64,000 nt of DNA from Spongiibacter tropicus DSM 19543 (GTDB taxonomy: Bacteria; Pseudomonadota; Gammaproteobacteria; Pseudomonadales; Spongiibacteraceae): positions 1,492,463 to 1,556,462 of the forward strand of contig NZ_ATUS01000001.1 in the NCBI RefSeq assembly GCF_000420325.1, in the 5' to 3' direction. The stretch's first letter is position 1; the number at the start of each line of letters is the position of its first letter. This document shows positions 1 to 64,000 of this stretch, one piece after another. The position numbers were made by a program, and so were the translations under genes. The notes beneath the pieces were generated by a model, which saw nothing but the letters and a program-made list of their open reading frames with translations, did not search any database and had not been told where the DNA came from.

Positions 1-548
1 CCCTGCGCCACCGCTACAATCTCGCGGTGGTTACCAACGACATTTACACCCGCGAAGATGCCGAATTCTTGACCCGCCACGAAGCCCTCTCGGCCGACCG
101 CATTATCGGCGTGGAGACCGGCGGCTGTCCGCACACCGCCATTCGCGAGGATGCCTCCATGAATCTCGCCGCGGTCGATGAACTCTGCCAGCGTCACCCC
201 GGCCTGGAGCTGGTACTGGTAGAAAGTGGCGGCGACAACCTCAGTGCCACCTTCAGCCCGGAGCTGTCGGACCTGACCCTCTATGTGATTGACGTGTCGG
301 CCGGAGACAAAATTCCCCGCAAAGGCGGCCCCGGCATCACCCGCTCTGATCTGCTGATTATCAATAAAACCGATCTCGCCCCTCTGGTCGGCGCCTCGCT
401 TGAGGTGATGGACCGCGACGCCAAAAAAATGCGCGGCGAGCGCCCGTTTGTATTCAGCAATCTGAAAGCCGGAGACGGCCTGCAGGCCATTATCGACTTC
501 ATAGAAACCGAAGGCATGCTCCGGCCCGCCAACAGTCAGCAAGCCTGA
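1..548 (+). CDS. ureG: Urease accessory GTPase UreG, 3' part
   Basis: This is the C-terminal part of a SIMIBI-class GTPase that loads nickel into urease in the cytoplasm together with UreE/F/D/H. The reading frame is open from base 3; the N-terminus with the P-loop lies before the window. Visible UreG hallmarks are the [13 protein letters not shown] stretch, the metal-site motif [15 protein letters not shown] (conserved Cys-Pro-His), the [15 protein letters not shown] segment and the guanine-specificity motif NKTDLAP. The last residues are a short tail typical of the family. The gene presumably ends a urease operon, and a small membrane peptide gene follows 26 bases later on the same strand. 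Identity is very secure; only the start is missing. Confidence 0.95.
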
Positions 549-574
549 AGCAACGAGATAACAGGGAGAAACCC

Positions 575-769
575 ATGAACAAAATATTGACGACATCACT
601 GCTGATGCTGGGCAGTTCAGCGGCTCTGGCCCATCCCGGCCACGGCAACTGGGCCAGCTTCGGTCACGACTACGAACACCTGATCTGGCTGCTGGCGGCC
701 ATCGGCTCCAGCGCGCTGATTGTGCGCCTGCTGCTCAGCCGCAAAGGCAAAGACTCAGACGCTGGCTAA
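575..769 (+). CDS. Small histidine-rich membrane peptide after ureG
   Basis: A 64-aa protein preceded by a good ribosome binding site (AGGGAG). It has a signal-like hydrophobic segment (residues 1-19) ending in ALA, a His/Gly-rich patch beginning HPGHG and running to DYEHL (about 20-36), a second membrane helix (about 37-54) and a basic/acidic tail. The mature N-terminus resembles that of HupE/UreJ nickel or cobalt permeases, which also start with His-Pro-Gly-His after the signal, but the rest of such a permease is absent. A metal-related role beside urease is inference. Its last 15 bases overlap the 3' end of the convergent response regulator gene. It could be a remnant or a genuine short protein. 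Confidence 0.65.
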   Translation: MNKILTTSLLMLGSSAALAHPGHGNWASFGHDYEHLIWLLAAIGSSALIVRLLLSRKGKDSDAG

Positions 770-1660
770 GACCTTCAGCGCGGCGGCGGCCGCCGCCGTG
801 CGATTCTCCACCCCGAGCTTGGGGAAGACGGTTTCGAGGTGCTTGTTGACGGTGCGCGGACTCATTTCCAGAATCTCGCCGATCTCGCGATTGGTCTTGC
901 CCTGTGCAATCCAGTACAGCACCTCCGACTCCCGCTGAGTGAGCGGCAGGCGATCGCGAAGGGTCGCCGCATCGGGGCGCTCGGCCGGATCGGCCAATCG
1001 AAAAATACATTCGACGTCATCGCTGTTACTCAGCAGATAAGCATCCAGCGGTTTGGGCAAGGACTCCAGCTTATAGCGCTGCCCGCGAACCGGGGCATGA
1101 GACAACCAACGCACCAGCGGCGTAAAAATCAGCTGTGCCTGCTCATCGATTGACAGGCCGCTGAGCTGCAACAGCGCCTGCGCCTCGCGGGTCGCCCATT
1201 GCAGCACTCCGGACTTGTCCAGCGTAATCAGATACTGGCCGGTGCGATCCAACGCCTGCTGAACGCTCATCGCCCGTCGGGCATTGCCCAGATGCACACG
1301 CAGTCGGGCCACCAGCTCGTCGGGGTCAACAGGTTTGCTGAGGTAATCCACGCCCCCCGCCTGCAAGCCGCGTACAACATCTTCGGTATCACTCAGCCCC
1401 GTCATGAAGATCACCGGAATATCCGCCAGCGCCGTGTTCGCTTTTAAACGTCGGCAGGTCTCAAAACCGTCCATGTTCGGCATGACGGCATCGAGCAAAA
1501 TAATATCCGGCTGTACCTTCTCTGCGATGGTCAGCGCCTGTTGTCCGTCCAATGCCAGCAGCACACTGATCCCGGCGGCATCCAGCGTTTCATTGATAAA
1601 GCCGAGGGTGTCGGGAGAGTCGTCGACGACCAGCGCAACCTCGTTAAGCATCCGGCTCAT
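755..1660 (-). CDS. LuxR-type response regulator with receiver and PAS-like middle
   Basis: A 301-aa DNA-binding response regulator. Residues 6-122 are a receiver domain with acidic pocket Asp13-Asp14, phospho-acceptor Asp57 in the LLDAVMP motif and the conserved Lys in LSKPVD. Residues 125-215 look like a degenerate PAS-type region (GQYLITLDKSGVLQWAT). Residues 235-300 form a LuxR/NarL helix-turn-helix (LTQRESEVLYWIAQGKTNREI). The start codon overlaps the stop of the upstream sensor kinase gene as ATGA, so the two are translationally coupled and almost certainly cognate. The gene converges on the urease end and could control urease or purine/urea-derived nitrogen use; that target is inferred from position only. 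Confidence 0.9.
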   Translation of the reverse strand: MSRMLNEVALVVDDSPDTLGFINETLDAAGISVLLALDGQQALTIAEKVQPDIILLDAVMPNMDGFETCRRLKANTALADIPVIFMTGLSDTEDVVRGLQAGGVDYLSKPVDPDELVARLRVHLGNARRAMSVQQALDRTGQYLITLDKSGVLQWATREAQALLQLSGLSIDEQAQLIFTPLVRWLSHAPVRGQRYKLESLPKPLDAYLLSNSDDVECIFRLADPAERPDAATLRDRLPLTQRESEVLYWIAQGKTNREIGEILEMSPRTVNKHLETVFPKLGVENRTAAAAAALKVLASV

Positions 1661-4600
1661 AAGCTGTGTTCTTCCAAAACGTGAATCACCTTCGCAAACT
1701 GAATCTGTGCCGCCAGTTCCCTTACCGTAACCGCGAGAGCGGGCGGGATCTGACCTAGGCGCTCCATTTCATCCAGTGCATCCGCCAGACCACGTGCGTA
1801 GCCGATCTCCGCGAGGTGGATCAAGCGACCGGCAATGGCCGCATCAATATTGAGCTCTGCGGGATCGGGCGCCGCCACCGGCGCGGCGGTCGGCAGAATC
1901 ACCGAAGACTGTCGCCACTCGATCCCCATCAGCTCTGCCAGCGTTTCCAGCAAGGTCTGTAGCTTAACGGGCTTTAGCAGATACGCATTGTAAAGCAGGT
2001 TGGGGTCGGGCCGGTTGGGCGGCTCTTCCGCATTGGCGGACAACATCAGCAGCGGCTGCGTAAAACCGGTCGAACGCAGGGCGGCGGCCAACTCGTGTCC
2101 ATCCTTGCCGGGCATGCTGACATCCAGCATAAACAAATCCGGCGCGCGATCTGCGGCTTGCTGGAGACAATGCTCTGCGTCTCTGGCCTCAACCACGTTA
2201 AAGCCCAAGGGCACCAGCATGTCGGCCATCAGGCCGCGATGCACCGGATCATCATCCACGACCATGACGGTTTTTCTGGCGCCCTCGTAACCCGTGATCA
2301 CCGGCGGTTCTTCCACTTCCGCCTGATTGACAACGGACGACAGCATCAGCGTCAGGGTGAAACGACTGCCCTCGCCCTCCAGACTCTCGACCCGGATATC
2401 GCCCCCCATGATCTCCGTGAGCAGGCGCACAATGGTCAAGCCCAGCCCGGTACCTGCCACCAGTGGCGAGCCCAGTTTTCTGACCCGCTCAAAGGGTTTG
2501 AAGATCGTGGCGAGGTCATCCGCGGCAATGCCGCAACCACTGTCGAGAACCGTAAATTCCGCTACCTGCGCGCGATAGCGCACGCGAAATTCGACCTGTC
2601 CCTGATCGGTGAACTTCACCGCGTTGGACAGCAGGTTCGTCAGCACCTGCCGCAAGCGCTTCTCATCGGCCCGCACAATTTTCGGCAGGGCCGACTCCGC
2701 CGTAAAGAGAAACTCGACCCCTTTGGCCTGTGCCTCAGGCGCAAAAATCTGCTGCATCTGCTGCAGTAATTCGTGGAAGTCCACCATGTCACGGCGCAAC
2801 TCAATGCGCCCCGCTTCAATACGCGAAATATCCAGCAGGCCCTCGATCAGATCGGCCAGGTGCTCGCCGCTGCGATGGATTATTGCCAGAGAATTTCGCT
2901 GCCGCTCATCCAGCTCCTGATCGCGCCGCAATAGCTGGGTATACCCCAGAATGGATTGCAACGGCGTGCGCAGCTCATGACTGATACCACTCAGGTAGCG
3001 ACTCTTGGCGTAGTTGGCCGCCTCGGCGGCCTCCTTGGCACGCTGTAACTCCTGATCGGTGCGATAGTGGGCGTCAATCTCCTCCTGCAGGCGCTGCGTT
3101 TGCCGGTCGGACTCCTGCTGCGCAACCAGTCGACTTTCGTTGGCCAGCAGAAACAGCCAAATCAGCACCCCGGTAACGATGGTAAGAATGAAGTACAGAC
3201 TGGTCAGCGTATCGGCAATAACCTGGGGTTTGTCACTGTCGATGGCCATTTCAAAATAGATCACCCACAGCAAGCCCGCATTGATCGCACTGATCAGCAG
3301 AAACAGGCTAACGAAACGACCAATACGCGAAAACAGGGCGTCGAGAAGACTCGCGGAGAACCATTTCCGCAGTAGCTGCCGAGCCTGCTGGGAAAAGCGC
3401 GCATCGGTTTTGCAGCTATCCATGCAGCGTGCATCCAGCGAGCAGCACAGCGAACAAATGGTGCCGTTGTACGCGCTGCAATGAGCAACGTCTTCACGCT
3501 CGAACTCGGATTCGCAAATCACACACTGATGCACTTCAACCGCCGGCAATTGCGGCGAGGTTCTGGCCAGGTAGAAGCGCCCTCCGGTCCACCACGCCAG
3601 CAGCGGCGCGGCCAGCATACAGCAGCCTAGAGTAATGAAATGGGTCAGGGCCTTGGCCTCGGGACCGAACTGGCCGAGGTAGGCAAGCATCCCCGCCAAG
3701 GAGGCGATTAACATGGAGCCCACACCCACTGGATTGATGTCGTAGAGGTGAGCGCGTTTGAATTCGATGTGCGCGGGGCTTAGTCCCAGGCGCTTGTTAA
3801 TGGCCAGATCTGCCGCCAGCGTTCCCAGCCAGGCCACCGCCACGATGGCGAAGATGCCGAGTACATTCTCCAGTACGCGATAGATACCCAGCTCCATCAA
3901 CAGCAGCGCAATAACCACATTAAAGACCAGCCACACGACCCGGCCGGGGTGGCTATGGGTCAGACGGGAGAAGAAGTTCGACCAGGCAATCGAGCCGGCA
4001 TAGGCGTTGGTGATGTTAATCTTCATCTGCGAGATCAGCACCATCACGCCAGCAATCACCAAACCCAATTGCGGCATGTCGTGAAAGTAGCTGTAGACCC
4101 GCTGGTACATATGAGTGGGGTCCGCGGCCTCCGTCAGCGTCATGCCCTCACTGACGGCCAAATAGGCCAGAAACGAGCCCAGCAGCAACTTCACCAGCCC
4201 GATAAATACCCAGCCCGGCCCGGCGAACAGCACCGCCAGATTCCAGCGGCGGCGATTGGCCGCCGTGCGCTGGGGCAGAAAACGCAGGTAGTCCACCTGC
4301 TCGCCCAACTGCGCAATCATCGCGATCAATACCGAGGCCGCTGCACCAAAAACCAGCAGATCAAACTGCTCGGCCTGGGCGCGCCGCCCCCCGTATTCCA
4401 TCCAGCTGGGCAACTGCTCATAGTCGTGAACCGCAACGAGTACCAGAGCGGCGATCTGCAAGGCCAGCCACAGGTATTGGGTGCCGATCTGAAAACGGCT
4501 GATCAGCGTGAAACCGTGCGTCACAATGGGGATGACCGCCACCGAGCACAGTACATAACCGAGGGCCAGCGGCAAGCCAAACAGCAGCTCCAGCGCCATG

Positions 4601-5013
4601 GCAAGAATAGCGGCCTCAATGGCAAAGAAGATGAACGTAAACGAGGCATAGACCAGCGAGGTAATGGTGGACCCCAGATAGCCAAAACCGGCACCTCGGG
4701 TCAGCAGGTCGATGTCGACCCCGTAGTAGGCCGCATAGCGACAGATGGGCAGCCCCACCATAAACGTTACCGCCATCACCACAACCATCGCCACGGCGGC
4801 ATTGATGAAGCCGTATTCCAGGGTCACCGCCGCCCCGAGGGCTTCCAGCGCCAGAAAGGCCGTGGTGCCCAGCGCCGTCATCGCTACCCGCTCGATACTC
4901 CAGCGCCGCGCTTTTTTGGCGGTGAAGCGCAGTGCATAGTCTTCGAGGGTTTCGTTGACGACCCACTGGTTGTAGTGGCGCCGCACCGGAAAAATCTGTT
5001 GATTCACGGACAT
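1657..5013 (-). CDS. NCS1 permease-like / hybrid sensor histidine kinase fusion
   Basis: A 1118-aa inner-membrane protein. Residues 1-480 carry about twelve hydrophobic segments and read as a nucleobase:cation symporter (NCS1, purine-cytosine permease) module, including RGAGFGYLGS. Residues 497-534 hold eight cysteines (497, 500, 512, 520, 523, 524, 530, 534). Two further membrane helices (about 555-585 and 600-628) and a coiled coil lead into HisKA with phospho-acceptor His679 (SHELRTP), an HATPase domain (NLLSNAVKF; DSGCGIA; GTGLGL) and a receiver with Asp964. A C-terminal helical tail of about 80 residues is not a recognisable Hpt. The likely role is sensing an extracellular nitrogen compound through the permease module. 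The ligand, and whether transport occurs, are unknown. It is coupled to the LuxR-type regulator. Confidence 0.88.
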   Translation of the reverse strand: MSVNQQIFPVRRHYNQWVVNETLEDYALRFTAKKARRWSIERVAMTALGTTAFLALEALGAAVTLEYGFINAAVAMVVVMAVTFMVGLPICRYAAYYGVDIDLLTRGAGFGYLGSTITSLVYASFTFIFFAIEAAILAMALELLFGLPLALGYVLCSVAVIPIVTHGFTLISRFQIGTQYLWLALQIAALVLVAVHDYEQLPSWMEYGGRRAQAEQFDLLVFGAAASVLIAMIAQLGEQVDYLRFLPQRTAANRRRWNLAVLFAGPGWVFIGLVKLLLGSFLAYLAVSEGMTLTEAADPTHMYQRVYSYFHDMPQLGLVIAGVMVLISQMKINITNAYAGSIAWSNFFSRLTHSHPGRVVWLVFNVVIALLLMELGIYRVLENVLGIFAIVAVAWLGTLAADLAINKRLGLSPAHIEFKRAHLYDINPVGVGSMLIASLAGMLAYLGQFGPEAKALTHFITLGCCMLAAPLLAWWTGGRFYLARTSPQLPAVEVHQCVICESEFEREDVAHCSAYNGTICSLCCSLDARCMDSCKTDARFSQQARQLLRKWFSASLLDALFSRIGRFVSLFLLISAINAGLLWVIYFEMAIDSDKPQVIADTLTSLYFILTIVTGVLIWLFLLANESRLVAQQESDRQTQRLQEEIDAHYRTDQELQRAKEAAEAANYAKSRYLSGISHELRTPLQSILGYTQLLRRDQELDERQRNSLAIIHRSGEHLADLIEGLLDISRIEAGRIELRRDMVDFHELLQQMQQIFAPEAQAKGVEFLFTAESALPKIVRADEKRLRQVLTNLLSNAVKFTDQGQVEFRVRYRAQVAEFTVLDSGCGIAADDLATIFKPFERVRKLGSPLVAGTGLGLTIVRLLTEIMGGDIRVESLEGEGSRFTLTLMLSSVVNQAEVEEPPVITGYEGARKTVMVVDDDPVHRGLMADMLVPLGFNVVEARDAEHCLQQAADRAPDLFMLDVSMPGKDGHELAAALRSTGFTQPLLMLSANAEEPPNRPDPNLLYNAYLLKPVKLQTLLETLAELMGIEWRQSSVILPTAAPVAAPDPAELNIDAAIAGRLIHLAEIGYARGLADALDEMERLGQIPPALAVTVRELAAQIQFAKVIHVLEEHSL

Positions 5014-5135
5014 AGTCAGTGGCTACCTTGTTGCCGCCGGAACACGGCTGCATGAACGGCGTCTTGTTCTGTTTAGAGTCTTGCGACGCACAGGCTCAAA
5101 GTAGTGCAACAACTATGCCGAGAGACCATACTGGG
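5014..5135 (-). promoter_or_regulatory. Leader of the permease-kinase operon
   Basis: This 122-base gap between the SDR stop and the kinase start must hold the promoter of the kinase-regulator pair unless transcription reads through from the SDR operon. On the minus strand a weak sigma70-like pair can be drawn (TTGAGC, an 18-base spacer, TAAACA), and an AAGGTAG ribosome site lies about 10 bases before the ATG. No convincing sigma54 site was seen. Confidence 0.3.
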
Positions 5136-6005
5136 TCAGTAGACAATGGCAGGGTTTGGCGATCGCGGACTCCCCAGTGCGTCCCGATAGGAGGGCCGGT
5201 CCTCACCTTCATCTCGCACATCCAGTTCGCGGGCCAGTTCAGCACCAATGACGGTATGTCCCGACAGCGACTGAGCCCGATCACTGTGCGCCAAGGCGTA
5301 GAGAATATGGCCGGTAAATTCCGGGCGCTCCGCCGTTTTACTGAACTCCCGGTACTGCTCGGGATTAACCTGACTGGCGACCGCGGCACGCTCCGTCATC
5401 AGCGGCCCCATCCAGATTGAGACGGTATGCACGCCGGTGCCTCGCAGGTCCACCGCCATATCGTGGGCGAACTTATCCAAACCGGCTTTTTGCGCGCCGT
5501 AGGCCGGTCCATGCATATAACAGCTCGCACCAAACGAAGAACCAAAGGCAATCAAACCCGACCCTTGAGGCACCATGATATTGGCCGCGTGCCAGCTGGC
5601 AACATACGCCGAGCGCAAGCCGACATCGAGAATCCCCGCCGCGCCCAGATCTTTTTCCCAGAACGGCTTTTGCTCAATCAGCTGAGGATGCATGTAGGTG
5701 GCGTTATTTACGAGGATATCCAGCCGCCCCTGTTCTTGCTGAATCTGCTCAAACAGTGCGGCTACCTGCGTATCGTCGCTGTGGTCACAGAGCACCGCAA
5801 TGCCCTTGCCACCGGCTGCGGTAATGGCCTCGGCGGTTGCCGCGACGGTGCCAGGCAGCACCGAGCCATCCCAGGCTTTCGCCTCACCGGGCGTCACCGT
5901 TCGACCCGTGACATAAACGATCATGCCATGCGCACCGAGAGCGCGGGCAATTCCCGCACCTGCACCACGGCTGGCGCCGGTAACCAATGCAACCTGTTGT
6001 GTCAT
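5136..6005 (-). CDS. Short-chain dehydrogenase/reductase, DHRS1-like
   Basis: A 289-aa NAD(P)-dependent oxidoreductase of the classical SDR fold. The nucleotide-binding motif TGASRGAG is at residues 9-16, the NNA motif appears as NNAT (100-103), the active-site Ser is in FGSS (155-157 region), and catalytic Tyr169/Lys173 lie in YGAQK. The N-terminal half and the LMVP-like segment (here IMVPQGSG) resemble the DHRS1 subfamily, whose bacterial members are often annotated only as SDR. The substrate is unknown. The stop of the SnoaL-like gene lies just two bases upstream of this start, so the two form an operon, and they may act on one substrate. Confidence 0.9.
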   Translation of the reverse strand: MTQQVALVTGASRGAGAGIARALGAHGMIVYVTGRTVTPGEAKAWDGSVLPGTVAATAEAITAAGGKGIAVLCDHSDDTQVAALFEQIQQEQGRLDILVNNATYMHPQLIEQKPFWEKDLGAAGILDVGLRSAYVASWHAANIMVPQGSGLIAFGSSFGASCYMHGPAYGAQKAGLDKFAHDMAVDLRGTGVHTVSIWMGPLMTERAAVASQVNPEQYREFSKTAERPEFTGHILYALAHSDRAQSLSGHTVIGAELARELDVRDEGEDRPSYRDALGSPRSPNPAIVY

Positions 6006-6007
6006 CG

Positions 6008-6451
6008 TTATTTTCCTTTTAGATCAATGGTGGCGGTCTGCTTGTACAAGCGCTTTGAAGAAAAAATGCGATGTTTTACCCGCCAGCCTTCAGGGGTTTT
6101 TATCAACTCGTCGTAGTAGGAGCCGAAGTGCATGGGATAGCCGTTGCTGAGCGTATCGCTGCGCGGTACCGGGGCAATAATGCGAAAATACTGACGCACA
6201 ATGCCGTCCTCAGCGCTGTCATCAATATGGATATTGCACATCAGATGCGCCAGTGGATGCTGACCCTCCTCATCCATATAACGCTTGATCTCAGCCAGCC
6301 CATTCAGCGTAACCAGACCCCGTACTTCGAATACCGCATCGACACAGAAAATGCCGTCCATCGCCGACCAATTGCGGTCATCGACCGCATCGCCATAGCG
6401 GCCAGGCAGCTCGTGAAGTAGCAGGCGATCTTCAACACTCAGGCGTGACAT
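6008..6451 (-). CDS. SnoaL/NTF2-like small protein
   Basis: A 147-aa protein with the alpha+beta barrel signature of the SnoaL-like/NTF2 superfamily: an N-terminal helix with LHELPGRYGDAVDDRNW, then a hydrophobic strand series ending in DELIKTPEGWRVKHRIF. Members include ketosteroid isomerase-like and polyketide cyclase-like enzymes, dehydratases and catalytically silent binding proteins, so a specific reaction cannot be named. It is the first gene of a two-gene leftward operon with the SDR and is divergent from the ferredoxin gene across a 156-base gap. The context (SDR plus possible partner redox protein) fits catabolism of an alicyclic or steroid-like compound, by inference. Confidence 0.8.
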   Translation of the reverse strand: MSRLSVEDRLLLHELPGRYGDAVDDRNWSAMDGIFCVDAVFEVRGLVTLNGLAEIKRYMDEEGQHPLAHLMCNIHIDDSAEDGIVRQYFRIIAPVPRSDTLSNGYPMHFGSYYDELIKTPEGWRVKHRIFSSKRLYKQTATIDLKGK

Positions 6452-6607
6452 TTGCGACAGCTCTCATAAATGATGATGCGCCATGCTAGTCATTCCACTT
6501 CTGCGACGCTCCCCCCAAACAGATCAGAACCGCGCTCGCTGTGTGCCGCTCACCCGGCTACACTATGGGCCTGCATAAAAAAACAGAAACGGAAACAGGA
6601 GCGGGGC

Positions 6608-6928
6608 ATGCCGCTGATTACCTTCATCAACCACAATGGCGACGCCTGGGAAGCCGAAGCTCAGAGCGGCCAGAGCTTGATGCGCGCGGCTGTCGACAAC
6701 GGCATAGACGGCATTCTTGCGGAGTGCGGCGGCGCCTGTAGCTGCGGCACCTGCCACTGCTATATCGACGCGCCCTGGTTTGATCAGCTCCCCCCGGCCA
6801 GCGATATGGAAAACAGTATGCTGGAGGCCGTTCTGGAGCCTCAGAACAACAGCCGTCTTAGCTGCCAGCTTGAGGTCACCGACGCCATGGAAGGGATGAC
6901 GGTGCACCTTCCCGCTTCCCAGTATTAA
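6608..6928 (+). CDS. 2Fe-2S ferredoxin, adrenodoxin/putidaredoxin type
   Basis: A 106-aa ferredoxin. The start is the ATG behind an AGGAG site (6597-6601); the longer upstream frame lacks one. Cluster ligands are Cys40, Cys46, Cys49 and Cys86 in the C-x5-C-x2-C...C arrangement; extra cysteines 44 and 51 flank them. The MLEAVLEP and DAMEGMTVHLP segments are typical of ferredoxins that serve cytochrome P450s or Rieske oxygenases. The electron partner is not in the window. It lies on the opposite strand from the SDR/SnoaL pair and 17 bases before a lipoprotein gene. Confidence 0.93.
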   Translation: MPLITFINHNGDAWEAEAQSGQSLMRAAVDNGIDGILAECGGACSCGTCHCYIDAPWFDQLPPASDMENSMLEAVLEPQNNSRLSCQLEVTDAMEGMTVHLPASQY

Positions 6929-6945
6929 GCCGAGGTCCCGGCCTG

Positions 6946-8073
6946 ATGGCATCACATCGCCTTTTACCGTTGGCCGTTGCGGTAATGTTCAATACCGCCT
7001 GCAGCCTGTCACCACCGGCAGCGCCGCTGACGCTGGAGCCCCCTGCCCCGGCAAGCACCAGCGCGCTGCTAGAGCAGGGCCAGCACTTCGGCCTGGACAA
7101 TAATCCACTGACCCCAGACGATCATATTCTGGCCATGACACCGGATATGCGTTATTTCGTTGGCGAACAGGTTCCCGCCGCGCTCTCAGAACAAGCGCGG
7201 CTGCGCTACTTGGTCGACGCGCTCATTCGCCCGTCGCAACTCGGACTGGAATACGCGCCCGGCGTTACCCTGACCGCCACCGAAACCTTTGACGAACGCC
7301 GGGGGGACTGCCTGTCATTAAGCGCCCTGTTTGTCGCGATGGCCCGCGAGGCCAAGTTGAATGTCTATTTCAACGAGGTCAGCGTACCGCCAAGCTGGGA
7401 GATGCTCAGCGAAAACAGCTCGGCGATCTACAAACATATCAATGCCGTCGCCGTGATCGATGACAAGCCGCAGGTTATCGACTTCAGTGTTGATATCTAC
7501 GACTACCGCTATCCACAAAAGCAGGTCGACGACGATATTGCCGCCGCGCAGTACTACAGCAACCTCGGCGTGAAACAACTCAATGGCGGCGACCCGGCAA
7601 AGGCCTACGCCTATTTCCGCCGGGCATTACACCTCGGCCCGGAGGAAGCCTACATCTGGGGCAATCTCGGCGTGCTGCTGCGGCGCGAGGGACTGCTGGA
7701 CGAAGCGGAGGTCGCCTTTCGCAAGGCCCTTTCACTGGACCCTGAAGAAGCCGCCGCACTGTCCAACCTCGCAAGGCTGTATCGCAGCGAGGGACGACGC
7801 GACGAAGCTCGCGCGCTGGAAGCGGTGATTGCCGAGCGGCAGCGGAGCAATCCCTTCTGGCACTACAGTCGGTCGCGGGCAGCCTTTGAACGGGGCGATT
7901 TCGACGAGGCACTGACGTCCATACATCGGGCCATTCGGCTCAATCGCGAGGAATATCGCTTCTATCAGTTTGCCGCCGTCATATACCGCCGCCAGGGAAA
8001 CGATAAAAAATATGAAGAATATGGCTTGCGGGCCGCACAGGCGAAATTCGCCAGCCAGCAACACTCCCCCTGA
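6946..8073 (+). CDS. Lipoprotein with transglutaminase-like and TPR domains
   Basis: A 375-aa exported protein. A hydrophobic N-terminus ends at Cys19 (FNTAC), an unusual but possible lipobox. Residues 75-185 resemble the transglutaminase/protease-like superfamily, with a plausible triad Cys122 (RRGDCLSLS), His164 (YKHINAV) and Asp179 (QVIDFS). Residues 190-360 contain about four TPR motifs (for example YYSNLGVKQLNGGDPAKAYA and YIWGNLGVLLRREGLLDEAE). Similar proteins are described only as tetratricopeptide or transglutaminase-like proteins, and the function is unknown. It could act on or hold envelope proteins. It follows the ferredoxin by 17 bases and may be co-transcribed. Confidence 0.82.
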   Translation: MASHRLLPLAVAVMFNTACSLSPPAAPLTLEPPAPASTSALLEQGQHFGLDNNPLTPDDHILAMTPDMRYFVGEQVPAALSEQARLRYLVDALIRPSQLGLEYAPGVTLTATETFDERRGDCLSLSALFVAMAREAKLNVYFNEVSVPPSWEMLSENSSAIYKHINAVAVIDDKPQVIDFSVDIYDYRYPQKQVDDDIAAAQYYSNLGVKQLNGGDPAKAYAYFRRALHLGPEEAYIWGNLGVLLRREGLLDEAEVAFRKALSLDPEEAAALSNLARLYRSEGRRDEARALEAVIAERQRSNPFWHYSRSRAAFERGDFDEALTSIHRAIRLNREEYRFYQFAAVIYRRQGNDKKYEEYGLRAAQAKFASQQHSP

Positions 8074-8084
8074 CAGGCGCTCAC

Positions 8085-8108
8085 AAAAAAGGGCACCCGA
8101 AGGTGCCC
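8085..8108 (-). terminator. Rho-independent terminator of the TonB receptor gene
   Basis: A perfect 7-bp stem GGGCACC/GGTGCCC with a CGAA tetraloop (8091-8108). On the minus strand it is followed by a U-run (six A on the plus strand, 8085-8090). It lies 21 bases past the receptor stop. The plus-strand side has no T-run, so it serves mainly the leftward transcript. Confidence 0.88.
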
Positions 8109-8128
8109 TCTAGTCGCCTGGAGAAGGC

Positions 8129-10843
8129 CTAAAACTCGTATTGAATGCTCGCGCTGAAGGTCGTTCCTACCTCTTCCTCGTAGGTTGTTACTTCGCGACC
8201 TGCGTTCTCACGCTGGATCTCTACACCGTCATCCAGGATGTTTTTCACCTTAAGCTTCACAATCAAGCCTGGCGTCGGGTAGTAGGAATATGTGGCATCA
8301 AGCGAGTTGAAAGGCTGCTCATAAGCATCTGGCTCGCCGTTGCGACCCGCAAAGTAGAGACGCTCACCAAACACGTTATATGACAGCGTTGCCGCGTGTT
8401 TCTCATCCGGCGAGTCATACCCGAGTATCAGGTTGGCTGCGTAGTCAGAGGCTCCCACGAGGTCACGCTTGGCATTGGTAGGCGCATCGGCTTTATCACC
8501 AGCAACCAATTCGGTATCCAGCAAGGTCAGGTTGCCCTGCAGGAAGAACGGCAGCAGATGGTCAGAGAGGTCTCCGAGGTTCTTCATGAACTCGACTTCT
8601 GCACCCAGGATCTCAGCACTTTCCGCATTGATGATTTCGACAGCAGTATTGGTATCACCTGCTGCGGCCTGGAACAACTCGATCGGGTCGGTGATGTCTT
8701 TATAGAACACCGAAACAGTCAAGCTGTCGCTGTTACTGAAGAACCATTCCGCACGTACATCGTAGTTCTTGAACTGCGAAGGCAGTACATCCGGGTTACC
8801 AAACACCAGGGCATCGGTTACCGGATCCACGTAGCTGGAATCGGCAATCTCACGCAGGTCAGGGCGAACCGTGGTTTCGCTGTAGCCGAAACGCAGCTGG
8901 AAGTCCTCTGCCCAAAAACCCGGCAGCATATATGTCGCCGCCAATGACATATAGGTGTCGTCATCCTGGAAGACGGCATTCTGCAGCTCTTCTGCAATCA
9001 CTTCCGGGCTGGCACCGTCATTGACAATGATAGGGCTACCGTCAAAATCCAGCGGGTCCCAAGTCAGACCAACCTGCTGATAGTCCTCATAGCGAAGACC
9101 GGCAACAATGCGCCAAGTATCCTGCCAGGTTACATCCAGCTTACCGTAGTAGGCATCGACGCGATTGGCCGCAATGTAACTTTCCGAGTTACTCCCCGCG
9201 ACAGCAATCTGATAACCGTTATTGGGGTCGAGCAGGTTTGCATCGCTGAAGACAACATCCAGCGGCCCCGTACGAACGGCGTCACTGGCATCGACTGAGC
9301 CCAAACCGAATTCCAGCTGTCGATATGAGCGCGCTTTCTGCCAGTACTCACTACCACCGCTGACCTCGACCTTCCAGTCCATAGTAGAGAACGGCATTTT
9401 GACTTCCCAACCGTAGCTCTCCACTTCGTCTTTCAAGTCGGTAAAGCGATAGTCCGCCGCGGTGCCATTCGCTGCCACGGTGTTTCTGCCATTACGTGGC
9501 TGGCGGGTTTGAACATCAATTTCACTGGGAATTTCTGTCGTCGACTCACTATCTGAATAGAACCAATTAAACTTCAGCCCTTCAGCAACAGCCAACGGAT
9601 CCCAGCCGATCATCTCTCGAGTTACTTCACCAAAGGTGTGTTCACCGCGGATCTGATTGACCTTCATCTCGCGCTGCTCGTAGCGAATCGAGTAAAGGCG
9701 ATCGGAAATACCGCCGCTGATCGGCTGGTCATTGTCGTAGCTATCTGCAATAGCCACTTCGTCATCGGTATTTCGAAGATAAAGGCTGGTGGTTTCCAAA
9801 GAGTGATCTTCGTTGAGGCGTAAACCGAAGTTCAGGTTGGCCGCCAACGACGTGTTTTGCGTCGTTTTGTCACGGAACTCGACTTCATCACTGTCGGAAA
9901 TTGAACGGGCCGTTGAACTTTTCTTGCGCCAGGTACGGTCGTATGACACGCCAGCCAGCACACCAAATTCAACCTCCTCCGACTCACCCAAATAGAAACG
10001 GTTACCGATATTCACTTCTCCAGAATAATTCTGGTCGTCATCGGTCTCGTAGACATTGATATTACGATACAGGCCTGTAGCCAACTCGCGATTGATCTGC
10101 TCAGCATCCGCCAGCGTCGCATTGGGATTGGTTTGACGAAGGTCAGTAAGAATATCGTTGCGATCCAAGCTGCCGCGATATTTCTGCAACGCACTTTTCA
10201 AACTGGCAGCCAGAGCCCGAGTACCATCGTCATTGCCGAGGATATCGTCACTGCCACCTTTGTAGGTCACCAAGCCATCCCTGGACTCGGTATTGAAATC
10301 AGTCCCTACTTCGAGAGTAAAAACAAAGTCAGTGGGAATACCCTTGGTTCGGATGTCGACATTACCACCACCAAAAGCAGCAGGCATATCGGCAGAATGA
10401 ACTTTCTGTACCGCAAGGCTTTCCACAATCGACGTTGGGAAAATATCCAGAGGGATAACGCTTCGGCTCAAGTCTGGCGAAGGGACTACAGCCCCGTTCA
10501 ACAAGGTGCTGGAGTAGCGTTCACCCAGGCCACGAACAAAGACAAACTTATCGTCGATTAAGGTCACACCCGGTACGCGGCGAAGTGCTGCGGCAACGGT
10601 GGAGTCTCCAATCCGGCCAATCGCCTCAGAGCCGAGAAAGTCGACGGCGACTTCCTGCTCAAGGCGTTCGATGACCAGATTTTCGGCCGAGCTCTTCAGT
10701 CGCCCGACCACAACAACCTCTTCCAGCGGCTTGTTGAAGCTTAGATCGGAATCCGCCTCTTGAGCCACTGCAGAGATGGCCATACTCAGCGCAGTCAGGC
10801 TGAATACTGGCAGCATCCCTTTCTTAACAATCTGCTTTTTCAT
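8129..10843 (-). CDS. TonB-dependent outer-membrane receptor
   Basis: A 904-aa outer-membrane active transporter. A signal peptide (residues 1-28, ending AVAQ) precedes a TonB-box-like LEEVVVVG (about 40-47). A plug domain follows (about 60-190, with VRGLGERYSSTLLNG and the SVIPLDIFP segment), then a beta-barrel ending in the terminal aromatic QYEF. The plug motif defines a receptor subfamily often encoded next to a beta-helix lipoprotein, as here. The substrate is unknown. The Pho-box-like control of the upstream partner gene points to a phosphorus-containing nutrient. It is preceded by a stable hairpin in the gap to the lipoprotein gene and ends at a terminator. Confidence 0.93.
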   Translation of the reverse strand: MKKQIVKKGMLPVFSLTALSMAISAVAQEADSDLSFNKPLEEVVVVGRLKSSAENLVIERLEQEVAVDFLGSEAIGRIGDSTVAAALRRVPGVTLIDDKFVFVRGLGERYSSTLLNGAVVPSPDLSRSVIPLDIFPTSIVESLAVQKVHSADMPAAFGGGNVDIRTKGIPTDFVFTLEVGTDFNTESRDGLVTYKGGSDDILGNDDGTRALAASLKSALQKYRGSLDRNDILTDLRQTNPNATLADAEQINRELATGLYRNINVYETDDDQNYSGEVNIGNRFYLGESEEVEFGVLAGVSYDRTWRKKSSTARSISDSDEVEFRDKTTQNTSLAANLNFGLRLNEDHSLETTSLYLRNTDDEVAIADSYDNDQPISGGISDRLYSIRYEQREMKVNQIRGEHTFGEVTREMIGWDPLAVAEGLKFNWFYSDSESTTEIPSEIDVQTRQPRNGRNTVAANGTAADYRFTDLKDEVESYGWEVKMPFSTMDWKVEVSGGSEYWQKARSYRQLEFGLGSVDASDAVRTGPLDVVFSDANLLDPNNGYQIAVAGSNSESYIAANRVDAYYGKLDVTWQDTWRIVAGLRYEDYQQVGLTWDPLDFDGSPIIVNDGASPEVIAEELQNAVFQDDDTYMSLAATYMLPGFWAEDFQLRFGYSETTVRPDLREIADSSYVDPVTDALVFGNPDVLPSQFKNYDVRAEWFFSNSDSLTVSVFYKDITDPIELFQAAAGDTNTAVEIINAESAEILGAEVEFMKNLGDLSDHLLPFFLQGNLTLLDTELVAGDKADAPTNAKRDLVGASDYAANLILGYDSPDEKHAATLSYNVFGERLYFAGRNGEPDAYEQPFNSLDATYSYYPTPGLIVKLKVKNILDDGVEIQRENAGREVTTYEEEVGTTFSASIQYEF

Positions 10844-10876
10844 CGGAAAAAACCCACTAGTAATTGACCGGTGTTC

Positions 10877-10908
10877 AACAGAAAGGGCGCCGTAGGGCGC
10901 CCTCTGTT
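10877..10908. other. Long hairpin between lipoprotein and TonB receptor genes
   Basis: A 13-bp imperfect inverted repeat: arms 10877-10891 and 10896-10908, a two-base A bulge and a GTAG loop. It sits in the 98-base gap between the two leftward genes. No clear U-run follows on the minus strand, so it is more likely an mRNA-stabilising or partial-attenuation structure than a strong terminator. Confidence 0.6.
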
Positions 10909-10941
10909 CACGGCTTGGCGTCGTGCATTCAGGCCTGTTGC

Positions 10942-12621
10942 TTATTCAAACCAAAGCGGTGCAGCACTGTTCGCGGGGTCGAGACCAAAGGCCCAGTTGG
11001 CCGTCCAATCGTCGTCTTCCGTTACGGCGCCGATGTAAGCGCGGCCTTCAGCAGGAGTCACAGTGGGCGCTGCGCCACCAAGCTTCATGTCTGCCAGCGG
11101 CAGAGAGTAGAAGCCGTTCAGGATTTCCAGGTTGGCATTGCTCGCCGCAGTGGGGTCTTCACCCGCTTCCAACGTTTGATAGGTATCGTTGCTTTCTTGC
11201 AGCCACGCCAACTGGGTCTTGCCGCTGTTAGGCAGGTTGTCGCCATCTGTCAGGTCCTGACAGGCAATGATGCTGCTCTCGATTTTCAGCTCGCCATCAT
11301 CAGCCGCTTCCAGTCCTTCATCATCAATGCGAACACAATAGTTGTAGTCGTCGTCACCCAGTTTCACATCACCTTTGTAGGCAGTGGTGATCAGGGCGTT
11401 GATGATTGTCGGGAAGTGCGCTTCGCGAATACGCATGCCCTGACCGGGATCGTGAGTACCGGTACCATTGGGCTCGCCAGTCACCTCGGTAGCAGACACG
11501 ATACAAGTGAGGTTTTTGATAGTCGCGCGAGAGTTCAGGCCACGATCAATGAAGTCCTGCAGAGTCGCGGCATCTTTGCTGGAGTAGCTGCCAATACCAT
11601 CTGACTCTACACAGCGGTTGCCGTCATTTTCTGACTGGATGACCAGGGCATAGTCGATTGTGCCGCGGTAGCCTTCATCAACATCGATGGAGTCATCGCG
11701 AACATACAATGCAACATAGTGGCTGACATTCACTGCGCCGCCGAAGAATTCAATACCATCGTCGTAGGTTGAATACGCTTGCAGATAATCAACTGTCGTA
11801 CCTGAGCCCACAGCATTGAAGGAAATACCGTTGAGCTCATTGTCTTCTTCAACTTCAAAACCGGTGTGCTTAACGATGAAGTAATTCAGTGAGCCCGAGC
11901 TGTCGGCATTGTTATCACCGCCGTAGTGAGTTTGGCCAGCACCCGCTTTACCTTCAGCAGCCACGTGGCAATCACTGGTAGCGAGGTTATCGTCATCAAA
12001 AGTCCCGGTGTAGGCACACTTATTGGTGACACCGAAGCCATTGATGATCAAGCCACCCCACTGCTGCACGTCTTCTGCGCCAACCGCGTCTTCAACGGCA
12101 TCAGAAACAGAAGTAATAGTAACCGGAGCACCTTGTTCGCCGTTGGCAAAGATTTGCGAACCACGGTTGATGACCATGTAATCGTCGCTGCCCTGGAATG
12201 CCAGCGTTACACCTGCTTCAATTTCAATGGCAGAGCCATCACCGCCTTCAACAATACCCGCAGCAGCCATGTCAGCGTCGTTATCGTAGTTACGACCAAC
12301 AACCAGGCTGTCGCGGAAAATGTGGACACCGCCGTTGCTAAGCTTGGTGAAAACCACCGGGTCAGTAGCAGCAACTTCAATGGGATTAGTCAGGCTGACG
12401 AAATCTGAACCATAAATACAGTTGACGCCATCAACGCTACCCTGACGAGTCACGCCGTTGTCATTGTACGAGGCACAGAAGTTAGTGCCGCCAGTTGAAC
12501 CGCCACCAGTGCTGTTATCAACTGAATTGTTCTGGGCGTTGATATTGATGTCGCCACCGCCGCCACAACCAACCAGGGCCATAGCCGAGGCCATTGCTGT
12601 CATCGCAAAAAGCTTTTTCAT
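10942..12621 (-). CDS. Predicted surface lipoprotein with parallel beta-helix
   Basis: A 559-aa lipoprotein: signal with lipobox LVGC (lipidated Cys19) followed by a Gly/Asn/Ser-rich linker (20-45). Residues from about 60 on show beta-helix-like turns (WGGLIINGFGV; NGISFNAVGSGTTVDYLQ; YDDGIEFFGGAVNVSHYV) rich in Asp and Gly, with several paired cysteines. No catalytic motif of pectate lyases or other beta-helix enzymes was recognised. The gene begins the operon with the TonB receptor, so it may capture or process the ligand at the cell surface. An upstream Pho-box-like element suggests induction by phosphate limitation. A GGAG ribosome site supports the start. Confidence 0.82.
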   Translation of the reverse strand: MKKLFAMTAMASAMALVGCGGGGDININAQNNSVDNSTGGGSTGGTNFCASYNDNGVTRQGSVDGVNCIYGSDFVSLTNPIEVAATDPVVFTKLSNGGVHIFRDSLVVGRNYDNDADMAAAGIVEGGDGSAIEIEAGVTLAFQGSDDYMVINRGSQIFANGEQGAPVTITSVSDAVEDAVGAEDVQQWGGLIINGFGVTNKCAYTGTFDDDNLATSDCHVAAEGKAGAGQTHYGGDNNADSSGSLNYFIVKHTGFEVEEDNELNGISFNAVGSGTTVDYLQAYSTYDDGIEFFGGAVNVSHYVALYVRDDSIDVDEGYRGTIDYALVIQSENDGNRCVESDGIGSYSSKDAATLQDFIDRGLNSRATIKNLTCIVSATEVTGEPNGTGTHDPGQGMRIREAHFPTIINALITTAYKGDVKLGDDDYNYCVRIDDEGLEAADDGELKIESSIIACQDLTDGDNLPNSGKTQLAWLQESNDTYQTLEAGEDPTAASNANLEILNGFYSLPLADMKLGGAAPTVTPAEGRAYIGAVTEDDDWTANWAFGLDPANSAAPLWFE

Positions 12622-12679
12622 AGGGACTTATCTCCGTAACCTTCTCAATAAGGGCATAGGTAATTTGTCGATGGGGCGT

Positions 12680-12724
12680 ATGCTAGGCGGGAGGAATGAC
12701 AGATGCGTGAACGTAATGTGACGA
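12680..12724 (-). promoter_or_regulatory. Pho-box-like promoter of the lipoprotein-receptor operon
   Basis: On the minus strand, bases 12713-12696 read CGTTCACGCATCTGTCAT, matching the PhoB box consensus at about 13 of 18 positions with a perfect downstream half (CTGTCAT). A weaker third 11-base repeat lies upstream (12724-12714). Exactly ten bases downstream is TAGCAT (12685-12680), a reasonable -10, which is the spacing seen in E. coli Pho promoters. The lipoprotein start is about 60 bases further. Confidence 0.6.
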
Positions 12725-12790
12725 AAATGTTTCACGAATTGTGACAACAACACGGAGAGGGATTAAAAATCAGCCACAATCACACTGGAT

Positions 12791-12824
12791 AAGTCATAAA
12801 ACTGTCATAAAATGTAAATAAAAT
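12791..12824 (+). promoter_or_regulatory. Pho box and -10 element of the porin gene
   Basis: Bases 12791-12808 read AAGTCATAAAACTGTCAT, matching the PhoB box (two CTGTCAT repeats at 11-base period) at 16 of 18 positions. Ten bases later is TAAAAT (12819-12824), a good -10 hexamer, and no -35 is needed in PhoB-dependent promoters. The porin ATG follows 43 bases later. This is the best-supported regulatory site in the window. Confidence 0.82.
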
Positions 12825-12867
12825 TGCCATCTTCTTAGTACCACTCGGCATTTGGATACCCATAATC

Positions 12868-14220
12868 ATGACAAGTACTTTCCGGCAGTTACGTTATATC
12901 CCGTTGTTTATCATGGGCTTTTCTGCTTCTTATAACGCAGCCGCGCAGACGAGCACCTCGCCAGAGCTTCTGGATATCCTGGTAGAAAAACAAATCCTGA
13001 CCGAGAGTCAGGCAGAAGAGATTCGACAGGCCGAGAAAGAGCGCCGCAGTGTGAATAATGCCGTTGTGGACATCGGCAGCGGCGGTCTGAAAGTGAAAAG
13101 TGCAGATGGGCGCAGCAGTTTTCAATTCGGCGGTCGCCTCCACGCAGATGCCGCGGTTCATGACCACGAGGAACTGGCCGGACAGCAGGACGGTATAGAT
13201 GGCACCCAGATTCGACGCGCACGTTTGTATGCCAAAGGCGATATCGGCAAACAGTGGTCTTACCTGATCGAAGCCGATTTTGCCGGCAACAAAACCAGCC
13301 TCAAAGATGCGACGCTGGGCTACCATTTCAGCGGACTGCCGCTGACGGTGACCGTAGGGAATCAAAAGCAGGCCGTGAGCATGGAGATTGAAGAAAGCTC
13401 CAACGATATCCCCTTTATCGAGCGCTCGCTGGTCGCCGGCATTACCACGCCCTATTTTGATCGCGCTATCGGCATTACCGTTGCATCAGGTGGCGACAAC
13501 TGGCATTTCAAAACCGGCTTGTTCGGGGACGGCGTCTCGGATGGCGACGCGGATGAAGGCACTGGCTTTGGCCTGCGCGCTACCTATGCGCCGATAGTCA
13601 GCCGCACCAGCCTGCTGCATGTGGGGGGCTCATTCGGCCTGCGCAATACCAGTGACGATGGCTTGGCGAACGGCAAGTCACCCGGTTTTTCCTACAAGAC
13701 CACCAATTTTTCAGACTTGAAACCGGTCAGCGCCAGCATCGCTGACATGGAGCAAGTGCAGACCGGCGTGTTTGAGCTCGCTGCCATGTGTGGGCCGTGG
13801 ACGTTTCAAAGTGAATACGCGGTTACGGATGTCAGCCGCGAAACCGGAGACGACCTGAGCTTCTCCGCCTACTACGCGCAGGTGGCCTATCTCATCAATG
13901 GCCAGCGCCGTTATAAGGCGTCTGAAGGCGAGTTCAAATACCCCAGCATCAATGCCGACTTCAATCCTGAGCAAGGACACTGGGGCGCAGTTGAACTGGC
14001 TGCCAGATTCGATCACATCGACCTGGAAGATGGGGATATTTCCGGTGGCGAGGCCGACCGGGTAACCCTGGCGTTGAACTGGTATCTCAATCGCAATGTG
14101 CGAATGATGCTGGACTACAGCCACAGCTATGAACTGAAAGGCGGGGCGTTGCAGAATGTCAGTGGCGAGCTCACCGACGACATCGACACCTACGCCATGC
14201 GGGTGCAGCTGAGCTTCTAA
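12868..14220 (+). CDS. OprO/OprP-family phosphate-selective porin
   Basis: A 450-aa outer-membrane porin. A signal peptide (1-27, ending AAAQ) precedes a short helical segment (about 30-60, LVEKQILTESQAEEIRQAEKE), characteristic of OprO/OprP porins. The 16-strand barrel follows, with the FQFGGRLHADAAV, RRARLYAKGDIGKQW and NWYLNRNVRMMLDYSHSYE motifs, ending in QLSF. P. aeruginosa OprP and OprO take up phosphate and polyphosphate and are induced by PhoB. The Pho box here supports the same role. It is divergent from the lipoprotein-receptor operon and ends at a strong terminator. Confidence 0.92.
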   Translation: MTSTFRQLRYIPLFIMGFSASYNAAAQTSTSPELLDILVEKQILTESQAEEIRQAEKERRSVNNAVVDIGSGGLKVKSADGRSSFQFGGRLHADAAVHDHEELAGQQDGIDGTQIRRARLYAKGDIGKQWSYLIEADFAGNKTSLKDATLGYHFSGLPLTVTVGNQKQAVSMEIEESSNDIPFIERSLVAGITTPYFDRAIGITVASGGDNWHFKTGLFGDGVSDGDADEGTGFGLRATYAPIVSRTSLLHVGGSFGLRNTSDDGLANGKSPGFSYKTTNFSDLKPVSASIADMEQVQTGVFELAAMCGPWTFQSEYAVTDVSRETGDDLSFSAYYAQVAYLINGQRRYKASEGEFKYPSINADFNPEQGHWGAVELAARFDHIDLEDGDISGGEADRVTLALNWYLNRNVRMMLDYSHSYELKGGALQNVSGELTDDIDTYAMRVQLSF

Positions 14221-14246
14221 CTGGCAAACAGCCTCGCCAAGCAGGC

Positions 14247-14282
14247 AAAAAAAAGGCCATGCATATTGCATGGCCTTTTTTT
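14247..14282. terminator. Bidirectional terminator between porin and purA
   Basis: A perfect 9-bp stem GGCCATGCA/TGCATGGCC with a three-base loop (14255-14275). It is flanked by eight A on one side and seven T on the other, so it ends both the rightward porin transcript and the leftward purA transcript. Confidence 0.95.
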
Positions 14283-14312
14283 ATATCACTGCGCGAATGT
14301 CGCGCCGCCCTC

Positions 14313-16803
<2,491 letters not shown>

Positions 16804-16829
16804 AAATCACAATCTCTCGACGTGTTGTT

Positions 16830-17015
16830 TCAGCGCAGGAAATTCAGCATCAACAGCCCGACAACCATGCTTGCCAGGCCCAACATCCGTACTTTTTGGC
16901 TATCCAGATCGGCTATGCGATAGGCCATCATGCGCCAACGATCGGGGCTGAGAAATGGCAGAATTCCTTCAATCACCAGCACCAGACTCAATGCAACTGC
17001 CAGTTCCTGCCACAT
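16830..17015 (-). CDS. DUF2065 small membrane protein (YjeT-like)
   Basis: A 61-aa protein with two predicted membrane helices (about 2-22 and 41-59) linked by a basic loop with LSPDRWRMM, matching the DUF2065/YjeT family. This is the usual tiny gene between hflC and purA/hisZ in gammaproteobacteria. Its function is unknown, perhaps linked to the HflKC complex by constant neighbourhood. It sits 26 bases before hisZ. Confidence 0.88.
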   Translation of the reverse strand: MWQELAVALSLVLVIEGILPFLSPDRWRMMAYRIADLDSQKVRMLGLASMVVGLLMLNFLR

Positions 17016-17099
17016 TTCCCACGCCCGCTAAAAACAAAAAAATCCGTGCGGGTTACAGCGCATTTAGCACTGGCCCTGCCCGGATGCGCGAATGATACC

Positions 17100-17151
17100 A
17101 CAATCGCTGCGATTGGCGGCATGGCAGCGACGTTTATGGGCGTCGCTGCCA
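17100..17151. repeat. Two adjacent inverted repeats after hflC
   Basis: A perfect 11-bp inverted repeat, TGGCAGCGACG and its complement (17122-17132 and 17141-17151, eight-base loop), lies 12 bases past the hflC stop. Just beyond it is a second small palindrome (CAATCG/CGATTG, 17101-17115). There is no U-run on either strand, so a Rho-independent terminator is unlikely. It may be a 3'-end stabiliser or a dispersed palindromic repeat unit. Confidence 0.5.
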
Positions 17152-17162
17152 ACTACTCACAC

Positions 17163-18035
17163 TTACTTGCCGCTGCCGCTTTTCAGGTAGCGGAAAAACT
17201 CGCTGTCACTATCGAGTACCAGCAGATCTCCGCCGTTTTCAAACGACGCTTTGTAGGCCGTGAGGCTACGCACGAAGGCGTAGAATTCCGCATCGGCGCT
17301 GTAAGCAGCAGAGTAAATTCGCGTTGCCTCGGCATCACCTTCACCGCGAATCACCTGAGAGTCACGATAGGCGTTCGCGGCAATTACCGTGCGCTCGCGA
17401 TCAGCGGTTGCGCGGATTTTCTCTGCCTGCTCACGACCGGTCGAACGGTGCTCGCGGGCTTCCCGCTCACGCTCGGAAGTCATCCGGTCAAATACCGACT
17501 GACTGACCTGAGCAGGCAGATCAATGCGCTTCACCCGCACGTCGACCAGCTCAATACCGAACTCCGCCGTCGTGATGGTGTTCAGCTCGGAGGTCAGATC
17601 TGTCATCAGCAAATCACGCTCGCCGGATACCACCTCGTGGAAAGTACGCTCACCGAACTTGTTACGCAGCCCCGTGTTAATACGCTGTGCCAGCAGACCT
17701 TCAGCACGCTGCTCTTCACCGTTGGTCGCGGTGTAGAAGGTTTCGGTATCGATCACTTTCCACTTGGCGTAGAAATCCACATCCAGCGGTTTCTTCTCAT
17801 TGGTCAGGAAACGCTGGGTCGGCGCATCCAGAGTGAGAATACGGCGTTCGAACTTACGGATGGTATGTACGAAGGGCGTCTTGAAGCCCAGCCCGACTTT
17901 CACATTCGGGTTGACCACCTCACCGAACTTGAGCATTACCGCCCGCTCGGTTTCCTTGACGATGTAGATAGAGTTGTAGCCGATGACGACGATCGCCAGC
18001 GCAGCCAGCAGTATCGTAAATTGACGATTAGCCAT
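17163..18035 (-). CDS. hflC: HflC, modulator of FtsH protease
   Basis: A 290-aa stomatin/prohibitin (SPFH) family membrane protein. One N-terminal transmembrane helix (about 6-24) is followed by the periplasmic SPFH domain (VKETERAVMLKFG; TPFVHTIRKFERRI) and a charged helical region (SEREREAREHRSTGREQAEKI). With HflK it forms the large cage that surrounds FtsH and tunes its proteolysis. It starts two bases after the hflK stop, so the two are co-translated; ftsH itself lies elsewhere in this window. Confidence 0.97.
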   Translation of the reverse strand: MANRQFTILLAALAIVVIGYNSIYIVKETERAVMLKFGEVVNPNVKVGLGFKTPFVHTIRKFERRILTLDAPTQRFLTNEKKPLDVDFYAKWKVIDTETFYTATNGEEQRAEGLLAQRINTGLRNKFGERTFHEVVSGERDLLMTDLTSELNTITTAEFGIELVDVRVKRIDLPAQVSQSVFDRMTSEREREAREHRSTGREQAEKIRATADRERTVIAANAYRDSQVIRGEGDAEATRIYSAAYSADAEFYAFVRSLTAYKASFENGGDLLVLDSDSEFFRYLKSGSGK

Positions 18036-18037
18036 GA

Positions 18038-19189
18038 TTAGCGACCCTCCCGGCGGGTTGTCTGACTGTCGCGACGCAGTTGCTCAACGACCCGATCGGT
18101 CAGATCGCGGATATCCACTTCGCCGCTGCCCATCGGACGCGAGGTAGTCCGTTGCTCCATCAGCTTATCCAGGGGCAGGTACATCATATTGTTGCCGCCC
18201 TCGACATCAACCATCACCTTACTGGTACCGGTGTACAGTTCCTGCAGGGCATCAATATAGAGACGCTCCCGAGTCACTTTCGGCGCCTTTTTGTACTCGG
18301 CAGCCAGCTCGATAAAACGCTGGGCTTCACCTTCCGCCTTGGCAATCACCTGCTCTTTATAGGCCTGAGCCTCTTCCAATTGCCGTTGAGCCGCACCGCG
18401 CGCTTCGGGGATAATCCCGTTAGCGTAAGCTTCCGCTTCATTTTTCAGTCGCTCGCGGTCCTCTTTGGCGCGGGTCACGTCATCAAAGGCGTCCTGCACC
18501 TGCGACGGCGGCTGCGCGTCCTCGATGTTGACCTTGGCAACCTGAATCCCACTCTGATACGCGTCGAGATAATTTTGCAGGCGCACCTGAGTATCGACCG
18601 CCACTTCTTCACGGCCTTCAGTGATGACCTGATCCATTTTCGAGCTGCCCACCACGTGACGCAGTGCGCTTTCCAGCGCGTGCTCGAGGCTCAGCTCCGG
18701 ACTCTTCACTTTCAACAGGAAATTGGCTGGATCCGACACGGTGTACTGCACCGATACAGAAATATCGACGATGTTTTCATCTTCGGTCAGCATTTGTCCG
18801 CGGCTGGCGGCAGCCCGAACCTTGGTGGTGTTGATGATATTCACATCATCGACCAGTGGTGGCGCCCAGCGCAGGCCCGGCATCACCGTGGCGTGGTAGA
18901 CACCGAAGCGCAGCACTACTGCACGCTCCTGCTGATCAACCTGGTAGAAACCAAAAAGTCCCCAGACGATAACAGCCAGTACCGCGAGAATGCCGATGCT
19001 GCCAGCATTCATGGCCAGACCACCGCCGTTGTTGCCGCTATTACCGCCGTTTTTGCCACCGCCAAACAGACTGTTCAGCCGGTCCTGCAGCTTTTTCAGC
19101 GCCTCATCCAGATCCGGTGGCCCCTGGTTATTGTTGCCTCCTCCCCAGGGATCGTTATCTCGACCTCCACCCGGTTCATTCCAGGCCAT
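18038..19189 (-). CDS. hflK: HflK, modulator of FtsH protease
   Basis: A 383-aa SPFH protein and partner of HflC. The start is MAWNEPGGG, preceded by AGGAG; a longer in-frame start adds 23 unlike residues. It has a Gly/Asn/Asp-rich cytoplasmic N-terminus (1-60), a transmembrane helix (about 66-86), the SPFH domain (YQVDQQERAVVLRFGVYH; LRWAPPLVDDVN) and a coiled coil (DRERLKNEAEAYANGI) towards the C-terminus. It is the middle member of an apparent hfq-hflX-hflK-hflC transcription unit, as in E. coli. Confidence 0.97.
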   Translation of the reverse strand: MAWNEPGGGRDNDPWGGGNNNQGPPDLDEALKKLQDRLNSLFGGGKNGGNSGNNGGGLAMNAGSIGILAVLAVIVWGLFGFYQVDQQERAVVLRFGVYHATVMPGLRWAPPLVDDVNIINTTKVRAAASRGQMLTEDENIVDISVSVQYTVSDPANFLLKVKSPELSLEHALESALRHVVGSSKMDQVITEGREEVAVDTQVRLQNYLDAYQSGIQVAKVNIEDAQPPSQVQDAFDDVTRAKEDRERLKNEAEAYANGIIPEARGAAQRQLEEAQAYKEQVIAKAEGEAQRFIELAAEYKKAPKVTRERLYIDALQELYTGTSKVMVDVEGGNNMMYLPLDKLMEQRTTSRPMGSGEVDIRDLTDRVVEQLRRDSQTTRREGR

Positions 19190-19305
19190 AGGTTTCTCCT
19201 GTGTGCTTGCGTTAAGCGCCCGCGTGCAGGCTTGTAACGCCAACACGAATCGAGCCAAGTAATTGATTGAAGCGGCAGTCTAGCAGATTTGGACTGCGCT
19301 GCTAA

Positions 19306-20634
19306 TCACTGTTCCAGCCAATCGGGGACTGGCGGACGCGGTGTTTTTCTGTGCACGGCCAGGGCGTCTTCCCGGAGCGATTCGGCCGCCAGAAAGCGCT
19401 GCCAGTCTGCTTCTGGCAAACGCAACTGCAAGTGGAAATTGCCCTGCTCGTCCAGCGATTCATCTTTAACTGCATCCAGCGCATAAAGGCGGGCACGCAG
19501 TTTTCCTTCTGCGGCACTCAAGGTCATCGCCAGGTCGGCAATATCGCCCCCCAGCAACTCACTGAGCGCCTGTTTGAGCAAATCCAAACCCTGTCGCCGC
19601 TGGGCCGACAACCAGACTCGCAGCGGCTTACCGTGCTCATCACGTTCAATACGCGGCGAGCTGCCCAACAGATCGGTTTTGTTGTAGACCTCCAGCACCG
19701 GAATATCGTCGGCGCCAATCTCTTCAAGCACACTGCGCACCTGAAAAATATTATCGCTGCGTTCAGGGTCGGCACAGTCCACCACATGCAGCAGCAAGTC
19801 TGCCAGCGTGGCTTCCTCCAGCGTCGCGCGAAATGCCTCAACCAACTTGTGGGGCAGGTGGCGAATAAAGCCTACGGTGTCGGCCAGCACTACCGGCCCC
19901 ACATCGTCGATGGCGATACGCCGCAGCGTCGGATCCAGCGTGGCAAACAGCTGGTCTGCCGCATAGACCTCAGCCTGCGTCAGCACATTGAACAGCGTGG
20001 ACTTGCCCGCGTTGGTATAGCCCACCAGCGATACAGCGGGGATATCGGCCCGCCGACGGGCGCGACGCGCCTGCTCACGCTGGCGGCGCACCTTGGCGAG
20101 ACGGGCCTGAATACTTTTTATTCGCGCCCGCAGCAGTCGGCGGTCAGTCTCCAACTGGGTTTCACCCGGACCACGCAAACCAATCCCGCCCTTCTGGCGT
20201 TCAAGGTGGGTCCAGCCGCGGATCAGCCGGGTAGACATGTGCTCGAGCTGTGCCAGCTCAACTTGCAGCTTGCCCTCATGGGTACGGGCGCGCTGGGCAA
20301 AGATATCGAGAATCAGACCGGTACGATCAAGCACGCGACACTTCAGCTCGCGCTCGATATTGCGTTCCTGACTGGGGGAAAGGGCGTGATTGAACAGCAC
20401 CAGCTGTCCATCGTGCTCAGCCAGTGCCTCTCGTATTTCGTCGAGTTTTCCGGAGCCGACAAACAGGCGGGGATCAGGGTGCTGGCGCTGACCGGTGATA
20501 AAGGCGACGGGGTCGCCCCCGGCCGATGTCACCAGCTGCACAAACTCATCGGCGTCTTCGCGGGCGTCCTCACTGTTGAGATTCAGGTGGACAAGTACCG
20601 CGCGTTCACCGGAATCGGGGCGTTCAAATAGCAA
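19306..20634 (-). CDS. hflX: Ribosome-splitting GTPase HflX
   Basis: A 442-aa GTPase. The N-terminal glycine-rich nucleotide-binding domain carries the signature GGIGLRGPGETQLE, a basic coiled region follows, then the G domain with P-loop GYTNAGKST, G3 DTVGF and G4 NKTD. HflX rescues stalled or heat-damaged 70S ribosomes. The start codon is TTG, backed by a TGAGGT ribosome site seven bases away. The gene lies 28 bases after hfq. Confidence 0.96.
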   Translation of the reverse strand: MLFERPDSGERAVLVHLNLNSEDAREDADEFVQLVTSAGGDPVAFITGQRQHPDPRLFVGSGKLDEIREALAEHDGQLVLFNHALSPSQERNIERELKCRVLDRTGLILDIFAQRARTHEGKLQVELAQLEHMSTRLIRGWTHLERQKGGIGLRGPGETQLETDRRLLRARIKSIQARLAKVRRQREQARRARRRADIPAVSLVGYTNAGKSTLFNVLTQAEVYAADQLFATLDPTLRRIAIDDVGPVVLADTVGFIRHLPHKLVEAFRATLEEATLADLLLHVVDCADPERSDNIFQVRSVLEEIGADDIPVLEVYNKTDLLGSSPRIERDEHGKPLRVWLSAQRRQGLDLLKQALSELLGGDIADLAMTLSAAEGKLRARLYALDAVKDESLDEQGNFHLQLRLPEADWQRFLAAESLREDALAVHRKTPRPPVPDWLEQ

Positions 20635-20662
20635 GGACGAACCTCAGAATCAGACGTACCGC

Positions 20663-20917
20663 TTAGGCGTTTTCTTGCTCGTCGTCTTCCGGCGGATGCG
20701 CCATGGGCAGACGAACAACGCGAGAGGGGACCACGGTAGAAATGGCGTGTTTGTAGACCATTTGGCTGACGGTGTTTTTCAGCAGAACGACAAACTGATC
20801 GAAAGACTCGATCTGTCCCTGCAGCTTAATGCCGTTTACCAAATAAATAGAAACCGGAATACGCTCCTTGCGAAGAATATTCAGATAAGGGTCTTGTAAG
20901 CTGTGCCCTTTTGACAT
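20663..20917 (-). CDS. hfq: RNA chaperone Hfq
   Basis: An 84-aa Sm-like hexameric protein that pairs small RNAs with mRNAs. The start is [12 protein letters not shown], with AAGGAG upstream; the seven-residue extension is not conserved. The Sm1 ([22 protein letters not shown]) and Sm2 ([12 protein letters not shown]) motifs are intact, including the Tyr-Lys-His proximal-face residues. The C-terminal tail is short and acidic (PEDDEQENA), like Pseudomonas rather than E. coli Hfq. It follows miaA as in most gammaproteobacteria. Confidence 0.98.
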
Positions 20918-21039
20918 GCTAATCTCCTTGTTGCCCAAATCGGGCGCTGATAAAAAGTATCAATCAAAATACGAGCTGTGGACCGAGAGCAGCCTCGCAA
21001 GTTCGCAAATTAACCTGGGTTGGCCCAGTATAGCGCATG

Positions 21040-21996
21040 TCAATCACTTATAGCATTGCCGAGCGCCGCTATCACGGTATTTAGTTGATCTTCGCGACGC
21101 TCTCCAGTTCCCAGCCACTGTAAATCTTTCCAGCCCCGCAGCCAGGTCATCTGTCGCTTGGCGAGTTGGCGACTGGCAATCAGTGCCCGCTCGAAGGCCT
21201 CATCCAGATCATAACGCCCCTGCAAATGCTGCCAGACCTGGCGATAACCCACGGCGCGAACGGCGGGCAGCTCCTCGTGCAGGTCGCCCCGCGCCATCAG
21301 GCTGCGCACCTCCTCAACAAAACCCTGCTCAAACATGATCCGCAAGCGCAGCGCGATCCGGCGATGCAGTTCGGCGCGATCCGGCGGCGCCACCGCAAAC
21401 TGAAAAAACTGCCAGGGCGGACGTTGCTCGATCTGACGCGCACGCCATTCACTCATCGTCACGCCACTGGCGCGATAGACTTCCAACGCCCGACTGAGTC
21501 GCTGACTGTGATTGGGGTGAATCTGCTCGGCGCAGACCGGATCCACCCCCGCCAGCTCGGCATGAATGGCTGGCCAGCCCTCGCGCTTCGCCTTGTCGGC
21601 GATGGCCTCGCGAATTGCCGGATCGGCCTCGGGCATGTCGGCGAGCCCTTCCAGCAGCGCCTTGAAATACAGCATGGTGCCGCCCACCAGCAGGGGAATC
21701 CGCCCCGCGTCGCTACTGCGCTGCATTTCCCGCAGGGCATCGCGGCGGAACATCGCCGCAGAATAGGCCTCGGAGGGGTCGCAAATGTCCACCAGTGCAT
21801 GGGGGTAGCGCGCCAGTTCTGCCGGGCTGGGTTTGGCGCTGCCAATATCCAGCCCCCGGTAAACCAGCGCGGAATCCACGCTGATAATGTCGCAGGGCAG
21901 TGCGTCGCAGAGCGCCATGGCCAAATCGGTTTTACCCGAGGCCGTCGGCCCCATAAGTAGAATAGCCGTTGGCAGGGCGGAAGGCTCAGCGACCAC
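21040..21996 (-). CDS. miaA: tRNA dimethylallyltransferase MiaA
   Basis: A 318-aa enzyme that prenylates A37 of tRNAs reading U-starting codons. P-loop GPTASGKT (16-23), [16 protein letters not shown] and the tRNA-binding [15 protein letters not shown]-type segment are present. The start is GTG and lies inside the 3' end of mutL (11-base overlap), so translation is probably coupled; no nearer ATG gives a complete P-loop. Synteny mutL-miaA-hfq is classical. Confidence 0.97.
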
Positions 21997-23824
21997 GCAG
22001 GAACCACTTGTCGAGCTCGGCCATGCTCACCTGTACCCAAGTAGGACGGCCATGATTGCATTGGCCGCTTCGCTCGGTGGCTTCCATGTCCCGCAGCAGG
22101 CCGTTCATTTCGGGAATCGTGAGCCGTCGATTGGCGCGAACCGAGCCATGACAGGCCATGGTCGCGAGAATTTCATTGATATGGGCAGCAATCCGGTCCG
22201 TACTGCCATATTCCAGCAGGTCGGCGATCACATCGCGCACCAGTTGCTCGACCTGACTGTCAGCGAGAATCACCGGCAGTTCGCGTACGACCAGCGATTC
22301 CTGAGAAGCCCGCTCGACGCGCATGCCCAGCTCGGCAAATACCGCCGCGTGCTGCTCGGCACAATCGGCTTCGCGCTCGCTGACCGCCAGCGACTGCGGC
22401 ACCAGCAGGGGCTGACTTCGCAAGCCCTCGCCGTCTCTGGCCGCCTTCATACGCTCATAGGTAATCCGTTCGTGGGCAGCATGCATGTCCACCAACACCA
22501 TACCCTGGGCATTTTCCGCCAGAATATAGACGCCCTTGAGCTGAGCCAGCGCGTACCCCAGCGGCGGAACTTCCGCATCGCTTTCGTCCGGCGACGGATC
22601 CTGCAAGCGTTGATAAGCGGGCATTTGATCCGCCACCCGCGAGACATTACTGCCACCAGCATACGGCGACGGCGACTGATAGCCTCCCGATGGCGGCGCT
22701 GCCAGCGCGGCGGGCGTTGACCAATCAGCCTCCCGCAGCGGCATGGCAGACTGCTGCTGCGGCATGGATTGCAGCGTCGACGTCGGCGGGGGAATCGAGG
22801 CATTCTGGGGAGCCGTGTCAGGGCGCACGTCCGCAAGCGTTTTGTGCAAGGTGCGGAAAATAAAATCGTGCACGCTGCGACCATCGCGAAAACGTACTTC
22901 GTGCTTGGTCGGATGCACATTCACATCGACCAGCGCCGGATCCAGTTCCAGATACAAAACAAAGGCCGGATGGCGGCCATTGAACAACACATCGCGGTAG
23001 GCCTGTCGCACCGCATGGGCGACTAGGCGGTCACGGATGTAGCGACCGTTGACGTAGAAATGCTGCAAATCCGCCTGACTCCGGGAGAAGCCAGGCAGGG
23101 CTACCCAACCCCACAACCGCAGACCAATGGCCTCGCGCTCGATAAACAGCGCATTTTCCATAAACGCCGGGCCGCAAACTGCCGCCAGACGGCGCTCCTG
23201 CTCGAGCTGACTCTGCGCAGGTTTCAGGCTGTGAACCGCCCGTCCGTTGTGGCGCAGCGAAAAACCGACGTCAAAGCGACCCAAGGCCTGCCGCTTGACG
23301 ACCTCATCGAGATGGCCGAACTCGGTTTTTTCAGTACGTAAAAACTTGCGGCGCGCCGGGGTATTAAAGAACAGGTCGCGCACCTCCACCGTCGTGCCGC
23401 GCGGATGTGCCACCGGCTCCAATACGGCACTCATATCTCGGCCCTCGGAGCGCGCCGCCCACCCGCTGCTGTCGTCGCCGTTGGCGCTGCTTAAACACAG
23501 CCGCGAGACCGAGCTGATACTGGCCAGCGCCTCACCGCGAAACCCCAGACTCGCAACGGCTTCCAAATCGCTGAGATCGTTAATTTTACTGGTGGCATGA
23601 CGACTGAGCGCCAGTGGCAAATCTTCTTTGCCGATACCGCCACCGTCATCGCGAACGCGAATCAGCTTAACGCCGCCCTCTTCCACTTCCAGGTCGATGC
23701 GGCGGGCACCGGCATCCAGGCTGTTCTCTACCAGTTCTTTAACCACCGAGGCGGGACGCTCTACCACCTCGCCCGCGGCGATCTGGTTCGCCAGTCGAGG
23801 ATCAAGTAAATGAATTTTTGTCAT
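21986..23824 (-). CDS. mutL: DNA mismatch repair protein MutL, endonuclease type
   Basis: A 612-aa GHKL ATPase that couples MutS to downstream repair. N-terminal motifs: [27 protein letters not shown] and [10 protein letters not shown]. The linker (about 340-430) is Pro/Ser/Gln-rich. The C-terminal dimerisation domain carries [12 protein letters not shown] from Asp446, fitting the D[MQ]HA-x2-E-x4-E endonuclease motif, plus [10 protein letters not shown] and NHGRPTW metal-site motifs. It is therefore the nicking type known from P. aeruginosa rather than the MutH-dependent E. coli type. ATGA overlap with the upstream amidase stop shows coupling. Confidence 0.97.
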
Positions 23825-25149
23825 TGAACCGGGGGAATCTGAATTTTCTGACCGACGCGGATTGCACTGTCCGCCAGGCCATTGTGACGCTGCAACTCTG
23901 CAACACTGATGTTGTGACGGGCACTGATCCCCGACAGGGTATCGCCGCTGGCAATAATGTATTCGCGCACGTCGTTGGACGGGGCCACCGTGCCACGCTT
24001 AACCGCGGCGAAGTAGGTATCTGGCGGCGGGCTTTCGCGGAAATAGCGATCGATGCCCTCAAAAATCGCCTGGGCCATCTGGTTTTGATAGCGCGACGTT
24101 GCCAGCTTTCGGGCTTCTCCAGGGTTAGAGATAAACCCGGTCTCGACCAGCAGCGAGGGAATATCCGGCGACTTGAGTACCGCAAAGCCCGCCTGTTCAA
24201 CACGCTTGCTGTGCAGGCGGGAAATCTTGCCCATTTCACCCAGCAGTTGCGCCCCTACACTCAAACTGGCATCCAGTGTGGCCGTCATCGACAGGTCGGT
24301 CAGCACCCCGGCCAGCACGTGATCCTTATCAGAAAGGCTCACACCACCCACCAGGTCAGCCTCGTTCTCGCGGCGAGCCAGAATTCGCGCCGAGGCACTC
24401 GTGGCACCACGTTGAGACAGAGCATACACCGAGCTGCCATTGGCGCTGGGGTGAGTGAAGGCATCGGCATGCACCGACACAAAGAAATCGGCTTGGGCCT
24501 TGCGAGCCAGATCGCGACGTTTGGCGAGCCCCACGTAATAGTCGCCGTCGCGAATCATCACGACTTGATAGCCGCGCTTGCTCTGGAACTTGGCCTGCAG
24601 TTTTTTAGCAATCTTATAAACAACATCCTTTTCACGCAGCTTACCGGGGCCAATGGCACCGGGATCCTCGCCGCCGTGACCGGCGTCGATGGCAATCACC
24701 ACATCGCGCTGCGGCGTTTCGCTGACACTTTTCACCACCTTGGGTGGCTCGTTTTCTTTCTGCTGGTCAAGAAAATCCACGACCAAGCGGTCGTTCTGGC
24801 CCGCACTCGCAGCGAGGAAAAAGCTGCGTGCCTGAACCGCATCACTGAGATCAAACACGACCCGCAGCTTGCCGTCGGGCTTTGCCGCGTAGCGCATGCG
24901 CTGAATGGGGCTGTTCTCGAAGGTCAGCGTATCCGTGGCCGCCTTCATTTCGGCAGTGGAGATGTCCACTACCAGGCGATCAGGGCCGCTCAGGGAAATG
25001 ACTTCATGACTGACCGGCGCGGTGAGGTCGAACACCACACGGCTGTGATCCGGCGCACGCCAGAAACGCACATCGCGCACGTCGGCGGCCGATGCGAAGC
25101 CGGCAAACAGCAGTGTGATACACAGGGCAGCGATGTGGGTAGGTTTCAT
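23821..25149 (-). CDS. amiB: N-acetylmuramoyl-L-alanine amidase, AmiB-type with LysM
   Basis: A 442-aa periplasmic amidase that splits septal peptidoglycan. Signal peptide (1-21), AMIN targeting domain (about 22-125), and Amidase_3 catalytic domain with zinc ligands in [14 protein letters not shown] and in the VSVHADAF segment, plus [11 protein letters not shown] single C-terminal LysM ([20 protein letters not shown]) binds glycan. The domain order matches Pseudomonas AmiB; AmiC is an alternative name for similar proteins. It lies between tsaE and mutL, overlapping both by four bases, a common arrangement. Confidence 0.94.
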
Positions 25150-25607
25150 AGCGCCTTTAATTTCGTGATGATCTCTTGCCCGCGCTCGCTGTTGGCCTCG
25201 AGCGTCAGGCGTCGACCGTGTCCCTGTTGGCGGATGTTAACCTGTATATCGGGAGCTGGCAAAATTCCCGCCCCCCGCTCAGGCCACTCAATCAGACAGA
25301 TACTGCGGTCATTGAGGTAATCCCTCAGCCCCATGTATTCCAGCTCTTCGGGATCACCCAGCCGATACAGATCAAAGTGATAAACACTGACCTCCGGCAT
25401 GTCATAGGGTTCCACCAGCGTATACGTCGGACTTTTTACCGCGCCGGTATGCCCGAAGGCACGTAACACTCCCCGACAAAAGGTGGTTTTACCGGCCCCG
25501 AGATCACCGTGCAGAAACAGCACCGTTGATGGCAATAGCTGAGCACCCAACTGCTCTCCCGCCGCGACCGTCGCCGCCTCATCCGCCAGCTCAAGGCTGT
25601 AGGCCAT
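25146..25607 (-). CDS. tsaE: tRNA t6A synthesis ATPase TsaE
   Basis: A 153-aa P-loop ATPase needed with TsaB/TsaD for threonylcarbamoylation of A37 in ANN-reading tRNAs. Walker A GDLGAGKTT (34-42), VKSPTYTLVEPY and the acidic HFDLYRLGDPEELEY segment are typical. It overlaps nnrD by 17 bases and the amidase by four, forming the conserved nnrD-tsaE-amiB-mutL-miaA-hfq string. Confidence 0.96.
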   Translation of the reverse strand: MAYSLELADEAATVAAGEQLGAQLLPSTVLFLHGDLGAGKTTFCRGVLRAFGHTGAVKSPTYTLVEPYDMPEVSVYHFDLYRLGDPEELEYMGLRDYLNDRSICLIEWPERGAGILPAPDIQVNIRQQGHGRRLTLEANSERGQEIITKLKAL

Positions 25608-27144
25608 TCATGACTCCCCGAAGTTGTTCCACTACATCCATCGCCAGCAGGCCGCGTTCGCCAGTTTGGGCCGCGCGATCCGCTGACCGTGCGTGCACGG
25701 CAGCCCCCATGCAGCAGGCGTCACTGGCAGACAGGCCCTGCGCCAGCAACGCGGCGATAATACCGCTGAGCACATCCCCCATGCCACCACTGGCCATGCC
25801 CGGATTACCACCTTCATTCACCCAGCATCGCTGTCCGTCGTCAATAAGGGTTCCCGCGCCTTTTAACAGCACCACCGCGCGGTAACGCCGCGCCAGCTCC
25901 CGGCAAGACTGAAAGCGGTCAGCCTGCAGAGCTGCCACACTGCAACCGAGCAACCGCGCCGCTTCGCCGGGGTGCGGCGTCATCACCCGCACACGGCCGG
26001 GCTGCGCGTCACAGTGTTTCATATACCGGTCGGGCTGGGCGGCGATCAGGTTCAGGGCATCGGCATCCATCACTAGCGGTTTATCCGAAGCCAGCGCCTG
26101 GGTCAGCAGTGATTGCCCCCAGTCACTCTGTCCCAGTCCTGGCCCAATCACCAACACAGAAGCCCTCGCCAACTGCGTCGCCAGCTCCGGCGACGCCCCC
26201 AGCGGATGCACCATCACCTCGGGACGCTGAGCAAGAATCGCCGCCAGATGCTCGGGATGCGTGGCGCAGGAGATCAGCCCGGCGCCACAACGGGCCGCGG
26301 CACTGGAGGCCAGTATCACCGCCCCTGCCGTGCCGTAATCGCCGCCCATCACCAGCACATGACCAAAGTGCCCTTTATGCGCCGCCAGCGGGCGGGGACC
26401 CCAGCTACGCAGCCGGGCATCCAGATCAATACGGCAAGCAGCGGGCGGAAATTCCTCAAACAACGCCGATGCCAGCCCCAAATCTTCAAGCAGCAACTCA
26501 CCGCAATACTCCGGTGCCACGCCGGTAAACAGGCCACACTTCCAGGCGATAAAGCTCACCGTAAGTGTGGCTCGCACCGCCTCACCGCCGTGCATTCCCG
26601 TGTCGGCACTCAGCCCCGAGGGCACATCAATCGCCAGCACCGGCAACGAGGCCGCGTTAATCGCGGTAATGACCTGCGCATAGTCCTCGCGCAGCGGACC
26701 ACTGAAGCCGGTGCCCAGCAGCGCGTCGACAATCACTGAGTCTGCCTCAGGCCTCTGCCCCTGCCAGGGCTCGGCGAGCACCCCCGCATTGCGGGCCATA
26801 TCAGCCGCCAGCGCCGCATCGCCTTTCAGATTCTGGCTGAGCGCCCACAATTGCACGGAAAAGCCCGCCTGCCGTGCCAACGCGGCAATGACATAGCCGT
26901 CGCCGCCGTTGTTGCCACCACCGCAAAACACCTCAACACAGCGCGCCTTCGGCCAACGTCGCTGCAACTGCGCAAACGCCGCTGCCCCGGCATGGCACAT
27001 CAACTCAAAGCCAGGAATGCCGCCATCAATCGCACGGCGATCCATTTCTCTCGACTGCTGCGCCCGATACAGCGCCAGTGGATCAGGGCCGGTTGCCCGC
27101 ACAGCATCCATTTCATCTCTCCAGCCATGTAGAATACCGTTCAT
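25591..27144 (-). CDS. nnrD: Bifunctional NAD(P)HX epimerase/dehydratase
   Basis: A 517-aa repair enzyme for hydrated NADH/NADPH. The N-terminal epimerase domain (about 20-225) shows CGGGNNGGDGYV and VDALLGTGFSG. The C-terminal ADP/ATP-dependent dehydratase domain shows GGDYGTAGAVILA, PGLGQSDW, MDADALN, TPHPGEAARLL and GMASGGMGDVLSG. The start MNGILHG is preceded by GAGGGG; the longer in-frame extension overlaps queG on the other strand and is rejected. Start-to-start distance to divergent queG is only 30 bases. Confidence 0.95.
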   Translation of the reverse strand: MNGILHGWRDEMDAVRATGPDPLALYRAQQSREMDRRAIDGGIPGFELMCHAGAAAFAQLQRRWPKARCVEVFCGGGNNGGDGYVIAALARQAGFSVQLWALSQNLKGDAALAADMARNAGVLAEPWQGQRPEADSVIVDALLGTGFSGPLREDYAQVITAINAASLPVLAIDVPSGLSADTGMHGGEAVRATLTVSFIAWKCGLFTGVAPEYCGELLLEDLGLASALFEEFPPAACRIDLDARLRSWGPRPLAAHKGHFGHVLVMGGDYGTAGAVILASSAAARCGAGLISCATHPEHLAAILAQRPEVMVHPLGASPELATQLARASVLVIGPGLGQSDWGQSLLTQALASDKPLVMDADALNLIAAQPDRYMKHCDAQPGRVRVMTPHPGEAARLLGCSVAALQADRFQSCRELARRYRAVVLLKGAGTLIDDGQRCWVNEGGNPGMASGGMGDVLSGIIAALLAQGLSASDACCMGAAVHARSADRAAQTGERGLLAMDVVEQLRGVMNGLQP

Positions 27145-27174
27145 GATACCCCTCAATGACCGCGCCGACAGCCG

Positions 27175-28263
27175 ATGAGCGAACACGCCACCCCCGACCT
27201 GACCCACCTCGCCACCGAGATCAAGCGGTGGGGACAGGAATTGGGCTTTGCCCATATCGGCATCGGCACCGCCGACAACCACCCCCATGCACAGCGACTT
27301 AACGAGTGGCTAGAGAAAGGCTATCACGGCGAAATGGGCTATATGTCGGCGCGCGAGGCACTGCGCGCCGATGCCAACGCCCTCCATGAAGGCACGGTTC
27401 GCGTGATCAGCGCCCGAATGGATTACCTGGCCGGCGGCGAAGACGCCAATACCGTGCTGCAATCGCCGCAGAAGGCGTATATCTCACGCTACGCGCTGGG
27501 CCGCGACTACCACAAGCTGATACGCAAGCGCCTGTCGCAGCTGGCCCAACGCATTGAGCAGCAGGCGGGCGGGCGGCACCGCGCCTTTGTTGACAGCGCG
27601 CCGGTGCTGGAGCGCGGCTACGCCGAGCAGGCAGGACTGGGCTGGATTGGCAAAAACAGCATGCTCATCAACAGCCGCGCCGGCTCCTGGTTTTTTCTTG
27701 GCGAGATATACACCAGCTTGCCACTCCCCATCGATGCCCCGCAGGAAACCAGCCACTGCGGCAGTTGCAGAGCCTGTCTGGATGATTGCCCCACGCAGGC
27801 TATTGTCGCCCCCTATCAGGTCGATGCGCGGCGCTGTATTTCCTATCTGACTATTGAGCTGCACGGCCCGATTCCTACCGAGCTGCGCAGCGCTATGGGC
27901 AATCGCGTGTTCGGCTGCGACGACTGCCAGCTTGTCTGCCCATGGAACAAGTTCGCACAACCCAGTACTGAAGGGGATTTTGTGCCCCGCCACCAGCTGG
28001 ACAACAGCGAACTGCTCTCTCTGTTTCAGTGGACGGAAACGCAGTTCCTGGAGCGGACAGCCGGCTCAGCGATTCGGCGCATTGGCTACCCTCGCTGGCT
28101 GCGCAATCTCGCTGTCGGACTGGGGAATGCGCACCACGACCCGGCGATTCTTAAGGCGCTTCAACAACGTCGCACCGAGGTCGAGGAGATGGTCGCGGAA
28201 CATATTGATTGGGCGATCGCACAGCAACAGCAAAAAGCGGCACTGATCGGCAGCGATCGCTGA
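27175..28263 (+). CDS. queG: Epoxyqueuosine reductase
   Basis: A 362-aa cobalamin- and iron-sulphur-dependent enzyme catalysing the last step of queuosine synthesis in tRNA. Two ferredoxin-like [4Fe-4S] motifs are visible, CGSCRACLDDCPTQAI and CDDCQLVCPWNKFA. The ERGYAEQAGLGWIGKN segment is highly conserved. The C-terminal part holds HEAT-like residues (RRIGYPRWLRNLAVGLGN). It converges on orn with only seven bases between the stops. Confidence 0.96.
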   Translation: MSEHATPDLTHLATEIKRWGQELGFAHIGIGTADNHPHAQRLNEWLEKGYHGEMGYMSAREALRADANALHEGTVRVISARMDYLAGGEDANTVLQSPQKAYISRYALGRDYHKLIRKRLSQLAQRIEQQAGGRHRAFVDSAPVLERGYAEQAGLGWIGKNSMLINSRAGSWFFLGEIYTSLPLPIDAPQETSHCGSCRACLDDCPTQAIVAPYQVDARRCISYLTIELHGPIPTELRSAMGNRVFGCDDCQLVCPWNKFAQPSTEGDFVPRHQLDNSELLSLFQWTETQFLERTAGSAIRRIGYPRWLRNLAVGLGNAHHDPAILKALQQRRTEVEEMVAEHIDWAIAQQQQKAALIGSDR

Positions 28264-28270
28264 GGGCGCC

Positions 28271-28816
28271 TCAGTCGAGGCGGAGGAAATGCTCGCGATA
28301 GTGGCGAAGCTCGGCAATGGAGTCGCGAATATCATCCAGTGCCAGATGGCTGGCATTCTTTTTCAAGCCGTTGAGAATATCCGGTCGCCAGCGGCGGGCC
28401 AGCTCTTTCAGGCTGCTGACATCCAGATTACGGTAATGGAAATAGCGCTCCAACTGCGGCATCTCCCTCGCCAGAAAGCGGCGGTCCTGACAAATGCTGT
28501 TGCCGCACATCGGGGATGCCCCCTCGTCCACATGTTTGTAGAGAAATTCCAGCGTCAGACGCTCCGCTTCCTCCGCCGTCAGGCAGGTCTCTTTGACCCG
28601 TTTTACCAAGCCAGACTGCCCATGCTGGGTGGTATTCCATTCATCCATCGCCGCCAACACCTCATCGGACTGGTGAATCGCCAATACCGGCCCCTCATCC
28701 AGGGTGTTGAGATCGGCATCGGTCACCACCGTGGCAATCTCAATAATATGGTCGCTCTGGGTATCCAGACCGGTCATTTCCAGGTCAATCCAGATCAGAT
28801 TTGTAGCTTTGGACAT
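28271..28816 (-). CDS. orn: Oligoribonuclease
   Basis: A 181-aa DEDDh exonuclease that degrades the last di- to pentanucleotides and, in pseudomonads, pGpG from c-di-GMP turnover. Motifs [10 protein letters not shown] (Asp, Glu), a central Asp-containing segment, and [11 protein letters not shown] are present. GGAGGT lies six bases before the ATG of MSKATNLIW and directly abuts an earlier ATG two codons upstream, so the shorter start is preferred. It is divergent from rsgA across about 100 bases. Confidence 0.96.
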
Positions 28817-28915
28817 CGTCATACCTCCGCGCAGGCGGCTCCCAGCTTGGTGCCTGAAGCGTGGATTGTAACAGCTCATCAGGTAATATGAGCGACTGTT
28901 CATACAGGGCCGATA

Positions 28916-29920
28916 ATGAGTAAACGCCGAATCAGCCGCCAGCAGCGTTGGCGCATCGAAAAAATCCAGGCGGAGCGCAGCGCGCGGGCACAGCGCCGCG
29001 CCGATGACGCCGAGTCGTCGCTCAACGAGGGTGAGCTGGGGCCGGAACAGACCGGTATCGTCGTCAGCCATTTTGGCCAGCAGCTCGACGTTGAAGGCCG
29101 CGATGGCGAACAGCAGCGCTGCCATGTGCGCAGCAATATCGACGGACTGGTCACCGGCGACCGGGTGATCTGGCGACCCGGCAAACCCACCGGCGTGGTG
29201 GTTGCACGCGAGCCTCGCCAGTCACTGCTGCAGCGCCCGGACAACTTCAACAGACTGAAGCCAGTCGCCGCCAATATCGACCTGATTGTCATTGTGATCG
29301 CCCCGGAACCACTGGCCCACGCCAACCTGATTGATCGCTACCTGGTCGCGGCGGAGCACAGCGACATCACCCCGATGCTGCTGCTGAACAAGGCCGACCT
29401 GCTCGACCCAGAGCGCGATGCCACACTGCTGGGCATGGTAGAGCGCTATCGGGACATCGGTTACCGCCTGATCACCGCCTCCTGCAAAGAAGACGGCGGC
29501 TTGAGCGAGCTGAAGCAGCTTCTCGACCAGCACATCAGCGCCTTTGTCGGCCAGTCCGGCGTCGGCAAGTCCTCGCTGGTCAATCACCTGCTGCCGGGCA
29601 CCGACACCCGTGTTGGCGCGCTGTCAGAAGCCCATGCCAAAGGACGCCACACCACCACGACCGCGCGGCTCTACCACTTCCCGGAGGGCGGCAGTCTGAT
29701 TGACTCTCCCGGTATTCGCGAATTCGCACTGTGGAATCTCGGGCCGGAGGAAGTGCTGCACGGTTTTGTCGAGTTCCGCCCGTTTATCGGCCACTGCCGC
29801 TTCCGGGACTGCAAACACGAGCAGGAGCCGGGCTGCGCCCTGCGTGAAGCCGTTGAGCAGGGCGATATTCACCCCGAGCGCTTTGCCAGTTACCAGCAAA
29901 TTATCGACAGCATTCGCTGA
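28916..29920 (+). CDS. rsgA: Small-subunit assembly GTPase RsgA
   Basis: A 334-aa circularly permuted GTPase (YjeQ). A basic N-terminal tail ([13 protein letters not shown]) and OB-fold precede G4 LLNKADLLD, then G1 GQSGVGKSS and G3 DSPG. The zinc-binding C-terminus has C-x4-C-x-H-x5-C in [16 protein letters not shown]. It checks 30S maturation of the decoding centre. Divergence from orn is the classic arrangement. Confidence 0.97.
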
Positions 29921-30022
29921 GCTCTCATTGAACACCACAGCGCCTTCGCGGGTCACAATGGGTACATCGTCGCGGACGCAGACAAGCTGCTACAATCCGC
30001 CCAGCTAAAAGGGGTACTGACT

Positions 30023-30847
30023 ATGAGCGACTTACCGCTACTGATTGAAGCCGCCGATCTTGAACAGGCACTGGACACACCGGAACTGCTGATTCTCGAC
30101 ACCAGCAGCCGGGAAAACTACCTGCGCCACCATATTCCGGGGGCCCTGCATATCGCCCCCGCCGAACTCCAGCGCGGTGAAAAACCCGCCGTTGGCAAAA
30201 TTCCCCACGAGGAACAACTCCAGGCCCTGTTTTCACGAGTGGGCCTGCACCCGGACAGCCACGTACTGGTCTACGATGACGAAGGCGGCGGCTGGGCCGG
30301 GCGCCTGATCTGGACCCTCGACGCTATCGGTCACCACCGTTACTCTTACTTGAACGGCGGTCTTCACGCCTGGCTGGCGGGCGACCACCCGGTAGAAAGT
30401 GGCGAGAACACCGCCGAGCCCAGTGAGCTGGAGATCCATATCGACAGCACCCCCATCGCCGAGATCGAGGATTTCATCACGCTGCTGGACAACCGCCAGC
30501 TTGTCATCTGGGATGCTCGCTCCCCGGAAGAATACCGCGGCGAAAAAGTGCTGGCCCAACGTGGCGGCCACATCCCCGGCGCCGTCAATCTCGACTGGCT
30601 GGAACTGATGGACAAGGCCAATAACTATCGTTTCAAAGGCTTAGATAGTCTGAAGGCCACGCTGGAGTCGCTGGGCATTACCCCGGACCGCAGCGTGATT
30701 ACCCACTGCCAGACCCACCACCGCTCTGGCCTGAGCTATTTGCTGATGAAAATTCTCGGTTACCCGCACATCAAGGGCTATCACGGCTCCTGGGGCGAGT
30801 GGGGCAACCGGAGCGACACACCCATTCGCGAGGGCGGCGAGCCCTGA
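30023..30847 (+). CDS. Two-domain rhodanese-type sulfurtransferase
   Basis: A 274-aa protein with two rhodanese domains. In the N-terminal one (about 10-130) the catalytic loop position holds Asp (VYDDEGGGWAGRL), so it is structural. The C-terminal one (about 150-265) has active-site Cys229 in HCQTHHRSG. The CQTHHR loop is like P. aeruginosa rhodanese (RhdA), suggesting thiosulfate:cyanide or thioredoxin-linked sulfur transfer. It lies between rsgA and psd as in Pseudomonas; the co-oriented psd starts 72 bases later. Confidence 0.92.
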   Translation: MSDLPLLIEAADLEQALDTPELLILDTSSRENYLRHHIPGALHIAPAELQRGEKPAVGKIPHEEQLQALFSRVGLHPDSHVLVYDDEGGGWAGRLIWTLDAIGHHRYSYLNGGLHAWLAGDHPVESGENTAEPSELEIHIDSTPIAEIEDFITLLDNRQLVIWDARSPEEYRGEKVLAQRGGHIPGAVNLDWLELMDKANNYRFKGLDSLKATLESLGITPDRSVITHCQTHHRSGLSYLLMKILGYPHIKGYHGSWGEWGNRSDTPIREGGEP

Positions 30848-30919
30848 TTACCGGCAGCAAGCCACCGACACATTGCCAACAGATAACCAGCTCACAACCA
30901 CACTGATAGAGACAAGGCC

Positions 30920-31759
30920 TTGGATACCGCATTTATTATTCTGCAATACCTGTTACCCCAGCACCTGCTGTCGCGCCTGGTCGGCAAACTTGCCGAGTGT
31001 CGCCTGCCCTGGCTGAAAAACCTGTTGATCCGGCGCTTTATTACGCAGTACAAGGTCGACATGAGTGAAGCAGTGGACAGCGCACCGGAGGCCTACGCCA
31101 ACTTCAACGCTTTTTTCACCCGGGCACTGAAAGACGGCGCCCGCCCCATCGACGACGCCCCGGTTGTCTGCCCTGCCGACGGCGCGATCAGCCAACTGGG
31201 AGAGATCAATCGCGGTCGGATTTTTCAGGCCAAAGGCCAGGATTACAGCCTGCAAACCCTGCTGGGTGACGACAAGGCCCTGACCGCCGAATTCGACGGC
31301 GGCAGCTTTGCCACGATCTACCTGTCCCCCCGCGACTACCATCGGGTTCATATGCCGGTAGACGGCACCCTGCGCAGCATGACCTACGTGCCGGGCAAAC
31401 TGTTTTCAGTCAATACCACCACGGCGGAAAATGTGCGCAGCCTGTTTGCCCGCAACGAGCGCGCGATATGCGTGTTTGATACGGAGTTCGGGCCCATGGC
31501 CATGATTCTGGTCGGCGCCATGATCGTCGCCGGGATTGAAACCGTGTGGGATGGACAGATCGCCCCACCGCCGCGCCAGATCACAACACGCAATTATCCG
31601 CAGGACGCACCGACGCTGAAAAAAGGTGAGGAAATGGGCCGTTTCAAACTCGGCTCCACGGTCATACTGCTGTTTGGCAAGGATAAAATCGACTGGCTGG
31701 ACAAGTTTGAAGCCCTGACCCCCACACGCCTGGGTGAGGCACTGGCCGAGCGGGATTAA
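30920..31759 (+). CDS. psd: Phosphatidylserine decarboxylase proenzyme
   Basis: A 279-aa inner-membrane enzyme making phosphatidylethanolamine. The self-cleavage motif LGST is at residues 244-247, with Ser246 becoming the pyruvoyl group; [23 protein letters not shown] and the catalytic His segment are intact. The start is TTG ([18 protein letters not shown]), placed by homology, with AAGG just before it. Its stop overlaps the 3' end of convergent epmA by four bases. Confidence 0.95.
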
Positions 31760-32715
31760 ACCCGCTCCAACGGAAAGGCAATCACCTCATCAATACGCTC
31801 AGCCCCAAGGCTGAGCATCACCAAGCGGTCAAAGCCCATCGCCACACCGCTACAGGGCGGCAGACCGGCATTCATCGCCGCCAGTAAATAGCGATCGATC
31901 GGCGGCAGCTCCTGCCCGGCCGTTTTGCGCTGCTCGTGATCGCGGCGGATTCTGCGCAGCAGCTCACTGGCATCGCGCAGTTCATCGTAGCCATTTGCCA
32001 GTTCCAGTCCGCCACTGAAAGCCTCAAAGCGGCACGCAAGCGCCAGCCCATCGCGGCCATTTTCCACCTTTGCCAGCGCCGCCTGTGAGGCGGGAAAGTC
32101 GTAGACGAGAGTGAGTTCTTCAGGGTCGAATGCCGCTTCCACAACCGTGGACATCAACAGTTGTAACCACATGTCCCGATCATCGCTGTCGAAGTTCAGC
32201 TCCAGATGTCCGGCCGCGCAATCGCGCAAGGCATCCACCGAGGCGGTAAACGGGTCCAGCCCCGCATGTTCGATAAATGCCTGCCGATAACTCACATCCC
32301 GGCGTGGATGCTCACCGATCAGGGTGTTGATGAGCGCGACGACCTCATCCATCAAAGCTGGCAGCGGCATATCCGGCCGGTACCATTCAAGCATGGAGAA
32401 TTCAGGGTTGTGACGCCCCCCCCGCTCACCGCGACGGAACGCTTTGCAAAGCTGATAGATCGGCCCGCTACCGGCGGCCAGCAGGCGTTTCATGGCAAAT
32501 TCAGGAGAGGTTTGCAGGTAGAGAGGATGATCGCCCGACAGGGGATCGGTCGCCGCAATAGCGTCAATATTCGGATCAGTGACCGGCGCGGAGGCCAACA
32601 GCGGTGTTTCCACCTCCATCACCCCGCGTGCCGCAAAGAACTGCCGAACCGCCATCAGCAGTTCGGCACGGCGCCCCAGCGCAGCCAGCGTTGCAGTGGG
32701 ACGCCAGTCGCGCAA
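31756..32715 (-). CDS. epmA: EF-P beta-lysylation ligase EpmA
   Basis: A 319-aa class II LysRS-like enzyme (PoxA/GenX) that attaches (R)-beta-lysine to EF-P. It has no anticodon-binding domain. Core motifs: [50 protein letters not shown] and [12 protein letters not shown]. The start is TTG immediately after the efp stop (TAA-TTG), so the gene is translated by reinitiation or coupling. All three EF-P genes are together here, which is unusual enough to be helpful. Confidence 0.95.
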
Positions 32716-33285
32716 TTAGCTTTTCACCCGGCTAACGTATTCACCACTGCGGGTGTCAACACGAACGACTTCGCCCTGACTGATGAACAAGGGCACTTTG
32801 ACCACAGCGCCCGTGCTCAGGTGCGCAGGCTTGGTACCACCCTGGGCGGTATCACCTTTCAGGCCGGGGTCAGTTTCCACAATTTCCAGCTCGACAAAGT
32901 TGGGCGGAGTAACCGACAGCGGGGCGCCGTTGTAAAGGGTCACGGTGCACAGATCCTGCTCTTTCAGCCACTGTGAGGCATCGCCTACGGCTTTGGCATC
33001 GGCCTGAACCTGCTCGAAATTATTGGGGTCCATGAAGTGATAGAATTCCCCGTCGTTGTAGAGGTATTCCATTTCATGATCCATCACATCGGCACCTTCC
33101 AGCGATTCACCGGATTTGAAGGTCCGCTCCCAAACACGGCCGGTGTTGAGGTTGCGCATCTTCACGCGGTTGAAGGCTTGGCCCTTGCCGGGCTTTACAA
33201 ATTCATTATCCAGAATTGAGCAGGGCTCACCATCGAGCATCACTTTCAATCCCGAACGAAATTCGTTGGTAGAATAGACAGCCAT
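32716..33285 (-). CDS. efp: Elongation factor P
   Basis: A 189-aa three-domain translation factor that rescues ribosomes stalled at polyproline. The modified residue is Lys34 in KPGKGQAF, the form recognised by EpmA/EpmB rather than the arginine form rhamnosylated in P. aeruginosa. The C-terminal domain ends with [17 protein letters not shown]. It heads an efp-epmA operon and diverges from epmB with 46 bases between starts. Confidence 0.98.
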
Positions 33286-33331
33286 GATTATCCTCAGCGA
33301 CTGGGTTTACGCGTAATTGAAAAAGGGCAAC

Positions 33332-34342
33332 ATGATACCTCTTAACGCGCCATATTGGCAGACTGCAGATTGGCAGGAACAGTACCGCTCAATGATTCGC
33401 GACCCGCAGCAACTGTTCGAGCGTTTGCAGCTAAACCCGGAGGAGCGCCCGGACCTCAGTGCGGCGCTGCGAAGCTTTCCCCTGCGCGTGACCGAGGCCT
33501 TCGTCGCCAAGATGCAAGTCGGCGACTGGGAAGACCCCCTGTTGCTGCAGATATTGCCACAGCAGGCCGAGGTCGACGTCACACCCGGCTACAGCGACGA
33601 CCCCCTCGACGAGGCCAGCGCCAACCCCATACCCGGGCTGATCCACAAATACCACGGGCGGGTGCTGCTGATTACCAGCCCGGCCTGCGCGGTTCACTGT
33701 CGCTATTGCTTCCGGCGCAATTTTCCCTACAACGACAACCGGCCCAGTCTGGCAGACTGGCAACAGGCCATCGACTATATTGCCAGTCACCCGGAAATCA
33801 GCGAAGTCATCCTCAGTGGCGGTGACCCACTGTCACTGCCCGATGACTATCTGGCCATTCTGCGCGACCGACTGGCCGCCATCGACCACGTCACCACCCT
33901 GCGCCTGCACACCCGCATGCCGCTGGTGTTACCGGCGAGGATTACCGAGACGCTACTGGACAGTCTCGAGCACCCAAGGCTGCAGACGGTCATAGTGATC
34001 CACAGCAATCACGCCAATGAACTGGATAGCCACAGCGAAGCCGCCCTCCTCGCCTTGAAGCACCGGGGGTTTACACTTCTCAACCAAAGCGTGTTATTGC
34101 GCGGCATCAATGATTCCGCCGACACGCTATCTGCGCTGAGTCGACGTCTATTCGCCTGTGGAGTGCTACCCTACTATTTACATGTCTTGGACAAAGTGAA
34201 CGGCGCCAGTCATTTTGAGCGCAGCGACGAGGAAGCCGTCGCGCTCGCCGAAGCGATGCTTGCCCGACTACCGGGCTATCTGGTGCCCAAACTGGTTCGG
34301 GAAGAACCCGGGGCTCTAAGCAAACGCCCACTTGCGCTATGA
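33332..34342 (+). CDS. epmB: EF-P lysine 2,3-aminomutase EpmB
   Basis: A 336-aa radical-SAM, PLP-dependent aminomutase that makes (R)-beta-lysine for EF-P. The radical-SAM motif is CAVHCRYCFRRNFPY (C-x3-C-x2-C); SGGDPLSLPDDYL and the PLP Lys region near HVLDKVNGASHF are intact. The ATG at 33332 is preferred to a TTG five codons upstream. Presence of this gene agrees with Lys34 in EF-P. Confidence 0.96.
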   Translation: MIPLNAPYWQTADWQEQYRSMIRDPQQLFERLQLNPEERPDLSAALRSFPLRVTEAFVAKMQVGDWEDPLLLQILPQQAEVDVTPGYSDDPLDEASANPIPGLIHKYHGRVLLITSPACAVHCRYCFRRNFPYNDNRPSLADWQQAIDYIASHPEISEVILSGGDPLSLPDDYLAILRDRLAAIDHVTTLRLHTRMPLVLPARITETLLDSLEHPRLQTVIVIHSNHANELDSHSEAALLALKHRGFTLLNQSVLLRGINDSADTLSALSRRLFACGVLPYYLHVLDKVNGASHFERSDEEAVALAEAMLARLPGYLVPKLVREEPGALSKRPLAL

Positions 34343-34415
34343 TGGTGTAACGCGTAGAAAACAATTCTGAGCAGCCATCGATATTTATCGCCCTGTCATA
34401 AAAAAGCGGACGACA

Positions 34416-36224
34416 ATGAACAGCACCTCCAGCCTGTTGGTACCCTTGCCAGAAATCAATCGCCATCAGCACAGCCTGTTTGTGCTGAACGCCACTGCTG
34501 TGGGCAAATGGCTGGATACGCTGCCCCGCGCCAATCTCGGCGAGACGACCCGCCGTCTCTACCAAGCGCTGGGTGAATTAAGTCACGTTCGCTGCAAAGG
34601 CAAAGACCGCTTCGATATTCTCGAAAAATTTAGACCTCATGTGCACTACATCACCGACGGCCTGGCTCAGCATTACCTGAATAAAGCCATCGTACTGCCG
34701 GAAAAAGCGGAAAAAATTGTCCTGCTGGCCGATACGCTCAATACCGTACTCGCGCAGGGCTACTGTCAGGCATTCATCGCCATGGAGCTGGAATCACGCC
34801 TGCTCAAGCCCAAAGAAACGATGGCGGCCTGTCTGCATCGGGCGATGACCGAACACGCGTCGGTACTGCTGCGCACCTACCAACTGTACCGCTCACCAGG
34901 TTCGCGCTTCTGGCTGAACCTGCACAATATTTTCCACGCCGCTCAGCTCCACAAACTGGAGCGCGCGAAAATCAGTGACAAGTCCCGGGGCAGCGGCACG
35001 CTCGAACAAGCCTACCTGCGACCATTGATGCTCGCCTGCAGCCGCTGTCATCAGATGCCACAGCGGTATATGGAGCAGGTATTTGTTGGCTTGAACTACT
35101 GGACGGCGCATCTCGAGCTGCGCAACAAGGGCCTGGAGAGCTGTGTCTTCCTGTTAGATCCGGAAGAAGATCGCCCACCGCTATACCGTGAACTGGCCAA
35201 CCGGGCTCCGGCACCCGGCTGGCTGGGCATCGATACTCGCGCACTTCAGGGTGGCAGCGCCAAATTACTGCACCTGATTCCTCCTTCCTCGCAGGGCAAG
35301 TCCATTAAAATGCCGGAGTCGCTGCTGGCACAGCTCAGTATCGCCTGGAGCGCAGCGACGGTCCGTGCCTCTGAGCGCATCCCCTGCAATGAAACAGCGC
35401 TGATCACCGTGGGCATGAACCCCACACATTACTACGCCGCAAATCAAATGCCGTTCGAGCAGTTCGAAATCGACGGCGATGATGCCCACCTCCGCCCGGA
35501 CCCCTACAGTGGAAAAACGCAAGAGGGTGACCCCTGGTCGCAGATAAGCAGTCACGACACTCGCGAAGTGGAAGGAGAAACACTACCGACCTGGGGCGTC
35601 AGTCGTCATGGTTCGGCGGAAATCGAAAATATTGACTACCGCTTACCCCAGGACGGTCCAGCCGCCGGAAAAGCAGAAGCCCAGTACAGCTACCTGCGCG
35701 CCCGGCTCCTCGACAGCAGCAGCAATGGCTATCGGATCGAATGGCCAGATTCACCAACCCTGCGCATTCGTACAGGTGAGGTCATCGGCATCAAAACCAA
35801 TGACTACGACAGCTGGCGTGTTGCCATCGTCCGCTGGCTGCGCAGTGATGACAGCCATCAGATGGGCGTGGAAGTCGTGGCCTCAGCCGCAACGCCCTAC
35901 AGCGCACGACCTGTTCAGGCCGGGCTGCCTGTCGAAGAGTTTCAGCGTGCACTACTTATTCCCAGCGACCCGCAAAACAACGATGCTCGCATCATGCTGA
36001 CCAGCACCGCGTCATTTTCTGCCGGGCAGACCGTCGAACTCGTGCGACCCGGCCATGTTATGCGCATCAAGCTTGGCGACTGCCTCGACAGTTCAACCGC
36101 ATTCAAGCTATTCAGTTACCGGGATCAAGGACGCACCCCGCCAGTAAGCGAAGGAAAGCTCACCGCGTCACACAGCGATGATGAAGGCGAAGCCGACTTC
36201 CATAAAATATGGGATATTCTGTAG
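34416..36224 (+). CDS. Uncharacterised 602-aa protein upstream of fimX-like gene
   Basis: I recognise no catalytic domain. The N-terminal two thirds are helical and rich in Leu/His (for example LPEINRHQHSLFVLNATAVG). The part from about residue 425 on is beta-rich (RIEWPDSPTLRIRTGEVIGIKT; WRVAIVRWLRSDDSHQMGVEVVA) and resembles a degenerate PilZ-like barrel. Position and size match the hypothetical gene that precedes fimX in Pseudomonas (PA4958 region), an inference from gene order. The fimX-like gene begins 38 bases after its stop, so they are probably co-transcribed and may act in one c-di-GMP or pilus pathway. There is no signal peptide; it is predicted cytoplasmic. Confidence 0.7.
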   Translation: MNSTSSLLVPLPEINRHQHSLFVLNATAVGKWLDTLPRANLGETTRRLYQALGELSHVRCKGKDRFDILEKFRPHVHYITDGLAQHYLNKAIVLPEKAEKIVLLADTLNTVLAQGYCQAFIAMELESRLLKPKETMAACLHRAMTEHASVLLRTYQLYRSPGSRFWLNLHNIFHAAQLHKLERAKISDKSRGSGTLEQAYLRPLMLACSRCHQMPQRYMEQVFVGLNYWTAHLELRNKGLESCVFLLDPEEDRPPLYRELANRAPAPGWLGIDTRALQGGSAKLLHLIPPSSQGKSIKMPESLLAQLSIAWSAATVRASERIPCNETALITVGMNPTHYYAANQMPFEQFEIDGDDAHLRPDPYSGKTQEGDPWSQISSHDTREVEGETLPTWGVSRHGSAEIENIDYRLPQDGPAAGKAEAQYSYLRARLLDSSSNGYRIEWPDSPTLRIRTGEVIGIKTNDYDSWRVAIVRWLRSDDSHQMGVEVVASAATPYSARPVQAGLPVEEFQRALLIPSDPQNNDARIMLTSTASFSAGQTVELVRPGHVMRIKLGDCLDSSTAFKLFSYRDQGRTPPVSEGKLTASHSDDEGEADFHKIWDIL

Positions 36225-36262
36225 AGACAAGCGCCTGTATTGCGCTCAGTATCTGAGGCACT

Positions 36263-38269
36263 ATGACCCGTAATTCTGCCAACAAACTGCTGTTCATCGG
36301 CCTGTCGGACGACGACGCCGAGGACATCGTCAGCACCTTTCGCCGGGCGGGTAAGGTTGCGCATACACGCAGTATCAGCGATGGGCCACAGCTGGAAAAG
36401 CTGCTTGGCGACGAGCGCTGGGATCTCATTTTCTTCGACGCCATGCGCTCCAGCCTGCCGATTGAGCAGTGCGGCAAAATTTTGCGGCACCTGAGCTGTG
36501 ACCTGCCTCTTATCTATCTCAATGACGACGAGGGGCTTCCACTGCCCGATGAGGCAGTGAGCCTGATTCTCAGCAGCCACAATCGCAGTCGCTTGTTCAT
36601 GCTGGCCCAGCGGGAACTGCAGGCCCTGGAAACCCGCCGCGAGCTAACCGCCACGCAACAGGCACTGCAGGAAGAGCAGCAGCGTAACAGCCTGCTCCTT
36701 AATACCCACCAGGACGCGGTTTGCTACATCACCGACGGCATGATCATCTATGCCAACGAACTGTTCTGCCAGCGCATGAATCAGGAAGAGCTGGACGGTT
36801 TTCCGATTGTCGATCTGATCGCCAACAAGGATCAGGAACGCTTCAAGAACGCACTGAAAAAACAGTTGCAGACAGATCAGGGCACCCAGTTTGAAGTCAG
36901 CTTTGTCGATGCTGACAATCAGGAGTTCAAAGCCAGTATTCACTGCGACAATGCCAGCTACGATGGCGAGGCATGCATTCAACTCACCCTGCACGACAAT
37001 TCGACGGAAGCAGCCACTGGCCACCTCGACCCGTCCACGGGACTGGCTAATCGCCGGTACTTCCAGCAACTGCTTCAGGACTTTGTCGACACCCAGCGCA
37101 ACAGCAACAGCGCGCTGCTCATTCTCAAGCTGGATAACTTCAGCAAGCACCGCCATGACCTCAAACTGTCCGGCATGGAGCTGCTGCTTGAGCACCTCAG
37201 CGAGCGCATCCAGGCACTGTTGCCAGCACAACACTACGGTCGCATCACCGATGACATGATTGCCGTTATCGCACACCACGTACCCAGCCAGCGTGCGCTG
37301 GAAATGGCTAACGAACTGCTTAGAGCCATCGAGGGGGAAATTTTTGAGGTGCGGAAACAGTCTCGACAATGCACGTTGAGCGCAATTATTCTGCCCATCA
37401 ACCACCTCACGGCGCCGCACGCGGCCTCGCTAATAGACAATGGCTACGACAGCCTGCAGCGACTGACGCAATCCGGCGGCAATCACGCCGAGATTTATCA
37501 CCGGGATCGCCAACAGCTTCAAAGCCGGGGCAGCATCAGCGACGTGGTCGATGAAGCCTTCGCCGACGAGCGACTGCAAATTTTATTTCAACCGATCATT
37601 AACCTCAGTGAGGCCGACGGCGATTACTACGAGTCGTTTCTGGATATTCGCGACTGGCAGGAAGGCGAAGTCACCGCCGGCGAAATGCTTCGCGCCATTG
37701 AGGGCGACCCCGGCAACAACAAGCTCGATCGCTGGATCGTGGTCGAAACCACCAAACAACTGGCCAAACGCCGCAGCGATGGCGACGACATCAATCTGAC
37801 GATTAATCTCAGCGGCAATGTCTTTCACGATGAAGAGTTCTGCTCCTGGCTGGGCGTTGCGATGAAAGCCGCTGGTCTGCCCGGCAGGGCCGTCACTCTG
37901 CAATTCAGCGAAGAGAGTATTGCCAGCTCACTCAAACCGGCACTGGACTGCTGTCGGCAGCTGGCAGACATGGGCGTAGGCGTGGCCGTGCGCAACTATG
38001 GCCGTAGCAAGGGTGGCAATAAATTCCTTCAGCATGTGCAGCCGCGCCTGATTAAGCCCGGCGTGCGCAAAACTGACAGCCTGAGCACCGAAGAAATTCG
38101 CGACATTATTGAAGGCGGACGCCGCCTGAACAGCCGGGTATTGATCCCCAATGTGAGCAGTGCCGCCAGTCTGGCCGTATTATGGCAGCTGGGCCCCGAC
38201 TTTATTCAAGGCAGCTATGTGCAGGATCCTTCGCCGGAGATGAGCTACGAGTTCGCGACGTTCGGCTGA
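36263..38269 (+). CDS. FimX-like degenerate REC-PAS-GGDEF-EAL protein
   Basis: A 668-aa protein with four modules. The receiver-like domain (about 8-115) keeps Asp59 but lacks the usual Lys. The PAS region spans about 130-245. The GGDEF domain (about 255-420) has GRITDD at 326-331 in place of the signature. The EAL domain (about 430-660) has ESFL (457-460) in place of EAL. Both enzymatic motifs are lost, so it is predicted to be a c-di-GMP receptor rather than a cyclase or esterase, like P. aeruginosa FimX, which controls type IV pilus assembly. Order with serB downstream supports this. Its 3' end overlaps convergent serB by 25 bases. Confidence 0.85.
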   Translation: MTRNSANKLLFIGLSDDDAEDIVSTFRRAGKVAHTRSISDGPQLEKLLGDERWDLIFFDAMRSSLPIEQCGKILRHLSCDLPLIYLNDDEGLPLPDEAVSLILSSHNRSRLFMLAQRELQALETRRELTATQQALQEEQQRNSLLLNTHQDAVCYITDGMIIYANELFCQRMNQEELDGFPIVDLIANKDQERFKNALKKQLQTDQGTQFEVSFVDADNQEFKASIHCDNASYDGEACIQLTLHDNSTEAATGHLDPSTGLANRRYFQQLLQDFVDTQRNSNSALLILKLDNFSKHRHDLKLSGMELLLEHLSERIQALLPAQHYGRITDDMIAVIAHHVPSQRALEMANELLRAIEGEIFEVRKQSRQCTLSAIILPINHLTAPHAASLIDNGYDSLQRLTQSGGNHAEIYHRDRQQLQSRGSISDVVDEAFADERLQILFQPIINLSEADGDYYESFLDIRDWQEGEVTAGEMLRAIEGDPGNNKLDRWIVVETTKQLAKRRSDGDDINLTINLSGNVFHDEEFCSWLGVAMKAAGLPGRAVTLQFSEESIASSLKPALDCCRQLADMGVGVAVRNYGRSKGGNKFLQHVQPRLIKPGVRKTDSLSTEEIRDIIEGGRRLNSRVLIPNVSSAASLAVLWQLGPDFIQGSYVQDPSPEMSYEFATFG

Positions 38270-39483
38270 TGCGGTGAAGTGAGACGGTCACTGATCCCCA
38301 GCAAATAAAGAATGCCGTCCAAGCCCAATGTCGAAATCGACTGTTTGGCATTTTCCCGCACAATCGGTTTGGCCCGGAATGCAATCCCCAAACCGGCAAT
38401 GCTCAGCATGGGCAGGTCGTTGGCACCGTCACCGACCGCGATGCACTGCTCCATATCAATGCCTTCCTTGCGGGCAATTTCCTGCAATAGCTCGGCCTTA
38501 CGCTGGCCATCCACCACCACACCACTGACCTCGCCGGTGACTTTGCCATCCTGGATAGCCAGCTCGTTGGCATAGACGTAGTCGATTCCCAAGCGCTCCT
38601 GCAAAAAGCGCCCGAAGTAGGTAAAGCCGCCCGACAGAATCGCCGTTTTATAGCCGAGACGCTTGAGCGTCGACACCAGGCGCTCGGCGCCTTCGGTAAT
38701 CGGCAGAGCCTGCGCGATCCCTTCGAGCACGGACTCGTCCAGCCCCTTGAGCAAAGCCACCCGCGCGGCAAAGCTCTCTTTGAAATCAATCTCGCCGCGC
38801 ATCGCCCGCTCGGTGATTTCCACCACCTGCTCACCGACTCCAGCAGCCCGGGCCAGCTCGTCGATCACTTCAGCCTCGATCAGCGTGGAATCCATATCGA
38901 AGGCCACCAGGCGGCGGGTGCGCCGGAACATACTGTCTTCCTGATAGGCAATATCGATATCCATGGCGCTGGCCAGCTGCAGCAGCTCCCGGCGAAAGTC
39001 TGACGCATCCACCAGATTGCCCCGCACCGACAACTCCACCGAGGCCTTGGCTTGCTCGTCGACGCCTTCAAGTGGCACGCGCCCCGACAAGCGATCAATA
39101 CGGTCTATATTCAAACCATAGCGAGACACAATCTCGGTCACCCGGGCAATGTGCCGGGCACTGATCTTGCGCGCCAGCAGCGTGACGATATGCCGCTGCT
39201 TGCCCTGCCCAGCCACCCACTGCTGATAACGCTCGGCCTCAACAGGGAGAAAGCGCACCTGCAACTGCATTTCATGGCAGCGAAACAGTACGTCTTTGAG
39301 GATGCTCGCCGCTTCAGTGCCCGCTGGCAGTGACACCAGCAGCCCCAGTGACAGGCTGTCGTGAATCACCGCCTGACCAATATCAAGCACCGTCACCTCG
39401 TGATCGGCGAGAATACCGGTAATCGAGCTGGTCACGCCGGGGCGATCGTCGCCGGCGATATTGATCATGATGATTTCGTTCAC
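38245..39483 (-). CDS. serB: Phosphoserine phosphatase with ACT domains
   Basis: A 412-aa enzyme for the last step of serine synthesis. Two ACT regulatory domains (about 1-85 and 95-175) precede a HAD phosphatase domain with Asp196 (nucleophile) and Asp198 in FDMDSTL, SGGFTYFG and GDGANDLPML. The start is GTG, supported by AAGGGGG seven bases upstream; an ATG five codons later is the alternative. It is divergent from the ahpA-like gene, as serB and ytjB are in E. coli. Confidence 0.96.
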   Translation of the reverse strand: MNEIIMINIAGDDRPGVTSSITGILADHEVTVLDIGQAVIHDSLSLGLLVSLPAGTEAASILKDVLFRCHEMQLQVRFLPVEAERYQQWVAGQGKQRHIVTLLARKISARHIARVTEIVSRYGLNIDRIDRLSGRVPLEGVDEQAKASVELSVRGNLVDASDFRRELLQLASAMDIDIAYQEDSMFRRTRRLVAFDMDSTLIEAEVIDELARAAGVGEQVVEITERAMRGEIDFKESFAARVALLKGLDESVLEGIAQALPITEGAERLVSTLKRLGYKTAILSGGFTYFGRFLQERLGIDYVYANELAIQDGKVTGEVSGVVVDGQRKAELLQEIARKEGIDMEQCIAVGDGANDLPMLSIAGLGIAFRAKPIVRENAKQSISTLGLDGILYLLGISDRLTSPHQPNVANS

Positions 39484-39651
39484 ACTGCCCCCTTGGTTTG
39501 CGCGCTATTGTAGCGGGACTGCCGGTTTCGCCCAAGCACACCATGCGCGAAAGGCCACAATTTCACAGCTGTGCGAAGAAGCCTGCCTACCGCCGCTGCA
39601 GGCTTGCTATACTCGCGCCAGCAACCTCACTCTTCAGCCCGGGAACACGCC

Positions 39652-40860
39652 ATGCTGAAACAGCTTTTACGCCTGCCACTGTCCGCCAAATGTGGCTTGG
39701 TAGCCGCTCTGATCTGCGCCCTGGCAGGGCTGACGCTGCTGATTACCAGCATGACCGCAAGCAAACAGATTCTGCTGGAAACGACTCGCCTCATAGGCCA
39801 GCAGTGGACAAATCAACTGGCTTCACAGAGCCAGCAGTCGCTGCTGCGCAATGACCGCGTCAGTCTGCAGGCCATTTTGCAGGACTATATCAACAGCCCA
39901 TTGATCGTCTACGGCAGCATCAAAGACAGCCGCGGCAATGCGCTGGCGGAAGCCGGCGTGCGCAGCGAACAACACCTGCACTACCAGGCGGGTGTGGCAG
40001 CCGACGGACGCCTCGGGCAGGTGGAACTGTCGCTGAGCAGCGAATTGATCGGCAATGAAATTCGCGACCTCGGCAAAACACTCCTGCTGCTCACCGCGAT
40101 TCTCTGCTGCCTGAGTTATGCGCTGCTGGCCGTCCCTATGCGCAATATCGAACGCCACATCCAGCATGCGCGCCAACGACTGGCGCAACCCATGCAGGAT
40201 GACGCCAGTGATTATCCCGGTGAGGACTGCCTGGGAGACTTGCTCGACGAAATTCACAATCCACAGATTCGTCTGATGCAGGCCGACGACTACCGCTACC
40301 GCGACTACGTGGTATTGCACTGCCAGTGGCAGGCCTATGACGATCTGAAACAGAAGATGAGCCCGGCACACTTTGCCGAACAGATTGATACCACCTATGC
40401 CCGCAGCGAGGCCATCGCCCGCCTCTACCATGGCGAATTAATGCTGCGTCGCCACCACGCCATTACTCTGCGGTTCTTTGAACTGGAAGACTGCGACCCG
40501 CCGTTGTTCCGGGCGCTGTGCGCCGCCGACCTGCTTCAAAAGCTGGATCGCAGCCTGAAAATTCGTCCGGGTATTGCGCGCATTTGCGAACAGGGTGCCC
40601 CCTGGCAAATTGCAGCGAAAGAGTGTGAGACGGTTGATCAGCTGCACGACATTACCGCGAGCGGGCAGGGTATCTGGCTGGATGACAACTGCCGTCATCA
40701 CGAGCGACTGGATGCCTGGGTAAGCTGCCGCGGCAATCGCGTCGGCAGCCTGAAACCACCCTACGACGAGCTGCTCAACCGCCAGCACATGCAGTTGAAA
40801 CAGCTCAGTCTGAGTCAGCTCAAAAACGACATGTCTTCTGAAGAAACCGAAGACGCTTAG
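39652..40860 (+). CDS. AhpA/YtjB-family membrane protein, long form
   Basis: A 402-aa protein. An N-terminal membrane helix (about 12-35), a periplasmic region of about 110 residues ([37 protein letters not shown]) and a second helix (about 143-163) match the AhpA/YtjB (Smp) family. A cytoplasmic C-terminal half of about 230 residues is additional and lacks a recognised domain; it includes a Cys/His-containing stretch. The ATG of [13 protein letters not shown] is chosen; the upstream frame has no ribosome site. It is divergent from serB, and its stop overlaps parC by four bases. Confidence 0.82.
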
Positions 40861-43115
40861 GCGCCCGGCACTAACTCCAGTCCGTCGACTTTCTGGAAAC
40901 CTCTGGGCAGTTTGTGGCCGCGGCGGCCGCGCTCACCCAGATAGTGTTCCAACTCGGACAGTTTCAGTGTCAGGTGACGCTTGCCCGACAGCACCTTAAT
41001 GCTGTCTGCAGAACCCATCACCGCCATTGCCACCAGCAGTTCTTCGCGGCTGGCCGCTCGCGCCGAGGGAATTCCCAACAGCTTATTGCCCTTGCCGCGC
41101 GCCATGATCGGCAGATCGCTAGCCGGGAACACCAACATGCGGCCTTCGCTACTGATCACCACCACATAGTGCTCGTCAATGCCCCCTACGGGCACGGGCG
41201 ACATCACCCTCGCCCCCTTGGGCAAACTGAGCGTCGCCTTGCCCGCTTTGTTCTTGCCGTGCAGCTCACCCAGTTTGGCGATAAAGCCATAGCCCGCATC
41301 AGAGGCCAGCAGGTAATGGCTGTCATCGGCCCCCATCAGCATGCCTTCAAAGCTTACCCCTGACGGCGGATTGATACGCCCGGTCAGCGGCTCGCCCTGC
41401 CCCCGCGCCGAGGGCAAATTATGCCCGGGTAGACTATAGCCACGACCGGTACTGTCGAGAATCAGCACCGATTGATTACTGCGTCCGCGCGCGGCCAGCT
41501 TGAAGCGATCGCCGGATTTGTAGTTCAGTGCTTCTGGGTCGATATCATGGCCCTTCGCCGCCCGAATCCACCCCATTTCAGACAACACGACGGTAATCGG
41601 TTCGGCCGCCACAATGTCTTCTTCGGCAAAGGCCCGGGCTTCGTCACGCTGCACCAGCGGCGAACGGCGATCGTCGCCGTACTCCTCGGCGGTGGCGGTC
41701 AATTCCTTGCGCAGCAGGTTCTTCATGCGGCGCGTCGAGCCCAGCGTCTGCTCCAGGTCATCGCGCTCTTTGGAAAGCTCGTCCTGCTCACCGCGAATTT
41801 TCATTTCTTCCAGTTTCGCCAAGTGGCGCAACTTCAGTTCCAGAATCGCTTCAGCCTGAATATCGCTGATACCAAAACGCGCCATCAGTACCGGCTTGGG
41901 CTTGTCCTCTTCACGAATGATGGCGATGACTTCATCAATATTGAGGAAGGCGACCAGCAGGCCATCGAGGATATGCAGTCGCTTGAGCACTTTATCCAGA
42001 CGGAATTCCAGACGGCGCCGGGTAGTCTGGGTGCGAAACTCCAGCCACTCGTTGAGAATGCGATCCAGACTTTTTACCTGCGGGCGACCATCAATGCCGA
42101 TCATATTCAGGTTAACCCGGTAGCTGCGCTCCAGATCGGTGGTCGCAAACAAGTGGTTCATCAGCGACTCGGCATTAACGCGATTCGAGCGCGGCACAAT
42201 CACCAGCCGCGTTGGGTTTTCGTGGTCGGACTCGTCGCGTAAATCTACGACCATCGGCAGCTTCTTGGCCTGCATTTGCTGAGCGATCTGCTCCAGCACT
42301 TTGGAGCCCGAGGTCTGGTGCGGCAGCGCCGTCACCACAATATCTTCCTGTTCGCGATGCCACACGGCGCGCATTCGCAATGAACCGCGACCGGTCTCGT
42401 ACATCTTGCGAATATCTTCCGGCGGCGTGATCAACTCAGCATCGGTCGGAAAATCCGGCCCTTTCACGTGCTCACACAACTCGGCAACACTCGCTTTCGG
42501 CTCATCGAGCAGTCGCAGGCAGGCACTGACCACCTCGCGAAGATTGTGTGGCGGAATATCCGTCGCCATGCCCACAGCAATGCCGGTGGTGCCATTGAGC
42601 AGAATATTGGGCACCCGTGCAGGTAGTGTCGCCGGCTCGTCCAGCGCACCGTCAAAGTTTGGCACCCAGTCCACCGTGCCCTGCCCCAGCTCGCTGAGCA
42701 GTACTTCGGCATAGTTCGTCAGTTTCGACTCGGTATATCGCATGGCGGCAAAGGACTTGGGATCATCCGGTGACCCCCAGTTCCCCTGACCGTCAATCAG
42801 CGGATAACGGTAGGAGAAATCCTGTGACATCAGCACCATGGCTTCATATACCGCGCTGTCGCCGTGGGGGTGGAACTTACCGATAACATCGCCCACGGTG
42901 CGCGCCGACTTTTTGTACTTGGCGCTGGCCTTCAGACCGAGTTCGCTCATGGCATACACAATGCGCCGCTGCACTGGCTTCAGGCCATCGGCAATATTCG
43001 GCAGCGCGCGATCGAGAATGACGTACATGGAGTAATCCAGATACGCCTTCTCGGTGTAGGACTTCAGGGGAATCTGCTCGACGCCGTCGGCACCGATCAC
43101 AATATTGTCTGACAT
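40857..43115 (-). CDS. parC: DNA topoisomerase IV subunit A
   Basis: A 752-aa type IIA topoisomerase subunit that decatenates daughter chromosomes with ParE. Catalytic Tyr127 lies in AMRYTESKL; the quinolone-determining region has Ser87 and Glu91 in [12 protein letters not shown], the susceptible-type residues. The C-terminal part has ParC-type beta-pinwheel blades (about 500-740). parE is not in the window. The stop overlaps the convergent ahpA-like gene. Confidence 0.97.
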
Positions 43116-43240
43116 AAATACGGGTTACTCTTTCTCGATATTCACTGAGAGATGACAGATCCGCTCATACGTGTAATTACGAAGCGTTTTGCCAGGCACA
43201 GCGACCTATACTGGCTCCACATGATGCGGAGGGTTGCGAC

Positions 43241-43495
43241 ATGGCAGTATCAAAAGTAGTGACGTTATCCGATTACCGGGAAAACGCACAACAGATGCAG
43301 ATCGACGACATTAGCGCACAGGCGTTCCTGTTTCTACAGGAACAGGCGCAAGAGAACAATGTTCCCATGCGAAAACTGTTGATGGAACATTTGTTGGGCA
43401 TCGCCTGCGTCGTAAAAGCCGTCGAGGGCCTGGACGAAGCCCAGAACTGGCTGGCGCTGATCAGCGACGAACTGGATCAGGAACTCGCCAATTAA
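43241..43495 (+). CDS. Small acidic helical protein, unknown
   Basis: An 84-aa protein with a strong ribosome site (GGAGGG nine bases before ATG). It is predicted to be almost all helix and acidic towards the C-terminus (ALISDELDQELAN), with no signal or membrane segment. I do not recognise a family. It diverges from parC across 125 bases and converges on the 60-aa zinc-ribbon-like gene with a 12-base gap. Coding is supported by the ribosome site and codon usage like its neighbours. Confidence 0.6.
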   Translation: MAVSKVVTLSDYRENAQQMQIDDISAQAFLFLQEQAQENNVPMRKLLMEHLLGIACVVKAVEGLDEAQNWLALISDELDQELAN

Positions 43496-43507
43496 CCGTG
43501 CCGCGCA

Positions 43508-43690
43508 CTACTGCGCGGTCGTTTTGCGCTTACCACAGCGTTCACAGCGATATACCGTGACCAAACGCCCCTGCTTCACATCAAACTGACTGTTCTTTTC
43601 AACTTTCCACTTATGATGCCCTTCCCGACACAGACTACTCTGTGCCGTCGGCTTCCGTTTTCGCGGGCCGAATTTCACTACCTCGCCCAT
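43508..43690 (-). CDS. Small basic zinc-ribbon-like protein
   Basis: A 60-aa basic protein. Potential zinc ligands are Cys21, His25/His26 and the CERCGK pair near the C-terminus (C-x2-C), with an aromatic strand region (HHKWKVEK, VTVYRCER). The layout suggests a single mini zinc ribbon that may bind nucleic acid or a protein. The family name is unknown to me, although similar small genes are found in pseudomonads. It is divergent from slyD. Confidence 0.6.
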   Translation of the reverse strand: MGEVVKFGPRKRKPTAQSSLCREGHHKWKVEKNSQFDVKQGRLVTVYRCERCGKRKTTAQ

Positions 43691-43801
43691 TTTCCACTCC
43701 GTCTTTAGTCGGCCCGGTCTTCAGCGCTATCCCGGCCGGGAATCTGGCGGTACTATACGCGCCTTGAACACGCCATCAGACAGATTATTTCAGGGGGAGC
43801 A

Positions 43802-44284
43802 ATGCAGATCGACAAAAACAGCGTGGTTGCCTTTCACTACGAACTGCGCGACAGCAGCGGCGACGTACTCGAAAGTAACTTTGACGAAACCGCTACGCTG
43901 TATCTACACGGCGCCAACAACATTCTCCCCGGCCTGGAAAAAGCCTTTGCGGGACGGGAAGCCGGCGAAGAATTCGAAACCACGCTACCACCCGAGCAGG
44001 CCTATGGCATTGTTCAGGAAAATCAGCGTCAGCGCATCCCCGCCAAATACCTGAAACACGAAGGCAAACTGAAGCCCGGGCAAATCGTCCGCTTCAATAC
44101 TGACCAGGGCATGCGCACGGCCACCGTACTGAAAATCGGGAAATTCTCTGTCGATATCGACAGCAACCACCCCTTGGCAGGCAAAACGCTCACCTTCCGT
44201 ATTCGGATCGACAATGTGCGCGAAGCCACCGCCGACGAACAAGCCCACGGCCACGCCCACGGCGAAGGTGGGCACCAGCACTAA
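43802..44284 (+). CDS. slyD: SlyD-type FKBP peptidyl-prolyl isomerase
   Basis: A 160-aa cytoplasmic chaperone. The FKBP domain is split by an insert-in-flap domain (about 70-125, QAYGIVQENQRQRIPAKYL), with YLHGANNILPGLEKAF typical of SlyD. A short His-rich tail (HGHAHGEGGHQH) can bind Ni or other metals, as SlyD does when helping hydrogenase or urease maturation. The ribosome site AGGGGG is strong. Its stop overlaps the convergent lipoprotein hydrolase by four bases. Confidence 0.94.
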   Translation: MQIDKNSVVAFHYELRDSSGDVLESNFDETATLYLHGANNILPGLEKAFAGREAGEEFETTLPPEQAYGIVQENQRQRIPAKYLKHEGKLKPGQIVRFNTDQGMRTATVLKIGKFSVDIDSNHPLAGKTLTFRIRIDNVREATADEQAHGHAHGEGGHQH

Positions 44285-45126
44285 TCTGGTGGAGCCCACT
44301 GCCTCAGGCTGCTGGCAATAAAGTCCAGCAGCGCCTCCCGGCCTTCAGGGCGTTGAAAGGTCTCGATATGCCCGCCATCGTAAAGAAATAATTGCTTCGG
44401 AGCTTTCGCCGCCGCATATAAACGTCGCGCATGCTCAACGCCAATCACCGCGTCCCGCTCACCGTGAATCAGCAGTAACGGTGCAGGCGAAATAGCCGGC
44501 ACACTTTCGGATAAATCGTAGCCATCCGGCATCGCCCACGCAGCGGGATACTGAAAACTCCACGTCAGCCAATGCTTCGCCGCCTGTTCTTTGGCAATCC
44601 GGGCATACTCACTGAAACCGGCATCCAATACGACACCCGCGAGGTGTCGACGCCCGTCCGGTGGCAGGCCAGTCACCGCCGCCCCCATCAAACTGGCCCC
44701 CAAGCTCTGCCCTAGAGCGAACCAGGGCAGGCCCGTTTCCTTGTCCTCAAGCCAGCGCACGGCCACCTGTAAGTCGCTGACCGCCCCCGACACACTGGGA
44801 TAACCGGTAGAGCGGCCGTATCCGCGATAATCCACCAGCAGCACATTGATTCCCTGCGCAGGCAACCAGTACACACTGGCCAAGTGGGTGCTGATATTTT
44901 CCGCATTGCCATGCGCGAAGATCAGAGTCGCCCGGGGAATCTCGGCGGGCAACCACCACGCGTGAAGCGTCACGCCACCCTCGCCATCTAGCACAACATC
45001 CTCGTAGGTAACTCCGACCTCCGCCGGTGTGCGCAACAGCGTCGACTGGGGATAGAACAACAGGGCTTCGCAGCCCGACAGCAAACCAACGAGCAGCACA
45101 AGGCTGAAAGCACGTAGAATGCGCAT
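44281..45126 (-). CDS. Alpha/beta-hydrolase lipoprotein
   Basis: A 281-aa predicted lipoprotein. The signal ends in lipobox LLSGC near residue 19, then an alpha/beta-hydrolase core with HGNAEN (oxyanion), nucleophile Ser in ALGQSLGAS, acid Asp in HGERDAVIG and His in DGGHIETF. It resembles the YfhR/BEM46-like family of envelope hydrolases; the substrate is unknown. The ATG overlaps the stop of the DUF4105 gene by one base (TGATG), so the two are co-translated. The six-residue upstream extension is rejected. Confidence 0.87.
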   Translation of the reverse strand: MRILRAFSLVLLVGLLSGCEALLFYPQSTLLRTPAEVGVTYEDVVLDGEGGVTLHAWWLPAEIPRATLIFAHGNAENISTHLASVYWLPAQGINVLLVDYRGYGRSTGYPSVSGAVSDLQVAVRWLEDKETGLPWFALGQSLGASLMGAAVTGLPPDGRRHLAGVVLDAGFSEYARIAKEQAAKHWLTWSFQYPAAWAMPDGYDLSESVPAISPAPLLLIHGERDAVIGVEHARRLYAAAKAPKQLFLYDGGHIETFQRPEGREALLDFIASSLRQWAPPD

Positions 45127-46952
45127 CAGAAGAAGCGCCGCCAACTGAACTCAACCCCTAGCGAATCGCCCCAGGGCTGGTCGCGATAATCAAGCTGTAG
45201 TCGCCACGCGCGATCCGCTTGATAGGCATAGTTGGCCGTCGCACTGAGCTGTTTGCGCTGACCGGCACCGGAGAAATCCATCCACCGCGCAGCCAATTCC
45301 GCCGACAACACCGCCCCCTGCCAGACTTGACCGATATTGACCATCGGCGCCAGACGCCAATCCTCTCGAAAATCACTGTTGTATTCCATGCGCACACCGG
45401 GCATGGCGTATGCAATGCCGCCAAGCCATTTTGTACTGACGCCACCGCCCGCGCTCAGTTGCGCAACAAGAGGCTGACTCGGCGCATCATCCAGTCGCTC
45501 CAGACCAAAATTCACCTGCCAGCTGATCGGTGAGAAAAATTCGTCCCGCGGCGACAGAGAGCGTATATCCATGATGGTGAACTCCTGAAGACGCAAGCCC
45601 TCGCGCTCCTGCCAGCGCAGGTTTATATCTCCCATCACTAACGTGGCACCAGGCGGATAGCCTGATTGGCTATCCAGCGCATCGTGATAGCTGATGCGAT
45701 AGTTGAGATCGGCATAGGCCAGCGACGCCTGCGCCGACGCGTCCGACAGGTCACGCCACCCGGCATTCACCGCCAACAGGGAGGTACGATGTCCAAAATC
45801 CGATCGAGCAGGGGGCGTCACCGCAATATCGTCAGCGGCTTGCAAAGCCTTTGCCTGACGAAGAAGGCGCAAGCTTCGCTCTGCCACCTCCTCACTGCGA
45901 ACGTCTCGATTACTCTGGTAGCGCAAGTAGCGGTAGGCAGTAAATACTATTTGCGCCTGACGACTTTGGGCTAATGCGCTATCCAGTTCATCGACTTCGC
46001 CTGCCGCCAGGCGCCTCACCCATTCCTGCTCCGACTCGCTGAGTGTCTCCAGCAGCGTCTCCAGCTCCAGTCGTTTCGAGGGGCGATATTTCACCTCGTC
46101 GACCATTTTCGCATCCACCACTGCACGCACGGTATCGACCGGCATGGCGGCATACTCGAAAGGGCTGGTGAGATCGATACCGGGGCGTGCGACTTCCAAC
46201 AACTCCAGCAAACGGAAAGAACAGTTTTCGTCGAAGAAAAAATAGTCGAAGTTAATATCGCGCAATTCCCAGACATGGCGCAGAAGGCGATCCATTTCCG
46301 CCACACTCAGGTTTAGCTGATACTCCCACATATCGCGGTTTTCCAGCCGGCTGTATTCCTGAATTTTCTGGTAGTAGGGCTGCATGCTGAACAAGCCGGG
46401 ATAACCGCCAAAGAGGCCCCGGTACGCATACAAAATATCGTTTTCACCAGGAGGGATATTGGCACCGAAGTTAAGCGCATAGGCAAGGAAGTCGGAGCGG
46501 CTGCGGTCTCCTCCAGGGGTAAAACGCAAAAACGTGTGGCCGTACATGGATGACGGGCTATTGAGATAGCTCGCCGCCAGCACCAGCGAGACTTGCTGAA
46601 CATCCAGGGTCTCTCGCCATTCGCGGTACTCGTCACACACCGGCGCCGACGCAGGAATCAAAGAACGATCCACCAACCACTGAGCTCGAGCCGGATAGTC
46701 ACAGCGTCGGAGGGGCTGGGAAATAAACTCGCGTCGCGTCGCCTGTAACTCCGCCAAAGGATCAAGGTGACCAGACGGACTCAAGAAAAAACGCGGATCA
46801 TCAACGTAGCTTTGCGCGCCAGAGCGAGGGTAATGCAGCAGGGCCCGCCATTGCGGATCCTGACTGAACTTGTCGAGTTGCTTGTCGAGGCCCGCATTGG
46901 CGATTGCAGGCATCAGCACACTGAGTGCCACACTGAAAATTAGGAAACGCAT
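45126..46952 (-). CDS. DUF4105 (Lnb N-terminal-like) envelope protein
   Basis: A 608-aa exported protein with a signal peptide (1-20, ending ANA). Residues 110-270 match the DUF4105 / lipoprotein N-acyltransferase Lnb N-terminal-like domain, with conserved His in MYGHTFLRF and Cys in ENCSFRLLELL. This papain-like pair is expected in Lnb-type transacylation. The C-terminal half (about 380-608) is rich in alternating aromatic strands and ends in WRRFF, looking like an outer-membrane beta-barrel. Lipoprotein remodelling is possible but inferred. It is translationally coupled to the hydrolase lipoprotein. Confidence 0.82.
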   Translation of the reverse strand: MRFLIFSVALSVLMPAIANAGLDKQLDKFSQDPQWRALLHYPRSGAQSYVDDPRFFLSPSGHLDPLAELQATRREFISQPLRRCDYPARAQWLVDRSLIPASAPVCDEYREWRETLDVQQVSLVLAASYLNSPSSMYGHTFLRFTPGGDRSRSDFLAYALNFGANIPPGENDILYAYRGLFGGYPGLFSMQPYYQKIQEYSRLENRDMWEYQLNLSVAEMDRLLRHVWELRDINFDYFFFDENCSFRLLELLEVARPGIDLTSPFEYAAMPVDTVRAVVDAKMVDEVKYRPSKRLELETLLETLSESEQEWVRRLAAGEVDELDSALAQSRQAQIVFTAYRYLRYQSNRDVRSEEVAERSLRLLRQAKALQAADDIAVTPPARSDFGHRTSLLAVNAGWRDLSDASAQASLAYADLNYRISYHDALDSQSGYPPGATLVMGDINLRWQEREGLRLQEFTIMDIRSLSPRDEFFSPISWQVNFGLERLDDAPSQPLVAQLSAGGGVSTKWLGGIAYAMPGVRMEYNSDFREDWRLAPMVNIGQVWQGAVLSAELAARWMDFSGAGQRKQLSATANYAYQADRAWRLQLDYRDQPWGDSLGVEFSWRRFF

Positions 46953-46968
46953 GCGCCCTGTCCATGAT

Positions 46969-46992
46969 AAAAAAACGGCCCCGCAGGGCCGT
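46969..46992 (-). terminator. Terminator after the DUF3015 gene
   Basis: A 7-bp perfect stem ACGGCCC/GGGCCGT with a CGCA loop (46975-46992), followed on the minus strand by a run of U (46969-46975). It lies between the DUF3015 stop and the DUF4105 start, so the latter needs its own promoter or readthrough. Confidence 0.88.
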
Positions 46993-47020
46993 CGTCGCGC
47001 TGTTTAGTAGTTCGCGCGCA

Positions 47021-47503
47021 TCAAGACACGTACTTAGACAGTGTCGCGTCTTGCTTCATCAAGCTGACAATTGAGCCCATCACAGCTTCTGCATCAACAT
47101 TGGCTGCAGGGAACAGGCTGTCGAAATTGCTGTGCAGCGTTTGCTTGAACAGCGCACGATCTTCTTCTGCGATGCCCATTGATACCGCTACAGCCGTCAG
47201 TGCTTCACCATCACCCATGGCAACGTCTTCGGAGAACTCATCCATGATCTGTCCCAGATTCACCATGGATTTTCCGCCATAAGTCAGCGTGCCGTTGGCA
47301 GAACAACCGTTGGTGCCTGAGGTCATGCCGAAGCTGGCGTTACCGGATGTGCCATTAGTAATAGAGGCAACGAGGTGAGCGGGCAGGCCTGACTGACCAG
47401 AGAACAGCATGTTGCCCCAACCACAGTTAGGACCACCGGGAGCGACAGCGAAGCTGGCACTGGAAGCCGCCAGGAACGCCGATGCAATCAGCACTTTTTT
47501 CAT
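47021..47503 (-). CDS. DUF3015 family periplasmic protein
   Basis: A 160-aa protein with a signal peptide (1-19, ending SFA) and mature start VAPGGPNCGWGNMLF, the DUF3015 hallmark. There are two cysteines that may pair. The function is unknown; relatives are common, abundant periplasmic proteins in marine gammaproteobacteria. MKKVLIAS is the start (GAGGAA upstream), not the 12-residue extension. It is monocistronic, ending at its own terminator. Confidence 0.85.
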   Translation of the reverse strand: MKKVLIASAFLAASSASFAVAPGGPNCGWGNMLFSGQSGLPAHLVASITNGTSGNASFGMTSGTNGCSANGTLTYGGKSMVNLGQIMDEFSEDVAMGDGEALTAVAVSMGIAEEDRALFKQTLHSNFDSLFPAANVDAEAVMGSIVSLMKQDATLSKYVS

Positions 47504-47635
47504 AATTGTTCCTCTTGTTGTAGATTCCCTTCGCACCAAAATGGCGCTGAATCCGAGATTATCACAGCACTAAGCCTTGTCTAGCGATAATCACTGCAAA
47601 TTCCGCAAGTTGAGACGCGGCGGTATTTCAGACAC

Positions 47636-47661
47636 AAAAAACCCCGCCGTGGCGGGGTTTT
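47636..47661. terminator. Terminator after pnp
   Basis: A GC-rich inverted repeat (ACCCCGCC/GGCGGGGT, 47641-47658) flanked by A and T runs on both sides, 21 bases past the pnp stop. It is usable in both directions. Confidence 0.92.
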
Positions 47662-47681
47662 CAGTACAGCTCAGCGAAGGC

Positions 47682-49793
47682 TTATTCTTCGCTGGTCGCC
47701 GCTTCCTCAGCATCGACTTCTTTCATCGACAGCTTGATACGGCCGCGCTGATCTACGTCCAGCACTTTGACTTTCACCTGCTGACCTTCTTTCAGGTAGT
47801 CATTGACGTTCTCGACACGCTCATCAGAAATCTGAGAGATGTGCACCAGGCCGTCTTTACCCGGCAGGATGGTCACGAAGGCACCGAAGTCAACGATGCG
47901 TGCCACAGTACCCAGATAGGTTTCACCCACCTCGGCTTCCGCGGTGATCGCCAGAATACGATCCACGGCGGCATCGCGAGACGCCGCATCAGCACCGTAT
48001 ACCCGCACGGTGCCATCGTCTTCGATGTCGATCTGCGCTTCAGTTTCTTCACAGATACCACGGATCGTTGCACCGCCTTTACCGATGATGTCGCGAATCT
48101 TGTCGGAGTCGACTTTCATCACGTGCATGCTCGGTGCGTTGTCGGAAACACCATCGCGAGACGCAGACAGTACCTGGTTCATCTGACCCAGGATATGCAG
48201 ACGCGCTTGCTGAGCCTGCTCCAGCGCCACTTCCATAATCTTCTGGGTGATACCTTCGATCTTGATATCCATCTGCAGAGCAGTGATACCGTCGGCAGTA
48301 CCGGCTACTTTAAAGTCCATGTCGCCCAGGTGGTCTTCGTCGCCGAGAATGTCGGTCAGCACCGCAAAGCGCTCACCTTCTTTAACCAGACCCATCGCGA
48401 TACCGGCAACAGGCGCTTTCAGCGGTACACCGGCGTCCATCAGCGACAGACTGCCAACACAGACTGAAGCCATGGAGCTGGAACCGTTGGATTCGGTGAT
48501 TTCCGATACCACACGAACGGTGTACGGGAATTCCTCAGCCGTCGGCAGTACCGCAGCCAGGCCGCGACGGGCCAAGCGACCGTGACCGATTTCGCGGCGA
48601 CCGGTGCCGCCCATACGACCACACTCACCTACCGAGTAGGGAGGGAAGTTGTAGTGCAGCATGAAGTTGTCTTTGCGCTCGCCTTCCAGTGCGTCAATCA
48701 ACTGCGCGTCACGGGTCGTACCCAGCGTGGCAACACCAATCGCCTGAGTTTCACCACGGGTGAACAACGCAGAGCCGTGCGCCTTGTTCAGCATGCCGAC
48801 TTCAACAGAGATGGGACGCACAGTACGGCCATCGCGACCGTCGATGCGAGGCTCGCCATTCAGGATGCGCTGACGAACAATTTGTTTTTCCAGTTTGCCG
48901 AAAACGCCTTTCACATCTTCTGCATCAAACTGCGGCGCATCGCCGGAAGCCAGTTGCTCAACAGCTTGATCGCGCAGTTTACCGACTTCAGCGTAGCGCT
49001 GCATTTTATCAGTGATTCGGTAAGCATCGCCCAGACCCGCTTTGAAACCCTCGGCAACAGCGGCCATCAGGGCCGTGTCTTCGGGCTCAGGCTGCCAGTC
49101 CCAGGCGGGCTTGGCGGCTTCGGCGGCCAGCTCGTTGATCACCTTGATCGCGGCCTGCATTTCCTGATGCGCGTACAGCACGGCACCCAGCATCTGGTCT
49201 TCGGTCAGCTCTTGCGCCTCTGACTCAACCATCAGAACCGCGTCTTGAGTCCCTGCAACCACCATGTCCAGCAAGCTGCCTTTGAGCTGGCTGTAAGTCG
49301 GGTTCAGCAGGTAACCGTCTTCAGCAGTGAAGCCAACACGGGCAGCACCAATAGGACCGGAGAAAGGGATACCCGAAACGGCCAGGGCCGCGGAGGTACC
49401 AATCAGTGCGGCAATATCCGGATCGACATCTTTCTCGGAAGACATGACCGTACAGACGACCTGCACTTCGTTTTTGAAGCCATTGGGAAACAGCGGACGA
49501 ATCGGACGGTCGATCAGACGTGAGGTCAGCGTTTCTTTCTCTGACGGGCGACCTTCACGCTTGAAGAAACCACCTGGGATTTTGCCCACCGCATAGCTGC
49601 GCTCTTGGTAGTGCACAGACAGCGGGAAAAAGTCCTGGCCAGGCTTGGCGGATTTGGCGGCAACCACGGTACACAACACTTGTGTTTTGTCCATGGTGAC
49701 CAGAACTGCGCCGGTCGCCTGTCGGGCGATGCGGCCAGTCTCCAGAGTGACGGTGTGACCGCCCCACTGGAAGGTTTTTGAAACGGGATTCAC
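47682..49793 (-). CDS. pnp: Polynucleotide phosphorylase
   Basis: A 703-aa trimeric exoribonuclease. Two RNase PH domains (about 1-230 and 310-550), a KH domain ([15 protein letters not shown]) and a C-terminal S1 domain ([19 protein letters not shown]) are in the normal order. The start is GTG with a strong GGAGGT site; the first residues [11 protein letters not shown] are the family N-terminus. It follows rpsO through a hairpin, as in E. coli. Confidence 0.98.
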
Positions 49794-49829
49794 AGATTAT
49801 TACCTCCCTAAAAAGGGGTTACAAAAGTA

Positions 49830-49852
49830 TGAGGGGGCCGTCGGCCCCCTCA
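49830..49852. terminator. Hairpin between rpsO and pnp
   Basis: A perfect 10-bp stem TGAGGGGGCC/GGCCCCCTCA with a three-base loop. On the minus strand it is followed by UACUUUUG, a modest U-run. It is probably a leaky rpsO terminator, like the rpsO-pnp spacer in E. coli that is also cut by RNase III. Confidence 0.75.
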
Positions 49853-49864
49853 GTTATTCTTCTT

Positions 49865-50134
49865 TTAGCGACGCAGACCCAAACTTTTGATCAGCTTGCT
49901 GTAACGCTCCTGATCTTTGCGCTTCAGGTAATCCAGAAGCTTGCGGCGCTGGTTAACCATACGGATCAGACCACGGCGAGAATGGTGGTCTTTCTTGTGG
50001 CCTTCAAAGTGGCCTTGCAGCTTGTTGATGTTAACGGTCAACAGTGCAACTTGAACTTCCGGAGAACCGGTATCGCCTTCGGCAGTTTGATACTCTTTTA
50101 CAACTTCAGCTTTTTCAGCAGCAGACAGTGCCAT
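49865..50134 (-). CDS. rpsO: Ribosomal protein S15
   Basis: An 89-aa 30S protein bound to the central domain of 16S r[15 protein letters not shown] is the start, behind GAGAGGAA; the 16-residue extension is noise. The [14 protein letters not shown] and [25 protein letters not shown] motifs are standard. It lies between truB and pnp in the conserved translation cluster. Confidence 0.98.
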
Positions 50135-50261
50135 GGGTATTTCCTCTCTGATATGCGTGAATAAACGAGCCTGACCGTGCATATCTACAGACAGGTTCGG
50201 AAGGACTTCCCTTCAGATACAGTTCCGGTTTGGGCTAGGCCGACAAACCAGCGGCGTATTA
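50135..50261 (-). promoter_or_regulatory. Structured rpsO leader
   Basis: The 127-base gap before rpsO can form several hairpins on the minus strand, including GGTTTG...CAAACC with an internal GGC/GCC stem (about 50225-50250) and GGAAG/CTTCC. S15 of many bacteria represses its own leader, but the fold here is not one I can match to a known class. Confidence 0.35.
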
Positions 50262-51197
50262 TCACATATTTGCCAGCAAACGACGAGGCGTAACACGCCC
50301 ATCATCCAATATTTCCCCGATTCCCATAAACTGTGGCTGAGCATCGCCACCCCGGTAGAGTCGTAACAAGGGCCCTTCGGGCAATTTCGGCACGAATACC
50401 GCCTGCCCCTGCACGAGGAAATCGGCTGTCGTATCACTCAGCGATACCGCCGGAATATGCTGCAGCGCTGAGTCCAGCGGCAGCAGCAGGGTGTCCAGCT
50501 CGTCAAATGCCTCGCGATCTCGCAGCGGCTGAAGCTGCTCGAAGCTCAACGCCTGAGATTCTTCAAACGGCCCTGCCTGCAGTCGACGCAGCGCCGCAAC
50601 GTAGCCGCCGAGCCCCAGCGCTTCGCCAATATCCTCCGCCAACGAGCGGATATAGGTTCCCTTGCTGCAATGCACCAGCAAACTGACTTCGGCGCGCTCC
50701 CCCGGCACAAAGCTTTCCAGCTCCAGGCGACTGATCGTCACCGGTCGGGCTTCACGCTCGACTTCAAGCCCTCGGCGCGCCAGCTCGTAGAGCGGTTTAC
50801 CATCTCGCTTGAGTGCCGAATGCATCGGCGGCACTTGCAAAATATCGCCGCGAAACTGCGACAGCACGGCTTCAACCGCCTCTCGCGTCAGGGCCGAGGC
50901 ATCCGCCTCGGCAATGATCTCGCCTTCGGCATCACCGGTACTGCGGCGCTCACCAACAATCACCGTGGTGCGATACACCTTGTCGGCGTCCAGCAGGTAT
51001 TGGGAGAATTTGGTGGCTTCGCCAAAGCAGATAGGCAACACACCACTGGCCAGGGGATCGAGCGCACCGGTGTGCCCCGCCTTGGCCGCTTTATAGATCG
51101 CTCTCGCCACAATCATGGCAGAGTTCGAACTGCGCTCCAGGGGCTTATCAAGAACCAGAATGCCGCTGACCGCGCGACCTTTGCGACGACGCCCCAA
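50262..51197 (-). CDS. truB: tRNA pseudouridine-55 synthase
   Basis: A 311-aa enzyme that makes pseudouridine 55 in the T loop of tRNAs. Catalytic Asp47 lies in GHTGALDPLASG; the SGILVLDKPLERSSN and YIRSLAEDIGEALG motifs are typical. A C-terminal PUA-like domain is present. The start codon is TTG, just after the rbfA stop (two-base gap), so translation is probably coupled. Confidence 0.96.
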   Translation of the reverse strand: MGRRRKGRAVSGILVLDKPLERSSNSAMIVARAIYKAAKAGHTGALDPLASGVLPICFGEATKFSQYLLDADKVYRTTVIVGERRSTGDAEGEIIAEADASALTREAVEAVLSQFRGDILQVPPMHSALKRDGKPLYELARRGLEVEREARPVTISRLELESFVPGERAEVSLLVHCSKGTYIRSLAEDIGEALGLGGYVAALRRLQAGPFEESQALSFEQLQPLRDREAFDELDTLLLPLDSALQHIPAVSLSDTTADFLVQGQAVFVPKLPEGPLLRLYRGGDAQPQFMGIGEILDDGRVTPRRLLANM

Positions 51198-51199
51198 GT

Positions 51200-51589
51200 T
51201 CAGGCCTCGTCGTCGTTGTCGGCCTGGCGGCTGCGATCAGAATCCACCGCTTTTTGAATCAGTGCACTCAGGCGCTGACCGCGGTCGATAGAGGAGTCAA
51301 AGTAGAAACGGAGCTGTGGCGTTGTACGCGCGTTATTAATTCGCGCCACCTGACTGCGAAGGAAACCAGCGGCCTTATTCAGCGCGGCCAACGATTCCTC
51401 AGCCTCCTGAGCGGTGTTTTTACCCATCACCGTGACATACACCTTGGCATGACTGAGGTCGCGACTGACTTCAGCGTCGGTCACACTCACCATGCCAATG
51501 CGCGGGTCCCGAAGCTCAAGCTGGATCAACGTCCCCAGCTCCCGCTTCAGGAAGTCGGCGATGCGGGCCGTGCGGCTGAATTCTTTCAT
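51200..51589 (-). CDS. rbfA: Ribosome-binding factor A
   Basis: A 129-aa KH-fold 30S maturation factor. MKEFSRTARIADFL is the family N-terminus; a TTG two codons upstream is less likely. The core TLIQLELRDPRIGMVSVTDA and LRFYFDSSIDRGQRL segments are standard. It follows infB by 27 bases and precedes truB by two. Confidence 0.96.
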   Translation of the reverse strand: MKEFSRTARIADFLKRELGTLIQLELRDPRIGMVSVTDAEVSRDLSHAKVYVTVMGKNTAQEAEESLAALNKAAGFLRSQVARINNARTTPQLRFYFDSSIDRGQRLSALIQKAVDSDRSRQADNDDEA

Positions 51590-51616
51590 TGGCAACGGCC
51601 TCGCGACAGGGCAGTT

Positions 51617-54379
51617 TTACAGGCTGCGGGCAATTTCTTTCACCTCAAACACCTCGATCTTGTCACCGGGGCGCACATCCTTATAGTTCTTCACACCAAT
51701 ACCACACTCAAGACCCGCCTTCACTTCATTGGCGTCATCTTTGAAGCGGCGCAGCGATTCCAGCTCGCCTTCATAGATCACCACGTCATCGCGCAGAACG
51801 CGAATCGGCTTGCTGCGATACACCGTGCCTTCGACCACCATACAGCCGGCGATATCGCCAAACTTGGGCGAACGGAAGACGTCGCGCACTTCGGCAATAC
51901 CCACGATCTCTTCGCGCATTTCGGGGCTGAGCATACCGCTAAGCGCCGACTTCACGTCATCAATCAGGTCATAGATAACACTGTAGTAGCGCAGATCAAT
52001 GCCTTCGTTTTCAGCCAGCTTGCGCGCACCGCCGTCGGCACGAACGTTAAAACCGAACATGACCGACTCAGACGTCATCGCCAGATTCACATCCGACTCA
52101 GTGATACCGCCAACACCGCCAGAGACGATATTTACGTTCACTTCCTCGTTACCCAAATCCAGCAGCGACGCTTGAATGGCTTCCAGTGAACCGCGAACAT
52201 CCGCTTTCAGAACCACGTTCAGGGTCTTGCGATCACCGGCTTCCATACTCTCGAACATGCGGTCGAGCTTGGCAGCCTGCTGACGCTTGATGCGCTGTTC
52301 GCGCTCACGCAACTGACGGAAATCAGCCACTTCGCGAGCGCGCTTGTCATTTTCGACCACGACAAAGCCATCACCGGCTTCGGGCGTACCATCCAAACCG
52401 AGAATCTCTACTGGAATAGACGGACCGGCTGATTTCACCGGCTGGCCATTTTCATCCAGCATGGCGCGCACGCGACCATAGCACTGGCCGGCCAGCACAA
52501 TGTCACCCTGTTTGAGCGTGCCTTGCTGAACCAGTACCGATGCTACTGCACCGCGACCTTTATCGAGGCGCGATTCAATAACCATACCCTGAGCCGGCAC
52601 ATCGTCGGCCGCCTTCAATTCCAGCAGCTCGGCTTGCAGCAGTACAGCATCGAGCAGCGCGTCGATACCTTCTCCGCTATGTGCAGAGACATAGCAGAAC
52701 TGAGTATCACCGCCCCATTCCTCAGAAATGACTTCTTTCTGAGACAGCTCGTTCTTCACGCGCTCAGGGTCGGCGCCCTCCTTATCCATTTTGTTCACCG
52801 CCACAACCAGCGGTACTTCCGCAGCTCGGGCGTGAACAATCGCTTCCTCGGTCTGCGGCATCACACCGTCGTCCGCCGCAACTACCAGGATAACGATATC
52901 GGTACTCTTTGCACCGCGAGCACGCATGGCGGTAAACGCCGCGTGTCCGGGCGTATCGAGGAAGGTAATCATGCCGTGACCAGTTTCTACATGGTAGGCA
53001 CCGATATGCTGGGTAATCCCCCCGGCTTCGCCGCTGGCAACTTTCGCTTTACGGATATAATCCAGCAGCGAGGTTTTACCATGGTCGACGTGCCCCATTA
53101 CTGTTACCACAGGCGCACGCGACTTGAGCGTACCTTCGCCAGTTTTAGCAACCAGCGTTTCTTCCAGAGCCTCTTCCAGCGCATCGTCGGAAATCAGCTT
53201 GACCTTGTGGCCCATTTCCTCGACCACCAGCTGCGAGGTCTCCTGATCCAAGGGCTGGTTGATGGTAACCATCATGCCCAGTTTCATGAGCTCTTTGATC
53301 ACCTCAGCAGCTTTCACTTTCATTTGCTGAGCCAGCTCACCCGCTGTGCTGGTTTCCCCGATAGAGACTTCGTAAACAATCTTCTCTGTCGGCGTTTGGA
53401 AACCATGACGCTGCTGATCTTCGGGCAGCTTCAGGGTCTTCTTCTTGCGGCGTCCGCCACTTGAATCGCCATCAAAGTCGTCGCGACGGCCACGGCCTTT
53501 TTTACCTTTCTTGCCACGACCACGATCATCGTCGTCGTTGCTCGGCGCGGCACGCAAATGACGTGGCCCCGCTGCCTTCTTGTTTTCTTCAGCCTGACGC
53601 TCTTTCTTACGGCGCTCACGCTCTTCTTCTTCACGTTTTTTCTCAGCCAGCACCGCTGCACGGCGCTCGCGCTCACGCTCTTCTTCTTCTTTACGGCGAA
53701 GAATCGCACGCTGACGAAGAACCTCAGGATCGAGATCGCGCGGATCATCCTCCTCGGCAGCTGACGCAGCACTGGGCTCCTCTTCAGCTACGGCTTCAGG
53801 CTCAGGCTCCACTTCAACCTCAGGCGCTTCCGCGATGGCTTCTTCTGGCTCGGCCTCTACCTCTGGTTCAACGACGGGTTCAGGGGTTGCTTCAGGCTCG
53901 GGAGCTTCTTCAACAACAGGCTCACTGGCCGGGGCCGGCTCCTCTGCTCGCACGTCCTCAACTACGGCCGCTGGCTCCGCACTTACCTCTGGCTCAGCCT
54001 CCACAACCGCTTCAGCCGTGTCTGCCTCGGCGGCCTTACGCGCCACTTCCTCAGCCTCGGCTTCCGCCGCCAGCTCTGCAGGGTCACGTTTGACGTAAGT
54101 GCGCTTTTTACGAACTTCGATATTGACGGTTTTCTTGCCGGAACCCGACCCGGTCTTCAGGGTGCTGATGGTTTTACGCTTCAGCGTGATCTTGCGTGGC
54201 CCCTCGGTGGATTCACCGTGGCTGCGCTTAAGAAAGGTGAGCAGGGTTTGCTTGTCTTCGTCGGACACCACTTCGTCCGCCGAACTGTGCGACAAACCGG
54301 CTTCTTTCATTTGCCTGAGCAGACGCTCCACAGGTGCGCCAACAACTTCGGCGAGCTGGCTCACGGTAACTTCAGCCAT
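51617..54379 (-). CDS. infB: Translation initiation factor IF-2
   Basis: A 920-aa GTPase that brings fMet-tRNA to the 30S subunit. It has an N-terminal IF2N-type region, then a Glu/Ala/Pro-rich low-complexity linker (about 95-215), a charged coiled region (about 220-300), and the G domain with GHVDHGKT at 429-436, DTPGH and NKMD. Domains II and the fMet-binding C-terminal domain follow. The linker is of the kind that varies in length in this family. Confidence 0.98.
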
Positions 54380-54408
54380 TCATTATCTCCCTAAACTGTA
54401 CGACTCGC

Positions 54409-55911
54409 TTAGCTTGCTGATTCGTCTTCGTCGGCAAACCAGGGGGCACGGGCAGTCATAATCAATTCAGCAGCCCGCTCTTCAGTCATATCATCAATAT
54501 CGAGAAGATCTTCTACAGCCTGCTCGGCCAGATCTTCCATTGTTACGATGCCGCGGCTCGCCAACACAAAGGCGAGATGCTTTTCCATGCCATCCATATT
54601 CAGCAGGTCATCAGCTGGCTCAGTCGCATCGAGTTGTTCTTCACTGGCAATGGCCTGGGTCAACAGGGCATCTTTGGCACGAGCTCGCAGCTCCTGCGCG
54701 ATATCCTCATCAAAGCCTTCGATATCCATCATCTCTTCCAGCGGCACGTAGGCCACCTCTTCGAGAGTGGTGAAACCTTCTTCAACCAGCACCACAGCGA
54801 CTTCTTCATCGATGTCCAGCGCTTCCATGAAGGACTCAATGATTTGCCCCGACTCCTGTTCGTGCTTGGCAGACATATCCTCAATGCTCATCACATTGAT
54901 GGTCCAACCTGTCAACTCACTGGCAAGGCGGACGTTCTGACCTGCACGGCCAATCGCCTGCGCCAGATTGTCTTCGGCAACGCCGACATCCATCGTGTGC
55001 GTGTCTTCATCCACAACAATCGACTCGACCTCGGCGGGCGCCATGGCATTGATAACGAGCTGGGCCGGGTTGTCATCCCAAAGAATAATATCTACCCGCT
55101 CATTACCGAGCTCACCGGAAACTGCCTGAACACGAGAGCCGCGCATACCCACACAGGCACCAACGGGATCAATCCGGCCATCATTGGTTTTCACTGCGAT
55201 CTTCGCGCGCGAACCCGGATCACGGGCCGCTGCGCGAATTTCAATCACGTCTTCAGAAACTTCCGGCACTTCAATTTTGAACAGTTCGATCAGCATTTCC
55301 GGGCAGGCGCGACTGAGGAACAGCTGCGGGCCTCGAGCTTCCGGACGCACATCTTGCAGAATGGCGCGTACGCGATCGTTGATACGGAAGACTTCGCGAC
55401 CGACCAGCTCCTCGCGCGGCAGCAGTGCCTCCGCGTTGTTGCCAAGATCTACAATAATACTGTCACGGGTCACTTTCTTTACGGTGCCATTAATCAGCTC
55501 GCCGACGCGGTCAGCGTACTCATCCACCACTTGCGCGCGCTCAGCTTCGCGCACTTTCTGCACGATAACCTGCTTGGCAGTTTGCGCGGCAATACGACCG
55601 AAGCCTACGTTCTCGACCTGCTCCTCATACACATCACCGGCCTTCAGACTGGTATCGTGTTCGTGAGCTTCTTCCAGGGTGAATTGAGTACCGAGCAGCG
55701 CCATTTCATCATCGGGCATAACTTCCCAACGACGGAATGTATCGTAATCACCCGTGCGGCGATCAATCACCACTCGAATGTCCGAGTCTTCCTCGTAGCG
55801 CTTTTTCGTTGCAGTCGCCAGGGCCTGTTCTATGGCCTCAAAGATGATGTCTTTCGACACCCCCTTCTCATTGGATACTGCCTCAACCACCAGCAATATT
55901 TCTTTGCTCAT
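54409..55911 (-). CDS. nusA: Transcription elongation factor NusA
   Basis: A 500-aa regulator of pausing, termination and antitermination. N-terminal RNAP-binding domain, S1 (about 135-200), two KH domains with [12 protein letters not shown], and two C-terminal acidic repeats (AR1/AR2, each with a helix-hairpin-helix such as [19 protein letters not shown]) are seen. The two acidic repeats are as in E. coli. It is co-transcribed with rimP (43-base gap) and infB (29-base gap). Confidence 0.98.
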
Positions 55912-55954
55912 CGTCCGCCTCTGTTCCGTAGCCGGCTGTTATGGTTAATCGTGC

Positions 55955-56410
55955 TTAAAAGCTGGGCACGACCTGTGCTTTGTCAATTTGCTCAAAGGGG
56001 AGCAGGTACTCATGCCCATCGAGCTGCAATACCACCTCATCACCTTCAATCGCCACCAGGCGACCTTGGTATTTGCGACGCCCCTCGAAGGCGACGCGCA
56101 GGCGGATATTAATGTCACTGCCGATATAACGGCGATACTGCTCCAGGTGGTACAGCGGGCGATCCATTCCCGGTGAAGACACTTCCAGGGTGTATTCCCC
56201 GGTAATCGGGTCTTCAACATCAAGAACCCCACTGACCTGATGACTGACTTTGGCGCAGTCATCAACCGACACGCCCTTTTCAGCATCGATGTAAATTCGC
56301 AGCAGGCTCTGCCGCGCGTGAGACTGATACTCCACGCCCCACAGCTCGAAACCCAGCGCTTCAACGCCGGGCCGCAGCAGTTCTTCCAGTTTGTCGCGCT
56401 GTGCTGACAA
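55955..56410 (-). CDS. rimP: Ribosome maturation factor RimP
   Basis: A 151-aa 30S assembly factor. LRIYIDAEKGVSVDDCAKVS and DPITGEYTLEVSSPGMDRPL are diagnostic. The only usable start is TTG (MSAQRDKLEELL), since in-frame stops TAG and TGA lie just upstream; GGTGGG is its ribosome site. It begins the rimP-nusA-infB-rbfA-truB-rpsO-pnp run. Confidence 0.95.
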   Translation of the reverse strand: MSAQRDKLEELLRPGVEALGFELWGVEYQSHARQSLLRIYIDAEKGVSVDDCAKVSHQVSGVLDVEDPITGEYTLEVSSPGMDRPLYHLEQYRRYIGSDINIRLRVAFEGRRKYQGRLVAIEGDEVVLQLDGHEYLLPFEQIDKAQVVPSF

Positions 56411-56434
56411 GATTCACTACCCACCAATAAAAAA

Positions 56435-56449
56435 TGGGCCCGAGGCCCA
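56435..56449 (-). terminator. Hairpin just upstream of rimP
   Basis: A 6-bp stem TGGGCC/GGCCCA with a CGA loop and a U-run on the minus strand (A run at 56429-56434). It lies 25 bases before the rimP start, so it may attenuate the rimP operon. Confidence 0.7.
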
Positions 56450-56496
56450 CTAACGAAAATCCCTGTCGATCACCGCCACGCATGGCGACAATACGA

Positions 56497-56521
56497 AAAA
56501 GCCCCTGTGCAAGGGGCTTTT
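56497..56521. terminator. Bidirectional hairpin in the rimP leader
   Basis: A perfect 10-bp stem AAAAGCCCCT/AGGGGCTTTT with a five-base loop, with T or A runs on both sides. It is about 80-100 bases downstream of the strong promoter, so a short RNA could end here. Confidence 0.88.
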
Positions 56522-56605
56522 AAAAAATCTGCGTAAAAAGCAATGTCGCCCTGCACTCGAGACCGGCAAAAACCGCATCGAGCCGACCTGCTCAAAGGAG
56601 GCGAA

Positions 56606-56634
56606 ATTATAGACAGGCACCACGCACAGGTCAA
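56606..56634 (-). promoter_or_regulatory. Strong sigma70 promoter upstream of rimP
   Basis: On the minus strand TTGACC (56634-56629), a 17-base spacer and a perfect TATAAT (56611-56606). The expected transcript begins near 56599 and runs towards rimP through two hairpins. Confidence 0.85.
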
Positions 56635-56686
56635 GGCAGCACGCATATAACCGCAACAATATCAGCTTCAAAAACCCCCAACAAAA

Positions 56687-56708
56687 AAGGCAGCCGCTTG
56701 GCTGCCTT
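56687..56708 (-). terminator. Terminator after tRNA-Leu
   Basis: A 9-bp stem AAGGCAGCC/GGCTGCCTT with a GCTT loop and an A run on the plus strand (U-run on the minus strand). It lies eight bases past the tRNA 3' end. Confidence 0.9.
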
Positions 56709-56716
56709 TCATCAGT

Positions 56717-56802
56717 TGGTGCCGAAGGCGGGACTTGAACCCGCACGAGCTATGCTCACTACCCCCTCAAGATAGCGTGTCTACCAATTCCACCACTTCG
56801 GC
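56717..56802 (-). tRNA. tRNA-Leu(GAG)
   Basis: An 86-base gene read on the minus strand. Acceptor arms GCCGAAG and CTTCGGC, discriminator A and encoded CCA. D-arm GTGGAATTGGTAGAC, anticodon loop CTTGAGG with anticodon GAG (reading CUC/CUU), a long class II variable arm, and T-loop GTTCAAGTC. It lies 11 bases after secG, the same secG-leuU arrangement as in E. coli. Confidence 0.97.
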
Positions 56803-56813
56803 GTATCTGTTAC

Positions 56814-57182
56814 TTACTGCGACTCCGACGGCATGTCACCGACGGCCGGCATATCTGCATCCGCTGCCGGAATCTCCGCATTGGGAACCGGTGCCACATC
56901 GCGACTTTCTTCAAGCACCGGCACATCGATGATATCTTCATCGACAACACTGCGCTGCTTGGCCACATAGGCCAATGACAGGCTGGTCAAGAAAAACACG
57001 GTCGCCAGGATGGCTGTCGCGCGGGTCAGCACATTACCACTACCATCGCTACCAAACAACGTTTGCGACGCACCCGCACCAAAAGAAGCACCCATATCGG
57101 CACCCTTGCCCTGTTGCACCAGAATCAGACCAATAATGGCCAGTGCAGCAAGGACGTGTACAACAAGAATAATCTGTTCCAT
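56814..57182 (-). CDS. secG: Protein-export membrane protein SecG
   Basis: A 122-aa inner-membrane subunit of the Sec translocon. Two helices (about 3-23 and 52-72) flank the LVQQGKGADMGASFGAGASQTLFG loop that is the SecG signature. A 45-residue acidic Pro/Asp-rich tail extends beyond the core, longer than in E. coli. It starts directly after the tpiA stop. Confidence 0.95.
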   Translation of the reverse strand: MEQIILVVHVLAALAIIGLILVQQGKGADMGASFGAGASQTLFGSDGSGNVLTRATAILATVFFLTSLSLAYVAKQRSVVDEDIIDVPVLEESRDVAPVPNAEIPAADADMPAVGDMPSESQ

Positions 57183-57938
57183 TTACTCCGCCGCTCGGCA
57201 TATTGCGGAAAATTCTTGCGCATCCAGCGATGCGCCACCAACCAGACCACCATCGATATCGGCCTGACTAAACAATTCAGCAGCATTTGCCGCCTTTACA
57301 CTGCCGCCGTACAAAATACGAACTCCGGCCGCCAGCTTTTCACTGTAGCCAGCTATCCGCTGGCGAATATACGCATGGACATCCTGCGCTTGCTCAGGAC
57401 TGGCCGTCTTGCCAGTTCCAATCGCCCAGACCGGCTCATAGGCAACAACCAGTGACGAAAGCTCACCGACCGCTACAGTTTGCATAACTGCATCTAACTG
57501 CTCAGCAACAACGTCCAGCGTCCGCCCGGCTTCTCGCTCTTCGTCGGTTTCACCCACACAAAGAATCGGCACGACACCCGCATTGAGGCAGCGCTGCACT
57601 TTAACGGCCACAACAGCACTGCTTTCACCGTACAGAGCCCGGCGCTCCGAATGCCCAACAATGGCATAGCGACAACCGACATCCGCCAGCATTTCCGCTG
57701 ACACCTCTCCAGTGAAGGCACCTTGCGCCGCCTGATCACAGACATTCTGCGCACCTACGGCAACCGGACTGCCACTCAAGGCCACCAGGGCATCGGCGAC
57801 ATAAAGAGAAGGAGGAAACACCGCCACATCTGTGCCAGGTTCCGCGGGCAGTTCAGCCTTCAAGGAGGCCAGCAGGTTCTGGATCGCCGCACGACTGCCG
57901 TGCATTTTCCAGTTTCCCGCTACCAGTTTGCTCCGCAT
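57183..57938 (-). CDS. tpiA: Triose-phosphate isomerase
   Basis: A 251-aa glycolytic TIM-barrel enzyme. The catalytic Lys in GNWKMHG, His in IVGHSERR and Glu in [15 protein letters not shown] are present, as is the phosphate loop [12 protein letters not shown]. It follows glmM and abuts secG, the standard order. Confidence 0.98.
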
Positions 57939-58000
57939 ACCCCATCCCTTAGCGCAAAATGGGCGCCAATCTTACATAAACTCATGAGCACATACAACAA

Positions 58001-59335
58001 TCACTGCGCCCGACTCTCTACACAGGCTGCAAGCTGCTCACACAGCGATTGCACCTGCTGACCATCGCGCCCCTCAACCATCACCCTAATGAGCGGCTCG
58101 GTCCCGGATGCGCGGAGCAGAACGCGACCGGCATCACCCAACTCGGCCTCAACCCGGGCAACCTCGCGCCGTAAAACCTCATCCGCCAGATCGAACGCCG
58201 ATGCCGTGCGCACATTAATCATCACCTGCGGCAACATGGACAACGGGGCTCGCAAGGACGCCAGCGATGCCTGTTGAGTACGCATTGCCCTCAACACCTG
58301 CAACGCCGCCACAATGCCATCACCGGTGGTACTGACATCAGAGCAAATAATATGCCCGGAGTTTTCCCCTCCCAGCGAGTACCCCTGAGTCGTCATTAAT
58401 TCTTTCACATAGCGGTCGCCCACTTTGGCGCGCACAAAGGGAATCGACAATTCGCGCAGGGCCAACTCCAAGCCAAGATTGGACATCAGCGTGCCGACCA
58501 CCCCCGCACACGCGCCATCGCGGCGCCGCTGTTCCGCCGCGATGATGTACAGCAACTCGTCACCATCGACCAGTTCGCCATTAACATCGACAAACAGCAC
58601 TCGATCCCCGTCGCCGTCAAAAGCAATACCCAGGTCAGCTCCTTCGGAGACCACCCGCTGACAGAGCGCGCCGGGATGCGTGGACCCCACCTCGGCATTG
58701 ATATTCAAGCCATCTGGCCCCGCCCCCATCACCACAACGTCGGCCCCCAACTCGGCAAACACCGACGGCGCAACGTGGTAGGTGGCACCGTGAGCGCAAT
58801 CGAGCACAATCTTCAAGCCATCCAACGACAGCTCGGTACCAAATGTGGATTTGCAATATTCGATGTAACGCCCTGCCGCATCATCGATGCGTTTTACCTT
58901 GCCCAGCGCCGCCGATTCCACCGTCGACATTGGCTGATCCATGGCCGCCTCAATCGCCAGCTCTATCTCATCCGGCAACTTACTGCCCTCGGCGGAGAAA
59001 AACTTGATGCCATTGTCATAGTAGGGATTGTGACTGGCACTGATCACGATGCCGGCACGCGCCTTGAAGGTTCGGGTCAGATACGCAATGGCCGGCGTCG
59101 GCATCGGCCCCAACAGGCGCACATCCACCCCCGCCGCAACCAGCCCGGCCTCCAGAGCCGACTCGAACATATAGCCGGAAATTCGTGTGTCTTTGCCAAT
59201 GAGCACACGCCCGCGACCTTCCCGGGCGAACACCTGACCGACTGCCCAGCCCAGCTTGAGCACGAATTCCGGCGTAATCGGAAACTCCCCGACTCGACCA
59301 CGCACCCCGTCGGTGCCAAAGTATTTTCTTGTCAT
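58001..59335 (-). CDS. glmM: Phosphoglucosamine mutase
   Basis: A 444-aa enzyme converting glucosamine-6-phosphate to glucosamine-1-phosphate for peptidoglycan and LPS. The active Ser101 lies in [15 protein letters not shown]; the metal loop [11 protein letters not shown] and the sugar loop [12 protein letters not shown] are intact. The ATG overlaps the folP stop by four bases. Confidence 0.98.
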
Positions 59336-60204
59336 TGTTGTTGTCCCATCACCGCCGACGCTATAGCGAGAGCATCGACTGTCTCCGCGACGTCATGAAC
59401 ACGGAGAATTGTGGCGCCACGCTCTGCGGCCAACGCCGCCAGCACGATACTGCCCGGCATACGTTGCGCAACCTCGCGACCGGTGATGGCGCCTACCATC
59501 GTTTTGCGTGATACACCGACCAACAGCGGATACCCCAGGTCTTTCAACGCAGGCAAGGCACGAAACAGCGTGAGGTTATGTTCGAGACTTTTCCCGAAAC
59601 CAAACCCCGGGTCCAGCACAATGCGATCCTGAGTGATGCCCGCCGCCAAACACGCCGCCACACGCGCCTCAAGAAATTCGATCACCTCAGCAACCACGTC
59701 GTCATAATGCGGCTGGCGCTGCATTACCTGAGGCTCGCCATTCATATGCATCACGCAAACGGGAAGACCGCTCTCTGCCACCGCCTGCATAGCACCCTCG
59801 CGACTCAGCGAGCGCACATCATTGATCAAGCCTGCCCCCGCTCGCGCAGACTCCCGAATTACCGACGCCGAACTGGTATCCACAGAAATGATCGTTTCAA
59901 AGCGCTCCGCAATCGCGCTTACAACCGGCACAACACGTTCTAACTCTTCTGACTCAGATACCGCATCGGCACCGGGGCGCGTCGACTCACCGCCCACATC
60001 AATCAACTGCGCCCCAGACTGAATCGCGCGCTCAACCTGTGCCAGTACAGCGTCGACGGCTATACGCCCATCGCGAACAAACCGGCCGCCGTCGGAAAAA
60101 GAGTCCGGCGTGACATTGATCACGGCCATCACGCTCGGTCTGGAGAGGTCTAAAATGCGATCGCCACAGCGAAGCTGTGGCGACATAGCGGGAATGGTGC
60201 TCAT
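59332..60204 (-). CDS. folP: Dihydropteroate synthase
   Basis: A 290-aa folate enzyme and sulfonamide target. [40 protein letters not shown] and [12 protein letters not shown] motifs are intact. It lies ten bases after ftsH and overlaps glmM, the conserved ftsH-folP-glmM operon. Confidence 0.97.
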
Positions 60205-60213
60205 GGAATCAGA

Positions 60214-62169
60214 TTAGTGATCGCTGACCGATCCCGCGAAAGGATCTTCCGGGCGGCGCTTATCCGACGCATCATCATCGCTGCCCGGCTTATCCGCTTC
60301 ATCATCAACCGCGCGCTGCTGGCCACCACGACGGTTATCGTCATCCCAGCCCGCCGGCCGACGCGGCTTCCGTCCTGCCATGATGTCATCAATCTGTTTG
60401 GCATCGATGGTTTCGTACATCATCAATGCCTCGGCCATCATATCCAGCTTGCTGCGATTCTCTTCCAGGATACCTTTGGCCGTTGCATAACAACCGTCAA
60501 TGATGCGACGCACTTCCTCGTCGATCTGACGTGCCGTCTCTCCCGACACGCTCTTACCAGATTGAGCGGCGGAGCGACCGAGAAACACCTCTTCATCGGC
60601 GTCGTCGTACATCAGCGGGCCCATTTTCTCTGACAGCCCCCATTTAGTAACCATCTTCCGGGCGATATCCGTCGCCCGCTGAATATCGTTAGACGCCCCG
60701 GTGGTCACACCATCCGCACCCAGGGTCATCTCTTCAGCAATACGCCCGCCGAACAGTGAACAGATCTGGCTGATAATGTGGCGACGACTCAGGCTGTAGC
60801 GATCTTCTTCAGGCAGGAACATGGTCACACCCAGAGCGCGACCACGGGGAATAATACTGACCTTATAGACGGGATCGTGCTCCGGCACGACGCGCCCGAC
60901 AATCGCATGCCCCGCCTCGTGGTAAGCCGTGTTCAGTTTTTCTTTTTCGGACATCACCATGGACTTGCGCTCAGCGCCCATCATGATTTTGTCCTTGGCC
61001 AGATCAAACTGCTCCATCGACACCAGACGAAGGTTGGCCCGGGCGGCAAACAATGCGGCCTCGTTTGCGAGGTTCGCCAGATCAGCACCCGAGAAGCCGG
61101 GCGTACCACGGGCGATCACTGCAGGATCCACATCGTCCGACACCGGCAACTTGCGCATATGTACTTTCAGAATCTGCTCGCGGCCGCGAATGTCTGGCAG
61201 TCCCACCACCACCTGACGGTCGAAACGGCCGGGGCGCAACAGAGCGGGATCGAGCACATCGGGACGGTTGGTCGCCGCGATGACGATGACGCCGTCATTC
61301 ACTTCAAACCCGTCCATCTCTACCAGCAACTGGTTCAACGTCTGCTCACGCTCATCGTGACCACCGCCCATGCCAGCACCACGGTGCCGACCCACGGCAT
61401 CAATCTCATCGATGAAGATAATGCAGGGCGCCTGCTTTTTGGCCTGTTCGAACATATCCCGAACACGGGAGGCACCGACCCCCACAAACATTTCCACGAA
61501 ATCAGAACCCGAGATCGAGAAGAACGGCACTTTGGCCTCACCCGCAATGGCCTTGGCGAGCAGGGTTTTACCGGTTCCCGGCGGCCCCACCATCAGCACG
61601 CCGCGGGGAATACGACCGCCGAGTCGCTGGAATTTGCCGGGGTCGCGCAGAAACTCTACCAATTCCTGCACATCTTCTTTCGCTTCATCCACACCCGCCA
61701 CATCGGCAAAGGTGGTTTTGATCTGATCTTCACTGAGCAGGCGAGCCTTGCTTTTACCAAACGCCATCGGGCCGCCTTTGCCACCCCCAGCGCCGCCCTG
61801 CATCTGGCGCATGAAGAACATGAAAATGGCGAGGATGATCAGAATGGGGAAGCTGGCTACCAGCAACTGCGTCCAAAGACTCTGCTGTTCTGGCTTGCGG
61901 CCTTCAACGACCACGTTGTGCTCCAACAGATCATCAATCAGCTTGGGATCATCCAACAGCGGGCGAACCGTCTCGAAACGACTGCTGTCGCTGCGCTCGC
62001 CACTGATGACCAGGCCATCGATGACGACTTTGCGCACACGCTCGTTCTGCACTTCTGTAATGAACTGGGAATAGTTGAGTTGCTCAGTGGGCGACTGCAC
62101 GCTGAAATTGTTGAAAACTGTCAGCAGCACCGCAGCGATCACCAGCCACAGCAGAAGGTTTTTTGCCAT
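60214..62169 (-). CDS. ftsH: Membrane AAA+ metalloprotease FtsH
   Basis: A 651-aa hexameric protease of the inner membrane. MAKNLLLW is taken as the start because it matches E. coli FtsH; a TTG three codons earlier is possible. Two membrane helices (about 5-22 and 95-118), Walker A GPPGTGKT, the SRH region and zinc site HEAGH (417-421) are present. The tail is Asp/Arg/Gly-rich. Its modulators HflK and HflC are also in this window. Confidence 0.98.
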
Positions 62170-62308
62170 ATCGTTCAAGAACCGATCCTCTATTCAGCTT
62201 GCGGCGCACCACAATGTTGCGGCGCCCAGCACTAGACCCCACTCTACTACAGAAATTCCGCCCCCTCTACGCTATCGGCCTATCGTCTCGATAGCACAGA
62301 ACAATCGC

Positions 62309-62932
62309 TCAGCCGCGGAAACCGCGCCCCAGCAGATACACCTCGCGGGAACGGGGCCGCGACGCCGAGGGCTTGCGGGTGATCACTTTGTCAAAGCGCT
62401 GCCGCATATCTCGAAAGTATTCATCAAAACCTTCGCCCTGGAATATCTTGGTTACGAAATCCCCACCGGGGCGGAGCACATGCCCCGCCATATCCAGCGC
62501 CAGCTCACACAGATACATGGAGCGAGGCTGATCAACATCCTTCACTCCACTCATATTGGGGGCCATATCGGAAATCACAAGGTCTACCGGCTGATCAGCA
62601 ATCGCCGCCAGCAGAGAATCGAAGACCGATTGCTCGGTGAAATCCCCCTGAATGAACTCCACACCCGCCAGGGTATCCATCGGCAAAATATCCGACGCCA
62701 GCACACGGCCGTTGTGTCCTACCAGCTCTGCCGCCACCTGAGACCAGCCGCCGGGCGCCGAACCGAGATCCACCACACATATACCCGGCTTGATCAGGCG
62801 ATCTTTTTCCTGAATTTCCAATAACTTATAACAGGCACGAGAGCGATAGCCCTCTTTCTGAGCCCGTTTCACGTACTGGTCGTCAAAATGTTCTTTAAGC
62901 CAGGCGCCGCTGGAGGAAGATCGTTTCGCCAA
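62309..62932 (-). CDS. rlmE: 23S rRNA 2'-O-methyltransferase RlmE
   Basis: A 207-aa heat-shock-linked enzyme (RrmJ/FtsJ) methylating U2552. The SAM motif [14 protein letters not shown] is intact and the K-D-K-E catalytic set is visible in [20 protein letters not shown] and the [10 protein letters not shown] segment. The start is TTG with AGAGGG upstream. It precedes ftsH, divergent from yhbY. Confidence 0.95.
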
Positions 62933-63044
62933 GGGAAGCCCTCTTTTAATCTGAGTCGCAAGCGTCGCGACTACACCGCGTATCGCTTACAGTATACCTT
63001 TCCCGTACAATACCGCCCCCACCAATCCACGCAGCACGAGCATC

Positions 63045-63353
63045 ATGAAAACTCTGACAGCCAGCGACAAAAAACAGCTTCGCAGTATCGGCCACAATCT
63101 GAACCCCGTCGTAATGATCGGCGACAAAGGCCTTAGCGAAGGCGTGATGCTGGAGTTAAACCGCGCCCTGGAAGATCACGAGCTGATCAAGGTGAAGGTC
63201 AATGTGGCTGACCCTCAGGAACGCCGGGAAGTCATCGAACAGCTCTGCACTGACAGCCGTGCAGAGCTGGTGCAGGCTATCGGTAAAATTGCGCTGCTTT
63301 ACCGCGCTGCGCAAAAACCGAACCCTCGCCTGTCAAACTTGCTGCGCGGCTGA
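63045..63353 (+). CDS. yhbY: CRM-domain RNA-binding protein YhbY
   Basis: A 102-aa protein with the CRS1/YhbY (CRM) fold, associated with pre-50S ribosomes. The LRSIGHNLNPVVMIGDKGLSEGVM and HELIKVKVNV segments are diagnostic. It diverges from rlmE and converges on greA, the usual E. coli arrangement. Confidence 0.95.
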   Translation: MKTLTASDKKQLRSIGHNLNPVVMIGDKGLSEGVMLELNRALEDHELIKVKVNVADPQERREVIEQLCTDSRAELVQAIGKIALLYRAAQKPNPRLSNLLRG

Positions 63354-63378
63354 GCAAAACACCGCGCAACCATCACTG

Positions 63379-63864
63379 CTACTCTTCCAGGTGTTGGACC
63401 TGGTCAATCTCGTATTCGATATCACCGCCGGGCGCCGTAACGACGGCCACATCGCCCTCTTCTTTGCCGATCAGCGCGCGCGCGATCGGCGAAGTGACAG
63501 AGATTTTGCCCGCCTTAACGTCAGCCTCGTCCTCACCGACAATGCGATACGTCACTTCTTCATCGGTATCGCAGTTAATCAGCGTGACCGTGGTACCGAA
63601 AATCACTTTTCCCGTGCAGGGGATCTTGGTGATATCAATCACCCGCACATTGGATAGCTTGCTCTCGATCTCCTGAATGCGGCCTTCACAGAAGCCCTGC
63701 TGCTCGCGAGCGGCATGGTATTCAGCATTTTCTTTCAAGTCGCCGTGCTCTCGCGCCTCGGCAATCGCCTGCGTAATCCGCGGACGCTCGACTGACTTGA
63801 GACGCTTCAATTCATCCCGCAATGCCTGCTCGCCGGCAACGGTCATTGGTGTTTGCTGGCTCAT
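63379..63864 (-). CDS. greA: Transcript cleavage factor GreA
   Basis: A 161-aa factor that rescues backtracked RNA polymerase. An N-terminal coiled coil with acidic tip ([15 protein letters not shown]) and the C-terminal FKBP-like domain ([17 protein letters not shown]) are complete. The ATG overlaps the carB stop as ATGA, with AAGGAT upstream. A nearby internal ATG (MTVAGEQAL) is the alternative. Confidence 0.96.
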
Positions 63865-64000
63865 GATACCCATCCTTCGTGTACATCCTGCAGGCGGCGC
63901 ACAGTGCGCTCCTCGCCAAAGGCCAGCGCCTGGCAAATGGCTTCCGCGCCTGCCAGGGTAGTGGTGTAGCTGACTTTATTGGCCAGCGCGCTGCGCCGAA
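63861..64000 (-). CDS. carB: Carbamoyl-phosphate synthase large subunit, C-terminal end
   Basis: The last 45 codons of CarB are readable on the minus strand (from 63998), including [19 protein letters not shown] and [12 protein letters not shown], the regulatory-domain end. The rest of the gene lies past the window. Its stop overlaps the greA start, the conserved carB-greA order. Confidence 0.92.

Follow-up and report, generated by a model that had tools for sequence, protein, structure and literature searches.

The window, a stretch of 64,000 nucleotides from Spongiibacter tropicus DSM 19543, opens on the 3' part of ureG (Table 1), which ends a cluster that starts approximately 11.5 kb to the left of the window and reads, at this locus (L031), outer-membrane protein (a questionable assignment)-urtABCDE-ureDABCEFG, with UrtA, UrtB and UreC confirmed by NCBIfam. 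Beside it, on the minus strand, lie the genes for a hybrid sensor histidine kinase and a response regulator, whose reading frames overlap by 4 bp, at 1657-1660. A small reading frame between ureG and the regulator gene is convergent with the latter, and the 3' ends of the two overlap by 15 bp. An earlier note on this DNA had placed the kinase and the regulator at these positions, and had described a hybrid kinase coupled to a LuxR-type regulator beside a urease cluster. This description was borne out, with Pfam matches for the HisKA, HATPase_c and receiver domains of the kinase and for the GerE domain of the regulator, the 4-bp overlap, and the NCBIfam matches in the cluster.

Table 1. Features of the kinase-regulator locus (positions in the window).
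Feature	Position	Strand	Basis
ureG, 3' part; end of urtABCDE-ureDABCEFG cluster	3..548	+	
64-aa ORF between ureG and regulator, convergent with regulator	575..769	+	sequence reading
Response regulator, 301 aa: receiver, PAS-like middle, GerE/LuxR-type HTH	755..1660	-	Pfam, AlphaFold2 model
Regulator middle domain, residues 144-223, PAS-like strand/helix order	992..1231	-	predicted secondary structure only
Hybrid histidine kinase, 1118 aa, with an NCS1-type sensor domain at the N-terminus	1657..5013	-	ORF, Pfam, hhalign
Kinase receiver domain, residues 916-1025 (D964)	1939..2268	-	Pfam 3.3e-17
HATPase_c, residues 783-891	2341..2667	-	Pfam 1.3e-26
HisKA dimerisation/phosphoacceptor domain, residues 669-735 (H679)	2809..3009	-	Pfam 7.7e-20
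Eight-cysteine module, residues 497-534, linking NCS1 domain to kinase	3412..3525	-	alignment
NCS1-like membrane domain, about residues 20-490	3544..4956	-	hhalign
Lys331 codon, aligned with Mhp1 Ser312	4021..4023	-	K in 147/147 rows
Candidate operator sequence for the regulator, TGCGTTAAATAACGCA			

Residue conservation was counted over 147 aligned rows of this kinase family, with six of the 152 loci excluded, four for short frames (L062, L075, L096, L134) and two for swapped kinases (L210, L211). The catalytic residues H679, N793, D824, G826 and G828 are present in every row, and the receiver aspartate D964 in 145, the other two having gaps. Pfam scans of kinase and regulator found no Hpt domain for a relay via the hybrid receiver; they also gave no match to a STAC linker, for which the library may have no model. 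The regulator has a receiver at residues 10-120 and a GerE domain at 239-292, which fits a NarL/FixJ-type protein, and its AlphaFold2 model has a mean pLDDT of 88.1.

The N-terminal domain is invisible to Pfam as an NCS1 protein: neither the whole kinase nor residues 1-540 matched PF02133 at E values up to 10, and searches of Pfam, NCBIfam and PDB sequences with the domain alone or as a profile gave nothing usable, so that a bridging transporter and profile-profile comparison were needed. The bridge is a free-standing transporter (L064:7949-9442), encoded next to a CN_hydrolase protein, which is 25% identical to the domain (122/484 aligned positions) and clears the PF02133 cut-off (36.4 versus 23.5 bits). 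When a profile of the domain was aligned by hhalign to 16 PF02133 proteins, residues 20-467 were covered over 422 columns (probability 98.75, E 1.5e-16), with near-nil probabilities for the controls UrtB (0.2) and UrtC (0.5). A profile headed by Mhp1 gave a probability of 99.3 (E 1.8e-20, 379 columns). The NCS1-like domain claimed in the earlier note was thus recognized correctly, aligning end to end with a transporter family; an SLC5 (sodium:solute symporter) domain had no Pfam match in the kinase.

Between the NCS1 domain and the kinase lies a module whose eight cysteines are all present in each of the 147 rows. Scanning 249 genomes for it gave 36 matches, all in frames of 894-1247 aa and all in genomes that have these kinases; the module is private to this kinase family among the genomes scanned. 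In the PDB it matched no more than halves of CxxC zinc fingers and, weakly, a stretch of CRIPT, and these matches were set aside.

Relative to the NCS1 transporters Mhp1 and CodB (PDB 2jln, 7qoa), the domain aligns with Mhp1 as a profile over nearly its full length and retains the asparagine pair N333/N336, but differs in the fused kinase, in its Na+ site (Ser to Lys) and in the pocket (Gln121 to Glu, Trp220 to Leu/Met). E133, N333, N336 and K331 are each invariant. Ser312 and Thr313, the hydroxyl residues of the Na+ site in Mhp1, are replaced by Lys331 (147/147) and Ile332 (146/147). Many of the 16 NCS1 proteins also have no Ser/Thr at these positions, yet a basic residue is found there in none of them. 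Of the two tryptophans of Mhp1 that form an aromatic pair around the ligand, Trp117 corresponds to Phe in 140 rows and Leu in 7 (aromatic in 16/16 NCS1 proteins), and Trp220 to Leu (138 rows) or Met (9 rows), where 11/16 NCS1 proteins have an aromatic. On this alignment, with a lysine in the Na+ site and one pocket aromatic gone, the domain is not an ordinary nucleobase permease. Loss of the Na+ site argues against Na+-coupled transport, and the invariant lysine suggests that the domain is Na+-independent and may bind without transporting.

Of the 145 genomes of the order, 33 have the same N-terminal domain (G039 as an 89-residue fragment only), and the fusion is therefore not a chance feature. 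Among 152 fetched loci, whose sets overlap (L048 and L088 are apparently one genome) so that counts are not independent, 135 adjoin urea genes (40, urt/urease) or amide genes (95, UrtA-like/formamidase/amidase). Eleven further places from the phylum scan, one of them a 57-residue piece, were not fetched. Chance neighbourhood was ruled out by shifted control regions, none of which (0/20) had such genes under a slightly different marker rule, by which 28/33 loci of the order and 67/80 named loci are positive. The link to nitrogen genes expected in the earlier note is thus consistent. Nine of the 17 loci with neither kind of neighbour are on contigs under 12 kb. A check of seven of the eight longer-contig misses (L137 excluded) found UrtA elsewhere in the genomes of L032, L034, L045, L066, L069 and L072, approximately 19-20 kb from the kinase in the first two, and no UrtA in that of L035. 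At one locus labelled urea (L194), urease genes occur together with amide-type transporter genes.

On a quick tree, the urea and amide labels require four changes. The pocket is nearly identical between the two groups, and a search for residues specifying the ligand gave mild signals only. At position 231, which corresponds to Mhp1 Gly219, 59/92 amide rows have Ser and 38/39 urea rows do not; we do not rely on this because kinase columns score nearly as high.

Comparison of upstream regions identified a 7-2-7 palindrome, TACGTCA-NN-TGACGTA, before urt(-ure) or amide-uptake/formamidase operons. This repeat resembles NarL sites, and it is probably the binding site of the partner regulator. A degenerate motif, TRCGTYANNTRACGYA, matched perfectly in 52 of 118 upstream regions (one empty region, L092, was dropped) and in 0 of 1180 shuffles, and in the 3.95-Mb S. 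tropicus genome its sole perfect match lies before the urt-ure cluster; the motif was defined after the site in this genome had been seen, so neither the 52/118 nor this uniqueness is blind. With up to one mismatch the genome has two sites, versus three for a reversed control pattern, and its own site fails the strict form. With genomes assigned by us to urea-type or amide-type kinases from neighbourhood and tree, a site precedes urtA in 10 of the 16 genomes that have a urea-type kinase, but in none of the 13 that have an amide-type kinase only and none of the 30 without the kinase; the remaining six urea-type genomes have none upstream of urtA within one mismatch. The strict palindrome occurs in 18 of 33 kinase genomes, leaving 15 without it, versus 4 of 112 genomes lacking the kinase. 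One of these four (G087) has it between urtE- and ureD-like genes, and in the other three it is not by urea genes. Urease-only loci (L206, L208, L209, L212) have no site within two mismatches. Residue 272, in the HTH of the regulator, varies with the operator form, being Asn in 67/69 regulators for one form and Asp in 15/21 for the other; this difference follows clades and is a weak signal. A sigma-54 scan was made without a control, and its result (42/119 upstream regions with up to one mismatch) is not used.

We conclude, with a probability of roughly three in four, that the kinase is an NCS1-derived receptor which turns on the uptake and hydrolysis of its ligands, urea or short-chain amides; we infer the ligand, the direction of control and the loss of transport. 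The sensor would be a re-purposed NCS1 transporter mounted on a receptor kinase, whose old substrate pocket would bind urea or else formamide, acetamide or another short-chain amide. A conformational change in the pocket could then be relayed to the HisKA/HATPase kinase by the eight-cysteine module and the segment after it, and the phosphoryl group would be transferred, directly or via the hybrid receiver, to the coupled receiver-PAS-GerE regulator. Bound to the palindrome before urt(-ure), or before the amide-uptake/formamidase operon in relatives, the regulator would activate uptake and hydrolysis in the presence of the compound. In S. tropicus the predicted target is the cluster adjoining the kinase, and across the family the fmdCABDEF and urtABCDE-ure operons are probable targets.

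Nucleobases, hydantoin and allantoin are substrates of NCS1 transporters, and purine catabolism ends in urea. The domain could therefore sense one of these compounds, with urease merely downstream of purine breakdown, and the profile match to the hydantoin transporter Mhp1 fits this. We consider it very improbable, given that 95 of 152 loci adjoin amide genes (purine genes were not counted), that the Trp220 position is Leu/Met in every row, and that S. tropicus has no PF02133 protein. Of the ligands proposed in the earlier note, a urea-related compound is accordingly retained, while purine, pyrimidine and allantoin are less favoured on account of the urea/amide neighbours and the lost aromatic. 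A response to general nitrogen state or ammonium is improbable, if less so. Ammonia represses fmd in Methylophilus methylotrophus, according to excerpts of PMC10781810, and G044, which keeps kinase and regulator with neither UrtA nor UreC found, has two perfect degenerate sites, of which one lies 141 bp before a P-II-like gene; the gene after that is amtB-like (recognized by eye). However, this is a single genome, whose seven matches with up to one mismatch are fewer than the 13 of the reversed control; the neighbours are substrate-specific operons, and paralogues in one genome are split, since G351, G372 and G503 each have one of them next to urease and another next to FmdA.

That the domain both signals and still imports urea or amide is the least remote of these readings, though unlikely. 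The whole NCS1 length is retained, the free-standing relative L064 probably transports, and the SLC5 domain of CbrA mediates histidine uptake, as stated in the available portion of PMC13022988. L064 moreover has Arg at the K331 position, and transport may thus survive a basic residue there. On the other side stand the lysine in the Na+ site of all 147 rows, the UrtA-type ABC importers alongside in most loci, and the comparable fusion Ks-Amt5, which binds ammonium without translocating it (PMC5764959, excerpts).

A receptor for urea and amides would have partial counterparts. In the SLC5/STAC kinases CbrA, CrbS and RpuS a whole transporter domain is likewise joined to a histidine kinase, and CrbS and RpuS are receiver-bearing hybrids with LuxR-family regulators; CrbR acts via an inverted repeat, which 91 of the 112 promoters surveyed there contain (PMC9100948, PMC5715377 and PMC13022988, each in excerpt). 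They differ in the transporter (SLC5, not NCS1), in the linker (STAC, not the eight-cysteine module) and in the genes concerned, which are those for acetate, histidine or pyruvate and not for urea/amide. Ks-Amt5 is similarly an uptake transporter turned kinase sensor for a nitrogen compound, but has an Amt fold and no receiver and comes from an anammox bacterium, whereas the present family is NCS1-based and widespread in Proteobacteria. NCS1 would thus join SLC5 and Amt among the transporter classes turned kinase sensors.

The literature searched contained no account of an NCS1-kinase fusion or its role, and no answer to how environmental Proteobacteria detect urea or small amides for high-affinity uptake and urease. 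The portions available on fmd and urt name only a putative fmd regulator, or list the gene pair without domain, ligand or site; one, a genome paper on Ectopseudomonas guguanensis (PMC13296017), records a urtABCDE operon that adjoins genes for a hybrid kinase and a LuxR-family regulator, with an fmdA number nearby. We now offer candidates for the sensor, its regulator, the operator and the target operon, and make point predictions at Lys331, Glu133, Asn336 and the palindrome; the fusion probably signals urea/small-amide availability to many soil and marine bacteria. It is an even bet that the family arose from an NCS1 transporter whose Na+ site became an invariant lysine and which gained its private eight-cysteine coupling module, yielding a dedicated sensor for the carboxamide group common to urea, formamide and acetamide. 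On this reading it would supply the inducer-sensor that is missing for urt-urease and fmd genes, and would have moved from amide to urea operons or back at least four times with the pocket and largely the operator kept. The change from transporter to receptor has natural experiments in the urease/formamidase paralogues of single genomes and in a swapped kinase: at L211 a different kinase carries the same NCS1 domain, with FmdA still nearby.

The kinase and regulator genes assigned by the earlier note were confirmed as open reading frames at those positions (see table), overlapping by 4 bases. Pfam identified HisKA, HATPase_c and receiver domains in the kinase and receiver and GerE domains in the regulator, with no Pfam match to kinase residues 1-540. 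The middle domain of the regulator appears PAS-like, judging by the order of secondary structure in an AlphaFold2 model (mean pLDDT 88.1). The NCS1-type N-terminal domain proposed for the kinase was also borne out. The closest free-standing (non-kinase) relative found, the bridging transporter L064:7949-9442, is 25% identical to the kinase domain (122/484 aligned positions) and scores above the PF02133 cut-off (36.4 bits vs 23.5). A profile of the kinase domain matched 16 PF02133 proteins from other genomes with a probability of 98.75 and an E-value of 1.5e-16 over 422 columns, versus probabilities of 0.2 and 0.5 for the UrtB and UrtC controls, and a profile headed by the hydantoin transporter Mhp1 matched it at E 1.8e-20. 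Because these sequence-profile alignments match and the controls do not, they show the domain to be homologous to NCS1 transporters at the level of sequence. No PF02133 protein was found anywhere in the organism's own genome, which therefore has, by that model, no ordinary NCS1 transporter. At L064, the free-standing transporter adjoins genes for a CN_hydrolase protein and one resembling UrtA.

Coordinates of the kinase, the regulator and a small neighboring frame
Feature	Window position	Strand	Length
hybrid sensor kinase	1657-5013	minus	1118 aa
regulator	755-1660	minus	301 aa
small open reading frame	575-769	plus	64 aa

Within the order Pseudomonadales, NCS1-kinase domain matches occur in 33 of 145 genomes (one as an 89-residue fragment only); in the Pseudomonadota sample they occur in 54 of 398, those in G303 and G362 being weak or partial. 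Named genomes contain at least 598 matching stretches, with at least 593 of them coding for relatives. Our named-genome set consists of the best 80 of these stretches, with Marinobacter, Alcanivorax, Pseudomonas, Bradyrhizobium, Methylobacterium and Achromobacter among them.

The urease cluster that the earlier note placed beside the two genes is present, in the order outer-membrane protein(?)-urtABCDE-ureDABCEFG. NCBIfam models confirmed the identities of UrtA, UrtB and UreC, whereas the remaining names were recognized from sequence and gene order; Pfam gave no match for the first gene. The expected consistent link of homologs to nitrogen genes also held, with urea or amide genes at 135 of 152 loci (order, 33; named genomes, 80; phylum sample, 39). 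Urea genes (a UrtA-type transporter and/or urease) adjoin the kinase at 40 loci, an amide-type cluster (UrtA-like binding protein, FmdA formamidase and/or AmiE amidase) at 95, and neither at 17. Both marker sets never occur together (0/152), although at L194 urease lies together with transporter genes of the amide type. None of the markers occurred in any of 20 control regions shifted by 100-200 kb within genomes belonging to this set, and all 39 fetched kinase loci of the phylum sample have urea or amide genes, a count that leaves out a fortieth region (L213, a distant 24% match) and eleven further places. FmdA and AmiE pass NCBIfam equivalogs. The binding proteins of both sides pass the UrtA model; thus, the amide-type importer may carry urea too. 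A quick tree without bootstraps, built from 147 kinase domains plus an outgroup, requires four changes between the two labels, counted over urea- or amide-labeled rows only; in G351, G372 and G503, one kinase copy lies by urease and another by FmdA.

Residues were compared in 147 aligned rows, comprising the window protein and 146 loci (its own locus again among them); six of the 152 loci fall outside these counts. At the Mhp1 positions used, which we take to have substrate- or Na+-site roles and whose residue letters were confirmed in the alignment, Ser312 is replaced by Lys and Gln121 by Glu, and Asn318 is retained, in 147/147 rows. Trp117 is replaced by Phe (140) or Leu (7), and Trp220 by Leu (138) or Met (9). 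Among the 16 NCS1 proteins, none has a basic residue at the Ser312 position and 11 have an aromatic at Trp220; the L064 transporter has Arg at the former. Based on these changes relative to Mhp1 and the NCS1 proteins, we read the pocket as suited to a small, non-aromatic carboxamide and the domain as probably no longer needing Na+. Eight cysteines (497, 500, 512, 520, 523, 524, 530 and 534) are also present in all 147 rows. Used alone as a query against 249 genomes, this Cys module matched 36 times, in 32 genomes; every match lies in a frame of 894-1247 aa and in a genome that has these kinases.

Inspection of the DNA preceding the first transport gene revealed a palindrome, TACGTCA-NN-TGACGTA, which we consider a candidate operator. 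In 118 of 119 upstream regions (one was empty), the degenerate form TRCGTYANNTRACGYA occurs perfectly in 52, with up to one mismatch in 70 and with up to two in 83; the values for 1180 shuffles were 0, 0.08% at one mismatch and 1.53% at two. Because this pattern was drawn from the same upstream sequences, we contrasted kinase-bearing genomes with those lacking a kinase match. Among the order's genomes, 59 have UrtA; in these, a match with up to one mismatch lies within 3 kb upstream of UrtA in 10/16 genomes with a urea-type kinase (one stretch having only 645 bases), 0/13 with only an amide-type kinase and 0/30 without a kinase match (Fisher 1.3e-7, with relatives non-independent and several of the 16 used in motif discovery). 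Across whole genomes, the strict form TRCGTCANNTGACGTA was found in 18/33 kinase genomes versus 4/112 others (Fisher 1.1e-10), and its reversed control in 3/145. Kinase genomes contain 19 strict sites, of which 18 are no more than 13.5 kb from the kinase; the exception, in G126, is on a separate contig, 5' of a UrtA-like gene. The 3.95-Mb genome of S. tropicus has one perfect degenerate match (C1:1480983-1480998, own-genome coordinates), which does not fit the strict pattern; it precedes the likely ATG of the urt-ure cluster's first gene by 90 bp. With up to one mismatch, there are 2 sites versus 3 for the reversed pattern. Bradyrhizobium relatives have the variant TACGC-N6-GCGTA. Several observations count against the link. 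G044 keeps the kinase pair without UrtA or UreC, with two perfect degenerate sites before a P-II-like/amtB-like pair and a transglutaminase-like protein; no site with two or fewer mismatches is present at the urease-only loci L206, L208, L209 and L212; and four genomes without a kinase match have strict sites, that of G087 lying between ureD- and urtE-like genes and those of G016, G079 and G119 not by urea genes (frames judged by eye).

Taken as sequence evidence, these comparisons establish that an NCS1-type domain is fused to the kinase, that catalytic residues and neighborhood are conserved and that the two genes are coupled, and they link the candidate operator to kinase presence. We propose that the kinase would bind urea or a short-chain amide, with the signal passing through the Cys module and by phosphotransfer to the regulator, which would activate, rather than repress, its targets. 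Transport by the NCS1 domain would have been lost; Ks-Amt5 is reported to bind without translocating (PMC5764959), and CrbR, regulator of an SLC5-type kinase, to require an inverted repeat (PMC5715377). Transporter-kinase fusions are already known as a kind, and what is new here is the NCS1 class, the Cys module, the candidate operator and the urea/amide link. Among the matches listed for the open-licence literature, subscription papers being outside its scope, none dealt with a fusion of an NCS1 domain to a kinase. In Ectopseudomonas guguanensis, a hybrid kinase and a LuxR-family regulator are listed beside a urtABCDE operon (PMC13296017), and Pseudomonas veronii has amiE-fmdA-fmdB-urtABCDE without amiC/amiR, with formamide uptake proposed (PMC13209695); neither description of these clusters names the NCS1 domain, a ligand or a site.

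The 64-aa frame between ureG and the regulator has a signal-peptide-like start and a His-rich segment, and its 3' end shares 15 bp with that of the regulator. A Pseudomonas regulator (L126:13419-14051, 211 aa) has receiver and GerE domains only, without the PAS-like middle domain. At L211:6151-10847, the NCS1 and Cys domains are carried by a different kinase without a receiver, adjoined by a separate receiver-kinase and an OmpR-type regulator, with FmdA nearby.
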